A stretch of 64,000 nt of DNA from Chloroflexota bacterium (GTDB taxonomy: Bacteria > Chloroflexota > UBA11872 > VXOZ01). The notes under the pieces are model-generated. The model saw nothing but the letters and a program-made list of their open reading frames with translations, was not told the origin of the DNA and made no database searches. Location of the stretch: NCBI GenBank assembly GCA_012270555.1, contig JAAXIC010000030.1, forward strand, positions 127,103 through 191,102, given 5' to 3'. Below are positions 1 to 64,000 of this stretch, piece by piece (position 1 is the first letter of the stretch; each line of letters opens with the position of its first letter). The translations under genes and the position numbers were made by a program.

Positions 1-1
1 G

Positions 2-148
2 AGGCGGGACGGCACCGTCGCCTGCTGGGGGCGCGATGTCTTTGGCCAGTCCACGCCGCCGGCCGGGGAATTCACCTCCGTCAGCGCCGGCTTCTACCAC
101 ACCTGCGGGGTGAGGCGGGACGGCACCGCCGCCTGTTGGGGGCGCTAA
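2..148 (+). CDS. RCC1-repeat protein, C-terminal fragment (truncated by window edge)
   Basis: Frame 2 reads RRDGTVACWGRDVFGQSTPPAGEFTSVSAGFYHTCGVRRDGTAACWGR*, two copies of the RCC1-like HTCGVRRDGT.ACWG unit; stop TAA at 146-148. Confidence 0.75.
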   Translation, partial: RRDGTVACWGRDVFGQSTPPAGEFTSVSAGFYHTCGVRRDGTAACWGR

Positions 149-373
149 GTCCCGGGGACCGGGAGGATGAGGGCGGGCCGGTCGACACGGGGTGGCATGT
201 CTTCGACGTACAGGCTCGGACTCCCTGTAACGTGCGGATCTAGCGGTCACAGAAACCCCATGCCACAGTCGAAGACGGTTCTGTCTATCATGCATGTTGG
301 TGAGCAGAGTTTGCGCCGACCCATTGGAGGGATATGGGAAACGGCAGCGTGGTAGGCCGGACGGGACGAGGCG

Positions 374-907
374 ATGGCGTTATCGATTGGTGTGATAGTG
401 GAGCGATGCGCGACCTGGCGTGTAGCGGCTGCGGCATTGGTTGGCGTCGTTGCTTGCGCGGTGGGGCTCGCTTGGCGACAGGCTCGGCTGGCGGGACTGG
501 ACCTGCTCGACAGTCGGGGCTGGTACACACCCGGAGAAGCGGCGGCCCTGTTCAATGCCCTCGACCGGCTCGACGCGAGCGCAAGGGTCGTCTATGCGAC
601 GACCGCGCTCACCATCGACATGGTCTTTCCGGCCTCCTACGGTCTGCTCTTCGCAATCCTGCTCTTCTGGCTGTTTCGAGGCAGGGTACTGCTGTATCTG
701 CTGCCGCTGGCGCTCGCCTTGGCGGATGCGCTGGAGAATATCACCATCGCGGCGCTGGCGCTAAGCCATGACGGTACGCCGTCTCCGCTGGCATGGCTGG
801 CCGCCGTGTTCACCCTGGTCAAGACAGTGCTGTTTGTGGCAACGCTGGCTGCGACATGCGTCGGCGGGATGCGCTGGCTGTGGATTCGCATGCGGCACGT
901 ACGCTGA
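374..907 (+). CDS. Hypothetical multi-pass membrane protein
   Basis: 177-aa ORF with about four hydrophobic segments; no family recognised. Confidence 0.55.
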   Translation: MALSIGVIVERCATWRVAAAALVGVVACAVGLAWRQARLAGLDLLDSRGWYTPGEAAALFNALDRLDASARVVYATTALTIDMVFPASYGLLFAILLFWLFRGRVLLYLLPLALALADALENITIAALALSHDGTPSPLAWLAAVFTLVKTVLFVATLAATCVGGMRWLWIRMRHVR

Positions 908-1104
908 CCAGGAAAAGTACCCCTTACCGATGCCGCGTACGGTTATCAGGCACGTTCCGCTTTGAATACTCCAAAGTCCGGTAGACTACAGTGCCATCTC
1001 CCATCAAAAAGGTCGCCATTCGGTCTGCTTAGGCCCACCGCGCTCCACCCTTTGGACTTAAAGTCCCCAATAACTTCCAGATCGCTCGGTCGTCTGACAA
1101 AGAC

Positions 1105-1140
1105 AGACCCCGCGCCGGGTGGTGGTGTAGCGCGGGGTCT
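1105..1140 (-). terminator. Hairpin AGACCCCGCGC-N14-GCGCGGGGTCT, followed on the minus strand by TGTCTTTGTC
   Basis: Perfect 11-bp inverted repeat read directly; moderately T-rich tract on the minus-strand 3' side. Confidence 0.45.
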
Positions 1141-1554
1141 TGGGGATAGTGGAATGGGTCGCAAACAATCGAACCACAGGCATTCTGCCTCGGAAATCGG
1201 CCTAGCCGGTCGCCCGGCGGGCACACCCGAGGGTCTAAGCGAACGTATGGTACAATGCTTGCTCCAATTCGTAAGTTTGTCTGCGGCCACGAGTTGCCGC
1301 GCGCCGCGCTTGTTCGCAGTAATTCATAATATCCAAATTTGTGAAGTATTATAGCACATACGTGTTATTCTATGTGCCATTCCTCTTCTGAATCTCCGTC
1401 TTCTTTTGCCTTGTTGTACGTCGATTTGTCTGGTACCATTGGGAAACTTCATATCCCGGACTTAAGCTAAACTGGATTCCAATAGCGCCTCTGTGGTGTC
1501 ATAGACGAACTGTGATAAAAGACCCTAATGTCGATAAAATCTGACTAAAGGGTT

Positions 1555-2355
1555 GTGCACGGGGTTGAAAAGGTTGTCACGAGCCGGATTGGAATGCCGG
1601 AGGCATCTCTTGACTACCATCCAGAATCCACCCATCCATGCAATCCAGCGTGGTCGCGGCCCATGACTGCGACTGGGTTGCTTTCAGCTCTGGCTAACGC
1701 TTCCTGCGGCGCATACGGGGTCACCGTGGACCAGACCATTATCTTCTGGAATCGCGCTGCGGAGCGGATACTAGGCTATCCTTCCCAGGAGGTCTTAGGC
1801 CGCCGCTGCTATGAGGTGGTGGGCGGCATAGCTCCAGGCGCTTTGGCGCCGCAGTGTGTGAAAGGTTGCCCTTCGATCCGCTACTTGCGGGCCGGTCTGG
1901 TGCCGGCCATGTCACGACTTCAGGTGCTATGTTCTTCCGGTGAGCGCAAATGGGTCAACATTATGCCCATGGTGGTATCGGGCGTCTTCAAGAACGCACC
2001 CCTCCTCGTGCACCTCTTCGACGATCAAGCGGGATCAGAGGACTTCGACGCAGCCAAAGCAACGCTGCGGGGCGCGTTGGTCGCGGGAGGCGCGGATATT
2101 TTTTCGGACGCTCCGACCACACCCGCGCCTCCCGCGGAGACTCCAATTCTGACCGAGCGGGAGCAAGAAGTGCTCCGTTTGATGGCGCTTGGCTGGGCCA
2201 CCCCACAGATTGCCGTGGAACTGGGCATCAGCCGACACACCGTGCGCAACCACATTCGCAATCTGCGCAAGAAACTCCAAGCCAGCACCAAGCTGGAGGC
2301 GGTGGTCACCGGCATACGCCTGGGCATCCTGCCTGTTAACAGCCTCTCGCCTTAG
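1555..2355 (+). CDS. PAS domain / LuxR-type HTH transcriptional regulator
   Basis: GTG start; PAS-like GAYGVTVDQTIIFWNRAAERILGYPSQEVLGR; C-terminal LTEREQEVLRLMALGWATPQIAVELGISRHTVRNHIRNLRKKL is a LuxR/GerE HTH. Confidence 0.88.
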   Translation: MHGVEKVVTSRIGMPEASLDYHPESTHPCNPAWSRPMTATGLLSALANASCGAYGVTVDQTIIFWNRAAERILGYPSQEVLGRRCYEVVGGIAPGALAPQCVKGCPSIRYLRAGLVPAMSRLQVLCSSGERKWVNIMPMVVSGVFKNAPLLVHLFDDQAGSEDFDAAKATLRGALVAGGADIFSDAPTTPAPPAETPILTEREQEVLRLMALGWATPQIAVELGISRHTVRNHIRNLRKKLQASTKLEAVVTGIRLGILPVNSLSP

Positions 2356-2419
2356 AGTAATCGCATGGCGCGCTATCATATTCAATGACTCTCATCGCGC
2401 TTAGCTTCCTGAGGGCCGA

Positions 2420-3274
2420 TTGCGCGAACATCCACTTCGAGACTTCACGAAGCGAAGATTTCCGGTAATGGATAGGCTTACAAACATAGCCCGCCGAATA
2501 ACAGATGCGCGCGCCTTTGAAATCGGCATCATTGCCATCATCATCATAAATGCGATTCTGCTAGGCGTTGGCACCTCCCACACTTTGGAGCAGCAGTACG
2601 GCACGTGGATACACCTCTTTTACGAGATAGCCTTGGGCATATTTGTGCTGGAGGCGCTGCTCAAGATGTTTGCTTCCTCGCCGCGCGTTGTTGGGTACTT
2701 TCGTGACGGCTGGAATGTCTTTGACTTTCTCGTAATCGTCCTCGCCTTGATACCGGCGACCGGACAGTTTGCCACCATTGCCCGGCTCGCGCGCCTGTTG
2801 CGGGTCTTGCGTCTCGTCTCCGCGATTCGCGACCTGCGGCTTATTGTTACCGCGCTTGTCCATTCGATTCCCAGCGTAGGGCACGTCATCATGCTGATGA
2901 GCATCATCGTGTACATCTACGCCATCATCGGCTACCACCTCTTCAGCGAACACGATCCGGAGAACTGGCGCAATCTCGGCATGTCCGTCCTGACACTCTT
3001 CAATGTCATTACGCTGGAGGGCTGGACGGTGGTCATGTTCAAAGCCATGGAACTCCACCCCCTCGCGTGGGTGTACTTCGTTAGCTTTGTCGTTGTTGGC
3101 ACATTCGTCATAATCAACCTGTTCATCGCCATCATCATCAACAACCTGGATGAAGCGAAGCTCGAACGCCTCCGCGACTTTGAGACCCCAGTGTCAAAGG
3201 AAGAATTGCTGCGCGAACTCCGCGCCACGCAAGACGCCCTGCAAAGACTTGAGCAGCGTCTAAAGGATGACTAG
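2420..3274 (+). CDS. Voltage-gated ion channel (bacterial one-domain Nav/Cav-like ion transport protein)
   Basis: S1-S6 pattern, S4 arginine repeat ARLARLLRVLRLVSAIRDLR, pore motif VITLEGWTVVMF, C-terminal coiled coil. Start could be the internal Met at 2468. Confidence 0.88.
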   Translation: MREHPLRDFTKRRFPVMDRLTNIARRITDARAFEIGIIAIIIINAILLGVGTSHTLEQQYGTWIHLFYEIALGIFVLEALLKMFASSPRVVGYFRDGWNVFDFLVIVLALIPATGQFATIARLARLLRVLRLVSAIRDLRLIVTALVHSIPSVGHVIMLMSIIVYIYAIIGYHLFSEHDPENWRNLGMSVLTLFNVITLEGWTVVMFKAMELHPLAWVYFVSFVVVGTFVIINLFIAIIINNLDEAKLERLRDFETPVSKEELLRELRATQDALQRLEQRLKDD

Positions 3275-3490
3275 GTTAACCCTTCCCATTGGTCATTACT
3301 TGTGGTTTCCCTTGCCGGCCCCTGTGCCCACACATTGCAATCAACTTCGGCTCGCGACAAATTCGCGTCTTCGTTGCTCCATCCGGAGCCGGAGACCCTT
3401 TCTTGGTAGAATTACACCAACCATTCGCGGGCAAGGAATTGTATAATATCCTGTATCCGTGATCGGAGATAGGCCCGGAGGCGCCATCCA

Positions 3491-5236
3491 ATGGCTACTG
3501 CAGCCTCGCAGAGTCCCCGTTACGAGGCACACGAAAACCCGCCGTTCCTAGCCTCGCTGGGGTACGGGTTCCAGTTCAGTCTGCTTGCCTCCGCCACTCT
3601 GCTGGTTACGCCCGTTATCGTGGCCAAGGCATCGGGCAGAGACGACTCTTACCTCCTCTGGATGGTCTTTGCCTCGCTGCTCGTGGTGGGCATCACCACA
3701 CTGCTGCAGGTCCGCCGGATCGGACCCGTCGGCGGTCGCGCCGTGTTGCCCATGTTTACGGCGGCTTTTTCCATTCCGTTTTGCATTACGGCGGTGGTTG
3801 ATGGGGGCCCCGCGACCCTTGGGATGCTGGTCGTCGTTTCCGGCATCTGCCAACTGATCATCTCCAAGTGGCTCTTCATCTTGCGGCGCGTCGTCACGCC
3901 CACGGTCGGCGGCACGGTGATGATGATTCTCTCCGTAACCCTGGCATCCGTTGTCTTCGCGCTGTTGGACGAAGCTTCCACAGCAGAGCCCACTTCCGCG
4001 ACGGTGACCGCGCTGGTTACGCTCCTTGTAGTTTCCGTGCTCACCTTCCGCGGAAATCCCGTGCTGCGCCTGTGGGCGGCTCCAATTAGCATTGTCGTCG
4101 GCTGTATCGTTGCCGCCAGTTTTGGCGCCTATGACTTTGACAGGGTCCTGCAGGCGCCGTGGGTGGGCTTGCCTTCCGAGGTGCCGGACCTCACGCCGGA
4201 CTTTGGCATCCCGTTTTGGACGATCTTGCCCTCGTTCGTCTTTCTGGGCATCATCATCTCTATTCAGGCCAACGGCGAATCTATCGCGCTGCAACGAGTG
4301 TCGAGCCGCGAGCCCAAGGCCATCGACTTTCGCCAGGTGCAAGGTACGCTGGCCGGCGGCGGCATTGGCAACATCCTCAGCGGCATCGTGGGCGCGGTGC
4401 CTCTCATCATCCATCCCGGCACAGTCGCCTTCACGCAAGTCACCAGTGTTGCCTCCCGCCGCGTCGGGTATCTCATCGGCAGCCTCTTCATTCTCATGGC
4501 CTTCGTGCCCAAGGTTTCCGGCTTGCTCAGCACCATCCCCGGGCCCGTGATGGCAGGCTATCTCACCCTGGTGACCGGTACGCTCTTCGTGGACGGCGCG
4601 CAGCTAGTCATTCAAAGCGAACAGAACCGCCAGAAAGTCGTGGTGGCGGGGGTTGCCTTCTGGGTCGGTGCCGCCTTTCAATTCAAGCTGTTCGCCCTGC
4701 CGGAACTAGGTCCCGTGTGGGATACGCTGCTCAAGAGCGGCATCTCCACCGGCGGGTTCCTCGCCATCATCATGCTCCTCTTCCTGGAATTCACGTCCCA
4801 CCGCAGCATGCGCTTCAGTTCCCGGCTGAATATCGATGTGCTGCCCGACCTCAATGAGTTCATCACCGAGTTTTCTAAGAGCAGAGGTTGGAACCAAGCC
4901 ATGACCGACCGGCTCATGGCAGTGGGAGAAGAGACCCTCCTCACGCTTGCTCCTCTCGACCTCGACCTGGACAGCGACGAGGAGGAAGGTGACGATCGGC
5001 TGCTCGTCGTGCTCGCCTCCAGCGACGGCCCCGTCGCCGACCTGGAATTCATCGGCGGCGGCGACGAGGAAAACCTGGAAGACCGCATCCGCCAACTCCA
5101 GCAACACGACTCCGAGACCCCCATCGAACAGGAACTCTCCCTCCGCCTCCTCCGCGGCTTCGCCGACTCCGTCCAGCACAAGCAGTACCAGGACAACGAC
5201 GTCATCACCGTCCGCGTTACCGCGCCGGAATCTTAG
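3491..5236 (+). CDS. NCS2 (xanthine/uracil) permease with a C-terminal RsbW/HATPase-like extension
   Basis: Many TM segments with NCS2-type sequence; soluble C-terminus LNEFITEFSKSRGWNQAMTDRLMAVGEETLLTL resembles anti-sigma/HATPase_c N-box regions. Confidence 0.8.
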   Translation: MATAASQSPRYEAHENPPFLASLGYGFQFSLLASATLLVTPVIVAKASGRDDSYLLWMVFASLLVVGITTLLQVRRIGPVGGRAVLPMFTAAFSIPFCITAVVDGGPATLGMLVVVSGICQLIISKWLFILRRVVTPTVGGTVMMILSVTLASVVFALLDEASTAEPTSATVTALVTLLVVSVLTFRGNPVLRLWAAPISIVVGCIVAASFGAYDFDRVLQAPWVGLPSEVPDLTPDFGIPFWTILPSFVFLGIIISIQANGESIALQRVSSREPKAIDFRQVQGTLAGGGIGNILSGIVGAVPLIIHPGTVAFTQVTSVASRRVGYLIGSLFILMAFVPKVSGLLSTIPGPVMAGYLTLVTGTLFVDGAQLVIQSEQNRQKVVVAGVAFWVGAAFQFKLFALPELGPVWDTLLKSGISTGGFLAIIMLLFLEFTSHRSMRFSSRLNIDVLPDLNEFITEFSKSRGWNQAMTDRLMAVGEETLLTLAPLDLDLDSDEEEGDDRLLVVLASSDGPVADLEFIGGGDEENLEDRIRQLQQHDSETPIEQELSLRLLRGFADSVQHKQYQDNDVITVRVTAPES

Positions 5237-5527
5237 CTTGCCAGTTCTTAAGTTTCCACAACTGAGCTGTTCGTCCGGCCATCGTTTTCGGTTCTGCGGC
5301 CTCACCACGGCAAGTCGTCTGCAACTGTTGGCAGTGTTCTCAAGTATCTTCTTGATGGCTTCTCGCTGAGCCTACGAGGGGTTTTGGTAATGTTCACCAG
5401 TCTCAAGCAGTGTCCAACGGTCACTGAAGCAAATTGCTCGGCGCAGATCGTGTCTGCTGCGGGATCCTCTGTATTCTGAATTGGACTTTATGTTGCCAAA
5501 ATGCACACGTCGTATGATAATTGACGC

Positions 5528-5812
5528 ATGAGCGTTTGCTTCGACTGGAGCACAGAGAAGAACCAATGGCTCAATGAGCAGCGGGGGCTCTCGTTCGAGC
5601 GCGTTGTCTCCGCCATTGAGCAGGGCTGTTTGGTAGACGTTCTGGAGCACCCAAACCAGGATCGCTACCCGGGGCAAATGATCTACGTCGTGGAAATTGA
5701 CGAGTATCTTCATCTCGTGCCTTTCGTGACGCAGGCCGATGGCACGCGCTTTCTAAAGACGATCATTCCCAGCCGGAAGACGATGAGAAACTACCAGAGG
5801 AGGCTACCGTGA
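5528..5812 (+). CDS. BrnT-like toxin
   Basis: FDWSTEKNQWLNEQRGLSFERVVSAIEQG..VLEHPNQDRYPGQMIYVVEIDEYLHLVPFV resembles the BrnT family; overlaps the downstream putative antitoxin. Confidence 0.7.
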   Translation: MSVCFDWSTEKNQWLNEQRGLSFERVVSAIEQGCLVDVLEHPNQDRYPGQMIYVVEIDEYLHLVPFVTQADGTRFLKTIIPSRKTMRNYQRRLP

Positions 5813-6084
5813 ACGACGAGACGAGCGCGGAAGAGCGTGACATTCTCGCTCGCTTTGAGCGGGGCGAGTTGCGTTCCACACCAGATGCGGAACGCGAGGT
5901 CGAGACCGCCCGTCAGGCGGCGCGCAATACGTTCAATAAGACCAAGCGGGTGAACTTGCGCGTAACCGAGCGTGACTTCAACCTCGCCCACTCCCGCGCC
6001 AGGGAAGAAGGCATACCCTATCAAACCCTGCTCTCCAGCGTGATTCATAAATACCTCTCCGGTCGACTGACCGAGAAACGTTAG
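5809..6084 (+). CDS. Antitoxin (BrnA/CopG-like)
   Basis: 91 aa, overlaps the toxin stop (GTG start at 5809), KRVNLRVTERDFNLAHSRAREEGIPYQTLLSSVIHKYLSG is RHH/BrnA-like. Confidence 0.7.
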   Translation: MNDETSAEERDILARFERGELRSTPDAEREVETARQAARNTFNKTKRVNLRVTERDFNLAHSRAREEGIPYQTLLSSVIHKYLSGRLTEKR

Positions 6085-6328
6085 CCCGCCACCGCGTTGG
6101 GTACAACGCATCGGAGCGAAACGTGACTAAGTTCAACATCTTCGTGATTTTCGAGTTCGATAAAGTCAAGGACCTCAAGAGCAGCTTCTACACGCAGGCA
6201 CTGTTCCGACTAACCCCCACTCCAACCGGCTCGTCGACATATCGGAGTGATGGCGAAAGAGACTTGACCTCAGAAGCAGTGATGTGTAAGATTCATACAC
6301 ATACCTAACTTTGGCAGGGACATAGCAA

Positions 6329-6604
6329 ATGGCCAGAGTCCAGTTGATAATTCCCGATGAAGACCGTGACCGGTTTGTTCAGCAGGCGCGCAAGGAGGGC
6401 ATGACCTTCAGCGCGTGGCTACGGGCCGCCGCTCGTGCCCGGCTCGAAGAACGACAGCGAGTCGAGCGGTTCGAGTCGCCGGAGGACCTGAGGCGGTTCT
6501 TCGACGAATGCGACTCACGGCGTGGGCCCGGCGTGGAACCGGATTGGGAAGAACATCTCCGGACACTGCAAGAATCGATAACCGACGGCCTGCCCAACGT
6601 ATGA
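6329..6604 (+). CDS. Antitoxin of a VapBC-like module
   Basis: RHH-like MARVQLIIPDEDRDRFVQQARKEGMTFSAWLRAAARARLEE; ATGA overlap with the PIN toxin. Confidence 0.72.
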   Translation: MARVQLIIPDEDRDRFVQQARKEGMTFSAWLRAAARARLEERQRVERFESPEDLRRFFDECDSRRGPGVEPDWEEHLRTLQESITDGLPNV

Positions 6605-7002
6605 TCTTCGTCGACACCAACGTCTTCATGTATGCGGTCGGAAAACCACATCCGCTTAAATCCCGCGCCCGCGACTTCTTCGACGATTCCCTACGGAATT
6701 TCAGACCGCTCTGTACATCCGCCGAGGTTCTGCAGGAGTTGATGCACGTCTACCTGCCCGTACGCATATATGATGTGCTCGAAGACGCCCTGGCTCTGAT
6801 CGAGCGAGCCGGCGTAGAAGTATGGCCCCTGGAAGAGGCCGACGTCATCCTCGCCCGCCAACTCCATGACCGGCATCCCACCCTCAGCGCCAGAGACCTT
6901 TGCCATCTCGCAAGCTGTCGCAGACGCGGCGTGAATGAGATCATGACCTTCGACCAAACGCTCGCTGCCGCCGGCTTGAAACTGGCAGAGAACCCCGAGT
7001 GA
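6601..7002 (+). CDS. PIN-domain toxin (VapC-like)
   Basis: MIFVDTNVFMYAV...EVLQELMHVY...LSARDLCHLASCRRRGVNEIMTFDQTL: conserved PIN acidic residues. Start taken at ATG 6601 overlapping the antitoxin stop, not the longer ORF start. Confidence 0.85.
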   Translation: MIFVDTNVFMYAVGKPHPLKSRARDFFDDSLRNFRPLCTSAEVLQELMHVYLPVRIYDVLEDALALIERAGVEVWPLEEADVILARQLHDRHPTLSARDLCHLASCRRRGVNEIMTFDQTLAAAGLKLAENPE

Positions 7003-7011
7003 TAGCCGGCT

Positions 7012-7180
7012 TTGCTAGAGTTGTCGTACGGTTTCTATCCCTACCCCGGCTACATGCTCTCCGGCATAGAGTGGCTTGACCCTGTACCGGAACACTGGGG
7101 TGTTGCAGCAGTCAAGCGAAGCTACGCAATTCGACTTGGGAGAATGCTTCAAAATGGATCAAATGCTCCAGGTAACATCG
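7012..7180 (+). pseudogene. N-terminal relic of a type I restriction HsdS (specificity) subunit
   Basis: Frame reads YPYPGYMLSGIEWLDPVPEHWGVAAVKRSYAIRLGRMLQNGSNAPG, typical of HsdS N-termini (PYPxYKDSGVEWLGEVPEHWEV..KLGKMLQ); similarity ends near 7180. Confidence 0.6.
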
Positions 7181-8326
7181 AGATTCAAGAACTCCATGCT
7201 GTTTGGAATCAGCATTCTGGCATTGTTGGTGCTGACCGTTGGCTGTCAGACCGCGCCGGGGTCGGTGGATGGGTCATTGGAAATCCCGTCCGGTCGGGAG
7301 CCAAATGCTTCGGTGAGCGGGACGGTGACGTATCGAGAGCGGATTGCGCTGACGCCGGGGGCGCGGCTGGTGGTGGAGTTGCGGGATGTGTCTTTGGCCG
7401 ACGCGGCGGCGCCGTTGATCGCGCGGCAGACCATCGAGAATCCCGGCCAGGTGCCGATCGCGTTCAGGGTGGAGTACAGCCGCGACGACATCAATTCCCG
7501 GAACACTTATGCGGTTCAAGCCAGAATTATCGAATCCGACGGGCGGCTGGCGTTCACTAACGATACGGCGTATGACGTGATCACTCGCGGCAATCCCAGC
7601 AATGTAGACATGTTGCTCGTGCTGGTGGAGCCGCCGCCCGACCAGGTAGAGGAAGGGCAGGACTGGCGCACGTGGGTAGAAGCGCCGGTGCATGTCGTCT
7701 GGGCAAACCTGCTACCAAACGAGCAGGTGCCTCTTCTGCGGATTGCCTACTACCAGTCAACCATCGAAGGCTGCGCCCGCCCGGGCAACGAGGAATTAAC
7801 GGTTGAGGGTACCGACATCATTGCCCGCGTCACGCTGATGCAGCCGCCGCCAACGAAGTGGGCCATCCCGTGCCACGAAGAGGTGGTGGAACTTGACACC
7901 ATTCTGCCTATCGACGCGCAACTCCAGCCCGAGCAGACGTACCGGGTGATCGTCAACGACCGGATTACGACCACACTCTCGTTCCCCAGACCCAATTTTC
8001 CTGCTTCCGAGCTTAGGGAATCACCCATCGAGCACGCGGAAATTGAAACCGTAGACCGTACACCCACCGCATACCAACTGCGCGTAATCTCAGGCATGCC
8101 CAGCGGCAGTTGCTCGCATTTCAACGGCTACGAGATCCGACGGGACAATTCCAACGCAATTGACGTCCGCATCACCCACCATTACGTCGTAGCAGAAGGC
8201 ATCGCTTGCACCACCGACTTTCCCATCATCGAGACCGTGGTCCCGCTCGGTTCCGACTTTGAGCAAGGTGTGGAATACACCGTGAGCGTGAACGGGGAGC
8301 ATAGTCAGTCCTTCGTTGCGCGGTAG
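7154..8326 (+). CDS. YbaY-like lipoprotein
   Basis: Lipobox LALLVLTVGC; SVSGTVTYRERIALTPGARLVVELRDVSLADAAAPLIARQTIENPGQVPIAFRVEYS resembles the YbaY/YscW domain. Start likely 7154 or 7196. Confidence 0.75.
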   Translation: MDQMLQVTSRFKNSMLFGISILALLVLTVGCQTAPGSVDGSLEIPSGREPNASVSGTVTYRERIALTPGARLVVELRDVSLADAAAPLIARQTIENPGQVPIAFRVEYSRDDINSRNTYAVQARIIESDGRLAFTNDTAYDVITRGNPSNVDMLLVLVEPPPDQVEEGQDWRTWVEAPVHVVWANLLPNEQVPLLRIAYYQSTIEGCARPGNEELTVEGTDIIARVTLMQPPPTKWAIPCHEEVVELDTILPIDAQLQPEQTYRVIVNDRITTTLSFPRPNFPASELRESPIEHAEIETVDRTPTAYQLRVISGMPSGSCSHFNGYEIRRDNSNAIDVRITHHYVVAEGIACTTDFPIIETVVPLGSDFEQGVEYTVSVNGEHSQSFVAR

Positions 8327-8712
8327 CCGCACTCTTTAGGTACATAAGGCGTCCTTCCGGCGCTGGTTTGTAGTGCATGCGGACAGCGGGACCTTTGTCG
8401 GCAGCGGTCGAACCGCAAGGCGCGGCTATTTCTGCAAGAAGTAACACAGCCATTGCCGATACTCCACGCGCTGGGAGAACGACTCCTTCTCGCCTGCTGA
8501 AGAGACGAGAGAGGGTTCGAACGAGTATAATCAAGTTATATTGAGTCAACTCGCTCTCCCAGTTCACATGCGCTTCGGGCAACCGTGTCCTATCCGCTGT
8601 CCGGCCCACCGCAAGAAGAAACATCCGCCTTTTGGTCGCTTCGTCCCACCTGAAAGCCAAGTAGTGAAGCTAGCCGTTAATCAGCCCCGTAAGCCGGGGC
8701 ATTGGAGGCTAC

Positions 8713-9303
8713 ATGATTGACCTTTCACAACACCCGGAACTTTATGTGCGCCAGGAAATCGAGCATCTTGAGGTCTTTGTAGGCTTCGAGACCCAGAACC
8801 GCTACAGCGTGAGAACCCCCAGCGGCGAACAACTCCTCTACGCCTTCGAGGAGTCGAGCATGCTGGGACGCAACTTTCTCAGCTCACACCGACCGCTGAC
8901 AATCCACGTTGTCGACCGGAACAACACGGAAGTCATCAACGCCAGCCGCAGCTTCTTCTGGTTCCACTCTCACCTGCACGTCAGCGACGGCACGGGGCAG
9001 CGCATCGGATCGATGCAGCGTCGCTTCTCATTCCTGACCCGCAAATTCGACCTGATGGACGCAACCGGCAACGTAGTCGCGGAGATGCGCGGGCCGATAT
9101 TTCGCCCCTTCACGTTCATGGTCTACCGGCAGGGACAGGAAATCGGCCGCGTGACAAAGCAGTGGAGCGGCCTCGGCCGGGAGGCGTTCACCGACGCCGA
9201 CACCTTCAAAGTGGAAGTGGACACCAGCCGGACGGATCAGGACTTCTCGCTACTCATGCTGGCAAGCGCCATCTCGATCGATCTCGACTTCTTCGAGAAG
9301 TAG
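8713..9303 (+). CDS. Phospholipid scramblase / LURP-one-related protein
   Basis: GEQLLYAFEESS..SFFWFHSHLHVSDGTGQRIGSMQRRFSFLTRKFDLMDATGNVVAEMRGP is scramblase-like. Confidence 0.75.
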   Translation: MIDLSQHPELYVRQEIEHLEVFVGFETQNRYSVRTPSGEQLLYAFEESSMLGRNFLSSHRPLTIHVVDRNNTEVINASRSFFWFHSHLHVSDGTGQRIGSMQRRFSFLTRKFDLMDATGNVVAEMRGPIFRPFTFMVYRQGQEIGRVTKQWSGLGREAFTDADTFKVEVDTSRTDQDFSLLMLASAISIDLDFFEK

Positions 9304-9434
9304 TCGCGTGTTTACGCGCTAAGTTCCCCCACATGCCAAGGAGCATTTTGCTCCTGATTAACAAGGCGTGCGCATGCGGTGCAGGCAACTGCACTAGGTG
9401 TGGTCGGGTGAATCCAAGCGAGCTCAAGCGTGTC

Positions 9435-10256
9435 TTATGGTTTCGTCCCCATACATCCGCCAAATGCAAGAGCTGCCATGCCGCCGGGGAGGTCTTTCCA
9501 CTCGTCAAGTTCGTTGCGCCACTCGTCGAATTGCTCACGCGTGGCCAGACCGTGCTTCGTTGCCGCATCCACGATCTCGGGGGCGATGAACCAGTCCTTC
9601 ACAAACTGAGAGAAGAACCCCACGTCTTCTGCTGTGCCAAACGAGTCAAAAGAAGCACTCCCGCGCACGTCAACAAATCCGGCCGCAAGGAAGTGCGCCC
9701 CTAACTCTTTGCCCATTTCCGGATGGCCGCCGTTGCCCGCCAACAGCTTGGCAAACGTGTTCCAGGCAGACCGCATCTCGTCCTCTCCCGGCTCGATGAA
9801 GGAAGAGGAGACGATGAGTTCGCGGCTGAAAATGAGGCCACCCGGCTTCAAAACGCGTCTTGCCTCGTTGAGCGCCGCCGCGGTATCCGGGACGTGCGTG
9901 AGCACGGTGTGGCAAAAGGCGACGTCAAAATAGTCGTCATCAAAGGGCATTTCGGTCACGTCCCCTACGTGAAACGTCGCGTTTGCGTGACCGCCGGCCT
10001 CGGCAGCGGACCGGGCGATGGCAATCTGGGACTCTTCCATGTCGATGCCGTGAAACTCGCCGGGCTCGACCGCCTTGGCGAGACCAACTGAAATCGTTCC
10101 CGGGCCACAACCGAAATCCAGAAGCCGCTGGCCCGGCGTGAGGTGGGGAAGAAGCCGCGCAGCGTTGGTTTGAGCACTGCGCCTATCTAGCATTTGTAAG
10201 AACTCTTCCCCATAGCCCATGGTGTAGGAAGATTCCGTCTGAGTTTGATCGGACAT
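9435..10256 (-). CDS. SAM-dependent methyltransferase (class I)
   Basis: LLDFGCGPGTISVGLAKAVEPGEFHGIDMEESQIAIA motif I and downstream motifs; start MSDQTQTESSYTMGYG at 10256. Confidence 0.85.
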   Translation of the reverse strand: MSDQTQTESSYTMGYGEEFLQMLDRRSAQTNAARLLPHLTPGQRLLDFGCGPGTISVGLAKAVEPGEFHGIDMEESQIAIARSAAEAGGHANATFHVGDVTEMPFDDDYFDVAFCHTVLTHVPDTAAALNEARRVLKPGGLIFSRELIVSSSFIEPGEDEMRSAWNTFAKLLAGNGGHPEMGKELGAHFLAAGFVDVRGSASFDSFGTAEDVGFFSQFVKDWFIAPEIVDAATKHGLATREQFDEWRNELDEWKDLPGGMAALAFGGCMGTKP

Positions 10257-10286
10257 TGCGCATACTCCTTTGTTGCATGTTTCAAG

Positions 10287-10331
10287 AGTGCAACACTGCA
10301 CTGTGATTAGAATAGGGTGCTCCTATTCTAA
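10287..10331. promoter_or_regulatory. Two adjacent inverted repeats upstream of the methyltransferase gene
   Basis: AGTGCA-ACAC-TGCACT (10287-10302) and TTAGAATAGG-GTGCT-CCTATTCTAA (10307-10331), both perfect. Confidence 0.45.
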
Positions 10332-10538
10332 GCCACGCCCTGCATGGCGTCCATGCGCACAAGCGGCATCTACAGGGATCGCTCTCAACCACGGCGGCTA
10401 CATTTGCGGTAGACTGAATCTAAGGGGCAGGCAGCACGTTTTGCCAACCCGTGAAGTGCTGCGTTGCCCCAACCAGCCGATTACAGCCCATACAGGCAGA
10501 CGCTTTGCGGGCGCAGAATCAGTGGATTGGAGGACTTC

Positions 10539-10973
10539 ATGCCACTAAATGTGTATCTAACATTCGAAGACAACTGCCGCGAAGCCTTCGATTTCTACCG
10601 ATCCGTCTTTGGCGGCGAGTATCTGATCGTTCAAACATTTGCCGACGGTCCGGGTGACATGGGAGTACCCGAGTCAGACGGTGACAGGATCATGCATGCA
10701 ACGATTTCACTCGGCGATAGCATCCTGATGGGCAGCGACACGCCTTCGAACTATCCCCAGGCGCTCACACCCGGCAACAATGTCTCACTCTCCTATACGC
10801 CCGCCAGCAGAGAAGAAACTGATGAAATATTCGGCAAACTCTCCGAAGGCGGGACGGTCAACATGCCGCTGGCAGATATGTTCTGGGGCGCTTACTTCGG
10901 GTCATGCACCGACAAGTTCGGCATCCACTGGCAGTTGAACTTCGAATTGCCCGGGGAGCAAGGGTCGGATTAG
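10539..10973 (+). CDS. VOC/PhnB-like glyoxalase-fold protein
   Basis: MPLNVYLTFEDNCREAFDFYRSVFGGEY...DKFGIHWQLNFE is PhnB-like; start at ATG 10539. Confidence 0.85.
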   Translation: MPLNVYLTFEDNCREAFDFYRSVFGGEYLIVQTFADGPGDMGVPESDGDRIMHATISLGDSILMGSDTPSNYPQALTPGNNVSLSYTPASREETDEIFGKLSEGGTVNMPLADMFWGAYFGSCTDKFGIHWQLNFELPGEQGSD

Positions 10974-11101
10974 TAGGCATTTGGGCAGTTTTTGACACCA
11001 TACCGCCCTATGCATATGACTGCCTGAGTATTCCCGCATCCACCCCATAGACCTTAAGGCTACTGACCGCATTCTGCGGAAGCGCATAGTGGATTTAGCC
11101 G

Positions 11102-13264
11102 ATGAAACGACCACCTCAATTAAGCCGTCGCGAATTGATCGTCAGCGGTGCTGCGCTCGGTTTGGCCGCCTGCGGCGGGCCGGCCCGCGGCCGCGACCCG
11201 CTAAAGTCTATCCAGCAGGGCTTGGCCGCGGCGCCATTGCCGCCGCCCTGGGTGCCAATGGTTGTGCGCGGCACGGCGATTGAAGTTGCCGGCCACCGCT
11301 ATCGCTTCGATGCCGGTCCGTTTCCAACCAGTCTAGAAGTCAACGGCCCCGAATTCCTCTTCGACGCTATCAATCTCGATATCCGCGTCCAGGACGAATT
11401 GCTTGTCTGGCAGCGCGCGCGCACGATCTCGGTGGACGCCGCGGAGGTAGAGTTGCTGGCGCGAGGCAACGCAGGTGATCTGATTGCGCAGACGCGTGTA
11501 ACCATCAGTTACGACGGCACGTGCCGCTTTCGCGTAAGCCTCATCCCACAAGGCATCGTTACCATTGACTCCATTTTGCTCGACGTGCCAATTCTCCGTG
11601 ACGAGACTACCCACTACGCGCATCACCTGTTGGGCGCTGCCACCCTCACCTACTCCTCACTGGAAATCGGCAGATTGATAGAGGGACGACAGGCCATTTG
11701 GGGAGGCGGCCGCATTCCCGATAACGGCTGGTCGGGGGAAATCACGCCGCTATTCTGGGTGGGAAATCCTGACCAGGGCATTGTCTGGTTCACTGAGCAA
11801 TTGGCTGACCAGCAGCGCCAGGAACCCGCAATCCAAATACAGTTGCGGCCGGTAGAGGGAGCCATGCGCCTTCTGGTGGACTTCATCACCGCGCCGCTCG
11901 ACATGCCCGACACGGTGCATCTCGATTTTGGCTTGCAGCCGACTCCCGTACGGCCACCTGAGAGCCGGAGAAGCGCCATCAAGCCTGCGCGCGCCGAGTG
12001 GTGGCCGGAAGACAGCCGCATGGTGACACAATTTCCCATGCGCACGACCGGCGATACGCGCAGCACGCTTGAGTCCCTGCGTGATCAAGGCACCCAGGCA
12101 ATCATCCTGGAAGAAGGCTGGTCGGACGTGCCGGGGTTTCCGCACTTCGCGAGCGCGAAGCATGAAGACGCGTTTCACGACCTGGTAGGCCTTACCCACG
12201 ACACCGGCCTGATGGTGATTCCCACCATTTCCGCCGATACACTTTCCTTCGATGCCCCCGGAGCAGCAGAGTTACTAACAGACATGCCGCGGCCCATCAA
12301 TACTGATGTAATTAACGTGTCGCGAGCACCTGCTAATCAGGTCTCGGCAATGTTTCACACAGAAGCTACGGCAGAGTATTTCGAACTGGCTGTGCGCGCA
12401 TTTGCCGAGGAGTTTCAAATAGACGGCGTGAATGTGCTCATCGGCGAGCCGACGGTACGGGAGATGCTCCAAAATGAACGCAGTGCAGGCGCCAGGGCTG
12501 CACTGGACATCCAGGGCCGGCGCGATCTCTTGCGGCGGCTTTACGCGCTCTTCCACGGCGGTCTGCGCGAGAGAGATGAAGACGGCATCGTGATAGCACA
12601 CTCGCCAATGCCCTGGAGCATGATTCACAGCTATGCAGATCTGCTGATAACAGGACTCAACGGCTACCGGTCTATTGCCGTTCGCGGTGTCAGTGACGAA
12701 GCGCTTGCCAAACGCTGGCAACCTGAGGAAGTACCCTACCTCTACGGCGACGTGACTCACAGGGTACCAACAGTCTTCCAAGTGCCTACGTCCGATACAC
12801 TCTTCAGCGTTGGTGCTGGGGGTTATGAGCGCGAAGAATTGACGACCGACCAAGAGCTTTTCGGATTGGCGGCGGTGCACAATACCTCACTGTGGCCGGA
12901 AGAATTAGCGCCTTTTGCTCCTTTCGCAGAGCTAGACCGCTTGGAAGAACTGCGCAAGAGCCTGGGCTTTGGCAATGCATCCTGGCATCCGTACTGGATA
13001 GTACAGGAACGCCTCGTAGTACAGCCACCCAGCACGTTGTACGGGTACTGGTACACGGGTTCAGGGTCTATGCTCTTGCTTCTGCTCAACGGGGCCGAAT
13101 ATGATCAGGACATCTTGGTCGAGGTGGCCGCAGCGTCCAACGGCGACGCGAGGCTGCTCGCGGAAGAAGTTTGGCAAGGTCTACCCGCCCGTACCCGCGA
13201 CAACCTGATCATTACCACGCTGGCGCCCTCGCAGTTTGCAGTGTTGCGCATCGAAGCGGGTTAG
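11102..13264 (+). CDS. Putative secreted glycoside-hydrolase-like lipoprotein (DUF6067-like)
   Basis: Signal SRRELIVSGAALGLAACGG (lipobox); two-part architecture with beta-rich N-half and TIM-barrel-like C-half. Confidence 0.55.
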   Translation: MKRPPQLSRRELIVSGAALGLAACGGPARGRDPLKSIQQGLAAAPLPPPWVPMVVRGTAIEVAGHRYRFDAGPFPTSLEVNGPEFLFDAINLDIRVQDELLVWQRARTISVDAAEVELLARGNAGDLIAQTRVTISYDGTCRFRVSLIPQGIVTIDSILLDVPILRDETTHYAHHLLGAATLTYSSLEIGRLIEGRQAIWGGGRIPDNGWSGEITPLFWVGNPDQGIVWFTEQLADQQRQEPAIQIQLRPVEGAMRLLVDFITAPLDMPDTVHLDFGLQPTPVRPPESRRSAIKPARAEWWPEDSRMVTQFPMRTTGDTRSTLESLRDQGTQAIILEEGWSDVPGFPHFASAKHEDAFHDLVGLTHDTGLMVIPTISADTLSFDAPGAAELLTDMPRPINTDVINVSRAPANQVSAMFHTEATAEYFELAVRAFAEEFQIDGVNVLIGEPTVREMLQNERSAGARAALDIQGRRDLLRRLYALFHGGLRERDEDGIVIAHSPMPWSMIHSYADLLITGLNGYRSIAVRGVSDEALAKRWQPEEVPYLYGDVTHRVPTVFQVPTSDTLFSVGAGGYEREELTTDQELFGLAAVHNTSLWPEELAPFAPFAELDRLEELRKSLGFGNASWHPYWIVQERLVVQPPSTLYGYWYTGSGSMLLLLLNGAEYDQDILVEVAAASNGDARLLAEEVWQGLPARTRDNLIITTLAPSQFAVLRIEAG

Positions 13265-13392
13265 CTGGCGCTGCCGCGCATAATCGCTTCCGGCCAAGCA
13301 CCCGGCTCTCGGTCTCAGCCAAGCAATCAAGCCAGAGCAAGCGCTAAGACGTACACCATCGAACAGCCGCAGCCACAAGGGCTGACGGCGGT

Positions 13393-14172
13393 CTAGCGCC
13401 CCAAGCTCGCAGCGTGAGCGGCGCGGGTCTGGTTTGCGAGGGATACAAAGTCATCCGCGATCAGGCTCGCTCCGCCCACCAGTCCGCCGTCGACTTCCGG
13501 CTGTGCGATGATGTCAGGCCAAACACCGGGATTGATGCTGCCGCCATACAGGATGCGGATGGCCGCAGCCGTTGGCGTACCGCACTCACGGCTAATCACT
13601 TCGCGCACGAGACCACTCGTGTCGTTCGCTTCTGCCGGCGATGCGGCGCGGCCGGTGCCAATGGCCCACACCGGCTCATACGCCACGATTGCCGCCGCGG
13701 CCTGTTGAGCGGATAGCCCTGCAAGCGCCTGCGTGGCTTGGCGATCCAGCACTTCCTGAGTCTTTCCCGCGCGGTTCTCGTCGTCGGTCTCACCCACGCA
13801 GACGATAGGGGTCAGCCCGTGCGCGATCGCCGCCACGACTTTATGGTTAACCATGGTGTCAGTTTCGCCAAAGTGGCTCCGCCGTTCAGAGTGGCCGATG
13901 ATCACATGGGTGCAAAGATCCTGCACCATCCGCGGCGATACTTCACCCGTATACGCACCCTCGACTTCCCAATGCATGTTCTGCGCACCCACGGCGATTG
14001 TGGTCTCCTGCACGGCATCCCGCACCCCAGCAAGCGCAAGGAACGGCGGACAAATAATCACGTCGATTTCCTCCAGCGCGCGCAGTCCCTCTCTCATGTC
14101 GCTTGCGAGCGCGACGGCTTGAGGAAGGGTCTTGTTCATCTTCCAGTTTCCGGCAATGACAAACTTTCGCAT
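13393..14172 (-). CDS. tpiA: Triosephosphate isomerase
   Basis: [59 protein letters not shown]. Confidence 0.97.
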
Positions 14173-14459
14173 ATTTTCCTCTGTCCTTACACTCAGTTTT
14201 GCCGAGCTTGGCTGATAGGCAGCCTATCCTTTTGCCGCAACATCGACAATCCCACCGACGCTCCGCTCGGCCCAGCCTATGCAAACACGAGACAACGAGT
14301 TCATGCTATAGTATGAACGTACTTTACCCATGTCTTCTTACATGTACTAAGCAATCTCACTGAACGTCACCAAGCCGACCCGCCCTCACGCCCTCTCTCC
14401 AGACCGAGACAGACACGCAAAGCTCGCGTAAGCGTCCTACGGCTTCGACTTCTGATACC

Positions 14460-15656
14460 GTGAATGTGATGCCACAGCGCAGAATCTATCTGGACTATGC
14501 CGCCACGAGCCCGCTTGATCCGCGCGTCGTGGAGGCAATGCTCCCGTACCTTACCGACGTCTATGGCAACCCTTCCAGCCTGCATGCGACCGGACGGCGC
14601 GCCCGGCGCGCGCTAGAGGACGCCCGAGAGCAAATCGCGTCCACGCTGGCGTGTCAACCCACCGAGATTCTCTTTACAAGCGGCGGCACCGAGAGTGACA
14701 ATTGCGCCGTACTCGGCATTGCCCGCGCGCAACGCGCCGCCGGACGGGGCAACCACGTCATCACCAGCCAGATCGAGCACCACGCTGTGCTCCATGCGTG
14801 CGCCCAGCTTGAAGCGGAAGGCTTCCGCGTCACGTATCTGCCAGTTGACGCGTACGGCCTGGTGGACCCGCACGCCGTGGCAGCGGCTCTTTCAGACAAC
14901 ACAGTACTCGTCTCCATTATGGCGGTTAACAACGAAATCGGCACCGTCGAGCCTGTCCCGGAGATCGCGTCAATTTGCCGGAGTCGTGACGTTCCAATGC
15001 ACACCGACGCGGTCCAAGCCATGGGCAATCTTGAGGTAAGCGTTGCCACTTGGGGCGTGGATGCGCTCTCGCTCACGGCCCACAAGTGCTATGGGCCGAA
15101 GGGTGTCGGGTTGCTCGTCTTGCGCCAGGGCCTACCGTTTCAACCACTGATGGCGGGCGGCGGGCAGGAACGTGAGCAACGGCCCGGTACTGAGAACGTC
15201 GCCGCAATTGTCGGCATGGCGGCAGCGCTCCACATCGCCCATGAAGAGCGCGCCGATCGCGTCGCGCATGCCCAAGCGCTGCGCGAGCGGCTGGAGCAAG
15301 GTATCGAGACCCGTCTACCCTGGGCGCAGAAAAACGGACACCCTACCCGGCGGGTCGCGAACATTTCCAACGTTTCGTTTCCCGGTGTCTCGAACGAGAT
15401 TCTCCTTCTGCGCCTGGACTTGGCCGGCATGGATGTCTCCAACGGCGCGGCGTGTACGTCCGGCACCGTCGAACCCTCACACGTGCTGCGCGCACTCGGC
15501 AAGTCGGATGAAGTGGCGGCCAGCGCACTCCGCTTCAGCCTGGGCAAAGACACCTCCCATGCGGACATCGCTGCTGCGCTTGAGATCTTGGAGAGTACCG
15601 TCCCTGCCTTGCGCGCAGAAACAGCCGTCACTTTTGAAAGCAGCGGCTTGTCTTGA
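14460..15656 (+). CDS. Cysteine desulfurase (NifS/IscS family)
   Basis: IYLDYAATSPLDPRVVEAMLPYLTDVYGNPSSLH, FTSGGTESDN, SLTAHKCYGPKG, SNGAACTSGTVEPSHVL. Confidence 0.95.
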   Translation: MNVMPQRRIYLDYAATSPLDPRVVEAMLPYLTDVYGNPSSLHATGRRARRALEDAREQIASTLACQPTEILFTSGGTESDNCAVLGIARAQRAAGRGNHVITSQIEHHAVLHACAQLEAEGFRVTYLPVDAYGLVDPHAVAAALSDNTVLVSIMAVNNEIGTVEPVPEIASICRSRDVPMHTDAVQAMGNLEVSVATWGVDALSLTAHKCYGPKGVGLLVLRQGLPFQPLMAGGGQEREQRPGTENVAAIVGMAAALHIAHEERADRVAHAQALRERLEQGIETRLPWAQKNGHPTRRVANISNVSFPGVSNEILLLRLDLAGMDVSNGAACTSGTVEPSHVLRALGKSDEVAASALRFSLGKDTSHADIAAALEILESTVPALRAETAVTFESSGLS

Positions 15657-15737
15657 ATTAACCAGCGACGTGCTTGGCGGTAGCCAACGTCTGCGTCTCA
15701 CCGCCAATGACGCTAGATTCTGCCGGTTGACCCTACG

Positions 15738-16043
15738 ATGAACTTGCTTGACGTTGAGATCTTTTCGCACACACTCGGCGACTATCTCGCCCTCGTGCCG
15801 CCAGTGGTGGCTCTTGGCTTCTTGTTAGGAAGCCTCGAGTCGACTGCCTACCATGTCTTCTTTGGGCGGGGCGACCGCACGACGTTCTGGTACTTGGGAA
15901 TTGGGCTTGCGGGATTCTGGTTGGGTCATCTCGCAGCGGAATACATAGGAGCCATCTTTCCACCGGTGGGGCTGCTCCACGCGGCGGAAGCTTCGGCCGC
16001 ATGTATTACGCTGCTGTATATTGCGGATTACGTGCGCAGTTGA
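15738..16043 (+). CDS. Small hypothetical membrane protein
   Basis: 101-aa ORF with three hydrophobic segments. Confidence 0.5.
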   Translation: MNLLDVEIFSHTLGDYLALVPPVVALGFLLGSLESTAYHVFFGRGDRTTFWYLGIGLAGFWLGHLAAEYIGAIFPPVGLLHAAEASAACITLLYIADYVRS

Positions 16044-16111
16044 TACAATTTAAGTATAGAGAGCTAGTTTTAGGGCCTTTGTAGGCACATTTGAGCACAG
16101 GAAGGCAAGGA

Positions 16112-16444
16112 ATGCCCAAGAATACGGGAAGTTTCATATTCGGCTTGACGTTTGGCGCGCTGTGCGGTGTGGTCATGGCACTGCTGCTGACGCCCCAGAG
16201 CGGGGAAGAGACCCGCGAACTCCTTGGCAAGAAGACGGATGACCTCAAGCGAGGCGCTGAAGACGCGGTTGGGCGCGCGCGTGAGAGCACTGCGGGCTTC
16301 GTGGAGCGCGGCCGCAGTATCGCCGAAGACGCGCAAACGCGGCTGCACGGACTGCACGCCACCGAGCAACCCGAGCCAGAGCCGCTGCCGGAGCCGCAAC
16401 CGGAGTTGCAGCCGGAACGAGCGGAGAGCCAGGTCCAAGTCTGA
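16112..16444 (+). CDS. YtxH-domain protein
   Basis: GSFIFGLTFGALCGVVMALLLTPQSGEETRELLGKKTDDL is a classic YtxH N-terminus; C-terminal EP/QP repeats. Confidence 0.8.
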   Translation: MPKNTGSFIFGLTFGALCGVVMALLLTPQSGEETRELLGKKTDDLKRGAEDAVGRARESTAGFVERGRSIAEDAQTRLHGLHATEQPEPEPLPEPQPELQPERAESQVQV

Positions 16445-16473
16445 TCAGTCCTGCAGCAGCACGACGGTAGTCG

Positions 16474-16491
16474 CTCGAGGCTAGCCTCGAG
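16474..16491. repeat. 18-bp perfect palindrome CTCGAGGCTAGCCTCGAG
   Basis: Read directly from the sequence. Confidence 0.7.
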
Positions 16492-16578
16492 GCACGTCGC
16501 TCATTATGTAGCTTGGGACAGGCCGATCGGCAAAGACAAACGGGGAGGGGCCGTATCCTAAAGCAATTGCCTCCCCAA

Positions 16579-16612
16579 ACCTTCCCGTGCCCACACGGGA
16601 AGGTGTTTTGTT
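16579..16612 (+). terminator. Rho-independent terminator after the ytxH-like gene
   Basis: ACCTTCCCGTG-CCCA-CACGGGAAGGT followed by GTTTTGTTT. Confidence 0.85.
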
Positions 16613-16645
16613 TAATCTTGGTGTAGCCACGCCTTCTGCGCCGGG

Positions 16646-17653
16646 ATGTCAGCACGCAGGTGGCCTTGCTACAGTCCGTTTTCGACCGAGAGGAAAGAGC
16701 AGCGTGAGCAATTGGCAGTGAGATCATCCAGTACGCAAAAAGAGAAAGAGCTCCAGTCTGATGGGGATGCAAGCGACCTGATGAGGACGCAAGCGACGGC
16801 CAGAGTCGGCATCGTCGGCGGCACGGGCTTTGCCGACATCGAAGGTTTGCAAGACCGTCGGGACGTGCACATTGCCACCCCGTTCGGACCGCCGAGCGAT
16901 GCGTATACGTTGGGCACGTTGCACGGCGTCCCTCTGGCTTTCTTGCCCCGGCATGGCCGCGGACATTACATCCAACCCAGTGACCTGAATGCCCACGCCA
17001 ATATCTTTGGGTTCAAACGCCTCGGCGTCGAGTTCCTCATTTCGATTTCCGCGTGCGGCTCACTGCGTCAAGAACTCGCCCCCCAGCACATACTGGTGCC
17101 GGATCAACTGTACGATCACACGAAACGACGTGTGAGTACGTTCTTTGGCGACGGCATCGTGGCCCACGTCGGCTTTGCCCAACCGTTCTGCCCGGTGCTC
17201 AGCAGCACGCTCTTTGAGACCGGCCAAGCGCTCGGCATCGCAATGCACAGCGGCGGCACGTACATCTGCATTGAGGGCCCGCAGTTCTCAACAAAGGCCG
17301 AGTCAGAAGTCTACCGCAGTTGGGGTATGGATGTGATCGGTATGACGGCGGTGCCGGAAGCCAAGCTGGCGCGGGAGGCGGAAATCTGTTACGCCACGCT
17401 CGCCTGTGTCACGGACTACGACGTGTGGCACGAAACAGCCGGCGAGGTTACGGTAGAGATGGTAATTGAAAACCTGCAACAGAATGTCGATCACGCCAAG
17501 GAGATCGTGCGGCGCGCCATCACCGCGCTGCCGGATGAGCGCAGCGCCTGTCAATGTCCTGAGGCGCTTGCCAACGCCATCATCACCGCGCCGGACAGCA
17601 TTCCGGCCGCCCAGCGTGCTACGCTAGATCTGATTGTCGGCAAATACATCTAG
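16646..17653 (+). CDS. mtnP: S-methyl-5'-thioadenosine phosphorylase (MTAP)
   Basis: ARVGIVGGTGFADIEGL, FLPRHGRGHYIQPSDLNAHANIFGFKRLGVE, GTYICIEGPQFSTKAESEVYRSWGMDVIGMTAVPEAKLAREAEICYA. True start probably MRTQATARVG near 16781. Confidence 0.92.
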   Translation: MSARRWPCYSPFSTERKEQREQLAVRSSSTQKEKELQSDGDASDLMRTQATARVGIVGGTGFADIEGLQDRRDVHIATPFGPPSDAYTLGTLHGVPLAFLPRHGRGHYIQPSDLNAHANIFGFKRLGVEFLISISACGSLRQELAPQHILVPDQLYDHTKRRVSTFFGDGIVAHVGFAQPFCPVLSSTLFETGQALGIAMHSGGTYICIEGPQFSTKAESEVYRSWGMDVIGMTAVPEAKLAREAEICYATLACVTDYDVWHETAGEVTVEMVIENLQQNVDHAKEIVRRAITALPDERSACQCPEALANAIITAPDSIPAAQRATLDLIVGKYI

Positions 17654-17791
17654 AACCGAGAGAGACAAACGGATATATCCTAAAGCCATGAACGATACCG
17701 CTGTGTGGCTGCCATACACCTCTCTTCCTTGGTGGAAGCCACTGCAAAACTCTGCCAAGCAGTTGGACTTGAACTGGATCGGCACCGATTT

Positions 17792-17825
17792 CCCCTCACC
17801 CCGGCCCTCTCCCCAGGGAGAGGGA
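17792..17825. repeat. Dispersed intergenic repeat (CCCCTCACCCCGGCCCTCTCCCC.GGGAGAGGG type)
   Basis: Same sequence type recurs inverted at 43061-43100. Confidence 0.7.
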
Positions 17826-17892
17826 GTTATTCTTGCCTGCCAGCAGCACAGGTTGCGTGAGTATCACCTTAGTGGAGGCACGTAGCAGCGAC

Positions 17893-20101
<2,209 letters not shown>

Positions 20102-20172
20102 CAATTGCGGCTACGCGCCAGCACGGCGTAGCAATCAACCGATCAGGAACGTGAGGACAGAAGGAGACAACC

Positions 20173-21354
20173 ATGAGTCTGGGCATTGGCTCATCAGCAA
20201 AGGTTCTATTCACATCGGAGTCAGTGACGGAGGGGCACCCCGACAAGATGTGCGACGCGATCTCGGACGCGGTGCTGGATGCTTTCATCGGCCAAGATTC
20301 CGAAGCGAGAGTTGCGTGCGAAACGGCAACCACAGCAGATTTGATTGTGGTGCTCGGTGAAATTACGGCCAAGGCTAACGTGGAAATTGCCAAGGTAGCC
20401 CGCGCTGTTGCCGGAGAAATCGGCTACACCTCGAGCGACTATGGCTTAGACAACGAAAAGTGCACAGTGACAGTTTCAGTAAGAGAACAGTCATCTGACA
20501 TTGCACTAGGGGTGGATAAAGCCGGCGCCGGGGACCAGGGCATGATGATCGGCTACGCGAGCAATGAGACGCCTGAATTGATGCCCGCGCCCATTATGTG
20601 GGCTCACAATCTTACCCGAAAACTCGCAGCGCTCCGCAAAGACGGAGCGCTTTCGTATCTCCGCCCCGATGGCAAGTCGCAAGTCACAGTCGAGTACAGT
20701 TATGGCAAACCGGTGCGCGTTGATACTGTCGTGCTAGCCGCGCAACACGATCCGGACGTCGATCAGGTGACTATTCGACACGATCTCATTGAACAGTGCG
20801 CACGGGCCGTAATACCAAGCGCATTGCTCGACGAGAGTACCCGCTTCCTGATCAACCCGACGGGCAGATTCGTCACCGGCGGCCCCGAAGGTGATGCCGG
20901 CCTGACAGGTCGCAAGATCATCGTCGATACGTACGGCGGTATGGCACGCCACGGCGGCGGCGCCTTTTCCGGCAAAGACCCCACCAAGGTGGACCGCTCC
21001 GCCGCCTATGCCACGCGCTACGTGGCTAAGAATATCGTCGCGGCCGGCTTGGCAGACCGTTGTGAGATTCAGATCGCTTACGCCATCGGCACGGCGGATC
21101 CCGTTTCCACCATGGTAGAAACCTTCGGCACGGGAAGGATCTCTGAAGACGAATTAGTCACCCTAATTCGCGATCACTTCGACCTGCGGCCAGCCGCTAT
21201 AATTAGCGATCTCGACCTGCGGCGTCCCATATACCGACAGACCGCTGCCTACGGCCACTTTGGCCGTTCCGACATCGATGCGCCGTGGGAGAGGACGGAC
21301 AGAGCGGAAGAGTTGCGCAGCGCAGCCGGAAACCTCTCCGGGGCCGCCACCTGA
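20173..21354 (+). CDS. metK: S-adenosylmethionine synthetase
   Basis: [83 protein letters not shown]. Confidence 0.97.
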
Positions 21355-21420
21355 TCTCTCTATAAGGGTACTAATTCCTCGTTAAGTCCGTCAGGACGAT
21401 GTCTTGCGGGTGCGGCATGC

Positions 21421-22023
21421 CTACTCTTCTTCTTGACGGGACTGGTGCCAAACGTGGAAGACGCGCTGAGCGGTCGTGAACAGGGTGAGTACAGCCAGCA
21501 GCCAGATGACGATTTTCAGAACAATAACCATTTCCACGGGGAACAGCAGCGCCACGCCGAGCGCGATGACGCGCTCAGGGCGTTGAAACCAGCCCACGGT
21601 GCACGACAGGTCCAGCCCCTCCGCCCGGGCGCGGGTGTAACTCACCATCTGTGACCCAATGAGCATGAGCACCGCGGCCAGCACGGTAAGATCGTCTTGC
21701 CGGCCCAGAAAGTAACCGATCAACCCGAAACACACCGCAGCTTCCGCAAGCCTGTCCAGGGTAGAGTCGAAGAACGCCCCAAAGGTAGTGCCTCCGTCGC
21801 TCACCCGGGCCAGTGCGCCATCCAACATGTCGAAAGCGCTCGCAACGAGCACCAGGATCGCCCCCCACGGCCAAGCACCTTGCCAGACTGCCGCGGCCGC
21901 CACCAGGCTGAGAAGGAAGCCAACGGTCGTAACTGTGTTCGGCTGCACCCCAAGCCGGGCCAACGGACGCACCAATGCTTCCATGGCCGTTTGCGCCCAG
22001 GCGCGGACGCCGGGATGAATCAT
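21421..22023 (-). CDS. CDP-alcohol phosphatidyltransferase (PgsA-like)
   Basis: DMLDGALARVSDGGTTFGAFFDSTLD matches DxxDGxxAR...GxxxDxxxD; start MIHPGVRAWAQ at 22023. Confidence 0.88.
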   Translation of the reverse strand: MIHPGVRAWAQTAMEALVRPLARLGVQPNTVTTVGFLLSLVAAAAVWQGAWPWGAILVLVASAFDMLDGALARVSDGGTTFGAFFDSTLDRLAEAAVCFGLIGYFLGRQDDLTVLAAVLMLIGSQMVSYTRARAEGLDLSCTVGWFQRPERVIALGVALLFPVEMVIVLKIVIWLLAVLTLFTTAQRVFHVWHQSRQEEE

Positions 22024-22081
22024 GACGTGTCTCTCTTCGCTAGCGTGCGCCGCATGCCCACGCGCCGACTGCACTCTAAGC

Positions 22082-23272
22082 TCACTGTGCTCTATCCTTC
22101 CTTCTCCGCTCGATACTTGCCCAGTCAAAGCGGCGGCTGCGCGGCCTCGTCCTCATTATCGTCTCTTCATAGAATGCAGCCAGTTGCGTCGCGATCTTCT
22201 CCCAAGAGTAATCTTGCGCCGCAGCTAAGCCCTTTGCGCCGGTCTCCAGGCGCAGAGACTCGTTGTCGAGAAAGCGCATTAGTTCACGGGCCAAGGCCGC
22301 GTCATCTTCCGGGGGTACTAACGCACCGGCTCCGGTGCCTTCTAACACGCCGTGGTAGCCCTCGATGTCCGATGCCACGACCGGTTTGCCGGCCGCCATT
22401 GCCTCCAGCAAGACGATTCCTTGACTTTCGCCGCCCGTCGACGGCGCGCAGAAGACATGGCACGACTTGTAATATCGCACCTTGTCTTCTCTACTCACAA
22501 AACCGACGAAAAGCACATTTGACAGCCCAAGCTGTGCCACTCTCTTCTCGCTTTCCGCACGCTGTTCTTCAGTGAACGCTCCGACAACTACAAGGCGAAC
22601 GTCTTGGCTCGCGCTATCCTGCACTCTACGCAGTGCCTGCAGAAGGTACGTAAGGCCCTTGCGTTTCTCCAGCCTCCCCACAAACAACACATTTAGCTTG
22701 CCGTCATCGAGTTCGGAGAAAGGAGGCAGGGCGCTCTGGAAGAGCTGCATGTCGATGCCATTGGGAATGATGCGGTATTGCGAGGGAAAGTAGCGTTCAA
22801 TTAACTGGCGCGCCGCCTCGGATACCGCAATCCGCCCCTGCAAACGGTTGAAATACCGCTTCAACAACGGCTTGCCGTAGAGATAGGCGAAATGCGAGCG
22901 TCGGTACGTGTGAAAAGTTCCCACGTTTACCGTGCGGGAGTGACGGAGCACCGTGATGGGCAAGGCAGGGGCGAGCGGCTCGTGCAGGTGCACTATGTCG
23001 AAGCGCTCGTTAGCGAGGATTTCCTTCACCTGGCGGGAGAGCGTAAGCGAGAGTGAAATGCGGGCAACAGAGGCGTTGGTAGGAACCCTGACAATGGTCT
23101 TCCCCACCCGGTACAGGTTGTCATAGGGCAACTCATCCTCCGATTGAGAGGAGGGGGCCAGTATGCGGACCTCGTGCCCCATACCTTGGAATTGGGCATT
23201 GAGGTGACTGATGTGCTCAGTCACGCCGCCTGGGTAGGCATAATCGTAAGGTGAAACAAGGGCAATCTTCAT
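22082..23272 (-). CDS. Glycosyltransferase family 4 (PimA-like)
   Basis: MKIALVSPYDYAYPGGVTEHISHLNAQF, FVGRLEKRKGLTYLLQAL, CAPSTGGESQGIVLLEAMAAGKPVVASDIEGYHGVL. Confidence 0.88.
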   Translation of the reverse strand: MKIALVSPYDYAYPGGVTEHISHLNAQFQGMGHEVRILAPSSQSEDELPYDNLYRVGKTIVRVPTNASVARISLSLTLSRQVKEILANERFDIVHLHEPLAPALPITVLRHSRTVNVGTFHTYRRSHFAYLYGKPLLKRYFNRLQGRIAVSEAARQLIERYFPSQYRIIPNGIDMQLFQSALPPFSELDDGKLNVLFVGRLEKRKGLTYLLQALRRVQDSASQDVRLVVVGAFTEEQRAESEKRVAQLGLSNVLFVGFVSREDKVRYYKSCHVFCAPSTGGESQGIVLLEAMAAGKPVVASDIEGYHGVLEGTGAGALVPPEDDAALARELMRFLDNESLRLETGAKGLAAAQDYSWEKIATQLAAFYEETIMRTRPRSRRFDWASIERRRKDRAQ

Positions 23273-23280
23273 GCTTCGCC

Positions 23281-23979
23281 TCACTTGCCGGGCACAAGCG
23301 TCTGTCCCAGCCAGTCTGCATAGCGCCGCATCTTGCGCCGGAAATAGAGCATCGACTCATCAAGGTCGAAATAGCCACCGCGCGCCAGGGTCGTATTCTG
23401 ATTAATCGCTTCCCGCAAGTCTTCAGCCGTGTTTCCAGGAAAGAGGGTGTGCGCTTTACCGATGCCCTCCAAGATGTGGGCATCACTTCCGCCGACCTGG
23501 GGAACGCCCAATCTTTGCTGGATCTCAAGTGCCTTCTCGTAGCTCATCTTGCCGGCCGGACTGGCGTTCATGACCTCAATCGCATCAAAATGATACCCTT
23601 TCCTCTCCAGCCGTCTGAACGTGAACGGTCTGAAGCTGAGGGTCAACCAGGACATCGGGTGCGGCACAACGATCAATCCGCCTTGCTCCCGGATGGCGTC
23701 AATCGTCCATTCAGCGCTGCGGAGCACAGGAAACGCCGTCTCAACCCATAGGCCAATAAGGTGTCCGTCGAACGTAGACACCTCGATGCCGGGAATAACG
23801 TCTACACCTGGGAACTGATCGGCGAGGGCGGCGGCCTCCAATGCCCCGTCAATCTCGTCGTGGTCCGTGACGGCAAGGACAGATATATCGGTCTCGGCAC
23901 TGACATACTCGAGCATCTCATAGGGTGTAAATGTGCCGTCGCTCGCCTTGGTATGAATGTGCAAGTCCGCTTTGCTCAT
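23281..23979 (-). CDS. PHP-domain phosphoesterase
   Basis: KADLHIHTKASDGTFTPYEM, AVTDHDEIDGAL, VPHPMSW, GGSDAH. Confidence 0.88.
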   Translation of the reverse strand: MSKADLHIHTKASDGTFTPYEMLEYVSAETDISVLAVTDHDEIDGALEAAALADQFPGVDVIPGIEVSTFDGHLIGLWVETAFPVLRSAEWTIDAIREQGGLIVVPHPMSWLTLSFRPFTFRRLERKGYHFDAIEVMNASPAGKMSYEKALEIQQRLGVPQVGGSDAHILEGIGKAHTLFPGNTAEDLREAINQNTTLARGGYFDLDESMLYFRRKMRRYADWLGQTLVPGK

Positions 23980-24041
23980 CTCAGGCGGGGTTGAAAACTC
24001 TTCCGGTGTCCTGCGCATCCGCTTGGCCCTTCCCCTCAAGC

Positions 24042-24947
24042 TCAACCTTCAGTAGGTAACCCGGCAGTCGTGGTCTGCGGCCACATTGCACGAAACATAT
24101 ACCACTGTTCCGGACACGAACGGATAACTTCCTCCAGTTGATCCGTGAGTTGCTGCATTGTCTTCTGAATGTCCTGCTTTTCGTCATCGCTGGGTACGGC
24201 GTATATCGGCGGGTAAACGGTGACAGACAATCCGTTGTTCCTAAGTCGCAGGCACTGACACATCACCAGCGGCGCGCCGGTGCGCAGGGCAAGTGCGGCG
24301 GGACCGGAGGGCAAGTGTGCCCGGCTGCCGAAAAACGTGACCGGAACGCCACGCCCAGTCATCGGCCGGTCAAACAGAAGTCCTACGACGCGGTTAGACT
24401 GCAATTGCCGCAACATGGCGCGCAGTCCAATCTCTGCGGGGACCGTATCAATCCCCAAGCGCTCCCGCACTCTGCACGCAATCCAATTCATGGCTCCGTT
24501 TTGCAGTTCGTCAACCGGTATCAGCACGGGGAACCGTTGCGCGAGCATCGCGCCGCCCAAGTCCCAAAGGCCGAAGTGTCCGGAAACGAATATAGCGCCC
24601 TTCCCCGCTTGCAAGGCTTCGGCAATGTGCTCTTCTCCGTTGAACTCCCGGACACGACTTTGCAGTCGCTTGGGGGTCATCCGCATCCAGCTCAGGAAGT
24701 CCGCAAGATACCAGCTATAGTTCTCCATGGACTTCTTGGCAACGCGTTGCGTCTCAGGATGCTGCGCCGGTTTCCCCAAGACATGGGACATATTGTCTAT
24801 CGCGTTCTCTCGGCCGGTCTGCCACGCCACAAAGACCACGCCCGCCAGCGCACTCGCGATGCGATACTTGGCAGTCTGCGGCAGAGCGCCGTCTAGTGCG
24901 GCCCCCAATCGTAGTAAGAGTCGTCCCAAGAGGTTGCCAACTGACAT
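24042..24947 (-). CDS. Lysophospholipid acyltransferase, LpxL/HtrB/PatA-like
   Basis: GAIFVSGHFGLWDLGGAML, VVGLLFDRPMTGRGVPVTFFG, CPEQWYMFRAMW; start at 24947. Confidence 0.87.
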   Translation of the reverse strand: MSVGNLLGRLLLRLGAALDGALPQTAKYRIASALAGVVFVAWQTGRENAIDNMSHVLGKPAQHPETQRVAKKSMENYSWYLADFLSWMRMTPKRLQSRVREFNGEEHIAEALQAGKGAIFVSGHFGLWDLGGAMLAQRFPVLIPVDELQNGAMNWIACRVRERLGIDTVPAEIGLRAMLRQLQSNRVVGLLFDRPMTGRGVPVTFFGSRAHLPSGPAALALRTGAPLVMCQCLRLRNNGLSVTVYPPIYAVPSDDEKQDIQKTMQQLTDQLEEVIRSCPEQWYMFRAMWPQTTTAGLPTEG

Positions 24948-24966
24948 CCCACTAACTCGAAGTAAA

Positions 24967-26076
24967 CTACTCCGCACCCTGAAGCACGTGATCCGCATCG
25001 TCGCCGGATCCTGCAATGAAATCTTCCAACATCGCGCGCGCCCGTTCGTCAGCGATTTGCTCTGGCGGCGACTTCATCAAGTAGGCCGACGCCGCAACGA
25101 GCGTGCCGCTCAAATCCCGATCGAGCCCGATCTTGGCCAGACGCACGGCATCGAGCACCACGCCTGCTGAATTGGGTGAATCCCAGACTTCCAGTTTGAG
25201 TTCGGCGCGCAACGGCACGTCGCCAAAGGCCCGACCGTTCATGTAGATGTACGCCCACTTGCGGTCCTCCAAGAACGGCACGTGGTCGCTAGGGCCAATA
25301 TAAACGTTGTCCGCGCCGGGATCGTAGTCCAACTGTGAGGTTACCGCGTTCGTCTTAGACTCTTTCTTGGAGCTCAGACGCGCACGCTCGAGCATATTGA
25401 GGAAGTCAGTGTTGCCACCTACGTTGAGTTGGCTGGTCTCTTCCAGGCGCACACCGCGCTCTCGGAACAACCTCGCCAGCGCGCGATGGACGATGGTCGC
25501 TCCCACTTGTGACTTGATGTCATCGCCCACAATCGGCACTCCCGCTTCATGGAAGCGCCGCTGCCAATAGGGCTCGCGGCCGATGAAGACCGGTATGCAA
25601 TTGACGAATGCGCAACCGGCCTGCAGGACCTGCTCCACGTACCACTTCGTGGCCTCTTCACTGCCTACGGGCAGGTAGCTCACGAGAACGTCCGTGCCGG
25701 TCTCCTTCAGGATGTTGACGATATCGTCGGTCGAGCCTGACGCCTTGTTTACCACGCCGCTGAGGTACTGGCCGATGCCGTCATGGGTCATGCCCCGATG
25801 CACCGGCACGCCAAGAGGCTCTACCTCAGAAAACTTGATCGTGTTATTGGGCGCTTCCCAAATCGCCTCGCCCAGGTCTTTGCCAACTTTATTCTCGTCA
25901 ACGTCAAAGGCGGCAGAAAACTCAATGTCGCTCACATGATAGTCACCCAGACGCACGTGCATGAGACCGGGCACAAAGTCCGTGTCCGCTGCGTTTCGAT
26001 AATAGTGCACGCCCTGAATCAAAGACGACGCGCAGTTTCCTACTCCAACAATCGCTACCCGTACCTTACTACTCAC
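24967..26076 (-). CDS. ino1: myo-Inositol-1-phosphate synthase
   Basis: [74 protein letters not shown] start at 26076 with upstream GGGAGAG. Confidence 0.93.
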
Positions 26077-26184
26077 CGGTTCAACTCTCCCTACCGCTGT
26101 TACACTACTTCCTGCTAACTTCCTGCGGTGTGCAGCCTCCCTGCCGCACCCATTCATACTCTAAGCATGGTCGGTTCGAGCGCC

Positions 26185-26511
26185 TCAAGACGAACTGGCA
26201 GCTTGCTCCGCAAGTGCCGGATCCGCGTCCGGCTCCGCTCCAAGCAATTCATCCAGCCTTTGAGAGACTTGCTGGAATCCGGTACGATTGACCGCGTAAT
26301 AGACCTGCCGACCGTCCTTGGTTGCGTCTACCAATCCAGCGCGCCGCAGAATGCTCAAGTGCCAAGAGAGCAGCGGCTGGCTGATGCGCACCTGCTCGCG
26401 TAATTCGGTCACCGTCATCGCCTCCTTGGCGGCCAAGAGCTGTAAAATCTCCAGGCGCGAACGGCTGGCAAGCGCACGCAACTGTCTGCTGAGTTCACGA
26501 ACCGATTGCAT
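26185..26511 (-). CDS. ArsR-family HTH regulator
   Basis: LRALASRSRLEILQLLAAKEAMTVTELREQVRISQPLLSWHLSILRRAGLVDATKDGRQVYYAVN; start ATG 26511 with GGAGACGTA RBS. Confidence 0.92.
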   Translation of the reverse strand: MQSVRELSRQLRALASRSRLEILQLLAAKEAMTVTELREQVRISQPLLSWHLSILRRAGLVDATKDGRQVYYAVNRTGFQQVSQRLDELLGAEPDADPALAEQAASSS

Positions 26512-26981
26512 TACGTCTCCTAGATGAACGTTACCCCTCACCTCACATATATATCAATTATAGTTGAAGTGATTTTTCTTTATATTATCCTGCAACCATG
26601 CACTCGTCAAGAGAGCTAAGCCGGAATTCATCTCTATGACTGGCTTTGTGTAGCAAGTCGCATCGATGTAACCAATACCACAGCATGAATGTTCAGGGCT
26701 TAAGCTTAAAGCGAAAGTACCATCTTGTAAGCAGTGCTAACACCGGGAAGGCGGTCTCGCCTGAGCATTCAAGTGTCTTTGGCCTCCTTACAATATTCGA
26801 GACTGGCACTTCCGTAAGCGCAATTGAGATTTCTTCTATTGGGATAAGGGATCATGACACACTGTGTTGTATACTGCAGACAAGTGCCCAGAAGGTTTTC
26901 TGCGGTCACTTGGGCAGTGCATAGGGTGAGTTGGGCTTGTTGAGCGTAACTCGCAACTGACGGGAACTAGCTCCAACAAAC

Positions 26982-27386
26982 ATGCCGATGCAGTTTGAAT
27001 TCGTCGTAGGTGGACCTCCCATATCCCAACAAACTAAAAACAGAATGGGATTACGGCAGTGGAAGAACTCGGTGAGGAATGCCGCAAAAAAGCGATGGGG
27101 GATTGGAACCCCGTTTTCCGGAGGGGTTATAGTATCCATTACTTATTTCTACATAGATCCACCCCCTGACGTCGATAACATAACCAAGCCAATCCTTGAT
27201 GCAATGAAAGGGCTTATCTATATCGATGACCGCCAAGTGTCTGACTTGGTTTGCCGCAAGAGAGACCTGAATTCTAATTTACAAATTCAGAACCCCTCAG
27301 CCCTCCTAAGCACCAGGCTCGGAGACTCCGGTCAATTCCTTTACATCAACATTAGAGATGCGTCTAGCCAGGAGGTGTTACCTTGA
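26982..27386 (+). CDS. RusA-family Holliday junction endonuclease-like protein
   Basis: Conserved acidic core PPPDVDNITKPILDAMKGLIYIDDRQV (DxDNxxK...DD). Confidence 0.85.
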   Translation: MPMQFEFVVGGPPISQQTKNRMGLRQWKNSVRNAAKKRWGIGTPFSGGVIVSITYFYIDPPPDVDNITKPILDAMKGLIYIDDRQVSDLVCRKRDLNSNLQIQNPSALLSTRLGDSGQFLYINIRDASSQEVLP

Positions 27387-28057
27387 TAAAGAATGCTACC
27401 GCTGCAGAGACCCTATTGATCCAAAAGACTGCGGCAGAATATCGCAAGAAAGGATACGAGGTCTCGGTAGAGGTGTCACTCGACTTCCTACCTGGGTTTA
27501 GGGCGGACCTAATTGCGAAAAGAGATGATGAGGCAAGGATAGTTGCGGTCAAGTCCCGTTCCTCTCTCGCCGCTGAGCCTCGAATTGGCGAGCTCGCCCA
27601 AATTGTTGAAACCAAGCCTGGCTGGAGTTTCGAGTTGCTGCTAGTAGGTGAGCCAGAAAAACTCGATTCGCCTGCTGGTGCTCGACCCTTCATTGGCGAT
27701 GAGACAAAGAGTAGAGCCGTTGAAGCGGAAAACTCTCTTAGAGCCGGCTTTCCTGAGGCCGCATTCTTGCTCGCATGGTCAGCTTGCGAGGCTGTCATAA
27801 GAGCACTGGTCGAAGCGGAGGGGGTTTCAAACCCGAGCATAACAAGGCCCGGCTACGTTCTCGATCAGGCTGTCTATATCGGCGCGATTTCTAGGGATGA
27901 TTACAACTACCTGACGAATCTACAGAGGTATAGGAATGCCATTGTTCATGGATTTACCGCCAGTGGATTTGACGAAGAGATGGTTCAAGGCTTGATTGAA
28001 ACAGTACACCGGATAGCCCAGAACGGCTCGGTAAGCGGAGACGGTTCCGATCAATAG
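27383..28057 (+). CDS. Putative restriction-endonuclease-fold protein with a C-terminal HEPN-like domain
   Basis: N-terminal LIQKTAAEYRKKGYEVSVEVSLDFLPGFRADLIAKRDDEARIVAVKSRSSL (REase fold); C-terminal RYRNAIVHGF contains the HEPN Rx4H motif. TTG start overlaps the RusA stop. Confidence 0.65.
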   Translation: MIKNATAAETLLIQKTAAEYRKKGYEVSVEVSLDFLPGFRADLIAKRDDEARIVAVKSRSSLAAEPRIGELAQIVETKPGWSFELLLVGEPEKLDSPAGARPFIGDETKSRAVEAENSLRAGFPEAAFLLAWSACEAVIRALVEAEGVSNPSITRPGYVLDQAVYIGAISRDDYNYLTNLQRYRNAIVHGFTASGFDEEMVQGLIETVHRIAQNGSVSGDGSDQ

Positions 28058-28144
28058 AATAGCCTCATCTTAAGCGCTACTCTGCCTCCATTAGGTATGT
28101 TTTTCGGCACAGGCTGTGCTTCCACCTGAGATTCTTCTGATAGC

Positions 28145-29257
28145 ATGCGAGTGGCTTTTGCGCACGATTACTTCTACGCCCTGGGGGGTGCCGAGCAGAC
28201 CGTGGCGGTTCTGCACGGCCTCTGGCCGGAAGCGCCCGTGTACACCTCTTTCGTTGACCGCAGCACGTTTCCGCTGGACATCGCTCCTTGGGACGTGCGC
28301 GCCTCGTTTCTTCAGAGGATCCCCCATCCGGCGCGAGTACAGAAGTTCCTCACGCCCCTCTATCCGCTCGCGTTCCGCAGCTTTGACACGGAGCCGTTCG
28401 ATGCTGTCATCTCCTCGGCGAGCTTTGCCGCCAAGGGCCTCCCGCGACGCAATGATACGCTGCACATTTGCTACTGCTACACGCCGCCGCGCTTTCTCTG
28501 GGGCCTGACGCCGGCCACGGACCGCCAGCGCATGCCTTGGGTGCTCCGCGGCTTAGACGCGTTGCTCCGACCGCATCTGCGGCGCTGGGACCGCTGGGCC
28601 GCAGCACAGCCGCACCACATGGTAGCGATTTCGCATACCGTGGCAGCGCGCATTCGCCGCGTCTACGGCAGAGAGGCCACCGTCATCTATCCGCCGGTAG
28701 CCACGCGCCGCTTTCACTCGCAGCCATGCCGCGATGAAGGGTATTATGTATACGTGGGACGCTTGGAAGCCCATAAGCGCATCAACCTGGCAATTGCGGC
28801 GGCCCAAGCTGCTGGCGTTCCGCTGCGCGTGATCGGCGACGGTCCGCTGCGTGACCGCCTGGCAAAAACGACTCCCGCCAATGTCGCTTTGCTCGGCTGG
28901 CTGCCGGAAGAAGCGTTGCTGACACAACTCGCCGGGTGCCGCGCCCTGCTCTTCCCCGGAGAGGAAGACTTCGGCATCGTGATGGTAGAAGCGTTAAGCG
29001 CGGGTAAGCCGGTCATCGCGTTCGGCGCTGGCGGCGCGACTGAGATCGTGCAGCCAGGCGTCAACGGCGTACTCGTAGCGGAGCAGTCCGCAGCCGCCTT
29101 CGCACAGGCGCTGCGGGACTTCGACCCTGCTCGGTATTCACCCGAATCATGCCGCCAGACTGCCGCCCAATTCGACGAATCAGTCTTTTCTCTTCAGTTC
29201 AAGGCATTTGTGGAGGAGAAGTGGACGGAGTTCACACAGAGTCTTCAAAGCACCTAG
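28145..29257 (+). CDS. Glycosyltransferase family 4
   Basis: MRVAFAHDYFYALGGAEQTVAVLHGLWPEAPVYTS, YVGRLEAHKRINLAIAAAQAAGVPLRVIGDGP, FPGEEDFGIVMVEALSAGKPVIAFGAGGATEIV. Confidence 0.92.
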   Translation: MRVAFAHDYFYALGGAEQTVAVLHGLWPEAPVYTSFVDRSTFPLDIAPWDVRASFLQRIPHPARVQKFLTPLYPLAFRSFDTEPFDAVISSASFAAKGLPRRNDTLHICYCYTPPRFLWGLTPATDRQRMPWVLRGLDALLRPHLRRWDRWAAAQPHHMVAISHTVAARIRRVYGREATVIYPPVATRRFHSQPCRDEGYYVYVGRLEAHKRINLAIAAAQAAGVPLRVIGDGPLRDRLAKTTPANVALLGWLPEEALLTQLAGCRALLFPGEEDFGIVMVEALSAGKPVIAFGAGGATEIVQPGVNGVLVAEQSAAAFAQALRDFDPARYSPESCRQTAAQFDESVFSLQFKAFVEEKWTEFTQSLQST

Positions 29258-30006
29258 ACAGAGCAAGTGATAGCAGGCCAGTCAGCGCCGCGGTGCTTGG
29301 CGTGCGCGTGGATTGTGTAACTATGCCTCAGGCGGTGGATCATTGCTCTCAGCTCCTCGACACTGCCGGCCGTCATCAAGTGGTGACGCTCAATCCTGAA
29401 TTCGTGATGTACGCCCAGCGCGACGCTGACTTCCGTAGGCTCGTACGTGACGCCAGCTTTGTCGTACCTGACGGCGCCGGCATCGTCTGGGCCTTGCGCC
29501 GACAAGGCATCGCCAACGTGAAACGTGTTACCGGCATAGACCTTATGCAGGAATTGTGCGTCCGTGCCGCGCAAGAGCGGGTGCCCGTGTTTCTGCTAGG
29601 CGCCGCACCGGGGATTGCCGCGCAGGCAGCGGCAATCTTGCAGCGAGAAAACCCTGATCTTGTTATCGCCGGCACAGCCGTCGGCGCGCCCGACGCCAAG
29701 CAGGCGCCCGCGCTGTGCGCACGGATCCGTGAGTCCGGCGCGGGTGTTCTCTTCGTTGCCTTCGGTTGTCCGGCGCAAGACTTCTGGATCCAGCAATACC
29801 AGGAAGCCACCGGCGCGCGCTTGGCGATGGGCGTGGGCGGGAGCTTTGACTATATTTCCGGCACCGTGGCCCGCGCCCCACTCTGGGTGCAGCGGCTGAA
29901 CCTTGAGTGGTGCTATCGCCTGCTGCGCCAGCCGTGGCGCTGGCGGCGGCAGCTTTCGCTCATCCCATATCTGTGGAAAGTCCTCCGTGAGAATACGCAG
30001 CATTGA
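29221..30006 (+). CDS. WecB/TagA/CpsF-family glycosyltransferase
   Basis: VVTLNPEFVMYAQRD, FVVPDGAGIVWALRRQG, RVTGIDLMQELC, VAFGCPAQDFWIQQYQEATGARLAMGVGGSFDYISG; GTG 29221 is a plausible start overlapping the upstream gene. Confidence 0.92.
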   Translation: MDGVHTESSKHLDRASDSRPVSAAVLGVRVDCVTMPQAVDHCSQLLDTAGRHQVVTLNPEFVMYAQRDADFRRLVRDASFVVPDGAGIVWALRRQGIANVKRVTGIDLMQELCVRAAQERVPVFLLGAAPGIAAQAAAILQRENPDLVIAGTAVGAPDAKQAPALCARIRESGAGVLFVAFGCPAQDFWIQQYQEATGARLAMGVGGSFDYISGTVARAPLWVQRLNLEWCYRLLRQPWRWRRQLSLIPYLWKVLRENTQH

Positions 30007-30078
30007 ATTGATTTCTCGCTTTTTGATAGCAACATTCGAGGCAGATTGCTCCAGCACGCATAACCCAAAGGGAAAGTC

Positions 30079-31107
30079 TTGAAGAGCCCTAACCAACCTG
30101 GACCGGTACCTCGTCTGTCCGCTGGCAACATGCAGCAGGGCTTCGATGTCTTGGTTGCGGGCAGCGTCAACACGGACTTTGTCGTACCCGTGCCGACGCT
30201 TCCCCAAGCCGGTGAGACCGTGCTGGGCAATGATCTGCAGCACCTTGGCGGTGGCAAAGGCGCGAACCAAGCGGTAGCGGCGGCGCGGCTGGGCGCACGA
30301 ACTGCCTTCATGGGCTGTATCGGAACCGACGCGTTTGGCAGTGCGCGCGTAGCAGAGCTAGAATCTCACGGTGTGGCAGTCGGCGCCATAGTAACCGATG
30401 CTGTGCGCCCTACCGGCGCGGCACTCATTCTCGTGGACGGACGCGGTGAAAACATGATTGCCGTGTCTCCCGGCGCCAATGCGGCGCTCACGCCGTCTCA
30501 CGTTGCCGCCGCTACAGCGCTCTTTGCCCAAAGCCGTGCGCTCGTATGTCAGCTTGAAGTACCGCTCGACACGGTACAGGCCGCTCTCAACCTGGCACGT
30601 GAATACGAAATGACGACAGTACTAAACGCAGCGCCCGGCAACCCTGCTGCGGCTTCTCTGCTGGCAGCAACGGACGTACTGGTCGTAAACCGCGTGGAAG
30701 CCGAGGCTCTCACGGGAGACTCAGTGAACTCTTTAGATGAGGCCCGCGCAACTGCAAAAGCGCTCCGTAACAAGGTCAGTCACGCCGCCATCCTTACGCT
30801 CGGCGCTGCGGGCAGCCTTGTCGCAACGTCGGACGGCGTTGCACATGTTCCCGCCTGGCAGGTAACGACTGTTGATGCCACGGCCGCCGGCGATGCCTTT
30901 GTTGGCGCGCTTGCGGCAGCAATTTCACGGGGAAAGACCGTTATGGACGCCGCACCGGTTGCGACTGCGGCGGCTGCGATCACGGTGGGACGGTTTGGCG
31001 CGCAGCAGTCACTGCCAACCGGCGAGGAAGTCGCCGCGTTTCTGCACAATCCCACGGTTGCCACGCCTGCTGTAAGCCATCATGATGGGAAAGTCGATAG
31101 CGCGTGA
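30079..31107 (+). CDS. rbsK: Ribokinase (PfkB family)
   Basis: FDVLVAGSVNTDFVVPVPTLPQAGETVLGNDLQHLGGGKGANQAVAAARLGARTAFMGCIGTDAFG; VDATAAGDAFVGAL. Confidence 0.88.
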   Translation: MKSPNQPGPVPRLSAGNMQQGFDVLVAGSVNTDFVVPVPTLPQAGETVLGNDLQHLGGGKGANQAVAAARLGARTAFMGCIGTDAFGSARVAELESHGVAVGAIVTDAVRPTGAALILVDGRGENMIAVSPGANAALTPSHVAAATALFAQSRALVCQLEVPLDTVQAALNLAREYEMTTVLNAAPGNPAAASLLAATDVLVVNRVEAEALTGDSVNSLDEARATAKALRNKVSHAAILTLGAAGSLVATSDGVAHVPAWQVTTVDATAAGDAFVGALAAAISRGKTVMDAAPVATAAAAITVGRFGAQQSLPTGEEVAAFLHNPTVATPAVSHHDGKVDSA

Positions 31108-32134
31108 CCGCCATAGCGGAGCAAGAGTGATGACGACGCCAAGCTGGCAAGATTCCTTGGCACAATGCGCAAGCCTGCGCGTTCTCGTCATTGGAGACAT
31201 GGTTGCCGACGAGCACGTCTTCACGCGCGCCAGCGGCGTGTCGCGTGAAGCCCCATTGCCGGTCCTGCAGTATATTGACCGCAAGCTCGTGCCCGGCGGC
31301 GCCACCAACGTCGCCCGCAACGCCCGGGCGCTTGGCGCGGAGGTCTGGGTCACCGGTGTGACAGGAAACGATGGGATCGGGCGTGACTTGCGGCAGAAGC
31401 TGGAAAACGACGGCATTGACTGTAGCGACTTGCTGGCGGACGCTAGCCGCGCAACCTCGACCAAGACCCGCATTTGGGCGGGCGGCGATCAGCAGCCGGT
31501 GCAGCAGCAAGTCTGCCGCCTGGACCGCGTTGAACGGGAGCCTGTCTCTCCAGAGCTTTGCCAACAGGTAATGGCAGAGCTGGAGAATCGCATCCCACAG
31601 GTGGACGCCATCATCGTCGCCGACTACGAGATCAGCATGATAGACGATGCTATCATCGAGACGGTCTTGCAGCATGCACGTGCGGCACAGAAGCCGGTGA
31701 CCGTTGACTCGCACGGCAATCTCACGCGGTTTCCAGCCGCCGACACGTTCACTCCTAATCAGCCGGAGGTCGAGTTTACGTTGGGACGCACCTTGGAGAC
31801 GCGGGAAGAGCTAGAGGAGGCGGGCGCAGCCTTGCTCGAATTGCTGCAAACACAGGTGCTGCTCATCACGCGTGGCAGCGAGGGCATGTCGCTCTTTGCC
31901 GCGGGAGCCGCGCCTTACCATATTGCGGCGCTTGGTGACGACCGCATCGTCGACCCGACCGGAGCAGGTGACACCGTCTCAGCCGTTCTGACGCTGGCAT
32001 TGCTTGCTGGTTTGCCACCGCCACGCGCTGCTATGCTGGCAGCAGCGGCAGCAAGCGTCGTGGTGCGCAAGTTGGGCGCCGCAGTCGCCGCTCCGGCTGA
32101 AATTCTGGCTGTACTCGCATCCGAATTACTGTAG
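31082..32134 (+). CDS. Heptose-7-phosphate kinase-like PfkB protein (HldE N-domain/RfaE1-like)
   Basis: LRVLVIGDMVADEHVFTRASGVSREAPLPVLQYIDRKLVPGGATNVARNARALGAEV; IVDPTGAGDTVSAVLTLAL. True start probably MTTPSW near 31130. Confidence 0.85.
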   Translation: MMGKSIARDRHSGARVMTTPSWQDSLAQCASLRVLVIGDMVADEHVFTRASGVSREAPLPVLQYIDRKLVPGGATNVARNARALGAEVWVTGVTGNDGIGRDLRQKLENDGIDCSDLLADASRATSTKTRIWAGGDQQPVQQQVCRLDRVEREPVSPELCQQVMAELENRIPQVDAIIVADYEISMIDDAIIETVLQHARAAQKPVTVDSHGNLTRFPAADTFTPNQPEVEFTLGRTLETREELEEAGAALLELLQTQVLLITRGSEGMSLFAAGAAPYHIAALGDDRIVDPTGAGDTVSAVLTLALLAGLPPPRAAMLAAAAASVVVRKLGAAVAAPAEILAVLASELL

Positions 32135-32167
32135 GGGCGTCCCTCGTGGGCGCCTAAGGTCCAGCGC

Positions 32168-32698
32168 GTGATGACGGCATCTAAAATACTAACGGAAACA
32201 GCGCTCGTAGACCGAATCGGCACGTTACGGCAACAAGGCCGGTCTGTAGTATTCACCAACGGCTGCTTCGATCTGCTCCACCGGGGTCACGTGGCCTATC
32301 TTGAGGCAGCGCGGGCGCTTGGTGACGCGCTGATAGTCGCCGTCAATAGCGACCGCTCCGTGCGCGCGCTCAAAGGGCCGAAACGGCCCATAACGCCGGC
32401 AGGAGACCGGGCGCATGTCTTGGCGGCACTGGCGTGCGTAAACTACGTCGTAGAATTCGATGACGACACTGCAGAGCGCTTAGTGGCGAAGTTTCGACCA
32501 GATGTTTATGTAAAGGGCGGTGATTATGCACAAGACGAGCCGGTAGAAGCCGCCGCCGTGAGAGACTACGGCGGCAAAGTACACATACTGCCCTTCACGT
32601 CCGGGTACAGCACGACAGGCCTGGTGCGACGTATACTTGCCAGTGTGGAGCATATAAATTCCGCGTCCCCGTGCGGGGGCGAGCTTTCGCGGGAATGA
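32168..32698 (+). CDS. Heptose-1-phosphate adenylyltransferase-like protein (HldE C-domain/RfaE2-like)
   Basis: VVFTNGCFDLLHRGHVAYLEAARALGDALIVAVNSDRSVRALKGPKRPITPAGDRAHVLAAL; VYVKGGDY. Confidence 0.92.
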   Translation: MMTASKILTETALVDRIGTLRQQGRSVVFTNGCFDLLHRGHVAYLEAARALGDALIVAVNSDRSVRALKGPKRPITPAGDRAHVLAALACVNYVVEFDDDTAERLVAKFRPDVYVKGGDYAQDEPVEAAAVRDYGGKVHILPFTSGYSTTGLVRRILASVEHINSASPCGGELSRE

Positions 32699-32700
32699 CG
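32656..32700. repeat. Intergenic-type inverted repeat (ATTCCGCG...CGCGGGAAT type)
   Basis: AAATTCCGCGTCCCCGTGCGGGGGCGAGCTTTCGCGGGAATGACG; covers the end of the adenylyltransferase ORF. Confidence 0.5.
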
Positions 32701-32748
32701 TATCATAGCGACGACTAACCGTTACCCATAACAGGAGAAGATCACACT

Positions 32749-33201
32749 GTGGCGCAACGCACCCTCATCATCATCAAGCCAGATGGCGTCCAACGCGGAC
32801 TCGTCGGTGAAATCCTGGGCCGCTTCGAACGGCGCGGCCTCAAGCTCGTCGGCCTGAAGCTCATGTCGGTTGATAGGTCTCTCGCCGAAGTCCACTACGC
32901 CGTGCACAAAGAAAGGCCCTTCTTTGCCGACTTGATTACATTCATTACGGCTGCACCCGTCGTTTGCGCCGTGATAGAAGGCCCCGAGGCGATTGCGGTG
33001 GTGCGGAATCTGGTAGGCGCCACGCGCTTCACCGAGGCCGCGCCGGGCTCCATCCGGGGTGACTTTGCCCTTGATCTAACGATGAATCTCATCCACGCGT
33101 CTGACGCGCCCGAAACTGCGGAACAGGAAGTCAGCCTCTTCTTCGCACCCGACGAGATCGTCGACTACGCGCGCGAAGGCGATCGCTGGGTTACGGGATA
33201 G
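32749..33201 (+). CDS. ndk: Nucleoside diphosphate kinase
   Basis: [62 protein letters not shown] start. Confidence 0.95.
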
Positions 33202-33306
33202 GAAACGGCTCAGGGTGTTGTATGCGTAGGTGCGTCGGCGCCAGAGTCGAGCCAAGGACACCGCTAGATAGACGGCAATGATCATGGAAGGAGAACGAAT
33301 TGTAGC

Positions 33307-34704
33307 ATGAGGGACCAACGGCCGAACGTTATTCTCTTCACCACCGACCAGCATCGCGGCGATCACCTCAGCATCGCCGGACATCCGGTGGTTGAGACGC
33401 CCAACGTCGATGCATTCGTGGAGCACGGCGCCTTCTTTCCCAATGCGTATACCGAGATTCCCTCCACGACCGGAGCGCGGCGGTGCTTGCACGGCGGCCA
33501 GCGCAGCTACGACTGCGGCCTGATCGGCTACTCCGCTACGGAGTGGCACGAGCCGAACACCCTCGCGGCGGTGCTGGCAGATGCCGGCTACCACTGCATC
33601 AACGTCGGCTGGCGCAATATGCATCCGCGCCGTAAGCTCTACGGCTTCCACACCGTGATTCCCCACGATTTACGGGATGGCGACGACGACTACTGGGACT
33701 GGCTGCGCGAGGAGCTCGGCCCCCACGCCCACGAGCGCACGCACGGCGTAGACGCCAACGGCTGGCTGGGACGTCCCTGGGCCCATGAAGAACGCTACCA
33801 TTCCACGAATTGGACCGTGGACGTAACCATCGAGCAAATCAGGAAGCGCGACCCAACAAAACCCGTCTTTGTCTGGTGCTCGCACCTCCGTCCCCATTCC
33901 CCGTTTGATCCGCCGCAGTTCTTTTGGGACATGTACATCAATCGGCAGTTGCCGGAAGTTCCCGTCGGAGACTGGGCAGAGCGCTACAACGTGCCGCAAC
34001 CCGGTCTGCCGCGCACGGCGTGGTACGGGCGGCTTACGGACGAACAGCTTCAGCGCATGCGGGCGGCCTACATGGGCTGCATCAGCCACATAGACTATCA
34101 ACTTGGCTACTTGCTGGAGATGGTGCAAGGCGGCCTCGACCGCAACCTCATGATGGTGTTTACGGCCGACCACGGCGACATGCTGGGAGACCATAACCTC
34201 ATCCGTAAGTGCTATGCGTACGAGGGTTCGGCCAGGATACCCTTTGTCATCAAGTATCCGAACAGCCTCGAGGCGCCCTCGGGTACGTTCGAGCATCCGG
34301 TCGGTTTGCAGGACGTGATGCCGACGATTCTCGAGGCGACCGGCACGCCGATTCCAGATTCCGTCACCGGCACAAGCGTCCTGAAGGCGGCGCGCGGCGA
34401 GCCGTGGCGCGACTATGTTCACGGCGAGCACTCCCCTTGCTACAGCCCCGATAACGCCATGCAGTACCTCACCAACGGCAAGGAAAAGTACATTTGGTTC
34501 CCGGTCCGGGGCGAAGAGCAGTTCTTCGACCTTGCCAACGACCGGCAGGAACTCCACGATAGGGCGAACGATCCGGCCTACGCTGACCGCGTTACACTCT
34601 GGCGCAATCGTCTCATCACGTATCTGGGCGAGCGCGGCGACGGCTTCTCCGACGGCGAGAGACTACTCGAGCGGCCTGAGGGTTACGGCCCAGTCGCGAC
34701 TTAA
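33307..34704 (+). CDS. Sulfatase-like hydrolase (alkaline phosphatase superfamily)
   Basis: RPNVILFTTDQHRGDHLSIAGHPVVETPNVD, FTADHGDMLGDHNLIRK; active-site region reads IPSTTGARRCLHGGQ. Confidence 0.9.
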   Translation: MRDQRPNVILFTTDQHRGDHLSIAGHPVVETPNVDAFVEHGAFFPNAYTEIPSTTGARRCLHGGQRSYDCGLIGYSATEWHEPNTLAAVLADAGYHCINVGWRNMHPRRKLYGFHTVIPHDLRDGDDDYWDWLREELGPHAHERTHGVDANGWLGRPWAHEERYHSTNWTVDVTIEQIRKRDPTKPVFVWCSHLRPHSPFDPPQFFWDMYINRQLPEVPVGDWAERYNVPQPGLPRTAWYGRLTDEQLQRMRAAYMGCISHIDYQLGYLLEMVQGGLDRNLMMVFTADHGDMLGDHNLIRKCYAYEGSARIPFVIKYPNSLEAPSGTFEHPVGLQDVMPTILEATGTPIPDSVTGTSVLKAARGEPWRDYVHGEHSPCYSPDNAMQYLTNGKEKYIWFPVRGEEQFFDLANDRQELHDRANDPAYADRVTLWRNRLITYLGERGDGFSDGERLLERPEGYGPVAT

Positions 34705-34753
34705 TCTGCGTTGGGCTAATAGTCAGCCGCAAGGTGAGCGCGAGGCAACGTCA

Positions 34754-34788
34754 CCCGTTCGCCCTGAGCTTGTCGAAGGGTGAACGGG
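34754..34788. repeat. Dispersed intergenic inverted repeat (CCCGTTCGCCCTGAGCTTGTCGAAGGGTGAACGGG)
   Basis: Imperfect palindrome; a related GAGC(C/T)TGTCGAA unit recurs at 55558-55636. Confidence 0.7.
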
Positions 34789-34957
34789 CACCCTTCCCGC
34801 ACACTCTCTAAACGTAGTAAGTGCCGTAAGTCGCTTCAGCAAGTCGGCATCCGTCGCAAGGAAAATCTCTTCAAACCCTATCCGCTATACTTAGCTTGAC
34901 CAGAGAGACATCGCGGAACGGTGTACCGATCCGGTTCTTTGCACGGAGGTCATTTGT

Positions 34958-36733
34958 ATGGCCGGCACAGCCGCATTCGATCCTATCACCTTCGAAGTCG
35001 TGCGCCATGCGCTGACTGAAGCCACTGAGGAAATGGCGGTTGCCCTCCGCCGCAGCGCCTACTCCACCAATATCAAAACCCGCGCCGATTTCTCCTGCGC
35101 CTTCTTCGACCGCGACTTAAACGTTGTGGCCCAGGCGTTTTGTCAAGCAGTGCATCTTGGCTCGCTTGTGCACTTGGTACCGATTGCCGTGCGCGCGTAC
35201 GGACCTGAGAACATGGGTCCCGGCGATGCCGTTCTCTGCAATGATCCCTATCTCGGCGGCGTGCACCTCAACGACATCAGCCTCATTTCGCCGGTCTATT
35301 GCGATGGCGAGCTATTTGGCTACGTCGCGAACATGGCGCACCACGTGGACGTGGGCGGCGGCGCGCCGGCCAGCGTCGGCGCATTTCGCGAGGTCTACCA
35401 GGAAGGCATCATCATCCCGCCGGTTAAGCTGGTCGCAGAAGGCGAGATCGTCGAGGACGTCTTCCGCCTCATCTTAGGTCAGATCCGCTCCAAAAGAGAG
35501 ACCGCCGGAGACTTTCGCGCCCAGATGGCTGCCAATGCCACCGGCGCGCGCCGCTTAGCCGAGCTTACGGAGCAGACCGGCATCGAGACGGTAAACACGT
35601 ATATTAGAGAACTCATGACCTACGCCGAGCGGCGCACCCGCGCCGAGATCGCCAAGCTGCCCCAAGGCGAGTTCACCGCAGAAGGCTACGTGGACAACGA
35701 CGGCTACACGGATGAGCCAGTACGACTCGAAGCCAAGGTCCGCATCGATGATGACGGCGTACTCTTTGATCTCAACGGCAGCGACCCGCAACGGCGCGCG
35801 CCGGTAAACTCGACCTTTGCCCAGACCTTCTCCGCGTGCGCCTATAACTTGAAGACCCTCATGGACCCCGACATTCCGCCCAACCAGGGGTTTTACCAGA
35901 TGGTACGCATCAATGCGCCAGAAGGTACGGTGGTCAACTGCCGACCGCCTGCTCCTGTTGTAGGTGGCTGGGAAACCCACGCGCGGCTCAATGAGGTGAT
36001 CTTCAAGGCGCTCGCGCCCGTGCTGCCGGAGCGTGTACCCGCCGGCGGCAAGGCGATGCAGTGCCACGCCGGGTTCGGCGGCATCGATCCCCGTAACGGT
36101 GAGTACTACTGTTTCTTGGAGACGCTCGCCGGCGGCTACGGCGCGAGATTCCAAAGCGACGGCCCAGACGCCGTGCAAACGCACGGCCAGAATACCGAGA
36201 ACGCCCCTATCGAAGAAACGGAGCGCTACTATCCAGTGCGCATCTTGCGTTACGAGTTGGTGGACGACTCCGATGGTCCCGGCAAGTATCGCGGCGGACT
36301 GGGTCTGCGCCGCGACTACGTCTTTCTCGATCACGAAGTCACTTTCACCGTGCTGGCGGATAGAGATAAGGCGGGGCCCTGGGGACTCTTCGGCGGTGAA
36401 CCCGGCCGCCAGGCCTACTATATCCACAATCACGACGGCACTATGGAAGTCTTGAGCTCAAAGACCACAATTGACGTGCAACCTGGTGAGATGATTCGCT
36501 ACGAAACATGCGGCGGTGGTGGCCACGGGCCGCCCTGGCAGCGCGATCCAGCGAAGGTCCTCAGTGACGTGCGCCAGGGAAGAGTGAGCCTTCAGCGCGC
36601 GCGCAGAGCCTACGGAGTAGTCATCGACCCAGAACATTTGCAGATCGACGGAACTGCTACAGCGACACTGCGCACAACGATGCAGCGGCAGGGATCTCAA
36701 GACGACTACGGTGAGCCGGGAGCCGCACAGTGA
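34958..36733 (+). CDS. hyuB: Hydantoinase B / 5-oxoprolinase-like subunit
   Basis: DPITFEVVRHALTEATEEMAVALRRSAYSTNIKTRADFSCAFFD, GDAVLCNDPYLGGVHLNDISLISPVY. Confidence 0.95.
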   Translation: MAGTAAFDPITFEVVRHALTEATEEMAVALRRSAYSTNIKTRADFSCAFFDRDLNVVAQAFCQAVHLGSLVHLVPIAVRAYGPENMGPGDAVLCNDPYLGGVHLNDISLISPVYCDGELFGYVANMAHHVDVGGGAPASVGAFREVYQEGIIIPPVKLVAEGEIVEDVFRLILGQIRSKRETAGDFRAQMAANATGARRLAELTEQTGIETVNTYIRELMTYAERRTRAEIAKLPQGEFTAEGYVDNDGYTDEPVRLEAKVRIDDDGVLFDLNGSDPQRRAPVNSTFAQTFSACAYNLKTLMDPDIPPNQGFYQMVRINAPEGTVVNCRPPAPVVGGWETHARLNEVIFKALAPVLPERVPAGGKAMQCHAGFGGIDPRNGEYYCFLETLAGGYGARFQSDGPDAVQTHGQNTENAPIEETERYYPVRILRYELVDDSDGPGKYRGGLGLRRDYVFLDHEVTFTVLADRDKAGPWGLFGGEPGRQAYYIHNHDGTMEVLSSKTTIDVQPGEMIRYETCGGGGHGPPWQRDPAKVLSDVRQGRVSLQRARRAYGVVIDPEHLQIDGTATATLRTTMQRQGSQDDYGEPGAAQ

Positions 36734-38841
36734 GCGAGGCAAGATATCGTCTTGGTGTGGATATTGGTGGTACGTTTACCGACGCCACGCTGGTCGATGA
36801 GGGCACCGGCCAGTTGTGGAATGCAAAAGTCTCATCCACACCGGGCGATCCGTCGCAGGGCTTTCTCACCGTCACGCAACAGATCCTCGACCGAGCCGCG
36901 TTGGCGCCGGAGACCCTCCGCTACGTGGTGCACGCCACCACCGTAGCGACAAACGCCATCATCGAAGGGAAAGTCGCTCCCACCGCACTCATCACCACGG
37001 AGGGCTTTCGCGATATCTTGGAGATCGCCCGCCAGATTCGCCCTTCGCTCTACGACACGCAATTTGAGAAACCCACACCACTCGTGCCGCGCGATCGCTG
37101 CTTCGGCGTCCGCGAACGCCTGGACGCCGATGGCGCGGTGGTTACACCATTGGACGAAACCGCAATACCGCACATCGCCAGTTTCATCCAGGAAGCGGGA
37201 ATAGAATCCGTAGCCGTCTGCTTCTTGCACTCGTATCTCAATGCGCAGCACGAGCAGCGAGCGGGCGAAATCCTGCGGGCACACGCGCCGAACATTGCAA
37301 TTTCCCTGTCATCAGAAGTTGCGCCGGAAATCCGCGAGTACTTTCGCGCCAGCACGACGGTTATCAATGCTGCCCTGAGGCCCATCGTCTCGCGGTATCT
37401 GGAAAACATCGAAGCGCGACTTCGTGCCCAAGGCATTGCATCGGAGCTACTGGTAATGCAGAGCAGCGGGGGACTCATGACGTTTGGCGATGCGCGCAGC
37501 AGGCCGGTCTTCATGGTGGAATCCGGCCCAGCCGCCGGTGTCATCACGGCGGCGCACCTCGGGGAATCATTGGGCCGTCGCAACGTCATCTCATTCGACA
37601 TGGGTGGCACGACGGCGAAGGTGGGTCTCGTGCAAGACGGCACGCCGCGCATCACGAAAGACTACGAGGTAGGATCCGTCGCCCAACCTGGCAGCGGAGG
37701 CTTCCGCGCGGGAGGCTATCCCATTCGTACGCCGGTCATAGACCTGGTGGAAATCGGTGCCGGGGGAGGCTCTATCGCGTGGATTGACCCTGGCGGTGTA
37801 TTGCGGGTGGGACCCCGGAGCGCGGGGGCTGATCCCGGTCCGGCTTGCTACGGTCAAGGCGGCACTGAACCAACGGTCACCGACGCAAATCTGGTCCTGG
37901 GCCGTCTCAACCCCGGCTACCTATTGGGGGGTGACCTCACGCTGGAAAGCGCGCTCGCACGCGCGGCAATCGAGGAACACATAGCCAAGCCGCTGGGGCT
38001 GGATGTGGTGAAAGCCGCCCATAGCATTGTCGAAATCGCCAACGTGGCGATGATCAACGCGCTGCGCCTTGTCTCAGTGCAACGCGGCCATGATCCCCGC
38101 GAGTTTGCGCTCACTGCCTTTGGCGGGGCCGGGCCCTTGCACGCCAACCGCCTGGCACACGAGATGAATATCCCCGTTACTGTCATTCCCACGAGCCCGG
38201 GCACGGCCTCCGCGCTGGGCCTCCTGGTCACCGACATTACGTACGACTACGCCACTACACTCATCGAACGTGTCGACCGCCTCGAACCGAGAGCGGTAGC
38301 GGATGTCTTCACGGACCTTAGGCAGCAAGGTACCGCAGCCCTTGCGGCCGCGGGCGTCGCATCAGACGATATGGCCTTTGTTCAGCACGTCGACTTGCGC
38401 TACGTCGGGCAGAGCTACGAGCTTACGCTGCCATATCCCGATGGCGAGGCGACCGGCGTTGACTTTGGAGATCTCTTGCATGAGTTCCACGGAGAGCACA
38501 ATCGCGTGTACGGCCATAGCGTGCCTGGTGAGCCGGTCGAGACCGTGAACTTGCGGCTCACGGCGCTCGGCACCATTGTGAAACCACCACTCTTGGAGAA
38601 AGGCGCCGGGAACGACGCGCTTCACGGGGCCGAGCGGGGCACGCGGCGCGTATACTTTGGCGAAGCGGACGCGTTCGTTGACTGTCCGATCTTTGACCGG
38701 TACGGCCTCGGCGCCGGGGCGGTTGTTCCCGGACCGGCGATTGTCGAAGAATATGACTCGACAACCGTAATTCACCCCGGCTACTACGCAACGGTCGATC
38801 AATACGGTACACTACTGATAACTCGGGCAGCGAATACGTAA
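36730..38841 (+). CDS. hyuA: Hydantoinase A / 5-oxoprolinase-like subunit
   Basis: YRLGVDIGGTFTDATLVDEGTG, VVHATTVATNAIIEGKVAPTALITTEGFRDILEIARQ, FDMGGTTAKVGLV; GTGA overlap with hyuB. Confidence 0.95.
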   Translation: MSEARYRLGVDIGGTFTDATLVDEGTGQLWNAKVSSTPGDPSQGFLTVTQQILDRAALAPETLRYVVHATTVATNAIIEGKVAPTALITTEGFRDILEIARQIRPSLYDTQFEKPTPLVPRDRCFGVRERLDADGAVVTPLDETAIPHIASFIQEAGIESVAVCFLHSYLNAQHEQRAGEILRAHAPNIAISLSSEVAPEIREYFRASTTVINAALRPIVSRYLENIEARLRAQGIASELLVMQSSGGLMTFGDARSRPVFMVESGPAAGVITAAHLGESLGRRNVISFDMGGTTAKVGLVQDGTPRITKDYEVGSVAQPGSGGFRAGGYPIRTPVIDLVEIGAGGGSIAWIDPGGVLRVGPRSAGADPGPACYGQGGTEPTVTDANLVLGRLNPGYLLGGDLTLESALARAAIEEHIAKPLGLDVVKAAHSIVEIANVAMINALRLVSVQRGHDPREFALTAFGGAGPLHANRLAHEMNIPVTVIPTSPGTASALGLLVTDITYDYATTLIERVDRLEPRAVADVFTDLRQQGTAALAAAGVASDDMAFVQHVDLRYVGQSYELTLPYPDGEATGVDFGDLLHEFHGEHNRVYGHSVPGEPVETVNLRLTALGTIVKPPLLEKGAGNDALHGAERGTRRVYFGEADAFVDCPIFDRYGLGAGAVVPGPAIVEEYDSTTVIHPGYYATVDQYGTLLITRAANT

Positions 38842-38907
38842 TCGGAGACGGGCCTGGCTCTAAGAAAGACCGCCTGGCGCGTCGCTCCGACGGAAGCGGG
38901 GAAACAG

Positions 38908-40086
38908 ATGGCTGAAACCGCTGACGTTGTCGTCGTAGGTGGTGGCAGCACCGGCACGAGCCTTGCCTGGCAGCTTGCCAAGATGGGAGCCGGCCAGGTT
39001 GTCTTGCTCGAACGCCGGGGTCTGGCGGCGCAAGCCACCGGCGTTACCGCTGGAATTGTGCGCACGCACTATACCCACGAAACGCTGGCGCGCATGGCTC
39101 TCCGTGCGCGGCAGGTGTTCGAGAACTTCGATGAGGTAGTCGGCGGGGACGCGGGTTTTCGCCAGACCGGCTTCCTCGCGCTGCTGGGATCGGACGACAT
39201 CGAGACGGTAGCGGCAAACGTCGCCATGCACCGCGACCTCGGCATCAATACGTACATACTTTCGCCTGACGAGATTCGCGAAGTAGAGCCGCGTTTGGCC
39301 TTGTGCGGCATTGGCGCCGCCGCGTGGGAACCGGAATCGGGGTACGCCGACCCGGTGCGCACGACCATCAGCTTTGCCAATGCGGCGCGGCGACACGGTG
39401 CTGAGCTGCGCATCGGCGTGGGGGCCGCGCGGCTGGTTGCCGACGCCAGCGGCATCACCGGCGTTGAGACAAACGCAGGGCACATTTCCACGCGCTCCGT
39501 CATCGTAGCCAACGGCTTCTCGTCCCGCGGTCTCGTCGCGCCCCTTGGCATCGAACTCCCCCTCACGCCCATCCGGCACGTCGTAGCGCTCATGCAGCGG
39601 GCCGATCACTTTGGGAAAACCCATCCCATAATTTCCGACCGCGTACTGGGAAGCTACTACCGTCCCCGCGAGGACGGACACACGATGGTCGGCAAGACCG
39701 CTCCCTACGACGGCGAGGAAGATCCGCACGTGGACGACTCTCCTGCCGCAAGTCCGGACGTGCTGCAGACCCTTGCCGAGCGCTATCGTCGTCGCTTCCC
39801 TAATCAAGGAGCGCCCGCGGTAAATGCTACGACATCCGGCCTCTACGACTGTTCGCCGGACCTCCAGCCGCTGCTTGGTCCCGTCCCCGACGTGGCGGGG
39901 CTCCACCTGGCGGTCGGCCTGAGCGGCCACGGCTTCAAGCTGAGCCCTATCTTCAGTCAAATGCTGGCGGAGCAACTGTTAACTGGCAACAGTACGCAGT
40001 TTGACATTACCCTATTCAGTCCGGCACGCTTTATCCAAGAACGGCGCATCGTGCCGCAGCACGCTTACTCGGTTTCTACCCTTTAG
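38908..40086 (+). CDS. FAD-dependent oxidoreductase (DAO/SoxB-like)
   Basis: ADVVVVGGGSTGTSLAWQLAKMGAGQVVLLERRGLAAQATGVTAGIVRTHY; C-terminal LQPLLGPVPDVAGLHLAVGLSGHGFKLSP. Confidence 0.92.
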   Translation: MAETADVVVVGGGSTGTSLAWQLAKMGAGQVVLLERRGLAAQATGVTAGIVRTHYTHETLARMALRARQVFENFDEVVGGDAGFRQTGFLALLGSDDIETVAANVAMHRDLGINTYILSPDEIREVEPRLALCGIGAAAWEPESGYADPVRTTISFANAARRHGAELRIGVGAARLVADASGITGVETNAGHISTRSVIVANGFSSRGLVAPLGIELPLTPIRHVVALMQRADHFGKTHPIISDRVLGSYYRPREDGHTMVGKTAPYDGEEDPHVDDSPAASPDVLQTLAERYRRRFPNQGAPAVNATTSGLYDCSPDLQPLLGPVPDVAGLHLAVGLSGHGFKLSPIFSQMLAEQLLTGNSTQFDITLFSPARFIQERRIVPQHAYSVSTL

Positions 40087-40278
40087 GAACGTACACGAAA
40101 CCGCATGAAGATTCAGGAGAAATGTTCCCAATCGGTGCATAGAGCGGGCAGAGCAGTGAGAAAGGAGGGCGATGGAGTGTTCAAACAAGCGCCCGCGAGA
40201 GGCCAAATGTGAGGTAGTCCAAGTGTGTCCGGCAGCAAGATCGGCACACGCAATGGAGACCACGGGAGGTCATAAGCA

Positions 40279-41655
40279 ATGTCTAGAGGCAATGGGTTTA
40301 CAACTCGACGGCGTTTCCTGGCCGGCGTTGCCGGTCTGACCGGCGCCGCCATCGCCGCAGCTTGCGGTACCGTGCCAGTTGCGGATAGCGGCGAGATGAT
40401 GGAGGAGAAGGAAGCGCCAGCGGAAGCGGAAGCAGCGCCAGAAGCAGAAGTTGTAGAAGTGGTGTGGGCCTGCTACGACCTGCAGGAGCACCGCAATGCC
40501 ACGCTGCGTCAGATGGCAGAAGTCTGCAACAACACCTTGGAAAACCGAGTCACGAAACTCGAGATCGTCACTGAGAACTTCTTGGAGAAGATTCGCACCG
40601 AGTTTGTCGCCGGCACGACCACCTACGACATCGTCGTGAACCAGATCAACTGGGTGCAGGCCGGCGCGCGCACGGGCATGTTCCTGCCTATTAGCGACTA
40701 CATGAAGCGCGACGGCGTATCGCGCGATGACTACCTTGACTCCTCATCCTGGGAAGTCAACGGCATCATGTACGGACTGGCCTTCCTCGGCGGCGGCGAC
40801 GCCATCTACTTCAACAAGGACCTGTTCGATAACGACGGCGTCCCGTATCCCGAGTTGGGCACAACCTACGAGCAACTCCTTGATGGCGCCGCCAAGATGA
40901 CCAAGCAAACCGGTGATGAGACCACCCAATGGGGCTATAACTTTGGCTATGCCTCCTTGGAGGTCAATCTGGGCAGTTTCATCCTCGATTCCGGCGGACA
41001 GGTACTCAACGAGGCCCGCGATATGGCCCTCTACGGCGAGGACCAAAACGCCATCGCCGGCGCCCAATTTTACGTAGACATGATCCTCAAGCATCGGGTA
41101 GTGCCCTGGGGCGAGGCAAGGCAGGCGCTGCGTGAGGAGGGCGGCAGCGGTCGCCACATCGGCACCGGCAAGGTTGCCATGTCGCAGATTACGTTGATCC
41201 CGTTGAAGGGCGCCTACGAGGTGCTCGGCGACCGGCTGGGCATTGCGCCGCTCGCCACCGGCCCGGCAGGCACCCGCAGCCCGGCCACCGGCAGCAACGC
41301 CTGGAGCATCATGTCGCTCACCGAAGTGCCCGACGCGGCCTGGGACGTGTTCTACGTCCTTTCTCAGAAGGAGGCGCAAGACCTTTACGCCGTGCACGCC
41401 CACCCCGGGCTCTTTGCCTCCGCCGACGTGTTCCTGGGCAACTATCCCGGCATGGACTGGGACATAGTCCTAGACCACTGGCGGGACGGTGGACGCGACT
41501 TCTTCCTGACGCCGGAAACCGGCGAGTTCTGGACGACCGCGAACCAGCATCTCCAGCCGATGTACACCGGTGAGAGTACCGTCCAAGAGGCGATGAAGAC
41601 GTCCGCTGACGCTGTCAACGAACTCTTCGCGCAGCGCCCGGACGACTGGAACTAG
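40279..41655 (+). CDS. ABC transporter solute-binding lipoprotein (family 1 / sugar-type)
   Basis: TTRRRFLAGVAGLTGAAIAAACG (Tat-like signal with lipobox); periplasmic-binding features YDIVVNQINWV, AIYFNKDLFDNDGVPYPELGTTYEQLLDGAAKMT. Confidence 0.9.
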   Translation: MSRGNGFTTRRRFLAGVAGLTGAAIAAACGTVPVADSGEMMEEKEAPAEAEAAPEAEVVEVVWACYDLQEHRNATLRQMAEVCNNTLENRVTKLEIVTENFLEKIRTEFVAGTTTYDIVVNQINWVQAGARTGMFLPISDYMKRDGVSRDDYLDSSSWEVNGIMYGLAFLGGGDAIYFNKDLFDNDGVPYPELGTTYEQLLDGAAKMTKQTGDETTQWGYNFGYASLEVNLGSFILDSGGQVLNEARDMALYGEDQNAIAGAQFYVDMILKHRVVPWGEARQALREEGGSGRHIGTGKVAMSQITLIPLKGAYEVLGDRLGIAPLATGPAGTRSPATGSNAWSIMSLTEVPDAAWDVFYVLSQKEAQDLYAVHAHPGLFASADVFLGNYPGMDWDIVLDHWRDGGRDFFLTPETGEFWTTANQHLQPMYTGESTVQEAMKTSADAVNELFAQRPDDWN

Positions 41656-41662
41656 CCGTTTT

Positions 41663-41700
41663 GACAGAGGGTGCGTTGCGGCGCATCCCTCTGTCGCTTT
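41663..41700 (+). terminator. Hairpin terminator after the solute-binding protein gene
   Basis: GACAGAGGGTGCG...CGCATCCCTCTGTC (one bulge), then GCTTTT. Confidence 0.75.
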
Positions 41701-41737
41701 TCGTCAATTACACAAGGCCGGAAGACGACTACAAAAC

Positions 41738-41862
41738 ACGTCATTCCGAGCGCAGCGTCGAACAGGGTTCGCGGAATCTAGGGCCAGCGCGAAGGTTGCG
41801 CCCTGCCTAGGTGCACGAGCGCGGAGCAGATGGATTCCCGTTTTCACGGGAATGACGGATGA
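41738..41862. repeat. Dispersed intergenic repeats (CGTCATTCCGAGCGCAGCGTCGAA; GATTCCCGTTTTCACGGGAATGACGG)
   Basis: Inverted repeat units read directly; family resembles widespread SFPRKRESI-type intergenic repeats. Confidence 0.65.
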
Positions 41863-41997
41863 GGTTGCTGTCTATTCTCATATAGCGACGGTTGTATTCT
41901 CCAGAAAGCTTGCACGATCCTGATCCCGAATTAATATCCTCTTGATTACAAACCAGAGAGCGGTTTGTTCGCTCTCCTACTCTGCTGAGGCCCAAGC

Positions 41998-42963
41998 ATG
42001 ACTGTCCGCGACCTTTACGAAGCTGCAATTGAACTCGGTATAGCCCTTGATCCTCGTAGTCGGGAGACGCTCGACGCTGAACTCGCGCGTCGTAAGCAAG
42101 AATTCGACGCGTTGCCGGACTGGAAGAAGCCGTATTTCGACCACGAGCGGCTGCGCAATCCCTATGGCGACGTGCGCATCGTCAACGGCCCGGAAGATGC
42201 CGAGGTATATACCGCCCTCGCGGGCATCAATATCGGTACGGACGAATTCCTCATCGCCGACCGCCTCAGGGACAAGAGCGTGCCCCTCGACGCCATCATC
42301 GCCCATCACACGAGCGGCACGGGCATCGGTCGCTCGCACATCGACGACATCACGCTCATCAACATCGACATCTTCGTCCGTGAGGGCGTGCCACGCAAGG
42401 AAGCGGAGAAGGTACTCCTGCCCTGGATCGATGAGTGGCGCACCGGCTACGACGACATGCCGCACCGCATGGGCCCGGACATGGCGCGGCTCTTCGAGAT
42501 CCCCTTCATCCAAATTCACACGCCGCAGGACCTCTATATTGGCGTAGGCATCAAGCAGGTGTTTGACGAATTGCAGCCTCATTCGCTGGCCGATGCCGAA
42601 GAAGCGCTCATGACCATTCCCGAATTCCAGGGCGCCGCGCGCCACGGCGCGTATTCCATGGTACTTGCCGGCGAACCGGACACGCCCCTCGGACGCTACC
42701 TCATACAAGATGCCGGCGGGTGGCTGTGGCCGCCGGAAGCGCAACCGCTCTTTGCCAAAGCCGGCATCAACACTGTGCTGCAAATTGGGGCAAGTGCAGC
42801 GGTGGCAGAGGCGGCGAAGAAAGTCGGAGTTTCGGTCGTGCGGCTGCCGCACGCCGCTGCCGATAACCTGGGCATAAACCTCTTCTACGACGAAATTGAA
42901 CGCCGTTTCGGGCCGCTCCACATCATTCCCTGCAACTACTTTGAACGTATCAGACACGCGTAG
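41998..42963 (+). CDS. Nif3-like dinuclear metal-centre protein (tentative)
   Basis: Conserved-looking 321-aa ORF with metal-ligand-like IIAHHTSGTGIGRSH; family assignment tentative. Confidence 0.55.
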   Translation: MTVRDLYEAAIELGIALDPRSRETLDAELARRKQEFDALPDWKKPYFDHERLRNPYGDVRIVNGPEDAEVYTALAGINIGTDEFLIADRLRDKSVPLDAIIAHHTSGTGIGRSHIDDITLINIDIFVREGVPRKEAEKVLLPWIDEWRTGYDDMPHRMGPDMARLFEIPFIQIHTPQDLYIGVGIKQVFDELQPHSLADAEEALMTIPEFQGAARHGAYSMVLAGEPDTPLGRYLIQDAGGWLWPPEAQPLFAKAGINTVLQIGASAAVAEAAKKVGVSVVRLPHAAADNLGINLFYDEIERRFGPLHIIPCNYFERIRHA

Positions 42964-43060
42964 TATCGTGCCAATGCGTGCTGGCAAATAGCCAAGCTCT
43001 CCGTCTGCCCCTTCTCCCTGAGGAGACCCTTGCGTAACTAAGGCTAGAGGAAAAGGACTT

Positions 43061-43100
43061 ACACCCTCTCCCTGAGGGAGAGGGCCGGGGTGAGGGTGAA
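43061..43100. repeat. Dispersed intergenic repeat (CCCTCTCCCTGAGGGAGAGGGCCGGGGTGAGGG)
   Basis: Contains perfect palindrome CCCTCTCCCTGAGGGAGAGGG (43064-43084); inverted relative to 17792-17825. Confidence 0.75.
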
Positions 43101-43185
43101 AGACTAGAACAAGATCGCGTTGCAGCAGCAAGACCCGGCGCGTAATAGCCCCGCACGCTGCGATTGCTAGCGAAGGAGAACTACC

Positions 43186-44223
43186 GTGCGTCGCGTTGAA
43201 CTCTCCGGCACTCCCTACAACATGGGCCTCCAGCATGGCACCGCCTGTGCTGTAGCGGTTTGCACTGCCATTGAGAATGTGGTCTATGGCAGACAGATCG
43301 ATGCCGCTCATCGCGAGCGAGTCGTGCGACAGATGGAGCGCAATGTCGAACGCATCTTCCCAGAGGCGCTTGAAGAAATGCAGGGCATCGCCGACGGTGC
43401 GGGGCTCAAACTCGACGACATTCTGGCCTACGCGTCGTGCATGGAAGTGGGCCGTACCGCGCCTGGCTGCACGAATGTGGCGCTGCGCACCGCCGAGCAC
43501 GGCGTCGTGCATTACAAGTCCAATGACGTGGGTAAGGACTCTATCGGCTCGTATGTCTTCTGGGACATCCGCCCCGACAAAGGCCACCCCTTCATCTGCG
43601 TCTCCGGCCCGGGCGCGCCCTGGATGGGTCCGGGCGTGAACGACACCGGTCTCACCTTTGGCGGCAGCAGCATCATGAATACCGATCAAGACTGGGAACG
43701 CGGTATCCCCACCAATCTCCTCCAACGCTACCTCTTGCAGTACTGCGCCGACGTTGAAGAAGGCATCGCCCTCTGCGAGAGCACGCCGGTGATGAACCAC
43801 GGCATGAACATCATGCTCACCGACCCGGCGGAGAACGCGGTCGTTGTGGAACGTTCAGCCACGCGCATGGCGGTGCGGCGGATGGAGAACGATGCCATCT
43901 GGTGCGCCAACCACTACGTGACGCCGGAAATGCAGGACGTCGACAATCGAACGAACGCGGACTTTCGCGCCAACAGCGAAGGCCGCGCGGCGCTTCTCGC
44001 TGAACTCACGGCGGAAGAGCCGCATACGCTGGAACAGGTAACTTGCATCGCACGCGCCCATGCCGATCCGGTCTCAATGTGTCAACACGGGCCGATGCAC
44101 AGTGCGTTCGGGCTCATAGCGATTTCCCGCGACCGCACGCTCCTCGCCAGTGACGGCTACCCCTGTCAGAATGAGCTTGAAGTCTTCACCTACGACGCCC
44201 AAGCGACCGCCGTTGGGAACTGA
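43186..44223 (+). CDS. C45-family autoproteolytic acyltransferase/hydrolase
   Basis: GCTNVALRTAEHGVVHYKSNDVG (N-terminal nucleophile Cys context), GPGVNDTGLTFGGSSI, LTDPAENAVVVERSA. Confidence 0.8.
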   Translation: MRRVELSGTPYNMGLQHGTACAVAVCTAIENVVYGRQIDAAHRERVVRQMERNVERIFPEALEEMQGIADGAGLKLDDILAYASCMEVGRTAPGCTNVALRTAEHGVVHYKSNDVGKDSIGSYVFWDIRPDKGHPFICVSGPGAPWMGPGVNDTGLTFGGSSIMNTDQDWERGIPTNLLQRYLLQYCADVEEGIALCESTPVMNHGMNIMLTDPAENAVVVERSATRMAVRRMENDAIWCANHYVTPEMQDVDNRTNADFRANSEGRAALLAELTAEEPHTLEQVTCIARAHADPVSMCQHGPMHSAFGLIAISRDRTLLASDGYPCQNELEVFTYDAQATAVGN

Positions 44224-44233
44224 GGAGGGTCAT

Positions 44234-46069
44234 ATGAATCAGCCAATCCTGGTTTTGTACGCCGACGATGCGCTCACGACACCCGTGAGCGCGGAAATCC
44301 TGCGCTGCGAAGGTTTTCCCTGGCTTGAAGCAAAAACGGCAGCCTCCTTCACCGATGCGTCGCCGGATGTCGCGCTCATCGTCGTCGCCGGCAGCGGCAT
44401 GAGCAGCGAGACCGCGGAGCGCCTGGCGGGAGCGGTAGCAGGTGGCACTACGCTCATTGCTCTGGCTCCCGATCCTACTTTGCTCAGTGCCTTTGGCGTC
44501 ACTGCAGGCGAGCAAGTGTCAGACGCATGGCTCACGGTGCGGCAGCTACCCCGCTGGGAACACGGCAGCTTGCCCCTGCTCTGCCCGGATGATATTTCAC
44601 AGCCGTTGCGCGGCGGTGAGACGGTTGCCGAGCTGCGGGATGCCGAGGGCAAGCTCTATGGTGCAGGCATTGTCGAAGCGCGGCTGGGTGAAGGCAAGGC
44701 GTGGCTCTATGGTTACGACCTGTGCCAGGCCGTCGTCACGTTTCGTCACGGCGATGGCGACCTGCATGAGCGCCCGCTGCGCGACATGGGACCGCTGAAG
44801 GGCCCGCGCCACCTCTACAGCTTCTTTGCGCTTTCCGAGAAAACCACCCGCGATGTGCCCGTGGCGGATGTCCACCAAGACATTCTCCGCACCCTGGTGG
44901 CGGAGGCGCTGGCCAACACGCCGCTACCGCGCCTCTGGTACTTCCCTGACGCCGCGCCGGCCCTGTGGTTCATCAAGGGCGACGGCTGCGGTGAGAATGG
45001 TGCTCCCGTGCTGGTAGACATTGTGGAATCGTACGACGCGTTGCTCACTTTCTACCGGGCGCCGTTCAGTCGCTACCACGGCGACCTGATGAAAGAGTGG
45101 CATGCGCGGGGCCATGCCGTATCTATCGAGGTAGACCTGACCAGTATCACCCAGTACGCCGTGCAGGAAAACGGTACGCAGGTGCGCTACGGCCGCACGC
45201 CGGAAGACCTCAACGAGAACTATCTGCCTGCCCTCCGCGCCAACCTGCAAGAGTCCTGGGACGTCTTTCGCCGGGAGACCGGCCTCGACGTGGAGACCAT
45301 CTGCAGCCACGGTTGCCAATGGACCGGGCATCCATTGCTGCAGATAATGTTGGACTTCGGGTGGTACACGCCCACACACTTTGCCTCCCATGATCCCCGC
45401 ATGCGGCGTGACGAGAACTACGGTCCCTACATGATTGGCACGGGCCTCTGCATGCCCTATTTCCAGCACGGCGTGGGTCTCACGGATATGTGGCACATGC
45501 CCGCCCAGTGGGACGAAAGCCAGACCATCGGTCGGCACGAGGATTTGTTGGCAGGCCCGATGGCAGAGACACCGGACCGCGTGGAGGGCATGGTGGGCCT
45601 CACGTCAGAGGAGTACGGCGTGGAACTCGCCCGCTTTGCCGAATCCGCGGCCACGCGCTGGCACGTGATGCAGATCGCGAACTTCCATCCCGTCTACGCC
45701 GCCGGCCCACAAGACCACGTCAGAGCCTCCCGCCATGCGCTTGAGCTGGGTATGGAAGGGGCAATTGCGGCCGGCTGCCGCTTCGAGAATCAGGAAAACT
45801 ACTCCAGCTTCTCGCGCGCCCGTGCGGGCGTACACTTGACTGAGTCCTATGCCCAAGGCGAAAACCACTTCATCACACTGGTAGCCGGCGCGAACATCTC
45901 AGGGCTGTCGCTGATGCTTCCCGATAACGTCACGTCTGTTCAGGAAAAGAGCACCGGTGCCTCGCTTCCCATCCAGCAGGTGACGCTGGAAAGCCGACAC
46001 CAGCGTGCGGTGACCATCGATCTCAACGAAGGCGCGCCGCTGACCCTATGTCTTAAGTTAGCTGCGTAG
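44234..46069 (+). CDS. Large hypothetical protein with a polysaccharide-deacetylase-like C-terminal half
   Basis: N-terminal glutamine-amidotransferase/Rossmann-like half; C-half ALWFIKGDGCGENG...YRAPFSRYHGDLMKEWHARGHAVSIEVDLT...ICSHGCQWTGHPLL. Confidence 0.55.
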   Translation: MNQPILVLYADDALTTPVSAEILRCEGFPWLEAKTAASFTDASPDVALIVVAGSGMSSETAERLAGAVAGGTTLIALAPDPTLLSAFGVTAGEQVSDAWLTVRQLPRWEHGSLPLLCPDDISQPLRGGETVAELRDAEGKLYGAGIVEARLGEGKAWLYGYDLCQAVVTFRHGDGDLHERPLRDMGPLKGPRHLYSFFALSEKTTRDVPVADVHQDILRTLVAEALANTPLPRLWYFPDAAPALWFIKGDGCGENGAPVLVDIVESYDALLTFYRAPFSRYHGDLMKEWHARGHAVSIEVDLTSITQYAVQENGTQVRYGRTPEDLNENYLPALRANLQESWDVFRRETGLDVETICSHGCQWTGHPLLQIMLDFGWYTPTHFASHDPRMRRDENYGPYMIGTGLCMPYFQHGVGLTDMWHMPAQWDESQTIGRHEDLLAGPMAETPDRVEGMVGLTSEEYGVELARFAESAATRWHVMQIANFHPVYAAGPQDHVRASRHALELGMEGAIAAGCRFENQENYSSFSRARAGVHLTESYAQGENHFITLVAGANISGLSLMLPDNVTSVQEKSTGASLPIQQVTLESRHQRAVTIDLNEGAPLTLCLKLAA

Positions 46070-46096
46070 GCTCCCTGTAATGGAGCAGTTGCACCG

Positions 46097-46804
46097 ATGA
46101 CGCTCAAGACGTCCATCAAGGGGTTTTGGGGTGAAAAGTTGGTACAAGTGGGGGCGGCGCTGACTCTGCCATCTTCCAAGTACCGACGGTACCACAACGT
46201 GACGCTGCCGACCGCAGGAGACACGACGCAGATCGATCATGTGTTCGTGTCAGCGTTCGGGGTATTCGTGGTAGAGACCAAGAACATGTCGGGGTGGATA
46301 TTCGGCAGAGAGCGAGATCCAGAGTGGACGCAGGTCTTTAGGAGCGGAAGCAAGTATACGTTCCAGAATCCCCTGCGACAGAACCATAGGCACGTTCTTG
46401 CGTTAGAGGAAGCTCTGCGAGGAATTGGAATACCGAGAGGGGTGGTAAGGTCGGTTGTGGTCTTCGTGGGCAGCGCAGAGTTGAAGCGAGATATGCCGGA
46501 AAACGTGACCGTGGGTATGGGTGGATCCCGGTACATTCGCTCGTTCAAGGATCACGTACTGTCAGAAGCAAAGGTAGCAGCGATCTGCGAATTGATCGAG
46601 TCTCAGCGATTGAAACCGTCGTGGAAGACCCATCGGCAGCATATCCGGAACGTGAAACGGGGAAGCGCGTCAGTGGTGCGGTCATGCCCTCACTGTGGCC
46701 AACAGTTGGTGCTGCGAACGTCGCAAAAGGGAAAGTGGGCAGGAAAGCGGTTCTGGGTGTGCGAGACCTATCCTACGTGTCGAATGATTGAAAGGTGTGA
46801 GTAA
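46097..46804 (+). CDS. NERD-domain protein with C-terminal topoisomerase-type C4 zinc finger
   Basis: GFWGEKLVQVGAALTLPSSKYRRYHNVTLPTAGDTTQIDHVFVSAFGVFVVETKNMSGWIFG (NERD); CPHCGQQLVLRTSQKGKWAGKRFWVCETYPTCRM (zf-C4_Topoisom). Confidence 0.9.
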   Translation: MTLKTSIKGFWGEKLVQVGAALTLPSSKYRRYHNVTLPTAGDTTQIDHVFVSAFGVFVVETKNMSGWIFGRERDPEWTQVFRSGSKYTFQNPLRQNHRHVLALEEALRGIGIPRGVVRSVVVFVGSAELKRDMPENVTVGMGGSRYIRSFKDHVLSEAKVAAICELIESQRLKPSWKTHRQHIRNVKRGSASVVRSCPHCGQQLVLRTSQKGKWAGKRFWVCETYPTCRMIERCE

Positions 46805-46927
46805 CTACGCTGTACCCTAGACGGCAGCCTAGCAGATATCTCATCTCTAGGATAGGCTCTAAGTCCATATCAGAACCCCTCCTTCTGTGAGGGAAGCCAG
46901 TGTGAGCGATTGCGTCGGCATGTTCGC

Positions 46928-49900
46928 TCACGTCATCTGCCGCTGCACCAGATCACGAAAGCGGCCCTCCGTCTGGTAGAGCGCGATGAAGCTGCCTTCT
47001 TGGACCACGCGTCCCTCGTGGAGCACGTAGATACGCTCCGCCATGCGGATGGTGGAAAGCCGGTGCGCGATCACGATGCGGGTGGCGGCGAGGCTTGCGA
47101 TCCCCGCCATGACCTCGGCTTGGCTCTTGGCGTCGAGCCAACTGGTGGCTTCATCGAGAAGCACGACGCGCGGTTCGCGCACTAACGCTGCCGCGATGCG
47201 GATGCGTTGGATCTGTCCGCCGGAGAAGGTCGCAGCGCTGTCGCCGACCGCCGTAAACATCTGCATCGGCATAGCGGCAATGTCGCCGTCCACGGCAGCA
47301 AGTTTGGCCGCCCTCCAGGCGTCATCGATTGTCAAATCGTCTCCAAAGCCGATGATATTGTCCAGGAGATTCCCGGGCTTGAGCGCGCCATCCTGTGTCA
47401 CAACGCCAATCTGGCGGCGGACGGAGCGTCGATCGAGATGGGCAAGGTCGCAACCGTCGTAGTAGATGCCTCCGGCTGATGGCGCCTCCAGACCCAACGC
47501 CATCCGCAGCAACGTGCTCTTGCCGGCGCCCGATTCACCGACGATGGCGATGAACTCGCCGGGACGCGCGTGAATCGACACATCATCGATGATCTGCGGT
47601 CCGTCCTGCGTGTATTGGAAACTCACGCGGTCGAAGCGCACCTCTCCACTGAGATCTATTGGCACGGCCGGAGCCGCACGGCTGTCCGGTACCGCAGTCA
47701 GAATTGGCTTTACTTGCTCGTATCCCGGCAATGCAGCCGCAATAACCTCGAACGAGTAGCCCAAGCCCACTACTGCTGCGTAGAACGTGATGGATACCGC
47801 GTAGACGACGAGGAAGTTCCCTAATTCGAGCCGGTCAGGACCGTTCCAGAGCGCGACGCCAAAGATGGCGGCGCTCATGAAGGCCGGCATCGCTGCGCTC
47901 AAAGCGATGAGATGTTCATTCAGTTTGCTGATCTGCAATTGAGCGAGTTGCTGTTCCCGATAGCCTCGTGCCCATGCCGCAAAGGCTGAAGCTTCGGCGC
48001 CGGCCGCACGGAGCTTGCCCATGCCATTGATGAACTGGAAGAGCTCACCGGCAAGGCGTCGCGAAGTAGCATAGAACCGACGCTGCGGGCCGATTTGCAG
48101 GAGACCGCAGATAAGAAAAACCGCAAGCGAGAATAGCCCTGTACCAAGAATCAGCCACGCCAGGGCCACATCGTAGAGAAAGAGGAGGACGAGCATCGGG
48201 AGCAAGAAGACGAATGAGATGACCGCGTTGGCAACCACTCCCGACATCTGGTCGCGCAGCACTTGAAAGGCTGCCATCCGCACGGCGAGTTCCCCGGCAG
48301 TGAAGTTTCTAAAGAAGCGTGTCGGGAGCCCCAACAAGCGATCCCAAAGCGCTGCGCTGACCCGAGCCGTAGCCCGCCCCTCCAGGCGCATCATTGCCGT
48401 GCCGCGCAGTATGTGCAACAGCGTCCCGACAAGCGCCAACATAACGAGTACGCCGACAATCTGGGTCAACATGCTATCAACTGCGGCCGGCAGCACCCAG
48501 TCTGCCAGCAGCCCAACGGCAATTGCGGGAGCCAACATGAGGAGGCTGGCAATGATACCCGCCCCTGCGAATTGCCAAAGGTCGCCGGTCATGCCCTGCG
48601 TAGCAAGTCTCAGTATGTCCTTGGTCCCCACCGGGCGGTCATCCGGCAAGGGGCGATAGAACAGCCAACCGTCCTGCTGAATGCCGGCTGCACGTTCTGC
48701 GTTGAGGCGGGTAGACTCTCCTGTAACCGGGTCCAGCGCGCGATAGCGCCCGCTCAAACCAGGCAGCAGCGCGAGCGGCCGCCCATCCTCACGCCGGAAG
48801 CCCAACATTGCGCCGCTGTCTCCCTCCCACCAACGCTCTTCTACCGCCAACTGCACTTTGCGGCTGCGCACTCCTGACGTTTCCAGGATTTCCCTGAGGG
48901 AGAGTTCTTCATCAACCGAAACCCGCCGGCGGGAAGGAGGTCGAAACGCAATGCCCTCTCGCTTGCCAATTACCTGCAAAGCCGCCAAGAGCGCGGAACC
49001 GCTTTCGTTAGCCGCCGGGTACGGAGAACCAAGGACGCCAAAGAGGTTCTGTCGCGCGCGTTCTTCGTCACGTCGCCGATGTATGGTGCGGGCAGTTTGC
49101 TCGTTCGCCTCGTCGGCCAAAAGCAGACGGCGGTTGATGTGTTCGGCTCCGAGAATAAGCTGATGAAACTCCACGAGAGCCTGCAGAAGGTTGCCCTGGT
49201 TGCACAGCTCACGGGACGCGTGACCGGAAATACGCGCCGGGCTCTGCAGCCTGAGCCAGGTATCGGCAGTGAGTGGCATCATCCCGGAGCCCACGGTATC
49301 CCGTTCTTCGGTCTCCAGGTACGTTGCGTCGGCATTTTCTATAGCCACCCACACCACGCCGCCGGGCCGGCTCGACACCACCCCGCTGTCCGGCACATCC
49401 AGGGACTCCGGCGGGTCTCTGGGATCGAGCAGCACGGTGGGACGAGGACGCGGTTCAATCTGCAATGCCACGGCGGCGGCGAATTCCACGACCCAGGCAT
49501 CAACTTGACCCGCCAACTGCTCCACAATCTCATGTTGCAAGACGTCGTCAAGCTGAACCCGGCGCAGCCTGCAATCCGGGCTGCCTTTGGCGATAGTGGC
49601 CAGATTCTTGCTCTCACCGACCCCGAAGACCAGGCGGCCCTCCTCAGCGCGGAGTATGTGCTTCGCATGAGAGGAGGGCTCCTCATCCTGATATTCGACA
49701 AGAAACACATCCAGCGCGCCGCGCTCGACGAACCAGGCAACGCCCGGATCATCCAAGCGGACGGGAAGGTTACCGGCGCTGGCAACCGGCGTGCCAATTT
49801 CGACTGCGAGATCGCTGAGCCGCTGAAATCGTCTTCGTGTCAATACTGCCTTCCCTGTTGGTGGGTTCGCTTCGTCACTGTGCGTGGATAAGCTGGGCGT

Positions 49901-49933
49901 ACACGCCTTGTGTCTCGGCTGCAAGTTCCTCAT
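46928..49933 (-). CDS. NHLM-type bacteriocin system ABC transporter (permease/ATPase with long N-terminal extension)
   Basis: IVGESGAGKSTLLRMALGLE Walker A, FSGGQIQRIRIAAALVREPRVVLLDEATSWLD. Start uncertain (ORF opens at 49990; ATG 49933 or TTG 49843 plausible). Confidence 0.85.
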   Translation of the reverse strand: MRNLQPRHKACTPSLSTHSDEANPPTGKAVLTRRRFQRLSDLAVEIGTPVASAGNLPVRLDDPGVAWFVERGALDVFLVEYQDEEPSSHAKHILRAEEGRLVFGVGESKNLATIAKGSPDCRLRRVQLDDVLQHEIVEQLAGQVDAWVVEFAAAVALQIEPRPRPTVLLDPRDPPESLDVPDSGVVSSRPGGVVWVAIENADATYLETEERDTVGSGMMPLTADTWLRLQSPARISGHASRELCNQGNLLQALVEFHQLILGAEHINRRLLLADEANEQTARTIHRRRDEERARQNLFGVLGSPYPAANESGSALLAALQVIGKREGIAFRPPSRRRVSVDEELSLREILETSGVRSRKVQLAVEERWWEGDSGAMLGFRREDGRPLALLPGLSGRYRALDPVTGESTRLNAERAAGIQQDGWLFYRPLPDDRPVGTKDILRLATQGMTGDLWQFAGAGIIASLLMLAPAIAVGLLADWVLPAAVDSMLTQIVGVLVMLALVGTLLHILRGTAMMRLEGRATARVSAALWDRLLGLPTRFFRNFTAGELAVRMAAFQVLRDQMSGVVANAVISFVFLLPMLVLLFLYDVALAWLILGTGLFSLAVFLICGLLQIGPQRRFYATSRRLAGELFQFINGMGKLRAAGAEASAFAAWARGYREQQLAQLQISKLNEHLIALSAAMPAFMSAAIFGVALWNGPDRLELGNFLVVYAVSITFYAAVVGLGYSFEVIAAALPGYEQVKPILTAVPDSRAAPAVPIDLSGEVRFDRVSFQYTQDGPQIIDDVSIHARPGEFIAIVGESGAGKSTLLRMALGLEAPSAGGIYYDGCDLAHLDRRSVRRQIGVVTQDGALKPGNLLDNIIGFGDDLTIDDAWRAAKLAAVDGDIAAMPMQMFTAVGDSAATFSGGQIQRIRIAAALVREPRVVLLDEATSWLDAKSQAEVMAGIASLAATRIVIAHRLSTIRMAERIYVLHEGRVVQEGSFIALYQTEGRFRDLVQRQMT

Positions 49934-52070
49934 GCGTACCGCTCTGCACCTGACGTCCGTGCTCGAGCACGACAATCTGATCACAGTCACGAATGGTGCT
50001 CAAGCGATGGGCAACGATCATGCAAGTGCAACCGCGGCGGCGCAAGCTGTCGTCAATGCGCATCTCACTCACGGCATCGAGCGTGCTGGTGGCTTCATCG
50101 AGAAAGAGTACTGAAGGATTGTCAACGAGGGCACGGGCGATCTCCAGGCGCTGGCGCTGGCCGCCGCTAAAGTTCGTGCCCCCTTCCTCTACCCTTGTCT
50201 CATAGCCGGATGCGCGGCTCATGATTTCATTGTGGATCAACGCGTCCTGAGCGGCGGCAATCACCTGTTCATCCGGCGCCGTCGGGTTCCACAGCGTCAG
50301 ATTGTCACGCACGGATGCTGCAAACAGGAAAATCTGCTGATCCACGACGGATACCGATTGGGTCAGTATTTCGCGCGGAATCTCGTTGCGCGGTACGCCG
50401 TCAAAGAGGATTTCGCCCGACCACGGTGTGTATTCACCGCTGACCAGCTTGAGAAGCGTAGACTTCCCTGATCCCGTGGGGCCGACCAATGCCACGCGTT
50501 GGCCGGGTGCGATGGTAAGGCTGAAATTCTCGATGAGCGGCGGGCGATGGCGATGGTAGCCAAACGTAACATTGCGTAGCTCGATCTTGCCTGCCAAACG
50601 CAACCGTCCGCCCAAAGTAGCGACCTTCCCGCTTTCCGAATTAATGAGGGATTTTAGGGCGGGGTCCTCAGGAGCTGCCAGGATGTCGCCGATGCGCTGT
50701 AGATCGGCCTCGAGTATTTGAAACGTGTCCGCGAACTGCACAAACCGCCCTATCGGCTGGAGAAAGTTTCCCGATATGACGAAGAATCCCATCAGCATGC
50801 CGATCGTCATGTCGCCGGTCATAACCTTCCAACCGCCGAGCCCCAAGACTGCCACGCCGCCCAGCATGAGGAACAGCCGCGGCAGTGACGCAATGACATA
50901 GCCGATCTCCACGAACTTCTGCCGGGCTACGAGCTCGCGGGCCTGGTATCCCGCCCAACGCGCGAAGAAGTCGTCCTCGGTTGCAGTCGCGCGCAACGTG
51001 TCTATGTCGCGGAGAACTGACGATCCGGTACCGAAGAGCAGCGCCTGCTCGCGCCGCAGTTGACGATTCTCGTCGCCGCGGAGCCGGCTAAGGATGCGCA
51101 TGAGCACCAGGTTTGCGCATCCGAGAGCAACAACGACAGCGGCGAGCACAGGATCATAGAAGATCATCAAGACCAAGAACAATGCGCTCATGACAAGCTC
51201 TATCATGATGCCGACGAATTGCCGCGACGAGCCGCTGGCAACCTCGTTTATCAACTGCACCCGAGACGTCAGATCCCCCGTGTAGCGGTGCGCGAAGAAC
51301 TCTATAGGCAGCCGGAAGAGACGAGAGAGCATGCGTTCCGCGTGAACTACCGCAAGACGAACGGCGAGCCAGCGCAGCGCATGTTGCTGGAGCCACGTGA
51401 GCAGGTAAACCAGACCGCCGGTTGCCGCCGCGGCTGCGACTAGGAGCGCACCCCACGTCCTTTCCGCTTCTCCGAGGACGTAATCAACGAATAGGCCCAA
51501 GAGGACGGGGAGAAAAAGACCCGGCAATGCAAGCAGGAGACCGCATGCGGCAACGAACGCGAGCGGAGACTTGACGTCGCGCAACCACGACAAGAGTTCG
51601 CGCATAATACCGGGCCGCGAGCCGCCCATACGAAAATTTGGCCCAGGCTTCGCTGTGAGCACTACACCAGTGAAAGACCGGTCGAATGTCTCCTCGCTCA
51701 CCGTGCGACGGCCGTTGGCAGGGTCGTTGAGGTGATAGCGCCCCTTGTCCATTCCTTCGAGAACCAAGAAGTGGTTGAATTCCCAAAAGAGGATTGCAGG
51801 CAACGCTATGTCGTGCAACTGGCTGATCTGCTTACGCCAGCCCGAAACCTCTAGATCAAACTTCCGCGCTGCCCGTACAATGTCTGCCGCGCTGGTACCG
51901 TCACGGCTGACTCCGCATGCGTCCCGCAGTTCCTCTATGGGTTCCCACCGGTCATAGTGCGCAAGGACTATGCCCAAGCAGGCAGCGCCGCATTCAGACG
52001 TCTCAAGCTGGGGGAAGAGCGGCGTGCGCAAGCGCTTCCTCGTAGGTATCTCCACCGCACTCGCTGGCAT
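49875..52070 (-). CDS. Peptidase-containing (C39) NHLP-family bacteriocin export ABC transporter
   Basis: C39 Cys box FPQLETSECGAACLGIVLAHYDRW, His box FNHFLVLEGMDKGRYHLNDPANGRR; ABC motifs GPTGSGKSTLLKLVSG, FSGGQRQRLEIARALVDNPSVLFLDEATSTLD. Confidence 0.93.
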   Translation of the reverse strand: MPASAVEIPTRKRLRTPLFPQLETSECGAACLGIVLAHYDRWEPIEELRDACGVSRDGTSAADIVRAARKFDLEVSGWRKQISQLHDIALPAILFWEFNHFLVLEGMDKGRYHLNDPANGRRTVSEETFDRSFTGVVLTAKPGPNFRMGGSRPGIMRELLSWLRDVKSPLAFVAACGLLLALPGLFLPVLLGLFVDYVLGEAERTWGALLVAAAAATGGLVYLLTWLQQHALRWLAVRLAVVHAERMLSRLFRLPIEFFAHRYTGDLTSRVQLINEVASGSSRQFVGIMIELVMSALFLVLMIFYDPVLAAVVVALGCANLVLMRILSRLRGDENRQLRREQALLFGTGSSVLRDIDTLRATATEDDFFARWAGYQARELVARQKFVEIGYVIASLPRLFLMLGGVAVLGLGGWKVMTGDMTIGMLMGFFVISGNFLQPIGRFVQFADTFQILEADLQRIGDILAAPEDPALKSLINSESGKVATLGGRLRLAGKIELRNVTFGYHRHRPPLIENFSLTIAPGQRVALVGPTGSGKSTLLKLVSGEYTPWSGEILFDGVPRNEIPREILTQSVSVVDQQIFLFAASVRDNLTLWNPTAPDEQVIAAAQDALIHNEIMSRASGYETRVEEGGTNFSGGQRQRLEIARALVDNPSVLFLDEATSTLDAVSEMRIDDSLRRRGCTCMIVAHRLSTIRDCDQIVVLEHGRQVQSGTHEELAAETQGVYAQLIHAQ

Positions 52071-52084
52071 AGTACCAAGCCGCC

Positions 52085-53005
52085 TTAATTGGACCCGGAC
52101 GATAGCAACAAGCGCGCGGGCGAGGCTTTACGCACAATGATCCGCAGTTCGCACGGATCCCCGTCTGCCACCGCAGAGGGTGGATCCTGGAGCAGGGCCA
52201 CGTTGACCACGTGGCCGCGCGGCAAGGCTGGGAGTCCCAAGGCCGTCAGCCAGTGCGGCGGTGCGACCACGTGTGTTGAAATGGAGGCCACTTGGGCCTG
52301 CAGAGCTTCACTCCCTCGTCCATCACGGCCCGGAGCCAATATGCCCGCTTCCATGCCGACAGCAAGGCGCCTTGCACTCTCCGGCAAGACCATTGCGACT
52401 GCCTCAAGATCGTTCCTGTCGGCAATACGGACACTTGCCACTGTCGTGCCCACGGCCACCGCCTGTCCTAAGGACAAGTCGTAGACGGTGATTATCCCGC
52501 CGTAAGGTGTGGTAAGGAACTCGCCGGCTGACTCGCGTGCTTCGAGCGCAGTCAACTCTGAACGAGCCACGTCGAGGGCAGCGGACGTCTCCGCGCCATT
52601 GCTTTCCAGGACTTCAACGCGGGAGCGGGTAATGGCAATCTCCCGGCGTAGCCCGGGGGACCTGAGCCGGGCAATAGGCTGCCCGGCTGCGACTTCATCG
52701 CCGACTTCCACCAAGAGATCTTCGACCGTTCCTGAGAACTCAGCGATGACCGCAAAACGATCGCCCGGCTGAGCAAACACACACCGTGCCGAAACACTTT
52801 GTTCGACACTGCCCCAAATTCCCCAAGCCGCCAATCCCAACACGCCGAGACCCAGGCAAACCAACAGAATCCACTCGTGGGGCGCCGTTACGCGCAGCAG
52901 GCCGTTGAGGGGTTCCGTCTTCCCTCTGCGGGCGAATGCTTCCTCGCGAAAGAGACGACGGTTGTTCGTCAACGTCACCGCTCCCAGCGCTTCCCGGCAA
53001 GCCAA
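52085..53005 (-). CDS. HlyD-like membrane fusion/secretion protein of the NHLM system
   Basis: Single N-terminal TM (EWILLVCLGLGVLGLAAWGIWG), SGTVEDLLVEVGDEVAAGQPIARLRSPG biotinyl-like hairpin domain. Confidence 0.85.
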   Translation of the reverse strand: MACREALGAVTLTNNRRLFREEAFARRGKTEPLNGLLRVTAPHEWILLVCLGLGVLGLAAWGIWGSVEQSVSARCVFAQPGDRFAVIAEFSGTVEDLLVEVGDEVAAGQPIARLRSPGLRREIAITRSRVEVLESNGAETSAALDVARSELTALEARESAGEFLTTPYGGIITVYDLSLGQAVAVGTTVASVRIADRNDLEAVAMVLPESARRLAVGMEAGILAPGRDGRGSEALQAQVASISTHVVAPPHWLTALGLPALPRGHVVNVALLQDPPSAVADGDPCELRIIVRKASPARLLLSSGSN

Positions 53006-53296
53006 ACTACAATTCGAAGGCTATTCTATCGCAATAAAGGTCCCTAATGGAATGACACAAGGTTCATGTCCATTTCAATGCGAAAAACCCCTCAGGAGAC
53101 CGCCGTCTGCCTCAGAGTGCCACGTGCACGGCGCATGACGAGGACAAGAGTACGGAACCCGTTGTCGCGCGCGTTTCGCCCAGAGCAGCAGACTCTGTCA
53201 CGACATCCCGCATGAATGTGTTGGGCACAAGCTTGGTTAGCTTTGCCGGTCTCTGCTGGCGAGAAGTGCCCCTACTCGAGCGCCACGATACAGAAA

Positions 53297-53332
53297 AAGT
53301 ACGATGGGCTCACACTGGAGCCCATCGTACTT
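53297..53332 (-). terminator. Strong intrinsic terminator after the precursor peptide gene
   Basis: Minus-strand AAGTACGATGGGCTC-cagtgt-GAGCCCATCGTACTT followed by TTTCTG: 15-bp perfect stem, 6-nt loop, U-tract. Confidence 0.9.
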
Positions 53333-53352
53333 GTCAGACGATCTCAATCAGT

Positions 53353-53550
53353 CTACTCGTTTGGATCGTTCCACCAGCCTCTGCCGGCGCTATCACCGGT
53401 GTCCGGGGGCGGCTGTTCATCACCAGCGCCAACCCCACCAACGGCTTGGTCCAATTCGTCTTCGGTCATCTCACCACTAGCCGGTTCCACACTTTCTGCT
53501 TCGGCGGATACGGCTTCCTCATCTTTAGAAGAATTCTTCCCTTCACTCAT
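53353..53550 (-). CDS. Double-glycine leader precursor peptide (NHLP/RiPP-type exported peptide)
   Basis: MSEGKNSSKDEEAVSAEAESVEPASGEMTEDELDQAVGGVGAGDEQPPPDTGDSAGRGWWNDPNE; RBS GGAGG 8 nt upstream of ATG 53550; GG-type site beside a C39 exporter; followed by a terminator. Confidence 0.8.
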   Translation of the reverse strand: MSEGKNSSKDEEAVSAEAESVEPASGEMTEDELDQAVGGVGAGDEQPPPDTGDSAGRGWWNDPNE

Positions 53551-54082
53551 TGGAGCGTCCTCCAGAACTATCACTGTCGCATTCACTGGCACCCAAACCG
53601 ACCATTACTCAAGCTCTTGGATTGCAACGAAACTCATAGATTTCGATTTAGGCATCGACGCGGCGTCCTCAATAGCGAGAGGAAACCAGAGCGAGTAACA
53701 GTATCTCCCTAGAGAATTGTTACGTGAAGTAACCTCCTTATAGTGCTATTCAACGTCCCTCAGTGTTGACGGTTGGGACGATCATCCTTGATCGCAACTG
53801 CATGGTATAAGACAGGCAAGTACTCGTCAAGCGTGTGGTTTTTAGAAATCTGAAACTGTCCTATATCTTTGTATCACACCGGTTGATAAAACAAACCGTG
53901 GTCCCGGAAGAGGCAGAACGAGCCCTCAGAGAGCTGGTTTGAAGGTCTCCGTGCGCAGCGTGTCGGCGTTGCCGGAAACCGGAAGCAAACCGCAGGATGT
54001 CTCGACTGCCTGTGCGCTCGCTTTACCCCGCATCACTTGCCACTTATAGACAGCGATCATCACTTCTACGGACTGTCAGCGC

Positions 54083-54838
54083 CTAGCGAGAGGTCTGGTA
54101 CGCCTTTTCGACCGCGGGCTTCCGCAAGGCGTAGATGATGAAGTTAGGCACGCGGAACTCATCGGCAAACGCAGGATTTGCGGCGAGTTGCGCATCCGAT
54201 GGAGTCGGCTCGTGGAGGCCATCCAGGACAAAACCCGCTTCCAGAAACGCCGAGATGTAGCTGGACAGTGTCCGGTGCATGTTGATGAAGGTCTCGCCCC
54301 ACCACTCGAATTCGCGCGGCCCTTCATCTGTATAGTTATCGATGGCATAGAAGAGCTTCCGGTCGCCCTGCTTTACCCACCCGTTTGGCTGCGCCATGCG
54401 CATCGGATGGATGTTGCATACGATGAAGCGCCCGCCGGGCCGCAGCACGCGATACGCCGCCTGAATCGAGCGCCGATAATCGTGAATGTCCACCAGCACG
54501 ATGTATGAAACAGCCAGATCGAAGCTCTCGTCTTCGACTCCCGCCAGGTCTTCCGCGTTTCCAACCAGATACGTCTCTGATTCCGAGGCCAGCGCGTTCG
54601 CCTGCTCGATAAGCGGTTCGGTGAGATCGATGCCGGTGACGTGCGCGCCCAAACCGGCAAGCACGCGGCAAAACCGGCCCTCGCCACACCCAATGTCCAA
54701 CACGCGGCGACCGGCTACATCCCCAAGCGACTCAAGCATCCAGGAGTCGAGCATGCCGGTGCGAATCCACTGGTCCTCCCGAATCCAGTCTTGGACGTGT
54801 TCAGTCCACTGCGTGCGCAGTTGTTGCTTCAGATTCAT
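54083..54838 (-). CDS. SAM-dependent methyltransferase (class I)
   Basis: RRVLDIGCGEGRFCRVLAGLGAHVTGIDLTEPLIEQA; start MNLKQQLRTQW at 54838. Confidence 0.9.
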   Translation of the reverse strand: MNLKQQLRTQWTEHVQDWIREDQWIRTGMLDSWMLESLGDVAGRRVLDIGCGEGRFCRVLAGLGAHVTGIDLTEPLIEQANALASESETYLVGNAEDLAGVEDESFDLAVSYIVLVDIHDYRRSIQAAYRVLRPGGRFIVCNIHPMRMAQPNGWVKQGDRKLFYAIDNYTDEGPREFEWWGETFINMHRTLSSYISAFLEAGFVLDGLHEPTPSDAQLAANPAFADEFRVPNFIIYALRKPAVEKAYQTSR

Positions 54839-54996
54839 AGGAAGTAAGCGCTCCGTGATGTGAGACGGCTCGTGACTGGAACTTTGGCCCCCCGCACGCG
54901 TAACCCTGGTTGAATGCGGCACCAAGGTTGAATTCTCGAACCGGAGAATCGAGGAGCATGGAGGAAGGGCGTAATCACTTGGAAAACCGCAGCTTG

Positions 54997-55506
54997 TCAG
55001 ACCTGTGAGAATTCCGGCCTGTACGTGACCCTGCCTTTTACCCCCTGCATCTCTTCAGTAGCGAGAACCATCAGCATGAAAACCGCAGCGGGAACGTCCC
55101 AGTCGCAGTGGACGCCAAATTGGCTCGCCGGCCTGAACCCAAATCGCGGATAGAATGCCGGATGCCCGAGGACGACCAGGAACGGACAGCCTTTTTCCCG
55201 CAGGATTGAGACTCCGCTCTCGACCAACTCAGTGCCGATCCCCTGCCTCTGATGTCTGGGCGACACGGCCATAGGGCCCAAGGCTGCGCCGGTTACCGTT
55301 CGTCCCCGGCACGCGATGGTGGCTGGACTGAACAGGATATGCCCGACGACCTCATCGCCACGGACCGCCACCAGTTCCAGAATCTCCTGACACCGTTCTC
55401 TCAGTTTATCTACGAGATCGGCCTCTTCAAGCTGGCCGAAGGCCTGCGTGTTGACCTCTCGAATCTGGGGTATGTCGGCTGGCTGCCGTTTGCGGATCAG
55501 TACCAT
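54997..55506 (-). CDS. GNAT-family N-acetyltransferase
   Basis: LIRKRQPADIPQIREVNTQAFGQLEEADLVDKLR...GPMAVSPRHQRQGIGTELVESGVSILREKGCPFLVVLGHPAFYPRFGF. Confidence 0.92.
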   Translation of the reverse strand: MVLIRKRQPADIPQIREVNTQAFGQLEEADLVDKLRERCQEILELVAVRGDEVVGHILFSPATIACRGRTVTGAALGPMAVSPRHQRQGIGTELVESGVSILREKGCPFLVVLGHPAFYPRFGFRPASQFGVHCDWDVPAAVFMLMVLATEEMQGVKGRVTYRPEFSQV

Positions 55507-55557
55507 TCTGCGGCCCCAAATAATGAACGCTCTGGTTCGCCCCGTTCATGAACTCGT

Positions 55558-55636
55558 TCGGCCTTCGACCCTTCGACAAGCCCGTGCTGAGCCTGTCGAA
55601 GTGCTCAGGACAGGCAGGCTCAGGTCGAACGGATCC
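55558..55636. repeat. Dispersed intergenic repeat (CCTTCGACAAGCCCGTGCTGAGCCTGTCGAAG...AGGCTCAGGTCGAACG)
   Basis: Inverted units, related to 34754-34788; PVRPELVEG-type family. Confidence 0.65.
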
Positions 55637-55684
55637 TTTGCAGAACCGTCTCCTGAGGTTGACACCCACAACCCCTTTAAAAAG

Positions 55685-55759
55685 TGGCTCCGCGGCGAGG
55701 ACTCGAACCTCGAACCAGACGGTTAACAGCCGCCTGCTCTACCATTGAGCTACCGCGGA
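55685..55759 (-). tRNA. tRNA-Asn (anticodon GTT)
   Basis: Minus strand TCCGCGGTAGCTCAATGGTAGAGCAGGCGGCTGTTAACCGTCTGGTTCGAGGTTCGAGTCCTCGCCGCGGAGCCA: 7-bp acceptor stem, D/anticodon/T arms, encoded CCA. Confidence 0.96.
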
Positions 55760-55908
55760 AAGCTGACGATTCCAGTGTACCAACGCACGGCGCGGGCGGT
55801 CAACGACGACGCCGTGCCGCGAGTTGGGAAGAGAAAAAGCATAAGAAATACCCAGTCGGGTAATGCGCCACGCCCTATCACGCATGTCTTGGTGCAGACA
55901 ATGTCCGC

Positions 55909-57327
55909 TCAACGTAGTCCAGCGCGATCCTGCTCCAGCCGCGCCCGGGCCGCGGCGATAGCGGCCCTGACCTGCGTAGGCGCGGTGCCGCCAGGTATGT
56001 CGCGCGCCGCGAGCGACCCCTCCACAGTTATGGCGTCAAACACGTCGGCGCCGATGCGGTCGCAGACCTCCTGGTACTCCGCGAGCGATAGGTCCGCCAA
56101 GCCGCAGCCGCGATCAAGGCAGACGCGCACGACGCTGCCGACCACCGCGTGCGCTTCACGAAACGGCAAGCCCTTCCGCACCAGATAATCGGCGAGATCC
56201 GTCGCCGTGGTAAAGCCACCCTGAGCGGTCTCCGCCATGCGCGCGGCATTGACGCGGAGCGATCCCATCACGGCATCCATAATTCCCAAGCACGCCGCTG
56301 TCGTATCGACGCCATCGAACAGCGATTCTTTATCCTCTTGCATGTCGCGGTTATAGGTAAGGGGCAAACCCTCCATGAGCGTAAGTAAAGCAAAGAGGTC
56401 GCCAAACACCCTGCTCGCCCTGCCGCGCGTGAGCTCCGCCGCATCGGGATTCTTCTTCTGTGGCATGATGCTGGAGCCGGTAGCGTAGGCGTCGTCAATC
56501 TCCACAAAGCCGAATTCGGCTGACGACCACAGGATAACCTCGGCCGCGAGGCGCGAGAGGTGCACCATTATCAGGCTACACACATGGAGCACTTCGATGG
56601 CAAAATCACGGTCGCTCACCGCATCCATGCTATTCGCGGCAACGGCATCGAACCCAAGCTCCCGCGCCACAAACTCGCGGTCAAGCGGATACGGGGCGCC
56701 CGCCAGCGCCGCCGCGCCCAACGGCAGGACGTTTACGCGTGCCCGACATTCCCGCGACCGTGCAAAGTCCCGCGCGAACATCTCTACGTAGGCGAGCAAG
56801 TGGTGGCCGAACGTCACGGGCTGAGCGCGCTGCAAGTGGGTATAGCCTGGCATGCTCGTCGCGGCGTGTGCCTCGGCTTGCGTGAGCAGAGTCTGTTGAA
56901 ATTCGCACAACTGCCGACCGAGCGCGTCGAGCGCATCTCGACACCACATACGCACGTCGGTTGCCACCTGATCATTGCGGCTGCGCGCCGTGTGGAGTTT
57001 GCCCGCCACGGCGCCTACGCGCTCATGCAGGAGTTCCTCTATTGCCGAGTGCACGTCTTCCCAACGCCCGCTATTTAGGGTTACAGCTCCGTTTTCGACA
57101 TCTTCTAGAATCGCCGCGAGACCCGCGCAGATAGTGTCGGCTTCTTCTTGGGCGATAATGCCTTGCTTGGCAAGCATGCGACAGTGCGCCTGCGAGCCCA
57201 CTATGTCCTCCCGATACAGCCGCCGGTCCACCGGCAACGACGTTGAAAATGACAGCATGTCACCGGCGAGACCCTTGGTGAAGCGGCCTCCCCATAGCGT
57301 GGACGCTTTGTCAGTTCTGTCCGTCAT
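55909..57327 (-). CDS. argH: Argininosuccinate lyase
   Basis: LWGGRFTKGLAGDMLSFSTSLPVDRRLYREDIVGSQAHCRMLAKQGII, TGSSIMPQKKNPDAAELTRG; start at 57327. Confidence 0.97.
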   Translation of the reverse strand: MTDRTDKASTLWGGRFTKGLAGDMLSFSTSLPVDRRLYREDIVGSQAHCRMLAKQGIIAQEEADTICAGLAAILEDVENGAVTLNSGRWEDVHSAIEELLHERVGAVAGKLHTARSRNDQVATDVRMWCRDALDALGRQLCEFQQTLLTQAEAHAATSMPGYTHLQRAQPVTFGHHLLAYVEMFARDFARSRECRARVNVLPLGAAALAGAPYPLDREFVARELGFDAVAANSMDAVSDRDFAIEVLHVCSLIMVHLSRLAAEVILWSSAEFGFVEIDDAYATGSSIMPQKKNPDAAELTRGRASRVFGDLFALLTLMEGLPLTYNRDMQEDKESLFDGVDTTAACLGIMDAVMGSLRVNAARMAETAQGGFTTATDLADYLVRKGLPFREAHAVVGSVVRVCLDRGCGLADLSLAEYQEVCDRIGADVFDAITVEGSLAARDIPGGTAPTQVRAAIAAARARLEQDRAGLR

Positions 57328-57472
57328 CGGCAGTTCCTTCTGTCTACCCCGCATTCGGCTCAAGCCAGCGTATCCCATGCCCTCTCGCGGCCATGTCTAG
57401 CGCGGCAGCGCAAGCAAACGGAGTACAGCAGAACTATTCGGGAGCCAATCCCGAGCTCCTATGCGCAAACAC

Positions 57473-58318
57473 TCACGTGCCAGCATCGTTACCGAAATCT
57501 CCCACAACGCGATATCCCAAGTCCTTTTGCCCTTCTGGCGCGTGCTCAGTCAGGACGCCCATCTCCTTCAACTCCTCCAGCGTAGCTGCAACTCGATCTC
57601 GTTCCCAGCGCAACAGCAGCCCGATTTCCCGCACCGTGCAGTACGGCGCGTTGGCAACAACTTGCCGGAGCAGTCTTGTTCGCGCTTCCGACTCCGGCAT
57701 GTCCAGCGCCAAGGCCTCCGGCGGCGCGTGGCGCTCCAACAGGTCCCAGTCGTGCATGGTAAAGCCCTTCAGACTACCGCCCACGACCGTGATCAAGCAG
57801 CGTGCCTGCAACTCGTGCAAAGCCGCATTATACGTTCTTCTGTTCCTGCCGGCCAGCGCTTCCACCTCGCGGCGCAAGTCGCGCGAGCGAATTGGGCCCT
57901 GCACTGCCACGACTTGAAGCATCTGGCGCGCCATTGGCGTCACGGCGTCGCTCTCCAGAATCTGCGCCACAGGATCGCGCAGGCCCCACAGTCGGCGGAA
58001 CGCCGGAAAGAGTTGCCAGGAGAGAAACAGGCCGCGCTGCCGCAGGAAATGCCCGTAGGCGCAGAGCTTCGCCGCGGGCAAGGTGTTCTTCCACCGCCAC
58101 ACCACGTGAGAGAAGGTCTGGAGCTTGCCGCTTGCGCGAATTTCCGCGTCGCTCACGCTTGGCCAAGGCAAGCGCGGCGGCGCAAACAAATGAACGAATC
58201 CTCGCTCATTCACATAGGCAGCAGCATCGGCTTCCGTGAGGACGCCGCGCCCATCGGCGAGGAAGAGCCGCCGGCCACGTTCTGCTCGCACCACATCGAG
58301 GCTGACGGCATCCATCAT
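57473..58318 (-). CDS. Winged-helix DNA-binding protein, YcaQ/AlkZ-like (tentative)
   Basis: wHTH-like C-terminal half (CTVREIGLLLRWERDRVAATLEELKEMGVL) and YcaQ-like middle region; not verified. Confidence 0.5.
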   Translation of the reverse strand: MMDAVSLDVVRAERGRRLFLADGRGVLTEADAAAYVNERGFVHLFAPPRLPWPSVSDAEIRASGKLQTFSHVVWRWKNTLPAAKLCAYGHFLRQRGLFLSWQLFPAFRRLWGLRDPVAQILESDAVTPMARQMLQVVAVQGPIRSRDLRREVEALAGRNRRTYNAALHELQARCLITVVGGSLKGFTMHDWDLLERHAPPEALALDMPESEARTRLLRQVVANAPYCTVREIGLLLRWERDRVAATLEELKEMGVLTEHAPEGQKDLGYRVVGDFGNDAGT

Positions 58319-58418
58319 ACGGCCCTAGCAAGGGTTTGCATGATTGCGCCCCGCCCGCTCGGACCGCGGCCTGCGAGCGGCGGCGGACAAATGGTCTTGC
58401 CGCCGCGGACGCGGACGG

Positions 58419-59672
58419 CTAGGCGTCTTCTGCATCTTTCGCTTCAAGCCGCTTTGCCTGGGGCAGCAGCGGCGTGTCTTCGCCATGCAGTTGCTGCCGT
58501 GCCTGCACTTGTGTGCTGAGACCCCAAATCTTCACAAAACCTTCCGCAGCGCGGTGGTCGAAGGCATCGCCGCTCAGGTACGTCGCCAGGTCTTCTCGAT
58601 AGAGCGAGTACGGCGACTGCCGACCGACGACCGTGGCCTGGCCGCGGTAGAGCTTCACCCGCACCGTTCCGCTGACTGAGCGTTGGGTACTGTCCACAAA
58701 CGCCATCAGGTCGCGATTGAGCGTTGAGAACCAGAGGCCGCCGTAAACAAGGCGTGAAATCTCTTCCGCGACGACGCGCTTGAAGTGCGACTGGTCGCGG
58801 GCAAGTGTCATTTGCTCTAACGCCTCATGGGCCTTGAAGAGGATCGTACCCGCCGGACACTCGTAGATTTCCCGCGACTTGATGCCAACGACGCGGTTCT
58901 CCACATGGTCCACACGCCCCACGCCGTGGTCGCCACCCAGGTCATTGAGCTCTTGGATGAGATCAACACCGTTCTTTTCTTGGCCGTTCAGGGAGACAGG
59001 AATGCCTTCTTCAAAGGCAATTTCCACGTAGGCGGGCGTATCCGGCGCATTCTCCGGCGCGACGGTCCACTCGTAGGCATCCTCAGGCGGTTCCACCCAG
59101 GGGTCTTCCAAAGGGCCCGATTCGATGCTACGCCCCCACAGATTTTGGTCGAGGCTGTACGGCTGGCGCGACCCCTCCGGCACCGGAATGCCGTGTTCCT
59201 TGGCGTACGCTTCCTCTTGGTCGCGGGTCAGGCCCCACTCGCGCACCGGCGCGATCACCTGCAACTCCGGCGCGAGGGCATGTACCGAGACATCGAAACG
59301 CACCTGGTCGTTGCCCTTGCCAGTAGAACCGTGCGCCACGGCTTCAGCGCCCTCTTCGCGGGCCACGTCCACCAGGAGCTTTGCAATCAGTGGACGCCCC
59401 AATGCCGTTGCCAAGTAATAGGCGTTCTCATACACCGCGCCGGCCTTAAGCGCCGGCCAGATGAAATGATCGATGAAGAGATCACGCGCATCCACGACGT
59501 ACGCCTCGCGGGCGCCGGTCTGTTTCGCCTTGCGCTGTATCGCAGGCAAGTCCGGCTCGTGGCCCAGGTCGATGGTGAGCGTGACCACGTCCATAGCGTA
59601 ATGCTCTTGCAGCCAGCGTATGCAGACGCTGGTGTCCAGGCCGCCTGAGTAGGCCAGGACGACTGTAGCCAT
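58419..59672 (-). CDS. argG: Argininosuccinate synthase
   Basis: VVLAYSGGLDTSVCIRWLQEHYAMDVVTLTIDLGHE, HGSTGKGNDQVRFDV; start at 59672. Confidence 0.97.
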   Translation of the reverse strand: MATVVLAYSGGLDTSVCIRWLQEHYAMDVVTLTIDLGHEPDLPAIQRKAKQTGAREAYVVDARDLFIDHFIWPALKAGAVYENAYYLATALGRPLIAKLLVDVAREEGAEAVAHGSTGKGNDQVRFDVSVHALAPELQVIAPVREWGLTRDQEEAYAKEHGIPVPEGSRQPYSLDQNLWGRSIESGPLEDPWVEPPEDAYEWTVAPENAPDTPAYVEIAFEEGIPVSLNGQEKNGVDLIQELNDLGGDHGVGRVDHVENRVVGIKSREIYECPAGTILFKAHEALEQMTLARDQSHFKRVVAEEISRLVYGGLWFSTLNRDLMAFVDSTQRSVSGTVRVKLYRGQATVVGRQSPYSLYREDLATYLSGDAFDHRAAEGFVKIWGLSTQVQARQQLHGEDTPLLPQAKRLEAKDAEDA

Positions 59673-59791
59673 AATGTGTTTCTCCTCTTCACAATGACAG
59701 GGTTGAATCCCTGTACACAAGGGTTAGAAATCGCCAAAATCAGCCATTGCTCCCGTTATGTCCGCAAGAATGTAGCAGACAAACAGCCCAC

Positions 59792-60166
59792 CTAGCGAGG
59801 CACCAACTCCAATGCAGCCAAGACACCGATCACGACAATCGCTACCGCGTACAGATGCAATCGCATTCGCAGTTCCTGCTCGCGCAGATCGGCCTTGGTC
59901 GTACGCTCATCCACGGCATTTTCTAGTGCCTTCAGGTCGGAGCGCACTGCATCTATGTCCGCTTTCACGACTGTTACATCCGCTTTCACGACCGTTATAT
60001 CCGCTTTCACAGCGGCTATTTCCGATTTAATGGCAGATATGTCCGCTTTGGTAGCAAGTGCATCATGAGATTCACCCATGGCGTCAATCATGGCTTCAGC
60101 TTTCGTCTCACTGAAGCCTGCGCCGATGAGCGTCTTTATTGCCTTGTGGGTGTCAAACACTGCCAT
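59792..60166 (-). CDS. DUF1640/CCDC90-like coiled-coil membrane protein
   Basis: FDTHKAIKTLIGAGFSETKAEAMIDAM...heptad-like KADITVVKADVTVVKADIDAV...C-terminal TM LYAVAIVVIGVLAAL. Confidence 0.75.
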   Translation of the reverse strand: MAVFDTHKAIKTLIGAGFSETKAEAMIDAMGESHDALATKADISAIKSEIAAVKADITVVKADVTVVKADIDAVRSDLKALENAVDERTTKADLREQELRMRLHLYAVAIVVIGVLAALELVPR

Positions 60167-60227
60167 GCTTTTGTCCCTTCCGCCTATTGGCGGGATCCAA
60201 AGCAGTGCGTTATCCGAGGGAACGCTA

Positions 60228-61415
60228 CTACAAAATCCCGCTCAACGTCTTTTCAATCCGCGCCAGGCCCTCATCCGCTTCCGCATCGGTCAGGGTCAAC
60301 GCCGGAGCCATGCGAATGCTGGGCGGCGCCACGCGATTCACGATGAGGCCGCACTCCAAGGCGTGGGCGAGAAACTTCTCTGCCCGCTCTTCACCCAAGT
60401 CGAACGCCAGAAGAAGACCCTTACCGCGAATGTCTGTGATGGCGTTGCCGTGGCGGGCGCTGATGTCGGCCAGTCCCGCCTTGAGGCGTTCCCCTTGCTG
60501 TGTCGCATTCTTCCACAACTCGTTCTCGATGACATGCCGCACCACGGCCGCCGCGCCAGCGCAGATGAAGGGATTGCCGCCAAACGTGGAACCATGATCG
60601 CCGGGCACAAAGACCGCGGCACGCTCATTGACCATACACGCGCCAATCGGCAGCCCGCCGCCCAACGCCTTGGCCAAGGCCATCACGTCCGGCTGAATGC
60701 CGTAGTGCTCATAGGCGAACATGCGACCCGTGCGGCCAATGCCGGTCTGCACTTCGTCAAGAGCTAGCAGCAAGTCGTTTTCGTCGCACAGCGCGCGCAG
60801 GCCTTGCACGTAATCCTGGCCCGCCTCGTACACGCCGCCTTCACCCTGAATGAGCTCCACCAAGATACCGGCCGTCTTCGGACCCACCGCTGCCTGTGCT
60901 GCCGCGAGATCGTTGAACGGCACGCGCACGAAGCCTTCGGGCATGGGCACAAAGTCTTCCTGGTAGTGTGGATTCGCTGTCGCCGCCACAGACGCTATCG
61001 TGCGCCCGTGAAAGGCGTTGGTCATTACGATGATCTCGTAGGCTCCATTGCGGTTGAGCTTGCCGTACTTTCTGACAATCTTGATGGTTGTTTCCAGCGC
61101 CTCCGAGCCGCTATTCACAAAGAAGACGCGATCCAGCGCGGAATTCTCTACCAGCAACTCCGCCAACTCATACTGCCGCGGCACGTGAAAGAGCGAGGAG
61201 GTATGGAGCAAGGTGGTTGCTTGTTGCGCAATCGCTTTGACTTGTACCGGATGGGCGTGCCCCAACACGTTCACGGCAATGCCCTGCAAGAAGTCGAGGT
61301 AACGCCTGCCACGATCGTCCCACACCCAGGAGCCATCGCCGGACACCAACGTAACCGGCAGGCGGTTGAATGTGTTCATGTAATACTGCTTCTCTTTGGC
61401 AGGCCAGTCGGTCAT
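60228..61415 (-). CDS. argD: Acetylornithine aminotransferase
   Basis: YLDFLQGIAVNVLGHAHPVQVKAI, FVNSGSEALETTIKIVRKY, LALDEVQTGIGRTGRMFAYEHYGIQPDVMALAKALGGGLPIGACM; start at 61415. Confidence 0.94.
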   Translation of the reverse strand: MTDWPAKEKQYYMNTFNRLPVTLVSGDGSWVWDDRGRRYLDFLQGIAVNVLGHAHPVQVKAIAQQATTLLHTSSLFHVPRQYELAELLVENSALDRVFFVNSGSEALETTIKIVRKYGKLNRNGAYEIIVMTNAFHGRTIASVAATANPHYQEDFVPMPEGFVRVPFNDLAAAQAAVGPKTAGILVELIQGEGGVYEAGQDYVQGLRALCDENDLLLALDEVQTGIGRTGRMFAYEHYGIQPDVMALAKALGGGLPIGACMVNERAAVFVPGDHGSTFGGNPFICAGAAAVVRHVIENELWKNATQQGERLKAGLADISARHGNAITDIRGKGLLLAFDLGEERAEKFLAHALECGLIVNRVAPPSIRMAPALTLTDAEADEGLARIEKTLSGIL

Positions 61416-61615
61416 GCTCTTCCCTTCCTTCCTGCGATACCGAAAAAATGCACACAGCCTAGTATAACGCAGAATGATGCCGTTTTGAACCGCTCTCCTG
61501 CAGCACACTGGCTACCAAACTTACGTATGGAAGCCCGATAGACAGTGCCCAACAAAACCGCTACACTAGCGCGCAGCAGTTAGTTCTTCCCTTCCTGTCA
61601 AGGAGTTCTCACCCA

Positions 61616-62476
61616 ATGAAATTCATTATGTTCTCCAAGCACCTCGAGCATCTCAGCTACGAGGAGTTGGCGGATACGATTGCCGGCATTGGCTTGGACG
61701 GCGTCGATCTGACCGTGCGCAGCCCCGGCCACGTGCTGCCCGAGAACGTCAAGACCGATCTCCCCAAAGCCGCTAAAGCCATCCGCGATCGCGGCTTGGA
61801 AGTCGGCTGGATTACGACGAACATCTTCAGCGCCGACGCGCCCCATGCTGAGGACATCCTGGCGACTGCCAGCGACCTGGGCATCACGCAATTTAAGCTT
61901 GGCTACCACAAGTACGACGGCTTCGGCAATCTGAAGCGCCAGCTTGCCGAAACCCATGAAGCGGTGCGCAGTATCGAGCGCCTCTGCCACAAGTACGACG
62001 TGCGAGGCGGCATGCACATCCACTCCGGGCCTTACATGTCCGCAGTAGCGACGATTGTTGGCCCGCTCATCGAGGACTTCGACCCGCAGGCCATCGGCGT
62101 CTACGCCGACTTTGGACACATGGGCGTCGAGGGCAGCTTTGGCGGCTGGATTCAGGGACTCGATCTGGTCTCCGATAGGCTGGTCATGCTCGCGCTGAAG
62201 AATATGGGCCAGTTCTGGGAAGCTGACGCCAAGACCGGCGATTACAAGTGGCACCGGAAGCTCGTGCCCCTCGAACGCGGCTTCACACCGTATCCGGAAG
62301 CCTTCGGCTACCTGAAGCAGATCGGCTACGATGGCTACGCCTCATTCCACAGCGAATACCAAGGCGCCGCCACCTGGAAGCACCTAGAGCACGATGAACT
62401 GATCGAACAGACGAAGGCAGACTTCGCGTATGTCGAGGGAATTTGCGCGGACTTGGGCATCCCGCACGGCGCATAA
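61616..62476 (+). CDS. Sugar phosphate isomerase/epimerase (xylose isomerase-like TIM barrel)
   Basis: FSKHLEHLSYEELADTIAGIGLDGVDLTVRSPGHVLPENVKTDLPKAAKAI; EAFGYLKQIGYDGYASFHSEY. Confidence 0.88.
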   Translation: MKFIMFSKHLEHLSYEELADTIAGIGLDGVDLTVRSPGHVLPENVKTDLPKAAKAIRDRGLEVGWITTNIFSADAPHAEDILATASDLGITQFKLGYHKYDGFGNLKRQLAETHEAVRSIERLCHKYDVRGGMHIHSGPYMSAVATIVGPLIEDFDPQAIGVYADFGHMGVEGSFGGWIQGLDLVSDRLVMLALKNMGQFWEADAKTGDYKWHRKLVPLERGFTPYPEAFGYLKQIGYDGYASFHSEYQGAATWKHLEHDELIEQTKADFAYVEGICADLGIPHGA

Positions 62477-62558
62477 CTGTCACAGTGCGTGGCGCCGGCT
62501 CGCGTGACCGATTGCAAACGTAGCGTAAGGGACTGTACAGCAGGAAACCAAACGAGGG

Positions 62559-63896
62559 ATGAGCATGTCAGCACTACCCGCAATTCTCGGCGGCGAGCCC
62601 GCCGTCACGCTGGACCATGGCTACTACACACAGTGGCCGATCTATACCGAGGAAGAGGTAGACGTAGTTTCGGACCTCATCCGCAACCATGCCCTCGCCA
62701 GCCAATTCGGTGGGCCGGGACCGATCACGGAATTGGAGCAGCGGGTGGCGGAAACGTGGGGCGTCAAGCATGCCTTGGCCCACTCATCTGGCACAGCGTC
62801 GTTACGCGCGGCGCTCTTTGGCGTGGGCGTTGGGAATGGTGATGAGGTAATATCGCAATCGGCCATCCATCCCTTCAACTGCCTGCCCATCATTGGCACT
62901 GGGGCCGTGCCGATCTTTGCCGACATCGATCCGGTCACGCTCACCCTCGACCCGGAGGACGTGGAGCGCAAGATCACGCCGCGGACGAAAGCCATCATGG
63001 TGGTGCACTGGCCCGGCTGTCCCGCGGACATGGACGCTATCATGGACATCGCAGCGCGTCACGGTTTGCGTGTTGTGGAAGACAACTGCATTTCCCAAGG
63101 GGCGACTCACCGCGGCCGCATGTGCGGTAGCATCGGCGACGCCGCCGCCATCAGCTTTCAACACGGCAAGAGCACGTCGGCCGGCGAGGGCGGTGTCTTC
63201 ATGACCAACGACACGGAGGTCTACCAACGCGCCGCGTGCCTGGGACATTACGAGCGTCTACGCGAATTGCCGAATCCAAAGTGGCGCGCGATGACCGGCT
63301 TCAGCTTTGGCGAAAAATACCGCATGGCGACCCTATCGGCGGCAATTGGCAGCGTCCAGATGAAGTATTGGAAACAGCGCCTCGACGTACGGCACGCGAA
63401 CACGGACAAGCTAGGGGAAGCAGTTGCAAGAATTGATGGCTTCTCCGCGCCGGACTACCCGGACTACTTCCCTTCGCCCTACCAGAGCGGTCGCTTCATG
63501 TTCGATCCCGACCGACTCGGCGGCATTTCCCGCGAGCGGCTGCTTGAGGTACTGCAAGCCGAGGGCGCGCAGGTCTCTTCACCCGCCCAGAAAGCCACGC
63601 TCACGCCCCACGCCGGTGGACTTACCCACATGCTCCACAAGCATCCGGTCTTCCAGGGCAACGAACATGGGACGGGAGATGTTCTCTGGGAAGTCCTAGG
63701 GCCGAATGTCACGAAGATCGACTATAGCAGCGTCACGCTCCCCGTCACGGAAGACCCCGAAATACCCTACAATTCAATCCGCGTGCCCAGCTTCACCCGT
63801 CCGGCGGATGAACTGATCGACCAGTACGTCGCCGCTTTCGCCAAAATCGCCACCAATGCCGAGAAGCTAAGCGGTGCGCTGGCGGAGACCCGCTAG
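62559..63896 (+). CDS. DegT/DnrJ/EryC1/StrS-family aminotransferase
   Basis: FGGPGPITELEQRVAETWGVKHALAHSSGTASLRAALFGVGVGNGDEVI, VVEDNCISQGATHRGRMCGSIGDAAAISFQHGKSTSAGEGGVF. Confidence 0.94.
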   Translation: MSMSALPAILGGEPAVTLDHGYYTQWPIYTEEEVDVVSDLIRNHALASQFGGPGPITELEQRVAETWGVKHALAHSSGTASLRAALFGVGVGNGDEVISQSAIHPFNCLPIIGTGAVPIFADIDPVTLTLDPEDVERKITPRTKAIMVVHWPGCPADMDAIMDIAARHGLRVVEDNCISQGATHRGRMCGSIGDAAAISFQHGKSTSAGEGGVFMTNDTEVYQRAACLGHYERLRELPNPKWRAMTGFSFGEKYRMATLSAAIGSVQMKYWKQRLDVRHANTDKLGEAVARIDGFSAPDYPDYFPSPYQSGRFMFDPDRLGGISRERLLEVLQAEGAQVSSPAQKATLTPHAGGLTHMLHKHPVFQGNEHGTGDVLWEVLGPNVTKIDYSSVTLPVTEDPEIPYNSIRVPSFTRPADELIDQYVAAFAKIATNAEKLSGALAETR

Positions 63897-64000
63897 GACA
63901 AACTGCTGTCTGAACCAGATTGTGGACAGAAGGTAGTAGCGCGGGGGCTTGTCCCCAATGTTGTCGCATTAACATTCTTGGCAAGGAACATGGCACTCTC

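Follow-up and report, generated by a model that had tools for sequence, protein, structure and literature searches.

A self-contained export cassette with its own precursor

The window analysed here, a stretch of 64,000 nucleotides from contig JAAXIC010000030.1 (assembly GCA_012270555.1), comes from a member of the Chloroflexota that is probably a marine sponge symbiont, and it contains a four-gene cassette that, as judged from its sequence, represents a simplified form of the known NHLM export system. In the reading that we favour, at a probability of roughly 0.6, the cassette is dedicated to the processing and export of one short, most likely unmodified peptide with an extracellular role, either as a signal or as a community or biofilm factor. 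This reading draws on gene content, precursor conservation, catalytic residues, a terminator, the absence of the tailoring families tested and a single switch of leader type in the exporter tree.

The four genes lie on the minus strand in the order precursor, HlyD-like adaptor, C39-peptidase ABC transporter (ABC1) and NHLM-type ABC transporter (ABC2), and reading of the window bore out the first-pass annotation in its genes, strand and order. The precursor gene (53353–53550) encodes 65 amino acids, is preceded by a GGAGG ribosome-binding site (53559–53563) 8 nt upstream of its ATG, and is found upstream of the adaptor gene in each of the six genus genomes. Pairwise dN/dS values within the genus are about 0.1–0.3, all below 0.4 and well below 1, with dS near saturation in the more distant pairs; by this substitution pattern the precursor is a genuine gene under purifying selection. 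The protein has no match in Pfam or NCBIfam. A homologous small open reading frame (ORF), on which the proposal of an unlisted precursor depended, was looked for beside orthologous exporters and is present: 18 related loci contain 13 instances of the short-leader motif, against 0.05 expected per shuffled set. In the sister loci L062, L064 and L082, no precursor was found.

The gene arrangement also defines the boundaries of the cassette. The methyltransferase gene precedes the precursor, adaptor, ABC1 and ABC2 genes in G000, G002 and G004, and a gene encoding a DUF4350-containing protein and a C45 gene follow them. In G001 and G003, the four-gene unit is flipped as a block between the same flanks, such that the methyltransferase gene is convergent with ABC2; it is therefore not co-transcribed with the cassette in these genomes and is a bystander. 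This reversal in two genomes rules out the methyltransferase (54083–54838) as part of the system and speaks against its earlier nomination as a tailoring enzyme, and the NERD gene is ruled out because it is missing from the flank in some genomes. Inverted repeats were considered as the cause of the inversion, and repeat pairs were present at chance level only. The cassette contains no immunity gene, and no receptor or regulator gene is linked to it. Together, its presence in six of six genomes, the block inversion and the neighbourhoods across the exporter clade support the initial description of the locus as an NHLM-type export cassette that is self-contained, encodes a short-leader precursor of its own and lacks a recognised tailoring enzyme.

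Transcription signals

An intrinsic terminator of the precursor transcript (53297–53332, minus strand) lies directly 3′ of the gene and consists of a 15-bp hairpin followed by a T run (z = −5). The hairpin is strong in all six genus genomes despite sequence change, and four of its pairs show compensatory change. On the 5′ side, a candidate precursor promoter, TTGACG-17-TACCAT (53802–53830, minus strand), has a similar −35 hexamer in most genus genomes and, taken alone, does not rise above chance. Just downstream of it, about 220 nt before the precursor start, a 22-nt leader-RNA element, GATCAAGGATGATCGTCCCAAC (53772–53793, minus strand), is conserved across the genus. This element can fold into a small hairpin with one compensatory change; it was rejected as a covarying RNA, given that 189 of 500 shuffles reached the observed value, and no Rfam family corresponds to it. 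It was also rejected as a regulon signal, because good matches in each genome occur only at the precursor locus. A candidate −10 hexamer, TAGAAT (53023–53028, minus strand), recurs upstream of the adaptor gene in the five genus sequences read, and this conservation suggests a separate exporter transcript.

The leader and the predicted mature peptide

The leader (residues 1–39; 53434–53550, minus strand) is very acidic, with 12 Asp/Glu and two Lys, which confirms the earlier observation of a short acidic leader in place of a long NHLP domain. It ends in M28xxxxL33xxA36-V-G-G, and G26, E27, T29–E32 and A36–G39 are invariant in alignment A1. Most invariant positions thus fall within GE(M/L)TEDE(L/M)xxAVGG, which combines the double-glycine consensus with an MxxxxL docking helix; M/L at −12, L/M at −7, A at −4, G at −2 and −1, and the acidic helix are found in all homologues. 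The leader therefore retains only the docking and cleavage end (MxxxxLxxAxGG), and the body of an NHLP leader is absent: with no NCBIfam match, the precursor does not carry the NHLP leader domain TIGR03793.

Cleavage after the double glycine would release the predicted mature peptide VGAGDEQPPPDTGDSAGRGWWNDPNE (53356–53433, minus strand), which has 26 residues, no Cys and a pI of about 3.5. The core is 26 residues long in all five aligned homologues, with Q46, P48, W59, W60, D62 and P63 invariant, and it ends in GWW[N/T]DP plus two residues (here …GRGWWNDPNE). Genus homologues are Cys-free, with a core charge of −4 to −5 and a pI of 3.4–3.8. Core sequences vary between subclades and are conserved inside them; in one Acidimicrobiia subclade, the core is conserved (14/60 nt differences, one amino-acid change) and the leader diverges. 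The conserved Trp-Trp could be a modification site.

The exporter proteins

The HlyD-like adaptor (52085–52975, minus strand; 296 aa) probably starts at the GTG at 52975, in a frame that is open to 53005. It matches PF13437 at 39 bits, and its best match is TIGR03794 at 90 bits, below the 156 cut-off; by this match it is a short and divergent TIGR03794 member, located where an adaptor would be expected. The idea that the adaptor is plasmid-borne was rejected, as no match was obtained. ABC1 (49875–52070, minus strand; 731 aa) combines C39 peptidase, permease and ATPase domains and scores above the TIGR03796 cut-off (919 versus 853 bits). Its C39 catalytic residues C27, H100 and D116 are invariant among seven aligned relatives, and PCAT structures match it over residues 21–724. 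At locus L039 (G004, ~13430), ABC1 is split by a frameshift, either real or an assembly error.

ABC2 (46928–49846, minus strand; 972 aa) is an NHLM permease/ATPase above the TIGR03797 cut-off (727 versus 709 bits), with an N-terminal region of about 283 aa. Stop codons in relatives place its start near 49846, not at 49990. A structural model of the N-terminus (48551–49846) predicts two cyclic-nucleotide-binding-like folds in tandem, together with a long helix and one additional domain, and no canonical phosphate-binding cassette is evident in the modelled region. A C39-like domain in ABC2 was rejected because the profile comparison was not significant.

A single leader switch in a sponge-symbiont exporter family

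Scanning all of GTDB with the N-terminus of ABC2 yielded 142 relatives, an incomplete sample because one short pattern was used. The best 80 of the 142 come almost entirely from sponge-metagenome MAGs of many phyla, the habitat being taken mainly from record titles. The jk18x series is from Ircinia (PMC9531527), and we infer that the prefixes RHO, COS and IRC denote R. odorabile, C. matthewsi and I. ramosa, the species sampled in PMC8163846.

In a quick maximum-likelihood tree of ABC1 (84 rows, SH-aLRT), the genus belongs to a clade (97) whose 20 rows are from Chloroflexota and Acidimicrobiia. Short-leader precursors occur in 16 rows, every one inside this clade, whereas NHLP (proteusin) leaders occur beside 50 others, all outside it; no locus among the rows has both. 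The leader-type labels require one change on the tree, compared with a minimum of 11 and a mean of 14.5 in 100 shuffles, so that on this tree the leader type switched once. Because both Chloroflexota and Acidimicrobiia also include NHLP users, precursor type is predicted by the branch to which the exporter belongs and not by the host taxon.

Gene neighbourhoods follow the same division. RiPP-associated families, counted within 10 kb as YcaO, halogenase, desaturase fusion, the A5 family and NHLP frames, are present near none of the 18 clade loci and near 49 of the 62 loci outside (p = 6e-10, with related loci treated as independent). A known RiPP enzyme conserved beside orthologues, which might have been overlooked in the first-pass annotation, is thus not found near loci of the same exporter clade. 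Other branches of the sponge NHLM family adjoin proteusins with YcaO, halogenase and prenyltransferase-like enzymes; in G011, for example, a sister exporter lies beside an NHLP precursor, a YcaO and a Trp halogenase. Since these branches serve proteusins with tailoring enzymes, the cassette is best described as a variant of a known family. The ranking of the locus as the top candidate for an undescribed system should accordingly be moderated, as its exporter belongs to a large sponge-symbiont NHLM family.

Several further features were seen at related loci. At L064 (12896–13489) and L082 (12924–13514), a ‘bacteriocin-protection’ gene with an OmdA/YdeI domain directly follows ABC2. In L067, L070, L071, L086 and L089, the region after ABC2 (near 12.9–13.2 kb) holds another small ORF in antisense orientation, whose leader ends in LEQVQGA (LEQIQGA in L067) and which has a Gly/Ala-rich tail. 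Short GG/GA leaders are also encoded by ORFs near more distant NHLM exporters of Chloroflexota (L048, ~10184, minus strand; L050, ~919, plus strand).

Tailoring enzymes and the A5 family

The genome-wide tailoring search was confined to halogenase, YcaO, LanC-like, A5 and SPASM proteins. Across the six genomes of the genus, it returned no Trp halogenase (PF04820), YcaO (PF02624), LanC-like protein (PF05147) or member of the prenyltransferase-like, proteusin-associated A5 family. G001 and G003 each have one SPASM protein, and G000, G002 and G004 have none. Bromination of the WW motif was rejected for want of a halogenase in the genus, as was prenylation in trans by the A5 family, which the genus lacks. 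No NHLP precursor scores above the cut-off in the six genomes, and the weak NHLP matches in G000 fall within longer frames that occur in pairs and look like nitrile hydratase genes.

Of the 62 sponge loci that lie outside the clade, 36 carry a member of the A5 family (~372 aa; for example, L122:14429–15547 and L066:13656–14777), and members are also present at G011 C6:68943, G025 C22:46002, G025 C28:214650 and G040 C2:9807. A representative has no match in Pfam (E 1e-4) or NCBIfam (E 1e-3), and its predicted structure (pLDDT 90) resembles the ABBA-type aromatic/tryptophan prenyltransferase fold (Foldseek E ~1e-5). A5 genes adjoin NHLP precursors, and on the basis of the model the family is a candidate group of proteusin prenyltransferases that is widespread in sponge symbionts. 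At L058 (G025 C28, ~1354–1605), a canonical NHLP leader precedes a core that is just five residues long (MIIVW), and an A5-family gene lies at a distance of about 1 kb.

Proposed mechanism and rival explanations

From these observations we infer a cleavage site, export, a lack of modification and a function. The precursor would probably be transcribed apart from the exporter, its transcript stopping at its own terminator. The acidic leader may dock on the C39 domain of ABC1 through the MxxxxLxxAxGG helix, the C39 domain would cut after Gly39, and ABC1, ABC2 and the adaptor would export the 26-residue acidic peptide; cleavage and export are proposed by analogy, given what is known of the NHLM family and the intact active sites. 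The peptide most likely leaves the cell without modification by any known RiPP enzyme, the most economical reading because the searches for tailoring enzymes were negative. Outside the cell, it may act as a signal or as a community or biofilm factor, a role suggested by its acidity, its conservation and the lack of a linked immunity gene. This last step is the least secure.

RiPP enzymes can be unlinked from their precursors, and one alternative is that the precursor is modified in trans by such an enzyme, for instance on Trp-Trp, before the same cleavage and export. The invariance of WW[N/T]DP would fit, as would the Trp-rich cores of the sponge proteusins of sister exporters, which lie beside halogenase, YcaO and prenyltransferase-like genes. 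We nevertheless regard this as unlikely: Trp halogenase, YcaO, LanC-like proteins and A5 are missing from every genus genome and SPASM proteins from three, the leader lacks the NHLP body and tailoring genes are found near none of the 18 clade loci. Somewhat less probable still is an unmodified class II-like bacteriocin directed against competitors in the sponge. The class II layout likewise combines a C39 exporter with a double-glycine leader, and the OmdA/YdeI ‘bacteriocin-protection’ gene after ABC2 in two sister loci without a found precursor points the same way. Class II bacteriocins are usually cationic, however, whereas this core is strongly acidic; the cassette has no immunity gene and the cores are conserved inside subclades rather than diversifying, and for these reasons the product is probably not a classical cationic bacteriocin. 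That the exporter chiefly serves proteusins encoded elsewhere, the short ORF being incidental, is very improbable. Sister clades do serve NHLP precursors, and precursors are often distant from exporters in NHLP/Nif11 systems (PMC2887384), but G000 has no NHLP precursor above the cut-off, and the short ORF is kept with the exporter in all six genomes and inverts together with it, which already contradicts this explanation within the genus.

Extending the preferred reading, export of an unmodified peptide, to the whole clade, we tentatively suggest that an NHLM exporter branch that arose once dropped proteusins and exports unmodified, lineage-specific linear peptides as signals or as host or community factors, in Chloroflexota and Acidimicrobiia of the same sponges. 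Within one clade, spanning symbionts of two phyla, precursors are cut down to the leader cleavage segment and tailoring genes are lacking. The exporter's requirement (motif 2) is thereby set apart from that of modifying enzymes (a long leader), and the clade offers a natural test of leader function. The presence of an NHLM exporter has so far been taken to indicate a modified natural product; the clade defines small secreted peptides of sponge symbionts that genome mining by tailoring enzymes would miss.

Comparison with known systems

The closest counterpart is the NHLP/Nif11 RiPP export system (TIGR03794/03796/03797; Haft, Basu and Mitchell 2010, PMC2887384), which has the same three components and the same leader end, ‘motif 2’, a segment that ends NHLP and Nif11 leaders and resembles class II bacteriocin leaders. 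NHLP and Nif11 leaders average 83 and 70 aa to the GG (PMC2887384), whereas the leader described here has 39 aa and neither domain, the core is acidic and Cys-free, and tailoring genes are absent. A docking motif of the form LxxxxL has been described for the C39-type protease LahT (PMC10858898). The srp proteusin clusters (SrpE/SrpI; Nguyen et al. 2021), as far as their description within PMC10858898 and PMC9426513 goes, likewise originate from sponge symbionts and have an LxxxxL leader motif; by the same description they differ in the NHLP leader, halogenase and YcaO that the genus lacks and in a Trp-Trp at the C-terminus, rather than six residues from it.

Class II bacteriocins and ComC-type pheromones (TIGR01847-like leaders) share a double-glycine leader of 20–40 aa and the lack of a tailoring enzyme, but they use a single PCAT in place of the NHLM two-ABC exporter, and the cassette differs from them in its acidic core and in having no linked immunity gene or histidine kinase. 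In Synechococcus elongatus, the small GG proteins EbfG1–4 are also matured by a C39-peptidase transporter, PteB; these proteins are required for biofilm and are not known as antibiotics (PMC4997328). The exporter is of a different type, and the likeness is one of description, not of sequence comparison; by analogy, these exported GG peptides can serve as a precedent for a biofilm-type role.
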